Assembly (NCBI GenBank): GCA_024689005.1
Contig: JAILDU010000033.1
Span: forward strand, 1-39,402
From: Paludibacteraceae bacterium
Lineage (GTDB): Bacteria; Bacteroidota; Bacteroidia; Bacteroidales; Paludibacteraceae
Length of the DNA: 39,402 bases
Direction: 5' to 3'
Under the pieces are notes generated by a model. The model searched no databases. It was not told where the DNA came from and saw only the letters and a program-made list of their open reading frames with translations. The number at the start of each line of letters is the position of its first letter. Within the stretch, counting starts at the first letter, position 1. The position numbers and the translations under genes are program-made. Below are positions 1-39,402 of this stretch, piece after piece.

Positions 1-79
1 AAACCCAAACTTTAACTTAACTGTAATAGCATTAGGGTGCATAAGTAATGTAAGGTGTTTAAACTATCGTACCCGGTAC

Positions 80-110
80 AAGGACCGCAGTGGCGGTCCT
101 TTCTTTTTTT
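80..110 (+). terminator. Rho-independent terminator of an upstream gene outside the window
   Basis: AAGGACCGC-AGTG-GCGGTCCTT perfect 9-bp stem followed by TTCTTTTTTT. Confidence 0.85.
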
Positions 111-189
111 AGTTGACAGATCACCGGTGTCTCATTAAAAAACAAATAAAGTCATGATATCCTAAATATTTACGAAAAATGCGTGCGCG

Positions 190-221
190 CTTGCGTATAT
201 CATTTTTTTGTAGTAATTTTG
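190..221 (+). promoter_or_regulatory. Bacteroidota-type promoter (CTTG-N20-TAATTTTG)
   Basis: CTTG at 190-193, 20-nt spacer, TAATTTTG at 214-221; near-identical to the ffh promoter. Confidence 0.7.
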
Positions 222-258
222 CGCCAAATTTTTAAAGGGACAATAAAACAACAAAACG

Positions 259-612
259 ATGGAAAATAACACATTGGAATTATCTCTATTGGACGCAGAT
301 GAGCGTCAATTGGTTGAGTACATCTACAACGCTATTCCTGCTCAAGATCGCGGCAATATGACAGCAGATGATATACTGTTGGTATTGGATTTGATGGACG
401 ATTATCTGGAAGAGAAAGGTCTGCTTCGTGAAGATCCGAAGACAGGCGAGATGGAGTATCTGGACGGCGAAGTGGATGAGACAGAACAGCTTGATTACGT
501 GTTGAATGCGTTGAAAGACGAAGGACGTAATTTGAGTGGCGCTCAAGTGCAATTGATAGCCGATGCGGAGTTGCAATACGGCATAGAGCAAGGTTACTAC
601 GAAGAGGAGTAA
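259..612 (+). CDS. small acidic conserved hypothetical protein with an apparent internal duplication
   Basis: 117-aa ORF with a promoter-like element upstream and start of a + strand gene run; two similar ~42-aa halves. Confidence 0.75.
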   Translation: MENNTLELSLLDADERQLVEYIYNAIPAQDRGNMTADDILLVLDLMDDYLEEKGLLREDPKTGEMEYLDGEVDETEQLDYVLNALKDEGRNLSGAQVQLIADAELQYGIEQGYYEEE

Positions 613-692
613 AAAGGATATATATGCAAAGCAGCTTTTTTGAGAGACGACAATAGAGTAAACTCTATTTCTCTAAAAAAAAGTTGTTTATA

Positions 693-724
693 TTTGCATA
701 TGTGCAATTTTTGTAGTACCTTTG
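693..724 (+). promoter_or_regulatory. Bacteroidota-type promoter upstream of nusB (TTTG-N20-TACCTTTG)
   Basis: TTTG 693-696, TACCTTTG 717-724, 20-nt spacer. Confidence 0.75.
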
Positions 725-785
725 CAGCCGATTTGAATTCTCGCGCATGTAGCGCGCAAGTGTACGTAACGATAATAAAGAAGAT

Positions 786-1739
786 ATGATCAACAGAACC
801 CTGGTGAGAACACGTGTGATACAGACGTTGTTCGCCTTCTACAAAGATCCGGAAAAAACAAGTTTGACAGCCCGCAAAGAGTTGTTGAAGAGTTTTGCAG
901 ATACCTATGATCTGTACTTCATTCTCTTGGATTTTGCCAATGTATTGACGGCTTATGCTCAACAACAGCAGGAGGAGCAAGCTGCTCGCGCTCGTGCGAC
1001 TCACACGTTGTGGGCGTCAAATAAGCGCTTTATCAACAATAGATTGGCTCAGCAACTATTTGAAAATCGTGCGCTGCGTAATCGCGTGCAGGAACAACGC
1101 CTGAGTTGGGATAGCGGAATGCCCGCTGTGAGTGCTATATATCGTCAATTGGTGGATAGCACATGGTATCGCGACTACATGTCCGGCGAGGAGACAGGGT
1201 ACGATCAGGACAAGCAGATATGGCGTCGTATATACCAGAATATCATGCCCGAGAGCGCAGAACTGCGTGACGCGCTGGAGGAGATGGAGGTAGTGTTGGA
1301 CAAGGTGAACTGGGAGAACGACCTGGACGTTGTGTTGAGCTATGTGATAAAGACCGTTAAGCGTTTTCAGGAAGACAGCACTCCGGATACAGAGTTGTTG
1401 CCGATGTTTGATGCAGAAGAGGAATGTAAATTTGCGACCGATCTGCTAAGCCACGCGCTGAAGGGACATGACGAGTACGAGCAGTTGATCAATTCGCACC
1501 TGAAAGGCTGGGAGGCAGACCGTGTGGCCGATATGGATCGCGTCATTCTGGAGGCTGCATTGGCCGAGATAATTGAGTTCCCGCAGATAGCTCTGACTGT
1601 ATCTATGAACGAGTATATAGAGTTAGCCAAGGAATATTCGGGCGACAAGAGCCACCTGTTCGTCAATGGCATTTTGACAGAAATACTGCGAGAAATGCAA
1701 CGCGAAGGTAAACTCTTTAAGGCAGAAGGAGTGAAGTAA
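786..1739 (+). CDS. nusB: transcription antitermination factor NusB (long Bacteroidota form)
   Basis: C-terminal NusB-like segment (DRVILEAALAEIIEFPQIALTVSMNEYIELAKEYSGDKSHLFVNGIL); nusB-yajC-ybbR context. Confidence 0.9.
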   Translation: MINRTLVRTRVIQTLFAFYKDPEKTSLTARKELLKSFADTYDLYFILLDFANVLTAYAQQQQEEQAARARATHTLWASNKRFINNRLAQQLFENRALRNRVQEQRLSWDSGMPAVSAIYRQLVDSTWYRDYMSGEETGYDQDKQIWRRIYQNIMPESAELRDALEEMEVVLDKVNWENDLDVVLSYVIKTVKRFQEDSTPDTELLPMFDAEEECKFATDLLSHALKGHDEYEQLINSHLKGWEADRVADMDRVILEAALAEIIEFPQIALTVSMNEYIELAKEYSGDKSHLFVNGILTEILREMQREGKLFKAEGVK

Positions 1740-1774
1740 ATTGATCATTGAGAAAAATATAATTGACAATAAAT

Positions 1775-2110
1775 ATGCTAAATTTGATTTTTTTACAAGC
1801 ACAGGCAGGCCAGCAGGCAGCAGGTAGCCAGTGGTCATTTTGGATCATGATGATCCTGATTTTTGTTGTATTCTATTTCTTCATGATTCGTCCTCAGACG
1901 AAGAAGCAGAAGGAGTTGCAAGAGCAACGCAATGCGATGAAGAAAGGCGATAAAGTGGTAACAGCCGGCGGAATCTACGGAGAGATCAAGGAAGTGCAAG
2001 AAAACGTCTTCATCATCACTATCGCAAAAGAAGTGACCATTAAGGTAGCAAAAGAGAGTGTATATGCTGACATAGCAGATGCAGAGCAGGCAAGTTCAGA
2101 GAAGAAATAA
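1775..2110 (+). CDS. yajC: preprotein translocase subunit YajC
   Basis: One TM helix then MIRPQTKKQKELQEQRNAMKKGDKVVTAGGIYGEI; ORF opens at TTG 1763, ATG at 1775. Confidence 0.93.
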   Translation: MLNLIFLQAQAGQQAAGSQWSFWIMMILIFVVFYFFMIRPQTKKQKELQEQRNAMKKGDKVVTAGGIYGEIKEVQENVFIITIAKEVTIKVAKESVYADIADAEQASSEKK

Positions 2111-2116
2111 ATAAGC

Positions 2117-3058
2117 ATGTTACCTCGCCAGTTCAGCCATATGCGTTGGACAGATGTGTTGACGTTTGCCCTATTCATGGTGTTGGCATCTGCCATATGG
2201 TTTGGCCATGCCATGCAGTCGGAGCGCAACACGTACGTGCCGGTGATGGTGAGTTATACGGGTGTACCCGGTGCGATAGGATTAGGCGGAGACGGATTGC
2301 CGGATACGGTGATGATAGAGGTTCGTGACGCAGGAAAGCAACTGAATGCGTACAAGCGTGACCCGTTGCGTTTGACTATCGATCTGAGGCCCTATATACA
2401 TGGAGAGCGAGGAACTATACGTGTACCATCGGATGTACTGCGAAGCAGTCTGAGCAGTCTGCTACACGGAACCAGCCAACTCATTGGCACAACGCCGGAG
2501 GAGTTGGTCTGTGCATATTATACGGAGCAGGAGAAGAACGTGCCTATTTGTCTGAATGGTGAGTTGGTTCCAGCCGATGAATATCAGATGGTTGGCGCAC
2601 CCATATTGAGTCGCAAAAGCGTGAAGATATATGGGCAAGGACAAGTGTTGGACAGAATAGATTCGATCTCAACAGAGAGTTTGCAGATGCGAGGTCTGAC
2701 GGACACGACAGATACCCGTGTGGCATTGCAGATGCCGAAAGGAGTGCGTTGCGGAGTAGATACGATAGATGTGCGAATCATAACCGAGCGTTTCACGGAA
2801 AAGAAAGTGATGCTACCGTTGCGCGTAGAGAATGTGCCGGATGGTTATCATTTGCGTCTTTTCCCGCGAGAAGTAGAAGTGCGCATTCGTGTCGGTTTTA
2901 GTCATTTTGGCCAAGTATCGGCAAGCGATGTGCGGGCTGTATGTCGTTATTCGCACGAACGCACAGACAAATTGAACGTTGAACTACGTTATAGTAACCC
3001 CTATATAACAGCCGCATGGGCTTATCCGTCAACAGTAGAATTTCTATTAGAACAATGA
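2117..3058 (+). CDS. YbbR-like domain protein
   Basis: N-terminal TM and YbbR-type repeats; follows yajC as in other Bacteroidota. Confidence 0.75.
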   Translation: MLPRQFSHMRWTDVLTFALFMVLASAIWFGHAMQSERNTYVPVMVSYTGVPGAIGLGGDGLPDTVMIEVRDAGKQLNAYKRDPLRLTIDLRPYIHGERGTIRVPSDVLRSSLSSLLHGTSQLIGTTPEELVCAYYTEQEKNVPICLNGELVPADEYQMVGAPILSRKSVKIYGQGQVLDRIDSISTESLQMRGLTDTTDTRVALQMPKGVRCGVDTIDVRIITERFTEKKVMLPLRVENVPDGYHLRLFPREVEVRIRVGFSHFGQVSASDVRAVCRYSHERTDKLNVELRYSNPYITAAWAYPSTVEFLLEQ

Positions 3059-4200
3059 AAGACACTATGAGAAAGATACAGATGGTGGACCTGCAGACGC
3101 AATATGAGCGTATCAAGCAGGAGATAGACAATGGCATAAAACAGGTCATTGAGTCGGCCGCATTCGTCAAAGGACCGCAAGTGACAGTTTTTCAGGAGCA
3201 CCTGGAGCAATATACAGGTGCCAAGCATGTGATTCCGGTAGGAAACGGGACGGATGCGTTGCAGATAGCCCTGATGGGACTCGGTCTCAAGCCGGGCGAT
3301 GAGGTGATAACTCCGACCTTCACGTTCATAGCTACGGCAGAGGTGGTAGCATTATTGGGATTGACACCGGTGGTAGTGGACGTAGATTGGGAAACGATGA
3401 ACATGGACATTGAGTCGGTTCGTCGCGCCATCACCCCGCGAACCAAAGCCATCGTGCCGGTACATCTGTTCGGCCAATGCGCAGATATGGAAGCGTTGAC
3501 TCAACTGGCTAAAGAGCATCATCTGTACATTGTAGAAGATGCTTGTCAGGCCATTGGAGCACAATATACGTTCGCAAACGGGCAGACCAAGCAGGCCGGT
3601 ACAATGGGAGATATAGGTTGTACCAGTTTCTTCCCATCAAAGAACCTGGGATGTTATGGTGACGGAGGTGCCATCTTTACTAACAATGATGAGTTGGCTG
3701 CACGTCTGCGCTCGATAGCTAATCACGGCATGGTGGTTCGTTATCACCACGACATGGTTGGAGTTAACAGTCGTTTGGATAGTATTCAGGCTGCAGTATT
3801 GGATGCCAAACTGCCGCATTTGAATGAATATATAGCAGCTCGTCAGAAGGCTGCAGCCTACTATGATCAAGCATTTGGGAACAACGACAAGTTGCTGATA
3901 CCGGGCAGACAACCCCACTCCACGCATGTATTCCATCAATACACGTTACGCGTGGTGGGAGCAGACAGAGACAAGTTACGCGAAGGGTTGGCCGAACGCA
4001 GTATACCATCGATGATTTATTATCCTGTACCGCTGCATCAGCAGAAGGCATATTTGGATCCTCGATATAAAGACGGTGATTTTCCTGTAGCTGAGAAATT
4101 GGCTGCGTGCGTATTGTCACTACCGATGCATACGGAACTGGACGAACAACAACTATCATATATCACAGATAGTGTACTACACATAATATCAGATAATTGA
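3055..4200 (+). CDS. DegT/DnrJ/EryC1/StrS family PLP-dependent aminotransferase
   Basis: GNGTDALQIAL, VEDACQAIGA, FFPSKNLGCYGDGGAI motifs; ATGA overlap with the previous stop. Confidence 0.93.
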   Translation: MKDTMRKIQMVDLQTQYERIKQEIDNGIKQVIESAAFVKGPQVTVFQEHLEQYTGAKHVIPVGNGTDALQIALMGLGLKPGDEVITPTFTFIATAEVVALLGLTPVVVDVDWETMNMDIESVRRAITPRTKAIVPVHLFGQCADMEALTQLAKEHHLYIVEDACQAIGAQYTFANGQTKQAGTMGDIGCTSFFPSKNLGCYGDGGAIFTNNDELAARLRSIANHGMVVRYHHDMVGVNSRLDSIQAAVLDAKLPHLNEYIAARQKAAAYYDQAFGNNDKLLIPGRQPHSTHVFHQYTLRVVGADRDKLREGLAERSIPSMIYYPVPLHQQKAYLDPRYKDGDFPVAEKLAACVLSLPMHTELDEQQLSYITDSVLHIISDN

Positions 4201-4207
4201 GTAATAT

Positions 4208-5710
4208 ATGCAAAAAGCCGGACTCCAACAGACACTGACGCAGACAGTCAAACTGTCTCCTTCACAGATCCAACTGATACGCATGCTTGAGTTGCCCTCG
4301 ATAGAGCTGAGCCAGCGTATCAATGAGGAACTGCAGGAGAACCCTGCCTTGGAGGAAGGACGCGACGAGGAGTTGGAGAAAGACAACTACACGGATGAGT
4401 CCCCGGATGATTACGGTTATGATGAAGGAGGAGATGAGTATGACGACAACAGCCGTGATCCTTTGCAGAATGCGGATTTCAACTATGAGCAGTATGTGTC
4501 GGACGATGAAACACCGAGTTATATGCTCAATCAGCAGTCTAGTCCGGTGGATGAAGACAGACGCGAAGTGCCTATAATAGGTGGAAGCAGCCTGATAGAA
4601 GAGTTGAAATCGCAAATCTATCTGACCAAGATGACCAAGCCGCAACGCCATATAGCTAAATGGGTTTTGGGCAATATAGATGATGACGGTTATCTTCGTC
4701 GCACGGTGGAACAACTGGTAGATGATCTGATGTTCCAAGAACAGATACAGGTGACAGATGAAGAAATGGCAGATATAGTGCGTCAGATCAAGGGTTTTGA
4801 TCCCCCCGGTATAGCAAGTGCTGATTTACAGGAGTGTCTGTTAACACAACTCAAGCGCAAACCACAGACTGAGACCGTAGAACTGGCCACAGAGATTCTG
4901 CTGAATCATTTTGATGAGTTCTCTAAGCATCACTTTAGCAAAGTGATACAGCATATAGGATGCACAGAGGCCGATTTTCAACAGGCAGTACAAGAGATAG
5001 TGCATCTAAATCAGAAACCGGCCAATGCATTCTCCGGAACGGTGTACGAGTCTCAACGTGAGACAATTATACCTGATTTTACAATCGAGGAACGCGATGA
5101 GGAATTATTTGTCAGTCTGAACACGGGTGATATACCCGAACTGCATGTGAGTCGCGAGTATAGTGACATGCTGGAGGAATACAACGCAATGCCTAAAACA
5201 GCGCAGACACGCGAAGCCGCACAGTTTATACGTAACAAGATAGATTCCGCCAGATGGTTTATTGATGCTATTCAGCAACGTAATGAGACGTTGATGAAGA
5301 CAATGACAGCTATTCTGAAATTCCAATATGACTTCTTCTTGGACGGAGAAGAAAGCAGTTTGAAACCGATGGTGTTGCAAGATATCGCATCGCGTACAGG
5401 ATATGACGTATCTACTATATCCCGTGTGAGCAACAGCAAATACGTTGAGACACGTTATGGTATCTATCCGCTTAAGTTCTTCTTCTCTGAAGGAATTACG
5501 AATAGTGACGGCGATGAGATATCTACGCGAGAGATAAAGAAAATACTACAAGAACTGGTTGACAACGAGGACAAACGTTCTCCGCTGACCGATGAACAAC
5601 TGGTGGATGCATTGGGCAAAGAAGGATATCCGATAGCACGCCGCACAATAGCCAAATATCGTGATTTGCTCAATATACCTGTGGCCAGATTACGCAAGTC
5701 AATATGCTGA
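4208..5710 (+). CDS. rpoN: RNA polymerase sigma-54 factor RpoN
   Basis: N-terminal Q/L-rich region (QTVKLSPSQIQLIRMLELPSIEL) and RpoN box-like IARRTIAKYRDLLNIPVARLRK. Confidence 0.96.
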   Translation: MQKAGLQQTLTQTVKLSPSQIQLIRMLELPSIELSQRINEELQENPALEEGRDEELEKDNYTDESPDDYGYDEGGDEYDDNSRDPLQNADFNYEQYVSDDETPSYMLNQQSSPVDEDRREVPIIGGSSLIEELKSQIYLTKMTKPQRHIAKWVLGNIDDDGYLRRTVEQLVDDLMFQEQIQVTDEEMADIVRQIKGFDPPGIASADLQECLLTQLKRKPQTETVELATEILLNHFDEFSKHHFSKVIQHIGCTEADFQQAVQEIVHLNQKPANAFSGTVYESQRETIIPDFTIEERDEELFVSLNTGDIPELHVSREYSDMLEEYNAMPKTAQTREAAQFIRNKIDSARWFIDAIQQRNETLMKTMTAILKFQYDFFLDGEESSLKPMVLQDIASRTGYDVSTISRVSNSKYVETRYGIYPLKFFFSEGITNSDGDEISTREIKKILQELVDNEDKRSPLTDEQLVDALGKEGYPIARRTIAKYRDLLNIPVARLRKSIC

Positions 5711-6348
5711 AACAAATACTTGACATAGTAGCAAAGACACTGAGTGTGGTCCTCTACCCGCTCTTTGTACCAACATACGGGATAGCACTATTCTGCTATG
5801 CTCATCATATGCAAGTAGCACCTTTGAATACTGCGTGGATGGCGGTTGCTATAGGCGGTACGTTACTACTGACGTGCGTCATACCATTGACCGCTATCTT
5901 GCTACTCATCCGTAGAGGCAATATCAAAGACTTGTACATAGAAGATTCGCGCGAGCGCACGATACCCTATCTGTACACGACGCTCGGTTTTGCTTTCTGG
6001 TGCTATCTGTTGATTGCGATCCTGCACACACCGCTGTATATCAATATTGTAGGAGTCGGAGCGACAATATCCATAGGCATAATAACACTCATCAATCGTT
6101 CGTGGAAGATAAGTGCTCACATGACAGCAATGGGCGGTTTATTCGGAGGATTCCTAAGTTATTGTCTCGGCATAGGCGCTATTCCTATGTGGGGAATGAC
6201 AGTAGCATGGCTGAGCGTGTTGCTGTTGGTGATGTATGCGCGGCTATGGCTCAACGCACACACACCGGCCCAAGTGATATGCGGTTTGTTATTGGGACTA
6301 AGTTGTACGTTTATACCTAATATGATAATTCATTACTATGGCGCATAA
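5704..6348 (+). CDS. PAP2-like integral membrane protein with divergent motifs
   Basis: Multiple TM segments; KISAHMTAMGG and ARLWLNAHTPAQVICG resemble PAP2 motifs 2 and 3. Confidence 0.75.
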   Translation: MLKQILDIVAKTLSVVLYPLFVPTYGIALFCYAHHMQVAPLNTAWMAVAIGGTLLLTCVIPLTAILLLIRRGNIKDLYIEDSRERTIPYLYTTLGFAFWCYLLIAILHTPLYINIVGVGATISIGIITLINRSWKISAHMTAMGGLFGGFLSYCLGIGAIPMWGMTVAWLSVLLLVMYARLWLNAHTPAQVICGLLLGLSCTFIPNMIIHYYGA

Positions 6349-7330
6349 TATCCGAACATATTTGGCAATGTTGCTATTGGCGTGCTCGACGATGATGCAT
6401 GCTCAGCAATTAAGTGATCAAGCCCGTATCATATTGGTTTCATGCACTCCGGGTGATGAACTATATACGCGTTATGGCCATACTGCCATTCGCGTGTGCG
6501 ATCCGCAGAACGATTTGGACATTGTATTCAACTATGGCATTTTTTCGTTTTACACGGAGCACTTCTATTGGAAGTTTGTTCGAGGCGAGACATGGTATGA
6601 ATTGGGCGCGACCGAAGGTAAATGGTTTATGCTCGATTATGGAGAGGAAGGACGTCCGGTGTACGAACAAGAACTGAATCTTACAGCTGAGCAGCGGGAC
6701 AATATATGGCATGCATTGGTAGAAAACTACAAACCTGAGAATCGAGAGTATCTCTATAACTTTGTATTTGACAATTGTGCCACAAGACCGTATCTGTTGA
6801 TTAAAAATGCGCTCGGCGACACAATCCGCTCTACATACAGCGGTTATACAGGTCAAACGTATCGTTGTTTTTTACGCCATTATACGGGTGCGCATAGTTG
6901 GTATAACGCTGGTATCAATTTGTTGTTTGGTCCTAAGGCAGATCAACCTATGACCAGTGAGCAACGACTCTTTTTGCCTGAAGAACTGATGCGTTATTTG
7001 GATGAAGCCAAATTGTCTGATGGCACTCCGCTTGTCAGCAAGAGCAATTGTGCTCCGTTCCAGATAGAGCCGACACCATGGTATGCAACATGGGAGTTGG
7101 GACTTGTACTATATTTTCTGCTTGTCTTATCAATCACTCTTCTTGATCGTAAACTCGGTCGTTGGTGTCCGGCAATAGATATATTAGCAGCTATACCCTA
7201 TTGTTTGTTGCTGTTGATTGTATGTTTTTTGACGTTTTTCTCATGTCATCCGCTTGTAGGATTTGGATGGCGTTTACTTATTATTCCTATTACACACGCA
7301 TGCGCAAGAATCGTTTATTTTATACGTTAA
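6338..7330 (+). CDS. DUF4105 / Lnb-like lipoprotein N-acyltransferase family protein
   Basis: Signal peptide, LVSCTPGDELYTRYGHTAIRV, YNFVFDNCATRP motif, C-terminal TM helices. Confidence 0.8.
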   Translation: MAHNIRTYLAMLLLACSTMMHAQQLSDQARIILVSCTPGDELYTRYGHTAIRVCDPQNDLDIVFNYGIFSFYTEHFYWKFVRGETWYELGATEGKWFMLDYGEEGRPVYEQELNLTAEQRDNIWHALVENYKPENREYLYNFVFDNCATRPYLLIKNALGDTIRSTYSGYTGQTYRCFLRHYTGAHSWYNAGINLLFGPKADQPMTSEQRLFLPEELMRYLDEAKLSDGTPLVSKSNCAPFQIEPTPWYATWELGLVLYFLLVLSITLLDRKLGRWCPAIDILAAIPYCLLLLIVCFLTFFSCHPLVGFGWRLLIIPITHACARIVYFIR

Positions 7331-8769
7331 TACTATTTTTTTGTAGTCATTGGTCTGTTTGTTTTTCCACCCCACGTCTGACTATAATAGCCGTAGTGGA
7401 CGGATTGACGTCTGAGAATTTATCCATGCTGCGACCCTATTGGCAGCAGGGCGGATTGCGTACTCTCAGTGAAGAGTCATATCAGACATCCGTATCTTTT
7501 CCGCATCTTGTCTATGGCGGAAACGAGACAACAGCGACACTCATGACAGGAACAACACCGGATAGACACGGCTATTCGATGGACAAATATTTTCTGCGTC
7601 GAGATCGAAGACGACATGCTATGTTAGAGGACGAGCAGACCTGGGGAATAGGTACAACGTTGCGTCTATCGCCTCGTGCTCTACTCAGCAAGACGATAAG
7701 TGATCGCATGCGTTTGCTCTATCCTGCGTCTAAGATTTTTGCAGTCGGTTTGAATCCCGAGACATCGGTTATATTAGCAGGTCATGCAGCCAACGCATGT
7801 TGCTGGCTGGATGCAGAGCAACAACAATGGGTGGCTACAGCAGCATATAGCAGCGGACTGCCAACAGCAGCCTATGACCAAAACCAAAACGGAAGAATAG
7901 CCACACTGGCAGCTCGTCAATGGATACCGCGCATGGATATGCCTGCTTATACCTGTCCAACTGAAGTTGAGAAGAAAAAAAGTTTCTCATACGAAGTCGG
8001 AGAAGTGTTACTACGTTCTCCTGAAGCGAACACGTTGGTCATCGAATTAGCATTGGCTTTGCAGCAAAACGAAAAGATGGGAACAGATCAGATACCAGAC
8101 TTATTAATGCTGCAACTCAATAGTCTTAGTCCGCTGGCAGTGTCTGACAAAATACAATCTGCAGAGCATGAAGACATGTATCTGCGTTTGAATCATGATC
8201 TCGGTTTTCTGATGGAGCAATTGGATCGTCGTATAGGAAGAGAAAACTATCAGATATTAGTTGTCGGGCGCCCAGTTTTGGGCACCGACCCACAAACGCT
8301 GAACGATATACATATGCCGGTACAGCAATTCAACGTAGATAGAGCGGCCGCACTAATAGGAACATATCTGATGGCCATATATGGTCATGAACGTTGGGTG
8401 GATGGCGGATATGGACAATCGATATATCTCAACCGTACGCTTATCGAACAAAAACGTTTGGCATTGGAGACAATAGCTCGTCAAGTAGCGAGTTTCCTTC
8501 TCGATTTTGAAGGAATACAATTGGCAATGCCCGCGCATGAAGCCATAATGCATCCACAATTGCAGACGAGCTTATGCAAGCGTCATACCGGAGATGTGGT
8601 ATTTGTACTGCAGCCGGGATGGCAACTCATGCAAGACGAACGTCATGCAATAGACAAGGTAGTAGATGACGACCCGCAAGCACCACTACTCTTTTGGTCC
8701 GGCTCGCTGCGTCCCATGCCAGAAGGGAAATTGACTGCTACCGATGTGGCAGACCTTATATTCAAATAA
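7300..8769 (+). CDS. alkaline phosphatase/phosphodiesterase superfamily protein, possibly degenerate
   Basis: Signal peptide, IIAVVDGLTSENL, ETTATLMTGTTPDRHG, EHEDMYLRLNHDLGFLMEQLD; ATG at 7300 preferred over ORF start 7162. Confidence 0.8.
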   Translation: MRKNRLFYTLILFFCSHWSVCFSTPRLTIIAVVDGLTSENLSMLRPYWQQGGLRTLSEESYQTSVSFPHLVYGGNETTATLMTGTTPDRHGYSMDKYFLRRDRRRHAMLEDEQTWGIGTTLRLSPRALLSKTISDRMRLLYPASKIFAVGLNPETSVILAGHAANACCWLDAEQQQWVATAAYSSGLPTAAYDQNQNGRIATLAARQWIPRMDMPAYTCPTEVEKKKSFSYEVGEVLLRSPEANTLVIELALALQQNEKMGTDQIPDLLMLQLNSLSPLAVSDKIQSAEHEDMYLRLNHDLGFLMEQLDRRIGRENYQILVVGRPVLGTDPQTLNDIHMPVQQFNVDRAAALIGTYLMAIYGHERWVDGGYGQSIYLNRTLIEQKRLALETIARQVASFLLDFEGIQLAMPAHEAIMHPQLQTSLCKRHTGDVVFVLQPGWQLMQDERHAIDKVVDDDPQAPLLFWSGSLRPMPEGKLTATDVADLIFK

Positions 8770-8786
8770 ATTAAACAAACAAAAAT

Positions 8787-9200
8787 ATGTTATTATACGA
8801 AATCAAAGTAAATTATCAACGTCAGACCGGAGAGGACAATCCGGGCAATGTTAAAGAGACGTATCTGGTGGAAGGCATCAACTGCTCTGATGTAGAGAAC
8901 CGTCTATTGGAAAATATCAAACCATTCATCTTTGGAGACAGTGAAGTGCCGAGCTGCAAGAAGACCCAGTTCTTCGATATCTTTCCAAATGATGGTGGCG
9001 AATATTGGTATAAAGGCCGCGTTGAGATGATCACGATTGACAATGACAAGGAAAAACGTCAAGCAGTGTCTGTACTGGTACAAGCCAGTTCTTTGGATGA
9101 TGCGGTTCGCTCACTCAATCAGTATCTTGGCACATACGATTGCGAGCTTATCTCCGTTGCCAAGTCACCTATTATGGATGTCATCCGCGCTGTTGATTGA
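8787..9200 (+). CDS. DUF4494 domain-containing protein
   Basis: 137 aa, typical Bacteroidota DUF4494 pattern (YEIKVNYQR...VKETYLVEGINCSDVENRL). Confidence 0.8.
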   Translation: MLLYEIKVNYQRQTGEDNPGNVKETYLVEGINCSDVENRLLENIKPFIFGDSEVPSCKKTQFFDIFPNDGGEYWYKGRVEMITIDNDKEKRQAVSVLVQASSLDDAVRSLNQYLGTYDCELISVAKSPIMDVIRAVD

Positions 9201-10033
9201 TGCCTTTACAATTGAACATACGAGCGATACTAAAGCGCAAAGCGCCTCATGTGCATGTGCCGGATTGTGTTGTCCGATACTTGGAGCGCATCACGCATGT
9301 AAAGCAGATGAATGCCTTTTTGCGCAAACACCCCATAGAACGCAATTATGAGTTCATAAAATTTGTAATCGATGAGGAATTGGGGTGTAGTGCATCGATT
9401 GAAGGAACTGAGAATATTCCAACTGATGACCATCCTGTCATATTCGTCAGCAATCACCCGTTAGGCGGATTGGATGGTATGATTATCGCTCAGATGGTCA
9501 ATGGTAAGCGCAACAGACCACTGAAGGTCATAGTCAATGAATTGCTCATGAATATGGAGCCATTGACCGATTTGTGGGCTCCGGTAAACAAAGTGGGTGT
9601 ATTGAGTAAGGAGCAAGCTATTAAGCAACAGCAGATGTGGGAAAGCGCGACAGATGTACTGACTTTTCCTGCCGGTGCATGCAGCCGTTTGCAACATATT
9701 GACGGTAAATGGATGGTGCGTGACCTGGAATGGAAAAAGAATTTCATCCAGCGTGCGCGTGAATATAAACGTAATATTGTTCCTATCTATTTTGAAGGTC
9801 ATAACAGCCGTTTTTTCTATGCATTAGCATATATACGCAAGATGCTTGGCCTCAAATTGAATATAGAGATGTTATATCTGGTGGATGAGATGTATGGTGC
9901 ACGCGGAAAACATTTTCGCGTGCATGTGTTGCCACCAATTCCATATACTACTTTTGATAACTCGCGTACTCCTGCCAAGTGGGCGGACTATGTAAAAAAA
10001 TATGTCTATGCAACAAATTATACCTCCCGTTGA
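9200..10033 (+). CDS. glsA: 1-acylglycerol-3-phosphate acyltransferase-like protein (GlsA/OlsA-like)
   Basis: IFVSNHPLGGLDGM (NHxxxxD) and FPAGACSR; adjacent to an OlsB/GlsB-like gene. ORF opens at TTG 9197, ATG at 9200. Confidence 0.7.
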   Translation: MPLQLNIRAILKRKAPHVHVPDCVVRYLERITHVKQMNAFLRKHPIERNYEFIKFVIDEELGCSASIEGTENIPTDDHPVIFVSNHPLGGLDGMIIAQMVNGKRNRPLKVIVNELLMNMEPLTDLWAPVNKVGVLSKEQAIKQQQMWESATDVLTFPAGACSRLQHIDGKWMVRDLEWKKNFIQRAREYKRNIVPIYFEGHNSRFFYALAYIRKMLGLKLNIEMLYLVDEMYGARGKHFRVHVLPPIPYTTFDNSRTPAKWADYVKKYVYATNYTSR

Positions 10034-10985
10034 TACCGCACTGCTCGTGGCAGAATTAGAAGGTCATCTATTGCGGCCAAGCAACAAAGCGGGGAATTAT
10101 ATATATGATATCACAGCGCACGAGTGTCCTAACGTGATGCGTGAGATAGCGCGTCTGCGCGAAATTAGTTATCGTGATGGCGGTGGCGCTACCGGCAATG
10201 AAATGGATATAGATGATATGGATACCATGTCCAAACCATATCATCAACTCATTGTGTGGGATCCGGACCATCAGCAGATAGTAGGAGGATACCGCTATTT
10301 GTTAGGCTCAGATGCCGAATTGCGTCCTAACGAATCCGGAGAATTGCAGCCATATATCACATCGGCTCACTTGTTCCATTATTCTAAGGCATTCATTCGT
10401 GAATATTTGCCGCATACTATTGAGTTTGGTCGTGCTTTTGTCCAACCGATGTATCAAAAGCGTGAAATGGGAGTCAAGGCACTGTTTGCGCTAGACAATA
10501 TTTGGGATGGTATAGGTGCTTTACTATACAATCATCCGGAAATACGTTGGATGATAGGCAAAGTAACCATCTATCCGGATTATAACCCAATAGCTCGTGA
10601 ACTAATCTATGCATATCTTGATCGCTATCATCACGGAAAGAAAGACTTGTTCAAACCTTATAGACCATTTCATGCAGTGTTGACAGGAGACGAAGCAGCT
10701 CAATTGATAGAACTGACAAGCAATACGTTTCATGGAGATAGTAAGCAGGAGAATTACCACGCGTTGCTCCATGCGATACGCGAGCAGGATGCCATTATGC
10801 CACCGATGTTCTCTGCTTACCTCAATTTGACAGACGACCTGTTGTTCTTCGGCAATGCCGTTAACGATGAGTTAGCTAATGTTTATGAAACGGGTATTAT
10901 GGTGGATATTGAGGCTGTATATGAAGAGAAGAAAAATAGATATATCAATCCTTATATAGAATGGATTCAATCTCAGAACATCTAA
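10002..10985 (+). CDS. glsB: GNAT-fold N-acyltransferase (GlsB/OlsB-like)
   Basis: IARLREISYRDGG, VGGYRYLLG, EFGRAFVQPMYQKREMGVKALFALDNIWDGIGALL, typical of hemolysin/OlsB-type acyltransferases. Confidence 0.7.
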   Translation: MSMQQIIPPVDTALLVAELEGHLLRPSNKAGNYIYDITAHECPNVMREIARLREISYRDGGGATGNEMDIDDMDTMSKPYHQLIVWDPDHQQIVGGYRYLLGSDAELRPNESGELQPYITSAHLFHYSKAFIREYLPHTIEFGRAFVQPMYQKREMGVKALFALDNIWDGIGALLYNHPEIRWMIGKVTIYPDYNPIARELIYAYLDRYHHGKKDLFKPYRPFHAVLTGDEAAQLIELTSNTFHGDSKQENYHALLHAIREQDAIMPPMFSAYLNLTDDLLFFGNAVNDELANVYETGIMVDIEAVYEEKKNRYINPYIEWIQSQNI

Positions 10986-11620
10986 GAAATGTGCACTCGC
11001 ATATACCAGCAGGTGTAACATTGGTATGCGTCAGCAAGTTTCATCCTGTAGAGGCAATAAACCAAGCATATGAGGCAGGGGAACGACATTTTGGAGAAAG
11101 CCGTGTGCAAGAACTACAGACCAAAGTGCCTCAACTGCCAGAAGATATTCGTTGGCATTTCATAGGACATCTACAGACCAACAAAGTACGCGACTTGCTG
11201 AGATTACATCCGTATCTTATACATTCGGTGGACTCAATACACTTGCTCCAAACTATCAATGACGAAGCTGCACGTTTAGGCATAGTTCAGGATATTCTTT
11301 TAGAAGTACATGTCGCTAAAGAAGAAACTAAAACCGGTTTTACTTCGGATGAGATTGTATGTTTGCAAAATCGTTTCTCGGAGTATCCTAATGTTTGTGT
11401 TCGTGGACTTATGGCTATGGCAACCAATACAGAAGATGAGCATGAGATCCGTCGATGTTTTACCGATGCGGAAAGACTATACTCAAACATATTCAATGCA
11501 AATAATATACTCTCCATGGGCATGTCTGATGACTATCAACTTGCTATAGAATGTGGTTCCACAATGGTTCGTATAGGATCATATATCTTTGGAGAACGAG
11601 AATACAATATAAAGAAATGA
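10961..11620 (+). CDS. YggS/PLPBP family pyridoxal phosphate-binding protein
   Basis: LVCVSKFHPVEAI, FGESRVQELQ, WHFIGHLQTNKVR, SMGMSDDYQLAIECGSTMVRIGSYIFGER. Confidence 0.95.
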   Translation: MDSISEHLRNVHSHIPAGVTLVCVSKFHPVEAINQAYEAGERHFGESRVQELQTKVPQLPEDIRWHFIGHLQTNKVRDLLRLHPYLIHSVDSIHLLQTINDEAARLGIVQDILLEVHVAKEETKTGFTSDEIVCLQNRFSEYPNVCVRGLMAMATNTEDEHEIRRCFTDAERLYSNIFNANNILSMGMSDDYQLAIECGSTMVRIGSYIFGEREYNIKK

Positions 11621-12303
11621 CAAATCCGATTATTAACAAACTGCCTAAAGCTGTTTTTTTTGACCAGGACGGTGTCTTGTTCGATTCTATGCCATACCAT
11701 GCAGAAGCATGGGTTCAGGCAATGAAAAAGCATGGTTTACCCTATACAGCAATAGAGTGTTATCGCAATGAAGGGCGAACAGGCTCCGGTGTTATACGTG
11801 AGTTGTGCCAACGTGTGTATAATAAGGATGCTTCTCAAGAGATGATAGACGATATCTACTCCTATAAGTCAAATCTTTTCGTACAACTTACCGGAGGAAA
11901 AGTGCCACAGACGATAGCAAATATCCGTGATGTACTTACATTCTTACACAGCAACGGGGTGCAATGTTGGGTCGTAACAGGTTCCGGACAACGCAATTTG
12001 ATCAATAGTCTCAATGACACATTCAATGGCGTATTTACAGGTATCATATCAGCTTTTGACGTTACTCACGGCAAACCGGATCCGGAGCCGTATCTCAAAG
12101 CATGGGAACGTTCCGGATTTGCCAAAGAGGATTGTATGGTAGTAGAGAATGCACCTCTGGGTATTCATGCAGCTAAAGCCGCCGGATTATTTACCATTGC
12201 CGTTAATACAGGTATTCTGCCTGATTCTGATTTGACTGCCGAACACGCTGACTTGGTTTTACCGAATATGTCTGCTCTACTCGATTGGTTCAGGAATGCC
12301 TGA
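11617..12303 (+). CDS. HAD family hydrolase (beta-phosphoglucomutase-like)
   Basis: FFDQDGVLFDSMP, VTGSGQR, GKPDPEPYLKA, VVENAPLGIHAAKAAG; ATGA overlap with the YggS stop. Confidence 0.92.
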   Translation: MTNPIINKLPKAVFFDQDGVLFDSMPYHAEAWVQAMKKHGLPYTAIECYRNEGRTGSGVIRELCQRVYNKDASQEMIDDIYSYKSNLFVQLTGGKVPQTIANIRDVLTFLHSNGVQCWVVTGSGQRNLINSLNDTFNGVFTGIISAFDVTHGKPDPEPYLKAWERSGFAKEDCMVVENAPLGIHAAKAAGLFTIAVNTGILPDSDLTAEHADLVLPNMSALLDWFRNA

Positions 12304-13534
12304 GATACTATTGCACTATATTTGGGAACATTGTTTATGGGCCGGATGGCCGCAAAAAACGACGGACGGACAATCGATAGAGATACTCTCTGTCGGTGAA
12401 CACAATCGTGATTCCGGGCCGGATTATAGTCATGCCCGTATCCGTATCGGGCAACAAGAATGGGTTGGAAATATAGAGATCCACGTTAACTCGTCAGACT
12501 GGTACAAGCATAAGCATCATCTTGATTCGGCTTATGATAGTGTTATCCTGCATGTTGTCAGTCAGGCAGATAAACAGGTATTCAATTCATGCGGTCAATC
12601 TATCATGCAATGCGAATTGCAGTATCCACACGAGCAGGATTACTTGACACGTATCCTAACAGACGCGCAGCAGATAGATAGCGCTCAAGAGCGAATCAGA
12701 TGTGCTAAGCAATTGCTCCATGACCCTCATATATTATCCGACGGCTGGCGCAAAGCATTATTATACAAGCGCTTAGAATGCAAGCATAGTTCAATACAAC
12801 GATTGCTTGAAATAACGAAAGGCAGTTGGGAGCATGCTTTCTATATATCTTTAGCTCGAAATTTTGGCTTTCACACGAATAGTCAACCTTTTGAACAATT
12901 GGCACTTAGCACGCCTCTGTCATGTCTGCAGAAACACAGGAATAATCTGTTCCAACTCACTGCCATTCTTTTGGGGCAGGCTAGTCTCATCGCTGCCGAC
13001 GAACATTTGGCTAAAGAATACGCTTTCCTGCGTACTAAGTTCTCTCTTACTCCAATAAATGGAAATCAGTGGAAACATGCGCGAATGAGGCCGCAAAACA
13101 GCCCGGAAATACGCGTACGCCAGTTTGCAGCATTGTTGTGGCAATCAGAATTTCTGTTCAGTCGTATTCAGAGTACGGATGATTTGGATAGTTTGGCTGA
13201 ACTCTTTACATTGAAGACAGACCAGTGTGCTCCATTGGGGCGTTCGTCAATTGATATACTGCTGATTAATACTATCATTCCCTATCGTTACGCATATGCT
13301 CTACAGCATAACAACAAAGTTAAGGCAGACGAGGCAGCAGATATGATGAAAAATATTGCTCCGGAGAACAACACGATCATTCGTCAATGGCGAATGTTGG
13401 GCCAACAAGTTCGTTCGGCCGCTGATACGCAAGCGCTCTTACACTTGTATCAGCACTATTGTCAGCCGCATAGTTGCGTCAATTGTGAAGTGGGTTATCA
13501 GGTCTTTATTGATAAACAACTGAGACTCTTCTGA
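12296..13534 (+). CDS. DUF2851 family protein
   Basis: LHYIWEHCLWAGWPQKTTDGQSIEILSVGEHNRDSGPDYSHARIRIG...WVGNIEIHVNSSDWYKHKH. Confidence 0.85.
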   Translation: MPEILLHYIWEHCLWAGWPQKTTDGQSIEILSVGEHNRDSGPDYSHARIRIGQQEWVGNIEIHVNSSDWYKHKHHLDSAYDSVILHVVSQADKQVFNSCGQSIMQCELQYPHEQDYLTRILTDAQQIDSAQERIRCAKQLLHDPHILSDGWRKALLYKRLECKHSSIQRLLEITKGSWEHAFYISLARNFGFHTNSQPFEQLALSTPLSCLQKHRNNLFQLTAILLGQASLIAADEHLAKEYAFLRTKFSLTPINGNQWKHARMRPQNSPEIRVRQFAALLWQSEFLFSRIQSTDDLDSLAELFTLKTDQCAPLGRSSIDILLINTIIPYRYAYALQHNNKVKADEAADMMKNIAPENNTIIRQWRMLGQQVRSAADTQALLHLYQHYCQPHSCVNCEVGYQVFIDKQLRLF

Positions 13535-13549
13535 TAGTTTTTCCCTATA

Positions 13550-14161
13550 TTAACGAATAAAACTGGTACGCTGGCGTGGTTCTTCCTTTGGGCGCTCCTC
13601 ATATTTCATGCCTCTAAGCATCCACGCCATGTTTCTGGCTAAAGTACGCATAGTTTGCAATCCTTCTAAATCTTGTTCTGCTTCCCCTGCTGTCGCACCA
13701 TGAACGCTGTTCCAATATTGAGAAGAAACTATAGGCATATTATTGATTGTGAAATATTTATTCAATCTGTCAAACGTACTGCCTGCTCCACCGCGGCGAC
13801 ATACTGCTATTGATGCAGCAGGCTTATAGGCTAATAGGGATGACGCACTATAGAACAAGCGATCCAACAATGCACATAGACTGCCATTTGCCCCACCGAA
13901 ATAAACAGGTGACCCCACTATAAGACCGTCTATTCCTTCTTGTAGGATGTTTATCAATCTATCATAAAGAGGGTCAGCAAAGACACAACGACCTTTGGTC
14001 TTGCACGCTGTACAGGCTATACAACCGCGAACGGGTTGATTGCCTATTTCTACCATGACAGTCTCAATGTCCTCTGCTTCTAATGTGCGGGCCACTTCAT
14101 TCAATGCAATGGCTGTATTCCCGTTATGACGGGGGCTACCGTTAATAAGAAGTATTCTCAT
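13550..14161 (-). CDS. flavodoxin family / NADPH-dependent FMN reductase-like protein
   Basis: MRILLINGSPRHNGNT, GCIACTACKTKGRCVFADPLYD, GSPVYFGG. Confidence 0.9.
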   Translation of the reverse strand: MRILLINGSPRHNGNTAIALNEVARTLEAEDIETVMVEIGNQPVRGCIACTACKTKGRCVFADPLYDRLINILQEGIDGLIVGSPVYFGGANGSLCALLDRLFYSASSLLAYKPAASIAVCRRGGAGSTFDRLNKYFTINNMPIVSSQYWNSVHGATAGEAEQDLEGLQTMRTLARNMAWMLRGMKYEERPKEEPRQRTSFIR

Positions 14162-15072
14162 TGTATCCAAGGATATTTTTGCTTCATTTCATTAGTACGC
14201 TGTTCCACTCGGCGCATAAATGCTTGTGCTTCTACAGTCTGCGGGTGTAATAATGTATGGTGACGATCATGCCACAATGCAGATAAGGAATCCAATTCAT
14301 TTAGCGTATCGGACGAAAAATACGTTTCTACAAAGCGTTGCCATATATAGTCAACTGCTGATGATGAAGGATGTACCAGATCGTCAGCATAGAACCTATA
14401 GTCACGTAGTTCGTCAATCATTATTTCGTATGATGGGAAATAGGTGGCTAATCCGTTCAACGTCAGTTGCTCCACTGCTTGTAGCAATGTAGCTTTGCTG
14501 AGTTGGTTCTCATGCAATCCGTCCTTAACATGCCGTATGGGGGAGACTGTAAATATCCATTTCTTGTCTTTGTATTGCTTAATTAACGGATACCATGTCT
14601 CTACTATTTCTTCTATAGTAAGTCGTTTGCGCACGAACCTGTCGCTCGGTATCTTATGACAATTGCCGACCACTTGACCGTCTTCTTTCATTACATATAT
14701 CCATGCGGTGCCGAATGTAACGATGATGATGTCTGCTTCGTCAAATGACTTCTGCATCGTACGAATGGACGTGCGAACTGCATCTTCTGTCTCTTCGTGC
14801 GTTGGGTACGAGAACGAACCATGATGACTCATTGCGTGCCATAGTCCGCCATGTTTCACTAAGGCCGGAACGTTTTTTGTCAGCATAGCTTGTGCTATGG
14901 ACATAGGATTATAGAGCGTACCGAACGGATTACAGGTGACTCGCAAATAATGTTCGTTCATCTTACGTCCCACTTCATCGGAAAAACATGAGCCGAGCAG
15001 CAACCATCTGCTATCAACAGACGCATGCCATTCCGGTCGCGGAATATCTACTATGGTTTGCCATTTGAACAT
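14158..15072 (-). CDS. GSCFA domain-containing protein
   Basis: LLGSCFSDEVGRKM, NPFGTLYNP, TFGTAWIY, VSPIRHVKDGLHENQLSKA. Confidence 0.92.
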   Translation of the reverse strand: MFKWQTIVDIPRPEWHASVDSRWLLLGSCFSDEVGRKMNEHYLRVTCNPFGTLYNPMSIAQAMLTKNVPALVKHGGLWHAMSHHGSFSYPTHEETEDAVRTSIRTMQKSFDEADIIIVTFGTAWIYVMKEDGQVVGNCHKIPSDRFVRKRLTIEEIVETWYPLIKQYKDKKWIFTVSPIRHVKDGLHENQLSKATLLQAVEQLTLNGLATYFPSYEIMIDELRDYRFYADDLVHPSSSAVDYIWQRFVETYFSSDTLNELDSLSALWHDRHHTLLHPQTVEAQAFMRRVEQRTNEMKQKYPWIQ

Positions 15073-15089
15073 ACGCTCCTCTTCTTTTT

Positions 15090-16322
15090 TTACTCAAAAT
15101 GCATCACTCTTGCCGGACTGATCTTAGTGATAATCAGCGATGGCAGCAATAGTATCATTACCGAAATAAGTATAGTTGCTATATTGAGCAATACTAACCA
15201 GCCTATAGGGAATGCAATAGGTACGTAGCTGACAAAATAGGTGGCTGCGTCTAACGGAATGATATGTACAAAATACTGCAACGCTGCCAATCCGAGTCCA
15301 AGCACATTGCCCCATAACACACCTTTTCCTATCAATAAAGTTGCTTGCACCATAAAAATCCGTTGCACGAAACCATTGTCTGCTCCCAATGCTTTTAGTG
15401 TACCAATAAGTTGTATGCCATCCAGTATCAAGATAATCAAACCGGAGACGATATTAAAGCCGGCCACAAGAAGCATGAGAATGATAATCACTACTACATT
15501 CATATCAAGCAGATCAAGCCAGGCAAAAATTGCCGGATTTTGTTGCTGCAATGTCTGGACGTAGTAAACATTATATCCGTTTTCATCCAAATGATTGACT
15601 GTGGCAAAATATATCTTATCAGCCACGTCTTCCAGATGGTCAATGTCAGAGAGCAGGATCTCCACTCCCGAATACGTATTTTCTTCCCAACCCTGCAAGC
15701 GGCGAGCTGTATTAAGCGGTGTCAGAACAAATAAATCATCAAACTGGGTGCAACCTGTCTCGTATAAGCCGACTATCTTGAAACGCCGCGCACGCACGTC
15801 CACCTCGTCCACAAAATACGCATTTACGGCATCTCCCACACGTAGATGCAATGTCCGGGCTGTTGGAGCAGATAGCAATATCTCTTGTGGCGAAGCAGGC
15901 AAAGCGCCATCTGTCAGATGCTCGGTAAAGAAATCCCAATAATCGGTGCCTTTAAGAACCATTCCCTGAAAAGCCGAATCGGTTTTCAACATTCCCGGTT
16001 TGGTGATGAACGGCGATGCTGCAACCACATAAGAATAACTTCCCAATGCCGTCAGCATCGAGTCGCTCACTTCTATCGGTTGTAGGTCATAGGTGTTGTT
16101 GTTGTCGAACGAAACTACCTGTATATGGGCACCAAAGCCTGCCACTTGTTGCGTCACTGTTTGCTTAAAACCGACGACTATACAAATAGTCAGAATCATC
16201 ACCATTACACCGACTATCATGCCCGCCAATGCTACACGCACAGCCGGGCGCGAATTGCGCTCTTCTCCTTGCTGAGAAAAATAAAGTTTGCTTGCAAGTG
16301 CTATTTCGGGTCTAAACGGCAT
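15090..16322 (-). CDS. FtsX-like/LolC-LolE family ABC transporter permease
   Basis: N-terminal TM, large periplasmic domain, three C-terminal TMs, ILDGIQLIGTLKALGADN. Confidence 0.88.
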   Translation of the reverse strand: MPFRPEIALASKLYFSQQGEERNSRPAVRVALAGMIVGVMVMILTICIVVGFKQTVTQQVAGFGAHIQVVSFDNNNTYDLQPIEVSDSMLTALGSYSYVVAASPFITKPGMLKTDSAFQGMVLKGTDYWDFFTEHLTDGALPASPQEILLSAPTARTLHLRVGDAVNAYFVDEVDVRARRFKIVGLYETGCTQFDDLFVLTPLNTARRLQGWEENTYSGVEILLSDIDHLEDVADKIYFATVNHLDENGYNVYYVQTLQQQNPAIFAWLDLLDMNVVVIIILMLLVAGFNIVSGLIILILDGIQLIGTLKALGADNGFVQRIFMVQATLLIGKGVLWGNVLGLGLAALQYFVHIIPLDAATYFVSYVPIAFPIGWLVLLNIATILISVMILLLPSLIITKISPARVMHFE

Positions 16323-16353
16323 GATTTTTGTGGGTGATTTTTCGTAATTATTA

Positions 16354-16770
16354 TTGCTTATGACTAAACGTTTATCTCTTTTGTTTGTTTTTACCCTGAT
16401 GGCGGGCTGGATGATGTCTCAAGCCCCCGTTTCTCCGCGGCCGCAACGTACTCCGGAGGACGAGGCTATGAACCAAACTGAACGCCTGGTGCGCGAACTG
16501 AATATCCGCGATTCTGCGCGAATAGATACGCTCTATCGCATGCATCTTAAGTTTGCGCGCACTCGCAGTAGCAGCATGACACGTGCGGAACATATGGACC
16601 GTATGAGCGCCATCGTGGCTGAACTAAAAAACATCCTGACGCCGGAGGAATTCGAACGGTTTATGAACCACTCTGCCGAGTTGCCTCGTCGTCCGCACGG
16701 AGCGAACATGATGTCAAAGCCGGATGTCGTAATAATACAAAGACCAACACAGACCAAACAGAACCGATAA
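16354..16770 (+). CDS. small secreted protein, possibly DUF4890/Spy-like
   Basis: Signal peptide; RTPEDEAMNQTERLVRELNIRDSARIDTLYR resembles DUF4890/CpxP-like proteins. Confidence 0.6.
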   Translation: MLMTKRLSLLFVFTLMAGWMMSQAPVSPRPQRTPEDEAMNQTERLVRELNIRDSARIDTLYRMHLKFARTRSSSMTRAEHMDRMSAIVAELKNILTPEEFERFMNHSAELPRRPHGANMMSKPDVVIIQRPTQTKQNR

Positions 16771-17260
16771 GCAATCCACATACTATATCAGTCGGGTAAT
16801 GGACGCCCAGATACATCCGACTATAACAATTGAGTGCCACCCAAGTCATTAGACCTGTGGTGGCATATTTGTTGCGCCAAATCAGGCTGAACAACAACGC
16901 ACAAGCCATCGTATTGGCTGCGTGTGACGAGCAGAAACCATATAATCCGCCTGTGTATCCGCACACAATATGTAGCAATCCTGTCAATGCCGGCTCATGC
17001 GTCGGTCGAAAACGGCAGACAAGTGGTTTGAGTATTCCCGAGCAGGTATAATCGCTCAGTCCCACTGCTATTCCAAAGCCGACCAATATCAGCACAATAG
17101 TCTTCCAATGACTGCGATAGCGGTAAACGATAAGTCCCACTAACAATACATACAATGGGATCCAAGTTGCTGAACGACTGATATGCCACATCAGCCAATC
17201 CAGCCATTCTGCATGATGGCCGTTAATCCAAAGCAATATCTCAGTGTCTAACTTCAACAT
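16661..17260 (-). CDS. phosphatase PAP2 family protein
   Basis: CRFRPTHEP, GFCSSHAANT, SRMYLGVHYPTDIVCG. Confidence 0.9.
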   Translation of the reverse strand: MLKLDTEILLWINGHHAEWLDWLMWHISRSATWIPLYVLLVGLIVYRYRSHWKTIVLILVGFGIAVGLSDYTCSGILKPLVCRFRPTHEPALTGLLHIVCGYTGGLYGFCSSHAANTMACALLFSLIWRNKYATTGLMTWVALNCYSRMYLGVHYPTDIVCGLLIGSVWSVLVFVLLRHPALTSCSLRADDEATRQSGS

Positions 17261-17262
17261 GT

Positions 17263-18009
17263 TTATTCATTCACAATCACTGCCGTATGACAAGCCACTA
17301 TGGCTGCAGTTTCGGTGCGAAGTCGCGCATTTCCTAAACTGACAGGAACGAATCCGTTTGCTATAGCCCACTCCACTTCTTCGGGAGAAAAATCTCCTTC
17401 CGGTCCAATTAGGATGGTTGATTTATGTCCTCTTACCAATTCTTTTTGCAGCGCATGTTTGCTGTCTGACGAATGGTAGTTGCTCTGCAGCGATTCGTTT
17501 TCCTCTTCGGACATGCAATGCGCAATAAACTTGTCTCCGTCTATCTGCAGATCAGTCATCTTGGTCAGCGGATTCAGTATTGGGAAACGAGTCTTGAGCG
17601 ATTGCTTGGCGGCTGAAACCAATATCTTTTGCAATCGCTCTTGGTTCACTGTCTTGCGTTCCGAATGGTCACACAATATCGGAGTTATCTCGTCTACACC
17701 CATTTCCACGCATTTCTCTATGGCCCATTCCGTACGGTCGATATTCTTGGTCGGAGCCAAGACAACATGCACATATCCATTGTGCAACGGCGCAGGTGTC
17801 TCAACGGACTCAATGCGCACTTCGCAATGCTTGCGATGCGGATTAGTGATGAAGCAATGATAGAGTTGCCCCACCCCGTCAGTAACGAGAATCGCGTCAC
17901 CTGCTGTGCGGCGTAACACTTGCACACAATGATTGCTTTCTTCCTCTGGAAGAACTAACTCATCTGCTATATTTGGTGCATAGAATAGATACACGTTACT
18001 AATTTTCAA
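17263..18009 (-). CDS. rsmE: 16S rRNA m3U1498 methyltransferase RsmE
   Basis: ILIGPEGDFSPEEVEWAIANGFVPVSLGNARLRTETAAI; DRTEWAIEKCVEMGVDEITPI. Confidence 0.95.
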   Translation of the reverse strand: MKISNVYLFYAPNIADELVLPEEESNHCVQVLRRTAGDAILVTDGVGQLYHCFITNPHRKHCEVRIESVETPAPLHNGYVHVVLAPTKNIDRTEWAIEKCVEMGVDEITPILCDHSERKTVNQERLQKILVSAAKQSLKTRFPILNPLTKMTDLQIDGDKFIAHCMSEEENESLQSNYHSSDSKHALQKELVRGHKSTILIGPEGDFSPEEVEWAIANGFVPVSLGNARLRTETAAIVACHTAVIVNE

Positions 18010-18042
18010 TTAGACGATTGATAATTATCATTTTTGCAAATG

Positions 18043-18073
18043 CAAAAGTAGTGCTTTCCCGTACTCTTTCAAT
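18043..18073 (-). promoter_or_regulatory. promoter-like element upstream of rsmE
   Basis: TACTTTTG on minus strand (18043-18050), ATTG 19 nt upstream (18070-18073). Confidence 0.5.
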
Positions 18074-18199
18074 CTGTAATTAGTCATTCTTTTCTCGCTC
18101 TTCTCTCGGTTGTGAGTCGGTCATCGGTCGGTGGAATCTTTGCTGACTTGTATTAGGTACACTAAACCGCCAGCAAAGAAACTATCACCGCATGTTTGT

Positions 18200-19300
18200 T
18201 TACAATTCACTTTCTTTGAGACGCTCTGCGTTTTCTGCCACTTGCAGTGCATCAATGACGCCTTGAATATCACCATCCATGAACGCCGCGAGGTTATACA
18301 CTGTGTATCCGATACGGTGGTCGGTTATACGTCCTTGCGGGTAGTTATAGGTACGAATCTTAGCACTACGGTCACCTGTCGAAACCATCGTCTTGCGACG
18401 TGCAGCGATATCGTCTATATATTTCTGATGTTCTTTATCATATATTTGCGTGCGCAGGCGCGATAGCGCACGTTCTTTGTTCTTAGGCTGGTCACGCGTC
18501 TCTGTACACTCTATCAATATCTCTTGCACTTCGCCTGTGTTGGGGTTCTTCCACATGTATCTCAAGCGCACACCGGACTCCACTTTGTTGACGTTCTGTC
18601 CGCCGGCTCCTCCGGAACGGAAGGTCTCCCACTTGATATCGCCTTCGTTGATATGTACCTCAAACTCGTCTGCCTCTGGCAATACTGCCACCGTAGCGGC
18701 TGAAGTATGCACGCGTCCTTGAGTTTCGGTCACAGGCACACGTTGTACGCGGTGAACGCCACTCTCATATTTCAGTGTTCCATAGACATTCTCTCCGGTT
18801 ACATTGAAGATGATTTCCTTATAGCCGCCTGCAGCTCCTTCGGTAAACGATGAAACAGTATATTTGAAACCGTGCAACTCGAAATATTTGGTGTACATTC
18901 GGAATAGATCGCCGGCAAAGATAGCCGCTTCATCGCCGCCCGTTCCACCGCGTATTTCCATCACAACGTTCTTGCCATCTTCGGGATCTTGCGGCAGGAG
19001 TTGCAGTTTCAGCTCTTCTTCCAGTTTGGGTACTTGTGGTTCCAATTCATCTATCTCGGCACGTGCCATCTCTTTCATTTCCGGATCAGACTCATTGAAA
19101 AACAGGTCTTTGGCGTCCTGCAGATCCGTAACGGCTTTTTTGTAGCGGTGTGCCACTTCCAATACACGCTCCAAGTCGTGGTAGTCGCGATTGAGACGCA
19201 CATAACGCGCCTGATCAGCTATCACGGCCGGGTCGGTTATCAATAGGCTCACTTCGTGAAACTTTGCCTCCAATCCATCTATTTTATCTAATATATCCAT
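18200..19300 (-). CDS. prfA: peptide chain release factor 1
   Basis: FRSGGAGGQNVNKVESGVRLRY (GGQ), GGTGGDEAAIFAGDLFRMY, MVSTGDRSAKIRTYNYPQGRITDHRIGYT. Confidence 0.95.
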   Translation of the reverse strand: MDILDKIDGLEAKFHEVSLLITDPAVIADQARYVRLNRDYHDLERVLEVAHRYKKAVTDLQDAKDLFFNESDPEMKEMARAEIDELEPQVPKLEEELKLQLLPQDPEDGKNVVMEIRGGTGGDEAAIFAGDLFRMYTKYFELHGFKYTVSSFTEGAAGGYKEIIFNVTGENVYGTLKYESGVHRVQRVPVTETQGRVHTSAATVAVLPEADEFEVHINEGDIKWETFRSGGAGGQNVNKVESGVRLRYMWKNPNTGEVQEILIECTETRDQPKNKERALSRLRTQIYDKEHQKYIDDIAARRKTMVSTGDRSAKIRTYNYPQGRITDHRIGYTVYNLAAFMDGDIQGVIDALQVAENAERLKESEL

Positions 19301-19315
19301 CTGAGTATCTTGCCT

Positions 19316-19780
19316 TTATGCACCAAATTTGCATGCTTGCAACATGTTCTGCATCATCGAGATTATGGAGGAAGGTCCATCGCCACCCGGCACAGGAGTG
19401 AAAAACTCCGCTTTCGGCTCTTCGGCTCCGACATCCTTGCGATAATCTATTGCGCTCAACAAGTGCTGTTTGTTTAGGTGGTGAGGCAACGGGAACTGAA
19501 AAATGAATCCGTCAAATCTGGAGTCATTGTTGAGCCGTTGAATCTCTGTCTGCAAAGTTTGTTCGGTGATATATTCCGAGTAAGATATTTGTTCCGCTTC
19601 TATTCCCACTTCCTCGCAAGCCTTTATTTTTCTTGCCACAAAGCCATCCAACAGCGGATAATTACCCACCGTTACAATCGCCAAATGCGGAGCACGCATA
19701 CCTTTTTCTTTCAGTATGGCAATCTCGTTGCGCAACTCTGCACTCTTCTCTGCTGCATCTTTTTCTCCGTTTATATACAT
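19316..19780 (-). CDS. internally deleted FolD-like protein (N-terminal domain plus C-terminal PGGxGP helix, no Rossmann domain)
   Basis: PHLAIVTVGNYP, FVARKIKACEEVGI, DGFIFQFPLPHHLNKQHLLSAIDYRKDV, then directly EPKAEFFTPVPGGDGPSSIISMMQNML; 154 aa, about half a usual FolD. Confidence 0.85.
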   Translation of the reverse strand: MYINGEKDAAEKSAELRNEIAILKEKGMRAPHLAIVTVGNYPLLDGFVARKIKACEEVGIEAEQISYSEYITEQTLQTEIQRLNNDSRFDGFIFQFPLPHHLNKQHLLSAIDYRKDVGAEEPKAEFFTPVPGGDGPSSIISMMQNMLQACKFGA

Positions 19781-19783
19781 TTC

Positions 19784-21082
19784 TTATCGTCTCTTCATTT
19801 GTTGTACTTTCTTCATCATCTTGCTGGTCTGTTCAAATTGCTTAATAAAGCGGTTCAGCTCTACGATGCTCACACCGGAACCCTTGGCAATACGATCTTT
19901 GCGGCTTCCGTTCAGCAACGCAGGATTTGAACGCTCTGCCGGTGTCATCGAGTTGATCATTGCCTCTATGGGTTTGAATGCGTCATCGCTTACCTCCACG
20001 CCCTTCAGTGCTTTGTCCATGCCCGGTATCATACCCATCAGGTCCTTCATCGAACCCATCTTCTTAATCTGATTGAGTTGGGCAATAAAGTCGTTGAAAT
20101 CGAATTGATTCTTGGCTATCTTCTTACTGATGCGGCGTGCTTCCTCCTCGTCATATTGCTCTTGCGCGCGCTCCACGAGGCTGACCACGTCACCCATTCC
20201 CAATATACGATCTGCCATTCGGGCCGGATGGAACACATCCAGTGCCTCCATCTTCTCGCCTGTTCCGATAAACTTGATAGGTTTGTTTACCACTGAGCGG
20301 ATGGACAATGCGGCACCGCCGCGCGCATCACCGTCCAATTTTGTCAGTACTACACCGTCGAAATCAATGCGGTCGTTAAACTCCTTAGCGGTATTGACTG
20401 CATCTTGTCCGGTCATCGCATCCACCACAAAGAGTGTCTCGCTCGGAGTGATTGCCTGCTTGATAGCTGCTATCTCTTGCATCATCTGCTCATCAACAGC
20501 CAAACGACCTGCTGTATCCACAATCACCACGTCATAACCGAATTTCTTCGCCTCGGTGATAGCCTCTTGGGCTTTCTTCACCGGGTTGCTTTCGCCCTCG
20601 CCCAGATAAACTTTTGCATTGATCTGCTCGCCCAGTACACGCAATTGTTCGATGGCTGCAGGACGATACACGTCGCAAGCCACCAACATAACTTTCTTAT
20701 TCTTCTTGGTTTGCAGCCAGTTGGCCAATTTGCTGGCAAAGGTGGTCTTACCTGAACCTTGCAGACCGGACATCAATATGACGGCAGGACTACCTTTCAG
20801 GTTCAACTCTTGTGCCTCACCGCCCATCAACGCAGCCAATTCATCGTGAGTAATCTTCACCATCAATTGACCCGGACGAACACTCGTCATCACGTTCTGA
20901 CCCAGTGCTTTTTCCTTCACTTGGTCGGTAAACTGCTTCGCCGTCTTGTAGTTAACATCGGCCTCCAACAGTGCTTTACGGATGTCTTTGACGGTCTCCG
21001 CAATATTGATTTCGGTAATTCGCCCTTCACCCTTCAGGATCTTAAACGAGCGCTCCAGTCTTTCTGATAAATTGTCAAACAT
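19784..21082 (-). CDS. ffh: signal recognition particle protein Ffh
   Basis: LQGSGKTTFASKLA, DVYRPAAIEQL, VDTAGRLAVDEQMM, TKLDGDARGGAALSI, M-domain KKMGSMKDLMGMIPGM. Confidence 0.98.
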   Translation of the reverse strand: MFDNLSERLERSFKILKGEGRITEINIAETVKDIRKALLEADVNYKTAKQFTDQVKEKALGQNVMTSVRPGQLMVKITHDELAALMGGEAQELNLKGSPAVILMSGLQGSGKTTFASKLANWLQTKKNKKVMLVACDVYRPAAIEQLRVLGEQINAKVYLGEGESNPVKKAQEAITEAKKFGYDVVIVDTAGRLAVDEQMMQEIAAIKQAITPSETLFVVDAMTGQDAVNTAKEFNDRIDFDGVVLTKLDGDARGGAALSIRSVVNKPIKFIGTGEKMEALDVFHPARMADRILGMGDVVSLVERAQEQYDEEEARRISKKIAKNQFDFNDFIAQLNQIKKMGSMKDLMGMIPGMDKALKGVEVSDDAFKPIEAMINSMTPAERSNPALLNGSRKDRIAKGSGVSIVELNRFIKQFEQTSKMMKKVQQMKRR

Positions 21083-21106
21083 ACTAATCCTTTATAAAAT
21101 TGGGCG

Positions 21107-21138
21107 CAAAATTACTAAAAAAAAATGATATACACAAG
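21107..21138 (-). promoter_or_regulatory. Bacteroidota-type promoter upstream of ffh (CTTG-N20-TAATTTTG)
   Basis: Minus-strand CTTG (21135-21138), 20-nt spacer, TAATTTTG (21107-21114). Confidence 0.7.
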
Positions 21139-21331
21139 AAAAAACGACATAAATAATCATTCGAAATACGTGTATATCAAAAACAATCGAACCTCTGTTC
21201 CATATATGCATCTAATTGATATCGAACTTGCATCGAACTCATTCCGAGTCAATCCTAGACAATACAGCGGTTAATCAGCACTCTTTAGCTACTCTTGCTT
21301 TGTTCATTTTTTGACGAAAAAAATTCCTATG

Positions 21332-21363
21332 TTTGCATATTTCAAAAAAATGTATTACCTTTG
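21332..21363 (+). promoter_or_regulatory. Bacteroidota-type promoter upstream of the ABC permease (TTTG-N20-TACCTTTG)
   Basis: TTTG 21332-21335, TACCTTTG 21356-21363. Confidence 0.75.
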
Positions 21364-21382
21364 CACTCAAATTTGACTTAAC

Positions 21383-22249
21383 ATGGAAGAAAAATTGCAC
21401 AACGAGCAAGAGTGGACGACTGTCATTAAGCCGAAAAACAAACTGCTCAGCGTTGATTTCAAGGAGATATGGCGTTATCGCGACCTGATGATGCTCTTTG
21501 TTAAGCGCAATATCATTACGCAGTACAAGCAGACCATTCTCGGACCGCTTTGGTTCCTCATTCAGCCGCTCATGACTACTGTCATGTATATGGTTGTTTT
21601 CGGAGGGATTGCTAAGATTTCTACCGATGGAATGCCTCAACCTTTGTTCTACTTGGCAGGTATCTGTTTTTGGCAGTATTTCTCCGATTGTTTGAACAAG
21701 ACCAGCAATACGTTTGTTAGCAATGCCGGCATCTTTGGTAAGGTCTATTTCCCTCGTTTGGTTAGTCCGCTGAGCGATGTTATTAGCAATCTTGTGCGGT
21801 TTGCCATCCAGTTCGGTCTCTTCGCCGTTGTTTATGCGTACTACGTCATCTTCACCGATGTACATGTTTGCCCTAATTGGTATGCGTTGCTTTTCCCTGT
21901 TCTGGTAATTATGCTTGCCGGATTAGCTCTCGGATTTGGTATCTTATTCTCCAGCATGACTACCAAATACCGCGATTTGCAACTTCTGCTCAGTTTCTTC
22001 GTCAGCCTTTGGATGTACGCTACGCCTGTCATCTATCCGCTGTCCACTATTACAAACGAAAAAGTGCTGCTTATCATGAAACTCAATCCGCTCACGGGTA
22101 TCATTGAGTTCTTCAAGTATGGTTTTCTTGGCGTCGGATGTCACGACTGGTGGATGTTGGGATATAGTTTTGCCTTCATGGTAGTTCTGCTGGCTATCGG
22201 CATCGTTGTCTTCAACAAGGTTCAACGCTCCTTCATGGATACAGTCTAA
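21383..22249 (+). CDS. ABC-2 type polysaccharide/polyol-phosphate export permease (Wzm/TagG-like)
   Basis: LFVKRNIITQYKQTILGPLWFLIQPLMTTVMYMVVFGGIAKI; YATPVIYPLS; KLNPLTGIIEFFKYG. Confidence 0.93.
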   Translation: MEEKLHNEQEWTTVIKPKNKLLSVDFKEIWRYRDLMMLFVKRNIITQYKQTILGPLWFLIQPLMTTVMYMVVFGGIAKISTDGMPQPLFYLAGICFWQYFSDCLNKTSNTFVSNAGIFGKVYFPRLVSPLSDVISNLVRFAIQFGLFAVVYAYYVIFTDVHVCPNWYALLFPVLVIMLAGLALGFGILFSSMTTKYRDLQLLLSFFVSLWMYATPVIYPLSTITNEKVLLIMKLNPLTGIIEFFKYGFLGVGCHDWWMLGYSFAFMVVLLAIGIVVFNKVQRSFMDTV

Positions 22250-22273
22250 GTCTCTTTCGGATTTTGTCTTACT

Positions 22274-23218
22274 ATGATACTCTACCCTAACTGCAAAATC
22301 AATCTTGGTCTGCGCGTTATCCGTAAGCGCGAAGATGGCTATCACGATCTGGAAACGGTCTTCGTGCCTATCTACGGCCTGCACGATGAATTGGAGGTCA
22401 CTACTCTTGACGATCATTCTCAGCCTTCTGTTATCCGTTTTCAGCAAGAAGGAATTACCGTTGATTGTGCTCCGGAAGATAATCTGATAGTCAAATGCTA
22501 TCGCCTGATGGCTACCAAGTATCCGCAGATTGGTAGTGTATCTGTGCGTTTTCGCAAGAATATTCCTTTTGGAGCCGGATTGGGAGGTGGTAGCAGCGAT
22601 GCAGCACACATGGCTCTCGCGCTCAATGACTTATTCTCTCTTGGTCTAAGTCACGAACAATTGGCTAACGATGTGCGTCCGCTTGGTGCCGATTGTCCTT
22701 TCTTCATATACAACACACCTTGCTACGCCGAAGGTATAGGAGACCTATTATCTCCTATCGACTTAGATATGAGCAGTTTGCGTATCCTGATGATTAAACC
22801 CGATGAAGGTGTTTCCACGCGCGAAGCATATAGCGGCATCATCCGTCATCCGGAAGTTACCGGACAAATCAGAGAACTGGTCATGCCTGACGTTCAAGAC
22901 GCCTTGTCAATTAAACAGGCCGACATGCTCAATACGCAAGCCGGACAATTGCCCTGCAGAGATATTCTCTCACAGCACGGCGATTGTTTCATCAACGATT
23001 TTGAGCAGACTGTATTCCCGCTTCACCCGACCATCGCGCATATTAAGCAACGCTTACTCGATGCAGGCGCATTGTATGCCGGCATGTCCGGCAGTGGTTC
23101 AACTGTTTACGGTTTTTTTGAGGACGATGCGGAAGGTCGTTCCTTGACCGGGCTGAGAATGCTTGAGAAGGAGTTTGCCGCCATGATATTGCTCAACGAT
23201 ACGCTTGCTAAGAGGTAA
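22274..23218 (+). CDS. ispE: 4-diphosphocytidyl-2-C-methyl-D-erythritol kinase
   Basis: CKINLGLRVIRKREDGYHDLETVF, IPFGAGLGGGSSDAA, GADCPFF, AGMSGSGSTVYGFF. Confidence 0.96.
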   Translation: MILYPNCKINLGLRVIRKREDGYHDLETVFVPIYGLHDELEVTTLDDHSQPSVIRFQQEGITVDCAPEDNLIVKCYRLMATKYPQIGSVSVRFRKNIPFGAGLGGGSSDAAHMALALNDLFSLGLSHEQLANDVRPLGADCPFFIYNTPCYAEGIGDLLSPIDLDMSSLRILMIKPDEGVSTREAYSGIIRHPEVTGQIRELVMPDVQDALSIKQADMLNTQAGQLPCRDILSQHGDCFINDFEQTVFPLHPTIAHIKQRLLDAGALYAGMSGSGSTVYGFFEDDAEGRSLTGLRMLEKEFAAMILLNDTLAKR

Positions 23219-24226
23219 ACCCAAACCCCAACCTCTTTCTTTGGTTGTAAAACCTGCATTAAAGATTCGACGTTGAGTCTTTGTGTCCATACCTTTGCCC
23301 GTATCGGTTATGTCAAGCATCAGTTCGTTTTCATTCTCATGTATCTGTAGTACTATCAATCCTGCGCCAGACATAGCGTCCACAGCATTCTTGAGTAGAT
23401 TCTCTACTACCCATTGCATGAGCGGAGCATTCAATCTGACTATGCGACTAACGCCCTGCAGACTATCTGCATCTATTCGAACCTTACTGCTTACGCGCGA
23501 ACGCATATATGCTATGGCATTGCTGATCACTTCCACCCAATCGGCTTCAACCAGTTCAGGTTCACTACCTATCTTCTGAAATCGGTCGGCTATCATCTGC
23601 AGACGATCTATATCCTTGCGCATCTGCGGCACATATGGGTCGGTAGGATATTGCTCAGCCAGCAGTTGTTGCCATGCATTGAGAGACGAGATAGGAGTTC
23701 CCAACTGGTGTGCTGTCTCCTTGCTCAAACCTACCCATAGCATATTCTGCTCACTACGTTGTGCGGTCAGCATTACTATTACGGCTATCACAATAAAGAT
23801 GAAGATGAGCGCGAACTGTGCATAGGGAACATAACGCAGACGAGTCAGCAGATTGCTGTCTTCCCAGTATATATACTGCGTCATGTTTTCGTCTATCTTC
23901 AGTTCTATTGGACCGTGCTGTTTATTGGTGAGCACTTGACCATTAACGATAGGTTTTTCAACATTACGGCTGGCTATCACCCTATCCTCTTCGTCACATA
24001 TATACACTGGAATGGTAGTGTTTCCCTCTATGATGGACAATGCAAAATCAATGTCATCATCTTCGTCTGCCAAAACCAATTGTTGTTCTGCTTCAGCCCA
24101 CACAGACATATTGCGTTGTTCTTCTTGCTGCAGTTGGCGTGCCAGATTATTGGTAAATAGAACGGAGATAGCGACGATGATCATCGCTATCCCCAATACT
24201 ACAGTTCCTATTTTTCTATTGTTCAT
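23099..24226 (-). CDS. membrane sensor histidine kinase
   Basis: N-terminal TM, extracytoplasmic domain, second TM; KETAHQLGTPISSL H-box, LLKNAVDAM N-box, DITDTGKGM, GWGLGLPLSKRIVEQYHGG. Confidence 0.93.
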   Translation of the reverse strand: MNNRKIGTVVLGIAMIIVAISVLFTNNLARQLQQEEQRNMSVWAEAEQQLVLADEDDDIDFALSIIEGNTTIPVYICDEEDRVIASRNVEKPIVNGQVLTNKQHGPIELKIDENMTQYIYWEDSNLLTRLRYVPYAQFALIFIFIVIAVIVMLTAQRSEQNMLWVGLSKETAHQLGTPISSLNAWQQLLAEQYPTDPYVPQMRKDIDRLQMIADRFQKIGSEPELVEADWVEVISNAIAYMRSRVSSKVRIDADSLQGVSRIVRLNAPLMQWVVENLLKNAVDAMSGAGLIVLQIHENENELMLDITDTGKGMDTKTQRRIFNAGFTTKERGWGLGLPLSKRIVEQYHGGKLLLKHSQPGQGTTFRIVLKKTVNS

Positions 24227-24253
24227 GTGTTATCGATGGTATTTATGCCTTGT

Positions 24254-25429
24254 TTATCCAAGCATGGTCAGCAATACACCGGCTGCAACTGCAGAACCGA
24301 TTACACCGGCCACATTCGGTCCCATGGCATGCATGAGCAGGAAGTTGGACGGATTCTCCTCTTGACCGACCGTCTGGCTCACACGTGCTGCCATCGGCAC
24401 TGCCGACACACCTGCTGAACCAATCAGCGGATTGATCTTCTCCTTCAAGAAAAGATTCATAAATTTAGCCAATAGCACACCACCGGCACTTCCCAATCCG
24501 AAGGCAACAATACCCATAGCCAAAATCATCAGTGTTTGCCAATTCAGGAAACTGCTTGCTGTAGCCGTCGCACCGACAGACAAACCGAGAAAGATGACTA
24601 CTATATTCATCAACTCGTTCTGAGCAGTCTTGCTCAAACGATCCACTACTCCGCACTCTTTCATCAAGTTACCTAACATCAGGCAGCCTATCAGTGGGGC
24701 TGCATCAGGCAGAATGAGTGCTACAATAGCTGTGATGATTATCGGGAATACAATCTTCTCCGTCTTGCTGACAGGACGCAATTGTCCCATCTTGATTGCA
24801 CGCTCCTTCTTGGTTGTCAGCGCACGCATGATTGGCGGCTGAATAACCGGCACAAGAGCCATATAACTATATGCTGCTATAGCAATTGGGCCAAGCAAAT
24901 GAGGCGCCAACTTTGATGTCAAAAAAATACTGGTTGGACCATCTGCGCCACCAATAATTCCTATTGATCCTGCTTCTGCCGGAGTGAATCCCAACGCATT
25001 AGCACAGAGGAAAGTAACGAATATTCCTATCTGCGCAGCTGCGCCCAGAATGAGCGATTTAGGGTTCGCAATCAGCGGACCGAAATCTGTCATTGCGCCC
25101 ACTCCGATGAAGATGAGGCACGGATAGACACCGGCTTTCACACCTATATATAATACGTCTAACAGGCCAGCGCCCTTTAATATGGCTCCGTAAGAGTGAT
25201 ATGCGGGGCTCTCCGGATCAAGGAAAGCTGACCACAATTCGCTATGGAACATACCGGCTCCCGGCAGGTTGGTGAGCAACATACCAAATGCGATAGGCAG
25301 CAACAACAGCGGCTCGTATTTCTTATGTATTGCCAGGAAGAGCAGGAAGAAGCTGACCAACAGCATAATTCCTTGCTGCCAAGTCATTTGCATGAAGCCC
25401 ATTCCTTGGAAAAAATCCGCAATATTCAT
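24254..25429 (-). CDS. mmdB: Na+-translocating decarboxylase beta subunit (methylmalonyl-CoA/oxaloacetate type)
   Basis: [71 protein letters not shown]. Confidence 0.92.
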
Positions 25430-25474
25430 TGAGTCTTTGAATCCTTAAATGATAAATCTTTGAATTCTCACTTC

Positions 25475-25927
25475 TTATCCAAGTACGATGAGGACGTCGT
25501 CTTGCATTACGTTTTGTCCGGCAGAAACAAGGATCTGTTTAACAGTACCATCCTGCTCAGCCATAACGGCATTCTCCATCTTCATTGACTCCAGTGTCAG
25601 CAGAGTGTCGCCTTTCTTGATAGCCTGACCTTCGCTAACGAGCACTTTGATAATGCTACCCGGCAGCGGGCTCTTCACTTTGACACCATCAGCAGGAGCT
25701 GCAGATGTAGCCTGTGCTGGCTGTTGTGCTGGCGCAGGAGCCGCCTTAGGTGCAGCAGGGGTTGCTGCCTGTGCCGGTGCTGCAGGTTTCGGAGCTACGG
25801 TGGTCGGTTTCTCGGTCTCTACTTGATAAGTCTTGCCATTGACGGTTACGTTGGTCTTGCCGCCTGCTATTTCTTCTACTGCGCACTTATACTCGGTGCC
25901 GTTAATCTTGAAAGAAAAATTTTTCAT
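25475..25927 (-). CDS. mmdC: biotin carboxyl carrier (gamma) subunit with Ala/Pro-rich linker
   Basis: ESMKMENAVMAEQDGTVKQILVSAGQNV biotinyl domain; APAQAATPAAPKAAPAPAQQ linker. Confidence 0.9.
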   Translation of the reverse strand: MKNFSFKINGTEYKCAVEEIAGGKTNVTVNGKTYQVETEKPTTVAPKPAAPAQAATPAAPKAAPAPAQQPAQATSAAPADGVKVKSPLPGSIIKVLVSEGQAIKKGDTLLTLESMKMENAVMAEQDGTVKQILVSAGQNVMQDDVLIVLG

Positions 25928-25970
25928 TGTGTTGTTTTTGTTATTGATTGGGGAGTCCCAAATAAGTTCA

Positions 25971-26276
25971 TTAAAATCCTACGTTGTTTAACCCTAAAGC
26001 CTTGTCGTTCCAAACGGTAGAACGCGACTGTGAATTGATCACAGAGGCCGGTTTATCGTGGTTCATCTCTTTGAACAGGTACATAGCCATTGCGACAGCG
26101 GCTTTCTCGCCACCTTGCGGATGCTCGTTCTTGTCTTTTTGAGCCTTGTCTATCTTCTGCATAATCCATCCGAATAATTGCAGAATATACACTAGGCAGA
26201 AAAGCAGTACAAGCACTATTCCAAAGCCTAGACCTGTTACTATCCAAGTTGAAGATGTTATACTCAGTAATACCAT
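25971..26276 (-). CDS. mmdD: OadG-family small membrane subunit of Na+-pumping decarboxylase
   Basis: Single N-terminal TM (GLGFGIVLVLLFCLVYIL), Lys/Glu-rich middle, operon position. Confidence 0.8.
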   Translation of the reverse strand: MVLLSITSSTWIVTGLGFGIVLVLLFCLVYILQLFGWIMQKIDKAQKDKNEHPQGGEKAAVAMAMYLFKEMNHDKPASVINSQSRSTVWNDKALGLNNVGF

Positions 26277-26295
26277 AACTATCTATGTCAATTAA

Positions 26296-27852
26296 TTACA
26301 GTGGTATATTCGAGTGCTTCTTGAGCGGGTTAGTCAGACGCTTGGTCTGCAACATCTCAAATGCGCGAATCACGCGAGCACGAGTATTGCGCGGCTCTAT
26401 AACGTCATCTATGTAGCCACGGTTAGCTGCCTGATAAGGCGATGCGAACAAGTCACGATATTCTGCCTCTTTCTCGGCAATGAATTTCTTCTTCTCTTCT
26501 TCGTTCTCGATAGCCTTGACTGCCTTTGCCTGCAGCACTCCTACAGCTCCGCTGGCTCCCATAACGGCAATCTCAGCATTGGGCCATGCATAGCACATGT
26601 CGCCACGCAACTGCTTGCAGCTCATCACAATATGACTTCCGCCGTAAGACTTACGAACGGTAACGGTCACCTTAGGCACAGTAGCCTCGCCATATGCGAA
26701 CATCAGCTTAGCTCCGTGATCAATGATACCTGCGTACTCTTGGCCTGTTCCGCACAAGAAGCCCGGTACATCAACCAAGGTGAGAATCTGAATATTGAAT
26801 GCATCGCAGAATCGAACGAAACGTGCTGCTTTGCGGCTGGCGTCACAATCCAATACACCGGCCAACCATGATGGTTGATTAGCGATGATACCTGTCGAAC
26901 GGCCGTTGAAACGTGCAAAACCGCAGATAACATTCTTTGCAAAGTCTTTGTGAACTTCCATAAAATCACCGTTATCTACGATGGTATTGATGATCTCGTG
27001 CATATCGTACGGCTTGTTCGGGTCTGCAGGAACGATCTCGTTCAGGTTATCGTCCACGCGAGTGATATCATCGTTGCACTCGTAGTGAGGTGCTTCCTCC
27101 ATGTTGTTCTGAGGAATGAAGCTAACCAGACGACGTACTTCTGCCAAGGCTGCTTCCTCTGTCGGTGCAACAAAATGAGCCACACCGGACTTGGTTGCAT
27201 GTATCTGAGCTCCACCCAGTTGCTCTACAGTAACATCTTCACCGGTAACGGCTTTCACTACTTTCGGACCGGTAATGAACATATAACTATTCTGCTCGGT
27301 CATCATGATAAAGTCAGTCAGCGCCGGGCTATAAACGGCTCCACCGGCACACGGGCCAAAGATCACGCTGATTTGCGGCACTACACCCGAAGCCAAGATA
27401 TTACGTTCGAAGATCTCTCCGTAACCGGCTAAGGCACATGCACCTTCCTGGATACGTGCTCCACCCGAGTCATTCAATCCGATGATCGGAGCGCCCATCT
27501 TCATTGCCTGATCCATGACGTTGCAGATCTTTTGTGCCATAGTCTCGCTCAGCGAACCGCCTACTACGGTCGCGTCTTGTGCAAACACAAATACCAGACG
27601 ACCATCTATGGTTCCCGATCCTACCGCTACACCGTCACCCAAGAACACCTTCTTCTCCATGCCGAAATCATGGCAACGATGGGTGAGGAACATATTGATT
27701 TCCTCGAACGAACCCTCGTCAAGCAGCATATTGATGCGCTCACGAGCGGTATAACTACCTTTGGCGCGGTGTTTCTCTACCGCTGCCTCACCGCCTCCGG
27801 ACATTGCCTTCTCACGGTTCTCAATCAGTTTGTCTAATTTAGCTTGATCCAT
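26296..27852 (-). CDS. mmdA: acyl-CoA carboxyltransferase / methylmalonyl-CoA decarboxylase alpha subunit
   Basis: MGAPIIGLNDSGGARIQEG, GPCAGGAVYSPALTDFI, LVDVPGFLCGTGQEYAGIIDHGAKLM. Confidence 0.93.
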   Translation of the reverse strand: MDQAKLDKLIENREKAMSGGGEAAVEKHRAKGSYTARERINMLLDEGSFEEINMFLTHRCHDFGMEKKVFLGDGVAVGSGTIDGRLVFVFAQDATVVGGSLSETMAQKICNVMDQAMKMGAPIIGLNDSGGARIQEGACALAGYGEIFERNILASGVVPQISVIFGPCAGGAVYSPALTDFIMMTEQNSYMFITGPKVVKAVTGEDVTVEQLGGAQIHATKSGVAHFVAPTEEAALAEVRRLVSFIPQNNMEEAPHYECNDDITRVDDNLNEIVPADPNKPYDMHEIINTIVDNGDFMEVHKDFAKNVICGFARFNGRSTGIIANQPSWLAGVLDCDASRKAARFVRFCDAFNIQILTLVDVPGFLCGTGQEYAGIIDHGAKLMFAYGEATVPKVTVTVRKSYGGSHIVMSCKQLRGDMCYAWPNAEIAVMGASGAVGVLQAKAVKAIENEEEKKKFIAEKEAEYRDLFASPYQAANRGYIDDVIEPRNTRARVIRAFEMLQTKRLTNPLKKHSNIPL

Positions 27853-27886
27853 ATTATCTATAAGTGCGTATAATCAAAAAAGCCTG

Positions 27887-27918
27887 CAAAAGTACTATTT
27901 TTTTTTGACATACGCAAG
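27887..27918 (-). promoter_or_regulatory. Bacteroidota-type promoter upstream of mmdA (CTTG-N20-TACTTTTG)
   Basis: Minus-strand CTTG (27915-27918), 20-nt spacer, TACTTTTG (27887-27894). Confidence 0.65.
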
Positions 27919-27964
27919 TGTGTGCAAATTTTTCTATTTTTTTTAGGAAAATCTGCACACACTT
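27916..27964. repeat. 11-bp perfect inverted repeat AAGTGTGTGCA...TGCACACACTT overlapping the mmdA -33 element
   Basis: Arms 27916-27926 and 27954-27964, 27-nt loop, T-run after the right arm on + strand. Confidence 0.8.
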
Positions 27965-28019
27965 TTTTCTTTGTATTCAACGTAAAATCTGCACTTTTGC
28001 TATTAATTCACGTCATATA

Positions 28020-30155
28020 TTAACGCATTACCTTTTGGCTATTGCCTTGCGCATCCAAAATGACATAAATGCTATTCTGGGGATAATAGTTGCCTTGCAC
28101 TCTGCGTCCCATTACGTCATAGTATATTAGTTGCTCATCGCTATTATCTGTCGTCTGTTCAATACCTGTTGTTACGTTGGTTACCATCATTGGCACAACG
28201 CTCAGATAGAATCGACCTTCTTCGCTGGCATTCTCCGGCATGAAGGAGTAGTCTTCCTCTAGCAAATTGACTATACTGCCTGTATGCGTATCATTGAGCC
28301 ACACTGCCACCAATCCGCTGCGGTCGTACTTGCTCTCATCGAACGAGAAGGTTGCCGGAGTGGTCTTAACGTCACGATATCCAACAGGTACCGCATTCGG
28401 CATTGACTCTTTGCTCACTGCCTGATAAGCCATCTGCTGACCTGCCGACAGAGTATAGAGCGTCATCGGTGATTCTTTCTTGGTCTCTTTGCTGGTGAAA
28501 CCGAACATCTTGGCCAAATCCGCATTCATATCATATGCAGACGTATAGTTGTCGCCGTAGATCATGGTCGTGCGGTCGGTATGCTGACCTTGCGTCAGAG
28601 TGATAGCCACCTTGACATCTCCATCGTCATCCGAGTCATTATACATGTTAGCAGAACGGCGTGGAGCGTGTTGCGCACGGTCGTTTCTGACAAAAGCCAC
28701 CTCGGCGTCAAACTCTATTTGGATGAAGTAGCAGTTAAACGGATGTATTGTGACATCGGTCGTCATCTTTTGGGCGTACGACAAGAAGCCGTTCTCCGAA
28801 TAGACGGTGTAGTTTAAGTCTGCTATGTCATGTGCGTTCTCGCCGTTATCCAACTGAACGAGTGTCTGACCGATACCACCGCCTTTGTATGCCGGTTTGT
28901 AATCTGCCAGGCAGGGATTACCTATCAAGTTCCAGTTACGCTCTGCCTCTGATACGGTATCTTCAACATAGGTCACCTTAGCCGTTCTTAGACCTTCGCC
29001 TTGTGTCAAATCTGCCTTCATCGGGAAGCGAACCACTATCGGTTGTTTATCTTGATATTGGCCGTTCCATTTGGTCGGCTCAGCCCAGATAATATAACCT
29101 TTGCCCGACTCCAATTTTGCACCTGGGGCCAGGTCGTCAAATAGTTCCCAAGCGTACTTGCCCATCGAACGCTTGGCGGAATTATAACGCCAGATTGTAA
29201 AAAATGCGGTACCGCCATGCACTAGACTGCGTATCTTGGAGCAATCCACTTCGTATGGAACGGCAAACGGATACCAGTAGTTCCAGTCCAACGTATAATC
29301 GTAATTAACTATATTGTTATTGCGGTTGATAATACCTCCGTTGGCCACCAGTTGTGCCCATTGTTTGTTGATGGCATTTCCCTGCATCGACAATCCGTTG
29401 ACGGTGAGCACTGCTTCGTTACGCACCACTACCTTGCCACCGGGGTGAATCACTAACTCGGCGTCTATCGCTGTATTCTCGTCTATCGTCAGCGTCACGC
29501 CGGGCAGCACATTGACGTTGCTTCCTGCCGGAAATGAGAGCGACGATGCCAGCATATTGCGTGAAATGATGGTGGGTACTATTGTGTCTATCACACCGGA
29601 TATTTGCGAACAATCGTCGTAGAAAACGATATGTAGTTTCTGACCTGCGTGTGCGTTATTGCGCATCAGTTCGCGGCAATCTATACGCCAGTAACCGAAG
29701 TCTATCTTCTCGTTGGCTGACTCGTCCTCCACTATGCGCTCGCCGTTTGCGTAAATGCGACAGTAACCTTGGTCTGAACCATCGTGCAAATCGGTACTCT
29801 TGGAGCGGATATAGATATTATCACCATTCCATCCGTCAACGTACGCGTTCGACTTAACGAAATACGCTGAGAGCGACACATTGGCACGCTTGGCGCCAAA
29901 ATTGAAGGTCAACGGGTTCTCCGAGTAGTGCACACCCGACACCACCCACTCTGCAAACTGATATCCGGCTTTCGGATGGGCTGTCAACACGCGTGTCGAA
30001 CCGTTGCCCGGACTGTCATCTGTTATATATCCGCCGTTGCCATGTTGCTCCAGGCGTGTATATTCTTTCTCGCCGCAAACAACCACTTCCGCATTAACGG
30101 TAGTGCTTATTATGGAGAACATGACACTCAATATGATGTAAGCTTTTGTTTTCAT
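28020..30155 (-). CDS. large secreted protein with a possible C-terminal sorting-like tail
   Basis: Signal peptide; TAHPKAGYQFAEWVV InlB/Listeria-Bacteroides repeat-like start; C-terminal YYDVMGRRVQGNYYPQNSIYVILDAQGNSQKVMR. Confidence 0.75.
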   Translation of the reverse strand: MKTKAYIILSVMFSIISTTVNAEVVVCGEKEYTRLEQHGNGGYITDDSPGNGSTRVLTAHPKAGYQFAEWVVSGVHYSENPLTFNFGAKRANVSLSAYFVKSNAYVDGWNGDNIYIRSKSTDLHDGSDQGYCRIYANGERIVEDESANEKIDFGYWRIDCRELMRNNAHAGQKLHIVFYDDCSQISGVIDTIVPTIISRNMLASSLSFPAGSNVNVLPGVTLTIDENTAIDAELVIHPGGKVVVRNEAVLTVNGLSMQGNAINKQWAQLVANGGIINRNNNIVNYDYTLDWNYWYPFAVPYEVDCSKIRSLVHGGTAFFTIWRYNSAKRSMGKYAWELFDDLAPGAKLESGKGYIIWAEPTKWNGQYQDKQPIVVRFPMKADLTQGEGLRTAKVTYVEDTVSEAERNWNLIGNPCLADYKPAYKGGGIGQTLVQLDNGENAHDIADLNYTVYSENGFLSYAQKMTTDVTIHPFNCYFIQIEFDAEVAFVRNDRAQHAPRRSANMYNDSDDDGDVKVAITLTQGQHTDRTTMIYGDNYTSAYDMNADLAKMFGFTSKETKKESPMTLYTLSAGQQMAYQAVSKESMPNAVPVGYRDVKTTPATFSFDESKYDRSGLVAVWLNDTHTGSIVNLLEEDYSFMPENASEEGRFYLSVVPMMVTNVTTGIEQTTDNSDEQLIYYDVMGRRVQGNYYPQNSIYVILDAQGNSQKVMR

Positions 30156-30211
30156 GTTCGGTTTGGTTTTTCGTTTTACACCTAAAATATATCTGTTGTT
30201 TGTTGTTTTTC

Positions 30212-31303
30212 TTATTCCACTATGTCTTGACAGAGACGAACTGCTCGGCTATAACTGCGTGTACCGGGTTTCAATTCTATCGCATCTGACGGTCCCCAGT
30301 TAATGTCGTACACTTTGCCATCAGTGTGCAGGGTCGCTGTCCAATAGTAACCGGAACGGTTCTGCTTGTTGGCGTTGCTGTTGTTCGATCCGCCTCCACA
30401 GGCCGGAAGGAAAATAGCTCCGCAGCCCTCCATGTAGTTCCACTCTTCCTCAGTATAGACATTGTATCCGCCATTCATGCTGTATCTATTGCCGCCTTGA
30501 CTGTATGGTTTGAAGTGGAAATCAAGCGGTTTGCGTTCCTCCCAATCATTCGGTAAAAGCAACGCTCCGTTAATCAGTGTATCTGGTGCTCCGTTCTTGC
30601 CTATCAGGCGAATGGTGGCCAATGCCAGCAGCTTGTCTGCGTTCTCGCGCTCGTAGAATAGATAGCGCCATTCTTCCAGAGTCGGCGTGCGGAAGGTTGC
30701 TTCCGGTGTTCCGCCTAACTCAATATTGTGCAGCACACCCCAATCTGCACTATCGTACGGGGCTACCATGCCTTGATGAATATCGCAACCTAAGTTGTAG
30801 TTGGCACTGCCGTCCACTTCCCACGGGTTACAAGTTACCTTGCCTTGCGGGTTATTCTTGTTGCGCCAATTGACATTCTTCGTACTGTCCTCTGCTGCAT
30901 TGTAATAAGCACCATACCAGCCGCTTGCCCCCCAACTAAACAAATCCAACCAACCGGCATATTTGGCACGATTGGCTACGTTATTCGTGCTCTTCACCCC
31001 ATTCACATAAATAGTTCCATGTTCTCCTTTTGGGTCGCTATTAGAATTACCGCCAACGAAATCGTATTGGCGATCAGCTATCTTCCAGGTGTTGGTGGAC
31101 GGCTGGTACATCAGATTACCACGCGCAAAACGCACTTTCTTCGTCTCTGACAAAGAAAATTCTGAATCAATGAGCGTACCACCGTTACTCGTGAAAAGTA
31201 TCACAGCTTTAGAGGTATCCGGAGCTATACACGAAATCTCTTGTGCGCGTAACACGTATGTGTACGCTGAAACACATAGCAATATGAGAATTATTCTACG
31301 CAT
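30212..31303 (-). CDS. secreted protein with C-type-lectin/DUF1566-like fold (Fibrobacter major paralogous-like family)
   Basis: Signal peptide; KKVRFARGNLMYQPSTNTWKIADRQYDFVGG; TFRTPTLEEWRYLFYER; SGYYWTATLHTDGKVYDINWG. Confidence 0.7.
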   Translation of the reverse strand: MRRIILILLCVSAYTYVLRAQEISCIAPDTSKAVILFTSNGGTLIDSEFSLSETKKVRFARGNLMYQPSTNTWKIADRQYDFVGGNSNSDPKGEHGTIYVNGVKSTNNVANRAKYAGWLDLFSWGASGWYGAYYNAAEDSTKNVNWRNKNNPQGKVTCNPWEVDGSANYNLGCDIHQGMVAPYDSADWGVLHNIELGGTPEATFRTPTLEEWRYLFYERENADKLLALATIRLIGKNGAPDTLINGALLLPNDWEERKPLDFHFKPYSQGGNRYSMNGGYNVYTEEEWNYMEGCGAIFLPACGGGSNNSNANKQNRSGYYWTATLHTDGKVYDINWGPSDAIELKPGTRSYSRAVRLCQDIVE

Positions 31304-31343
31304 TTTCGTTTAGGTTTAGTTACACACTTACAATAAATCGCCG

Positions 31344-31375
31344 CAAAGGCAATACAATTTTTATCAATATGCAAA
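31344..31375 (-). promoter_or_regulatory. Bacteroidota-type promoter upstream of the 30212-31303 gene (TTTG-N20-TGCCTTTG)
   Basis: Minus-strand TTTG (31372-31375), 20-nt spacer, TGCCTTTG (31344-31351). Confidence 0.6.
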
Positions 31376-31608
31376 TATTTTTACATTTTTTTTGACTTTT
31401 TGTGTGCTTTTCTCTATTTTGCATAACTAAATATCTTTTTTTTACCAACTTTCCATCAACTATTTCTGCCACATCGTTTGATATTATTTGTTTATTTTCC
31501 ACTTTAGTAGGAACACATTTTTTAATCCAACACTATCTTTGTCGTTGATTTCGAAATCGCCCAAATCAACCGACGCCGGAGGCACTCCATCAACTTAATG
31601 TCAAACAC

Positions 31609-31640
31609 GGTATCCCGTCGGTATCTCGTCGGTGTATCAC
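31609..31640. repeat. short tandem ~11-bp repeat GGTATCCCGTC/GGTATCTCGTC/GGTGTATCAC
   Basis: Direct reading of the intergenic sequence. Confidence 0.6.
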
Positions 31641-31806
31641 TATCAAAATTTTTACTATGGCTCGTTACAAACCGATTGCAAGCTTGGCAACTAAGCAGTC
31701 TTGTTTTTATCCCCGGCATGATATGCCGGCTATGCTGGTTCTTTGTACAAAAGTACGCGAAGCAGTAAAGATGCTACAACTTACAGGCTCCATTGCTTCC
31801 TCGCAA

Positions 31807-31837
31807 GAAAAACACAAGGACGCCTCACGGCGCCCTT
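31807..31837 (-). terminator. Rho-independent terminator downstream of the purF-like gene
   Basis: Minus strand AAGGGCGCC-GTGA-GGCGTCCTT stem (one mismatch) followed by GTGTTTTT. Confidence 0.75.
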
Positions 31838-31878
31838 GCTCATTGGAGGGGGTAATAATTAAAATCACTGTTATCCTT

Positions 31879-33312
31879 TTATTCCAATGTATGCGATGAA
31901 CTGCAGTCAAAGCAGTGTGTACAAATCTGATTGCGCGGCAGACCGATAGCACGGACGAGAGTCTCCAGTTTGGTGAAGCGCAATGATTGCAAGCCAAATT
32001 TCTTAGCTAGCACATCAATCATTGCCTTGTACTCCGGCGAATCGGTCACCGAATAAGCGCGAACGCGTTCCTCGTTCAGTGCGGCCACCTCGCCCTCGAG
32101 TTCAGCAATGACGCGGCGTGTGATGAGTTCCATCACCGATTTGGACTCCGAGAAATTGATGAACGGGCAGCCGTACAATAGTGGAGGACAAGCCACGCGC
32201 ATATGTATCTCTTTAGCGCCGCCGTCGAGCAAACAATGTGTGTTATCGCGTAGTTGCGTACCGCGGACGATAGAGTCATCGCACAGCAGCACACGGCGGT
32301 CGCGCAGAATAGAGTTGTTCTGTATCAGTTTCATCTTGGCCACCAGGTTGCGCATATTCTGATTGGCAGGCATGAACGAACGAGGCCATGTGGGCGTATA
32401 TTTGGATATTGCGCGGCGATAAGGCACGTTATGACCCTCGGCGTAACCGATAGCCATGCCGATACCCGAATCGGGCACTCCGCAACAGCAATCCACCTGC
32501 GTATCGTCCTCTTTGCCCATGGCATAACCGATATAGTTGCGAACATCTTCGGTATTGCGACCCTCGTAGGTAGAGGTCGGAAAGCCATAGTAAACCCAGA
32601 GGAAAGAGCATATCTGCATGTGGTCTGGCAGCGGTTGGGCCAACTGCTCAATGCGGTCCGGGTGAAGACACACTATCTCGCCGGGACCCAAGTCGCGTAC
32701 GGTAGTAAAGCCCAGATTAATGAACGAAGACGATTCGCTGGCAGCGCAATAGGTATTGTCCTTATGCCCGATGATGATTGGTGTACGTCCCCACGCATCA
32801 CGTGCACAGACAATTCCGTCCTCGGTAAGCAACAGCAGCGACAATGAGCCTTTGATCTTCTGTTGCGCATAGCGGATTCCCTCTGCCAGCGACTGCTTCT
32901 GGATAATCATCAAGCCAACCAATTCGGTCGGATTGACCTTGCCGGAAGAGAACTCCGAGAGGTGCATATTGTGCTCCAGTGCCTCGTTTGCTAGTTCATC
33001 CAGATTGGCTATTTTACCCACCGTAGAGAGAGCAAACCGTCCGAGATGCGAGTTGAAGAGCAGCGGTTGAGCGTCTGTATCGGAAATGATACCTATGCCC
33101 GCGTTGCCCAAGAACTTAGGCAGTTCGTCCTCCATCTTACTGCGGAACGAGGCCTGCGAGATTGAGTGAATGACGCGACGAAAATTGCCTGTCTCGGGGT
33201 CATAAGTGGCTATACCTCCGCGCCGTGTACCCAGATGCGAATGGTAGTCTGTGCCGTAGAAGACATCCGTGATACAAGGACTTGTACTGATTGAGCCGAA
33301 AAAGCCTGCCAT
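31879..33312 (-). CDS. amidophosphoribosyltransferase-like protein lacking the catalytic N-terminal Cys
   Basis: PRTase motif LLCDDSIVRGTQLRD, VPDSGIGMAIGYAEG; N-terminus MAGFFGS instead of MCG; in-frame TAA two codons upstream of the ATG. Confidence 0.85.
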   Translation of the reverse strand: MAGFFGSISTSPCITDVFYGTDYHSHLGTRRGGIATYDPETGNFRRVIHSISQASFRSKMEDELPKFLGNAGIGIISDTDAQPLLFNSHLGRFALSTVGKIANLDELANEALEHNMHLSEFSSGKVNPTELVGLMIIQKQSLAEGIRYAQQKIKGSLSLLLLTEDGIVCARDAWGRTPIIIGHKDNTYCAASESSSFINLGFTTVRDLGPGEIVCLHPDRIEQLAQPLPDHMQICSFLWVYYGFPTSTYEGRNTEDVRNYIGYAMGKEDDTQVDCCCGVPDSGIGMAIGYAEGHNVPYRRAISKYTPTWPRSFMPANQNMRNLVAKMKLIQNNSILRDRRVLLCDDSIVRGTQLRDNTHCLLDGGAKEIHMRVACPPLLYGCPFINFSESKSVMELITRRVIAELEGEVAALNEERVRAYSVTDSPEYKAMIDVLAKKFGLQSLRFTKLETLVRAIGLPRNQICTHCFDCSSSHTLE

Positions 33313-33315
33313 AGA

Positions 33316-34263
33316 TTAGAGAGTTTTGAGATACGAAGTGATATTGTTCTCAATACGTGAAGCCAAGTTGGCTGTGTCCTCTTGAACGAACTTATCGCCG
33401 GTTATGCCCTCAAAGAGCTCTATATATCGGTCGGTAATATCCTTGACGATGGTCGGAGTCATCTCCGGCACCTGTTGTCCCTCTTTACCTTGGAAACCGT
33501 TACTCATGAGCCATTCGCGCACAAACTCTTTGGACAACTGACGTTGCGGCTCGCCTGCAGCAAAACGCTCTGCATAGCCTTCGGCGTAGAAATAACGGCT
33601 GGAGTCTGGTGTGTGCACCTCGTCCATCAACATTACCTGACCATCATACTGACCGAATTCATACTTGGTGTCAACGAGGATAAGACCATGCTGGTTGGCT
33701 ATCTTCTGTCCACGTGCAAACAACGCGAGTGCATATTGCTCTATCTGCTTGTACTCCTTCTCCGGAACCAGGCCGCGTGCCAGGATTTCCTCACGGGAGA
33801 TATCCTCATCGTGAGTTCCTATCTCTGCCTTGGTGGTAGGAGTGATGATAGGAGTCGGGAACTTCTCGTTCTCACGCATACCATCCGGCAATTTGACACC
33901 GCATATCTCGCGTACACCGGACTTATAAGCACGCCAAGCCGAACCGCACAGATAACCGCGCACAATCATCTCTACCGGATAACCCTGACAACGATAACCA
34001 ACCGACACCATCGGATCTGGAGTTGCCAGTAACCAGTTAGGGACAATGTCGCGAGTGGCATTCAAAAACTTTGCCGCAATCTGGTTGAGTATCTGTCCCT
34101 TGTAAGGAATACCTTCGGGCAGAATAACATCAAAGGCGGAAATACGGTCAGTGGCTACCATGCACAGCAGATTGTCGCCAATGAAATAGACGTCACGCAC
34201 CTTGCCATGATAGACATCGGTCTGACCGGGGAAAGAGAATTTGGTTGTTGTTAAAGCATTCAT
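33316..34263 (-). CDS. purC: phosphoribosylaminoimidazole-succinocarboxamide synthase
   Basis: [59 protein letters not shown]. Confidence 0.95.
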
Positions 34264-34290
34264 ACCTTACACTTTATAATGATACGTTGT

Positions 34291-37200
34291 TTATTTATAT
34301 TCATCCCATGCCTTGATAGCCAAGCTATCCAAAGGCACATCGAGGAAGGCGTTGATGAACGCCTCTGCTAAGCGTGCGTTGGTAATCAACGGAATATTCA
34401 GATCAACTGCTGTACGGCGCATTCTGTAGTAACTGTCGTGAACCGAATCAGCCAGCGTGTCCACAGGAATACCGACAAAGAGGTCTATCTCTTTCTTGTG
34501 CATCAGGTCGGACACAATAGGTTGTTTGAGCTGACCATTCTCGTCGATATGCTCGTTTTTATAGACACGTACATTAGGCACGCCCAATCCGTTGAGGAAC
34601 TCACTGGTACCACCCGTTGCATAGATAGTGAATCCGCGCTCTACCAAACGCTTGATTGTATCCAGCATGTGCGCACGCTGTTTCGGCCCACCGATCGCGA
34701 ATAGGATATTCTTCTTAGGAATACGCATACCAACCGACAACATCGCTTTGAGCAACGCCGAGTTGGCGTCTTGTCCAAGACATCCAACCTCTCCGGTAGA
34801 TGCCATATCTACGCCCAATATCGGGTCGGCATTTTGCAATCGGTTGAAGGAGAACTGTGAAGCCTTCACTCCCACGTAGTCGAAGTCGAAGAGCGACTTG
34901 TGCGGACGTTCAACCGGCAAGCCCAACATGATACGGGTTGCAATATCGATGAGGTTGATCTTGAGCACCTTGCTGACGAATGGGAACGAACGCGATGCAC
35001 GGAGGTTACATTCTATCACCTTAATCTCATTCTCGCGAGCCAAATACTGGATGTTGAACGGACCGGAGATATTCAGTTCGCGTGCTATCTGGCCGGATAT
35101 ACGCTTGATACGACGCACGGTCTCGATATAGAGTTTTTGAGCAGGGAACATGATAGTGGCGTCTCCCGAGTGAACACCTGCAAACTCAACGTGCTCTGAG
35201 ATTGCGTAAGCAATGATCTCGCCATTGCGAGCCACGGCATCCATTTCCACCTCCTTGGTATTGGTCATGAACTTGGAGATAACCACCGGATGTTCTTTGG
35301 ACACATTGGCTGCTAACTCCAGGAACTTATGTAGTTGTTCTTCGTTGGAGCACACGTTCATGGCGGCACCGGACAGCACGTACGAAGGACGTACCAAAAC
35401 CGGATAGCCCACACGCCCGACAAATTTCTCTACATCCTCCATGGATGTCAGTGCACTCCACTCCGGTTGATCTACACCGATACGATCCAGCATAGCGGAG
35501 AACTTATCGCGGTCTTCGGCATTATCTATCGACTTGGCCGTTGTACCTAAGATGGGCACACGTTGTGCATCGAGTTTCATAGCCAGGTTGTTCGGTATCT
35601 GGCCACCGGTGGAGACAATCACACCATGTGGATTCTCCAGTTCGATGATATCCATCACACGTTCGAATGTCAGTTCGTCGAAATAGAGGCGGTCGCACAT
35701 ATCATAGTCGGTGGACACGGTCTCCGGGTTATAGTTAATCATGACCGAACGGAATCCATTGTTGCGAATGGTATGCAGCGCTTGCACGCCACACCAGTCG
35801 AACTCAACTGACGAACCGATACGATAGGCACCCGAACCGAGTACGACAATAGACTTTTGGTCTCCCAGATAGTGTACATCGTTTTTAATGCCACTATAGG
35901 TCAGATACAGATAATTGGTCTGTGCAGGGAATTCACCCGCCAGAGTATCTATCTGTTTGACAACAGGCAGGATGCCTAATTGCTTACGATAAGCACGCAT
36001 CTTCAACACGGCTTGATCCATAGTCATCTCTTTGCCCAATCCCAAGGCACGTGCTATCTGGAAGTCAGAGAAACCAAGTTGCTTTGCGCGCAGAAGGAGA
36101 TGCTTATCTAACTTCTGCAGGTCGCCCAGATGCTTGAGTTCGGTATCTATTTGGATAATATGCTCAAGACGTTGGAGGAACCAATTGTCTATCTTGGTCA
36201 GTTCGTGAATGCGCTCTACGCTATAGCCCTCGTACATCGCTTGTGCAATAGCGAATATACGTTTGTCGGTTGGTGCTTTGAGTGCTGCGTCCAAATCATC
36301 TACATGCAGCTCTTTATTCTCTGTGAAGCCGTGCATGCCTTGACCAATCATTCGCAAGCCCTTCTGAATAGCATCTTCGAACGTACGTCCGATAGCCATC
36401 ACCTCGCCTACAGACTTCATCGAACTGCCTAACTCGCGATTGACGCCACGGAACTTACCTAAGTCCCAACGAGGAATCTTACATACTACATAGTCTAACG
36501 CAGGTTCGAAGAAAGCAGAGGTTGACTTGGTAACCGAGTTGGACAACTCAAACAAGCCGTAACCCATACCCAATTTTGCAGCTACAAAAGCTAACGGATA
36601 CCCTGTCGCCTTGGATGCTAAAGCTGACGAGCGGCTCAAACGCGCATTCACTTCAATGACGCGATAGTCCTCAGACTCGGGATCGAAAGCGTACTGCACG
36701 TTGCACTCACCTACTATACCCAAATGGCGGATGATACGGATAGCCAATGCACGCAGTTTGTGATATTCGGAGTTAGTCAATGTCTGAGAAGGAGCAATCA
36801 CGATGGACTCACCTGTATGGATACCAAGCGGGTCGAAGTTTTCCATGTTGCAGACCGTGATACAATTGTCATATCGGTCACGCACTACTTCGTATTCAAT
36901 CTCTTTCCATCCCTTTAGCGACTTCTCTACCAGCACTTGAGGAGAGAAAGAGAATGCCTTCTCCACCATGGTATTGAGTTCGTCTTCGTTGTCGCAGAAA
37001 CCAGAACCGAGTCCTCCCAAAGCGTACGCAGCGCGGATAATAACCGGATAGCCCAATTCGCTAGCCGCACGACGCGCATCCTCGATAGTCTCGCATGCCT
37101 CCGACTTAATCGTCTTGACATTGATTTGGTCCAACTGACGCACGAAGAGTTCACGATCTTCAGTATTAATGATAGTCTCGACCGGAGTACCCAATACCTG

Positions 37201-37536
37201 TACATTGTACTTCTCCAATACACCCGAGCGATAGAGAGCCACACCGCAGTTGAGAGCAGTCTGACCGCCGAACGAGAGCAGAATACCGTCCGGACGCTCT
37301 TTCTCGATCAGTCGCTCGACGAAATAAGGAGTGACCGGCAGGAAATAGATGTGATCAGCCACACCCTCCGAAGTCTGAACCGTTGCGATGTTAGGATTGA
37401 TCAACACGGTCTCCACTCCCTCTTCGCGCAGAGCTTTGAGTGCTTGTGAACCCGAATAATCGAACTCGCCGGCCTCACCGATCTTGAGAGCGCCTGAGCC
37501 GAGAACTAATACTTTGTGAATATTTTCTAATTTCAT
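34291..37536 (-). CDS. carB: carbamoyl phosphate synthase large subunit
   Basis: 1081 aa, duplicated ATP-grasp halves (KVLVLGSGALKIGEAGEFDYSGSQA and SIVVLGSGAYRIGSSVEFDWCGVQA), C-terminal MGS-like domain. Confidence 0.98.
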   Translation of the reverse strand: MKLENIHKVLVLGSGALKIGEAGEFDYSGSQALKALREEGVETVLINPNIATVQTSEGVADHIYFLPVTPYFVERLIEKERPDGILLSFGGQTALNCGVALYRSGVLEKYNVQVLGTPVETIINTEDRELFVRQLDQINVKTIKSEACETIEDARRAASELGYPVIIRAAYALGGLGSGFCDNEDELNTMVEKAFSFSPQVLVEKSLKGWKEIEYEVVRDRYDNCITVCNMENFDPLGIHTGESIVIAPSQTLTNSEYHKLRALAIRIIRHLGIVGECNVQYAFDPESEDYRVIEVNARLSRSSALASKATGYPLAFVAAKLGMGYGLFELSNSVTKSTSAFFEPALDYVVCKIPRWDLGKFRGVNRELGSSMKSVGEVMAIGRTFEDAIQKGLRMIGQGMHGFTENKELHVDDLDAALKAPTDKRIFAIAQAMYEGYSVERIHELTKIDNWFLQRLEHIIQIDTELKHLGDLQKLDKHLLLRAKQLGFSDFQIARALGLGKEMTMDQAVLKMRAYRKQLGILPVVKQIDTLAGEFPAQTNYLYLTYSGIKNDVHYLGDQKSIVVLGSGAYRIGSSVEFDWCGVQALHTIRNNGFRSVMINYNPETVSTDYDMCDRLYFDELTFERVMDIIELENPHGVIVSTGGQIPNNLAMKLDAQRVPILGTTAKSIDNAEDRDKFSAMLDRIGVDQPEWSALTSMEDVEKFVGRVGYPVLVRPSYVLSGAAMNVCSNEEQLHKFLELAANVSKEHPVVISKFMTNTKEVEMDAVARNGEIIAYAISEHVEFAGVHSGDATIMFPAQKLYIETVRRIKRISGQIARELNISGPFNIQYLARENEIKVIECNLRASRSFPFVSKVLKINLIDIATRIMLGLPVERPHKSLFDFDYVGVKASQFSFNRLQNADPILGVDMASTGEVGCLGQDANSALLKAMLSVGMRIPKKNILFAIGGPKQRAHMLDTIKRLVERGFTIYATGGTSEFLNGLGVPNVRVYKNEHIDENGQLKQPIVSDLMHKKEIDLFVGIPVDTLADSVHDSYYRMRRTAVDLNIPLITNARLAEAFINAFLDVPLDSLAIKAWDEYK

Positions 37537-37560
37537 GTCTAAAAGATAGATTCTGTACTA

Positions 37561-38628
37561 TTAGAGAAGTTTGACGAAATCGTCGAACAGGAACTCCGTA
37601 TCAACCGGTCCTGAGCATGCCTCCGGATGGAACTGCGCAGAGAACCACGGTTCCGATATATGGCGTATACCTTCGTTGGAACCATCGTTCATATTGACGA
37701 ACAGCGGTTCCCACTCCTTGGACAGAGTGGATGTATCTACAGCATAGCCGTGGTTCTGCGAGGTGATGAAGCAACGGTCGGTACCCACCATGCGTACCGG
37801 TTGGTTGTGCGAGCGGTGACCGTAAGGGAGTTTGTAGATAGTCGCCCCAGCGGCTTTACCCAACAATTGGTTACCCATACAAATTCCCGCAATGGGTTTA
37901 TGCTGTTTCATATAGGTCTTGATGTGATCTACCAGCACCTGACATGTATCCGGGTTACCCGGTCCGTTGGACAGGAAGAGTCCGTCTGCCTCGATGGTAT
38001 TGAAATCATAGTCCCACGGCACACGTATCACTTCCACGTCACGATTGATCAGGCAGCGAATGATATTGTGCTTGACACCGCAGTCCACCAAGATTACTTT
38101 TTTAGGCTTACCCTCGTTGTAACGAATCACTTCCTTGCACGATACTTGCGCCACAAAGTTGACATCCTCGTACTGCGATTCGGGTGCGGAAGGGCATCCC
38201 TCTATCTCAATAGAGCCCATCATCACTCCGTTCTCGCGCAGAAGCATTGTCAGCGCACGTGTATCAATACCGGTAATGCCCGGTACCTTCTCGCGCTTCA
38301 ACCACTCGGCCAAGGTTTCATGTCCGTTCCAGTGGCTGTACTCTCCGCTATATTCGCTACAGATGATAGCGCGTGCATAGATACGGTCCGACTCCATGAA
38401 GGTAGCCAGTCCGTCCGGGCGGAAAGAGAACTCCGGCACGCCGTAGTTACCCACCAACGGATAGGTCAGCGTCATCAACTGGCCCGCATAACTCGGATCA
38501 GTGAGCGACTCGGGATAACCCATCATCGCCGTATTGAAAACCACCTCTCCGCTTACCGGGACATCAGCACCGAAACTATAGCCCTCGAAGGTAGTGCCGT
38601 CACTAAACCTTAAAATTGCTTTTTTCAT
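37561..38628 (-). CDS. carA: carbamoyl phosphate synthase small subunit
   Basis: GEVVFNTAMMGYPESLTDPSYAGQ, PIAGICMGNQLLGKAAGA, AQFHPEA; ATG at 38628 overlaps the purA stop (TAATG). Confidence 0.97.
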   Translation of the reverse strand: MKKAILRFSDGTTFEGYSFGADVPVSGEVVFNTAMMGYPESLTDPSYAGQLMTLTYPLVGNYGVPEFSFRPDGLATFMESDRIYARAIICSEYSGEYSHWNGHETLAEWLKREKVPGITGIDTRALTMLLRENGVMMGSIEIEGCPSAPESQYEDVNFVAQVSCKEVIRYNEGKPKKVILVDCGVKHNIIRCLINRDVEVIRVPWDYDFNTIEADGLFLSNGPGNPDTCQVLVDHIKTYMKQHKPIAGICMGNQLLGKAAGATIYKLPYGHRSHNQPVRMVGTDRCFITSQNHGYAVDTSTLSKEWEPLFVNMNDGSNEGIRHISEPWFSAQFHPEACSGPVDTEFLFDDFVKLL

Positions 38629-39402
38629 TATCTCCATATAGTTGCTTCGCGATCCGGACCTACCGAAATAATCTTAATCGGCGTAGCCAGTTCGCGCTCC
38701 AAGAAATTGACGTAGTTAATAAATGCCTGTGGCAGATCTGCTTCTTTGGTGCAGTGGGTCAGGTCGGTCTGCCAACCCGGGAACTCCTCATATACCGGCT
38801 CCACATTCTTGTCAATAGAGAATGGGAAATCACGTGTCAACTCGCCGTTAACCTTATATGCCGTACAAGCCTTGATGACCGGGAATGTATCCAGCACGTC
38901 AGACTTCATCATCAGCAGTTGAGTTACGCCGTTGAGCATGATGGTATAACGCAGCGCTACCAGGTCAATCCATCCGCAGCGACGCTCACGGCCGGTAACT
39001 GCGCCGTACTCATGACCGATGGCACGAATCTGACTACCGGTCTCGTCAAACAATTCGGTTGGGAACGGACCGGCACCAACGCGTGTGCAATAGGCCTTGA
39101 ATATTCCGTACACCTCACCTATGCGGCTTGGCGCCAGACCCAGACCCGTACAAGCGCCCGCACAAACGGTGTTGCTGGAAGTAACAAACGGATAAGATCC
39201 GAAATCTACGTCCAACAGCGAGCCTTGCGCTCCCTCGCACAGGATAGACTTGTTGTCAGCCAAACACTTGTTGACAAAGTGCTCACTGTCGATGAAGCGG
39301 AACTGACGCAGAAAATCAATGCTCTCCATCCATTCCTTCTCCAATGCATCCAGTCCGTCCATCGAGACAGGACTGCCGCCCTTGGCGAGAGCAGACGCAT
39401 TG
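38628..39402 (-). CDS. purA: adenylosuccinate synthase, partial (N-terminus beyond the window edge)
   Basis: LCEGAQGSLLDVDFGSYPFVTSSNTVCAGACTGLG, GPFPTEL, GRERRCGWIDLVALRY; frame stays open to the edge. Confidence 0.96.
   Translation of the reverse strand, partial: NASALAKGGSPVSMDGLDALEKEWMESIDFLRQFRFIDSEHFVNKCLADNKSILCEGAQGSLLDVDFGSYPFVTSSNTVCAGACTGLGLAPSRIGEVYGIFKAYCTRVGAGPFPTELFDETGSQIRAIGHEYGAVTGRERRCGWIDLVALRYTIMLNGVTQLLMMKSDVLDTFPVIKACTAYKVNGELTRDFPFSIDKNVEPVYEEFPGWQTDLTHCTKEADLPQAFINYVNFLERELATPIKIISVGPDREATIWR

Follow-up and report, generated by a model that had tools for sequence, protein, structure and literature searches.

The window analysed here, a stretch of 39,402 nucleotides, contains between ffh and prfA a short reading frame homologous to folD, the product of which we refer to as mini-FolD. 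It belongs to a MAG (G000) of 1.96 Mb, which consists of 107 contigs and is 88.7% complete. The locus comprises the following features:

18200..19300, minus strand: prfA (peptide chain release factor 1), downstream neighbour, ~95-96% identical to its closest relatives
19316..19780, minus strand: mini-FolD ORF, a degenerate type-A folD of 154 codons, with its ATG at 19780 and its stop codon ending at 19316
19328..19420, minus strand: kept C-terminal tail with the TPVPGG motif and the final helix (residues 121-151), partial match to PF02882
19418..19432, minus strand: deletion junction, residues 117-121 (V-G-A-E-E), where KDVDG runs directly into the last part of the Rossmann domain; ~150 residues missing
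19430..19774, minus strand: kept folate-binding catalytic domain, residues 3-117 (PF00763, E=1.4e-29)
19784..21082, minus strand: ffh (SRP54), upstream neighbour, 92-94% identical to its closest relatives

The frame is free of internal stops over all 154 codons, and only 3 bases separate the ffh stop from mini-FolD and 15 bases its end from prfA. Residues 3-117 cover model positions 1-114/115 of the Pfam family PF00763. The NAD(P)-binding family PF02882 is matched by residues 121-151 at model positions 127-157 of 160 only, with 21 bits against a gathering threshold of 27. Since this match is confined to the last part of the model, the profile comparison indicates that the Rossmann core is absent. 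Judging from the E-values, a chance origin of the domain matches is excluded, and the 127 bits of mini-FolD lie far below the NCBIfam equivalog cut-off of 507. The preliminary description of an in-frame FolD homologue without its Rossmann domain between ffh and prfA was thus correct. It had put the loss at about 130 residues; the loss itself is confirmed, but in the alignment with full-length relatives of the same clade, which carry an insertion, the gap between the two kept parts amounts to ~150 residues.

Active-site residues and predicted fold

Where SETYVANK is expected, mini-FolD reads DGFVARK, so that the Tyr of the YxxxK motif is replaced (Y47F) and its Lys (K51) is kept. The Asp that binds the substrate has been lost from the position following KDV (KDVGA instead of KDVDG), Gln95 of VQLPLP is kept, and the PGGVGPMT signature has become PGGDGPSS. 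The changes pointed out beforehand (FVARK with Tyr to Phe and Lys kept, the lost Asp of KDVDG, and PGGDGP) are all present as described; in addition, PAS has changed to PLL and VQLPLP to FQFPLP. In comparison with ~30 orthologues from the genus, mini-FolD differs at 16 of 59 columns that do not vary otherwise (K6E, I12K, R13S, A43L, S44L, Y47F, N50R, L77Q, V94F, L96F, E104K, I127F, V134D, M137S, T138S, and L142M), and a novel residue occurs at 21 of 84 variable columns. It has been reported for FolD of P. aeruginosa that Lys54 acts as general acid-base, that Gln98 positions Lys54, and that the pterin is held in position by Asp121; residues important for catalysis are strictly conserved among FolD orthologues (PMC3338484). 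Mini-FolD thus possesses the Lys and the Gln but neither the Asp nor the Tyr.

The retention of the general acid-base Lys and of the Gln that positions it, with roles as in P. aeruginosa (PMC3338484), would be compatible with a residual monofunctional cyclohydrolase, i.e., hydrolysis of methenyl-THF by an enzyme that lacks the dehydrogenase half, as had been proposed. However, the counterpart of the pterin-positioning Asp121 is missing, the Tyr has become Phe, and no other enzyme that makes methenyl-THF was found in G000. PF00763 matches only once in the 1.96 Mb and 107 contigs of this 88.7%-complete assembly, so that it contains no second, full-length FolD. FchA (FTCD_C) is likewise absent from G000 and occurs in 2 of 37 same-genus genomes; Fhs is absent from all 37, G000 included. 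Because of this absence of Fhs from G000 and the 36 other genomes, it is not evident where a cyclohydrolase lacking the dehydrogenase half would obtain its substrate, and we regard such an activity as highly improbable. The same distribution of Fhs and FchA means that a purine prototroph of this genus needs a working FolD, and judging from gene content the 10-formyl-THF for purines in G000, if needed, must come from some FolD.

AlphaFold, supplied with an alignment of intact homologues, predicts a compact and confident structure (mean pLDDT 89.6, pTM 0.83), which agrees with the catalytic domain of FolD/MTHFD2 within 1.0-1.6 A over ~115 residues. Among solved structures the best sequence relative is 8wfc, and its alignment with mini-FolD falls into just the two kept parts (chain positions 9-127 and 262-292). 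According to this model the stump could fold, but foldability says nothing of function.

Divergence and selection at the folD slot

Orthologues in the same ffh-prfA slot of relatives are intact and of full length. In comparison with the closest relatives, Ffh and PrfA are 92-96% identical and the mini-FolD part only ~55%. The mean identity of mini-FolD to 28 orthologues is 0.57, as against 0.79 among those 28. Its branch in the nucleotide tree measures 1.14, whereas most others measure 0.05-0.42 and only that of G120 (0.86) is comparable. A two-ratio codon model yields an omega of 0.33 on the mini-FolD branch versus 0.08 in the background (lnL -6133.8, versus -6140.0 for one ratio), and constraint on this branch is, therefore, relaxed. 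An omega of 1 on the branch is mildly rejected (lnL -6136.6; twice the lnL difference 5.5). In a rough simulation of substitutions alone, 155 codons stayed stop-free with a chance of 4-20% at 0.1-0.2 neutral substitutions per site, which is compatible with decay yet leaves room for what may be a weak constraint on the frame.

These data also bear on the age and the reality of the deletion. The preliminary description had considered a young in-frame deletion of folD; the deletion stands, but the many private substitutions, evident from the branch length, the 16 altered invariant sites and the raised omega, indicate that the decay is not very young. That an intact folD-A was misassembled in G000, as an assembly or chimera artefact, could be imagined for a draft MAG of 107 contigs. 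However, dozens of private changes lie on both sides of the junction, catalytic residues included, the frame is kept, and the flanking ffh and prfA are normal. Since a misjoin could not create private changes, an assembly deletion as sole cause is ruled out, and for any artefact of this kind we see only a very slight chance. As to how the deletion arose, the codon sites of KDVDG and GDVDF share 9 bp (GATGTGGAT) in G183 but only 5-6 bp in most relatives, so that a repeat-mediated deletion between them, which was considered, is no more than a guess.

The same ~150-aa architecture was found in none of 178 same-genus genomes and none of 40 other Bacteroidales from other families. The short open frames encountered in this search came from G204 and G185. 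In G204, a 64%-complete MAG, a deletion spanning the QLPLP strand has put folD-A out of frame, and in G185 (L203, G185:C20) the frame of folD-A is interrupted within the Rossmann domain. The near-identical G206 has an intact copy, and the interruption in G185 is either a sequencing error or a fresh mutation.

A folate sensor or a regulatory partner had also been envisaged for mini-FolD. A neofunctionalised, stable Rossmann-less domain, selected as folate-binding sensor or regulator or as partner of the full-length FolD of the purine operon, would be in agreement with a frame that is intact despite the long branch, with a confidently predicted fold that includes the C-terminal helix, with a branch omega below 1, and with the retention of Lys51 and Gln95. 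Nevertheless, these proposals find no support: there is no second instance among the genomes searched, and the Asp that binds the pterin, the Tyr and the PGGVGPMT loop are all altered. Moreover, changes at invariant sites are about as frequent as novel residues at variable sites, unlike what retargeted constraint would produce, and broken folD-A copies in G120 (see below) and G204 point to decay. We consider a selected function of this type improbable.

Two types of folD and the purine operon

FolD genes in the 178 same-genus genomes are mainly of two types, i.e., type A in the ffh-prfA slot and type B in a purine operon of the order purL-purM-purH-purD-folD-purT-purB-purA-carA. Both types occur together in four genomes: G113, G027 and G186 possess B plus a folD-A with intact motifs, and G120 possesses B plus a folD-A that has lost the Tyr of YxxxK and reads PGGVEPMT. 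Most type-B genomes lack folD-A, which is gone wherever ffh and prfA were both captured in B genomes (G004, G002, G012, G013, G047, G034, G022, and G043). In the first five of these, and also in G038, which lacks any FolD, ffh is directly followed by prfA. Together with mini-FolD these genomes appear to form a decay series, from intact A plus B through the broken A of G120 and the stump of G000 to the empty slot. On the Ffh tree the A, B and A+B states are scattered over the genus, and the change in folD therefore happened several times.

Inserts of 440-500 bp between ffh and prfA in G034, G022 and G043 (L112, L120, and L121) have the size of mini-FolD but encode unrelated small proteins and were rejected as further instances of it. 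These genes in the former folD slot encode 140-164 aa with one membrane-like segment and share a C-terminal PVYRPP(R/K)K...EWY motif. A short tandem TTGATAG-type repeat lies between the small gene and prfA in G022 (L120).

The type of folD is linked to purine genes. All 15 checked genomes with folD beside purD/purT (G027, G034, G004, G022, G002, G043, G014, G012, G010, G046, G057, G039, G049, G040, and G053) carry purC, whereas it is absent from all 23 A-only genomes, many of which are 98-100% complete. Five genomes with FolD elsewhere (G001, G005, G007, G008, and G033) also lack purC, and the distribution of purH splits in the same way. Two incomplete drafts (G025 and G031; 84-89%) possess purC with FolD undetected. 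Further along the contig of mini-FolD the window contains:

31879..33312, minus strand: purF-like amidophosphoribosyltransferase gene of the purine operon (TIGR01134, E=6e-53, below the curated cut-off)
33316..34263, minus strand: purC, restricted to the purine-prototroph class of genomes
34291..37536, minus strand: carB
37561..38637, minus strand: carA
38628..39402, minus strand: purA, severed mid-gene by the contig end, with its frame open to the last base

On the basis of its purC, purF-like gene, carA, carB and purA, G000 is assigned to the purine-prototroph class. The relatives carry purB-purT-folD(B)-purD-purH-purM-purL beyond purA, and by comparison with G027 folD-B would be expected ~3 kb past the contig end at 39402. 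A functional replacement FolD is not in the G000 assembly, and its expected place is severed by this contig end; that the contig is cut off just before this place was not visible in the preliminary description. Our search of the assembly found none of purT, purD, purH and purL, as expected if one stretch remained unassembled.

The missing purD, purT, purH and purL could also mean that purine synthesis is being lost and that FolD function is gone entirely, mini-FolD being a relic in a genome without folD-B. FolD-less members of the genus do exist, since four genomes that are at least 90% complete (G038, G107, G143, and G056; 90-96%) have no detectable FolD. However, these four also lack purC and purH, whereas G000 keeps an intact purC and its purF, and the truncation of purA by the contig end has the appearance of an assembly break. 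We regard a complete loss of FolD as unlikely, although it retains a small but real chance of being correct.

Interpretation and comparison with known systems

In our opinion, mini-FolD is probably a folD-A that has become redundant and is decaying, and folD-B probably lies in the assembly gap. The starting point would be folD-A, located between ffh and prfA, as the ancestral gene of the Bacteroidota. As the relatives suggest, the lineage would be a purine prototroph with a second, full-length folD-B between purD and purT in its purine operon. With 10-formyl-THF supplied by folD-B, the constraint on folD-A would have been lost, and the gene would subsequently have lost its catalytic residues and its NAD(P) domain, the latter by in-frame deletion in one or more steps. 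What it encodes would be a probably inactive but still foldable stump of the catalytic domain. The frame was perhaps kept through its tight packing between two essential and probably co-translated genes, where prfA expression would be reduced if mini-FolD acquired a stop or frameshift; the simplest constraint would thus be one on the frame rather than on the product.

Several observations count against decay through redundancy. The presence of folD-B in G000 is inferred from synteny and was not seen; the nearest relative by Ffh, the 72%-complete G125, is A-only and purC-negative; and the four FolD-less genomes show that absence of FolD from G000 is possible. In view of the omega below 1 and the stop-free frame, the frame may still be under some constraint. 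The confident AlphaFold model could be counted here as well, although its alignment consisted of intact homologues. If the redundancy reading is correct, the genus would offer a clean case of enzyme replacement caught part-way. The stages would run from two intact folD genes via a copy with broken catalysis and one stripped of its domain to an empty slot, and they are tied to whether a genome has the purine operon. The genus would also serve as a warning that the sole FolD visible in a fragmented MAG can be a dead copy, and claims of folate sensing based on the mini-FolD ORF are premature.

Some genomes of the genus have FolD joined to purine enzymes. A PurD-FolD fusion in one frame of ~700 aa, with phosphoribosylamine-glycine ligase at 1-415 and a complete FolD with its catalytic motifs at ~422-702, occurs at L210 (G047), L211 (G013), L212 (G140), L213 (G137), and, with an incomplete C-terminal end, L214 (G024). 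A separate fusion, PurC-FolD, is present at L215 (G102:C61), where SAICAR synthetase and, behind it, a complete FolD (333-619) are encoded in one frame of 620 aa. Our full-text literature search yielded nothing on FolD-PurD fusions in Bacteroidetes or on purine auxotrophy in Paludibacteraceae.

Among known systems, mini-FolD resembles bifunctional FolD (PF00763 plus PF02882; PRK14185 etc.) in its catalytic domain (residues 3-117), its TPVPGG motif and its terminal helix, and it shares the slot after ffh with other Bacteroidota FolD. It differs from the bifunctional dehydrogenase/cyclohydrolase in lacking the Rossmann domain and the catalytic Tyr and Asp. The type-B FolD of the same genus (e.g., L142:5956-6801, L143, and L146) is homologous and ~31-38% identical over the shared domain but, unlike mini-FolD, is full length, has all catalytic motifs, and is encoded between purD and purT, in some cases as a fusion with PurD; it is presumed to be the active replacement. 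A further likeness is found in the amino-terminal region of vertebrate MTHFD1L, which is derived from FolD, has diverged and is no longer a dehydrogenase/cyclohydrolase (PMC11064299). In contrast to mini-FolD, however, this eukaryotic region is stably kept and forms one protein with an active formyl-THF synthetase.
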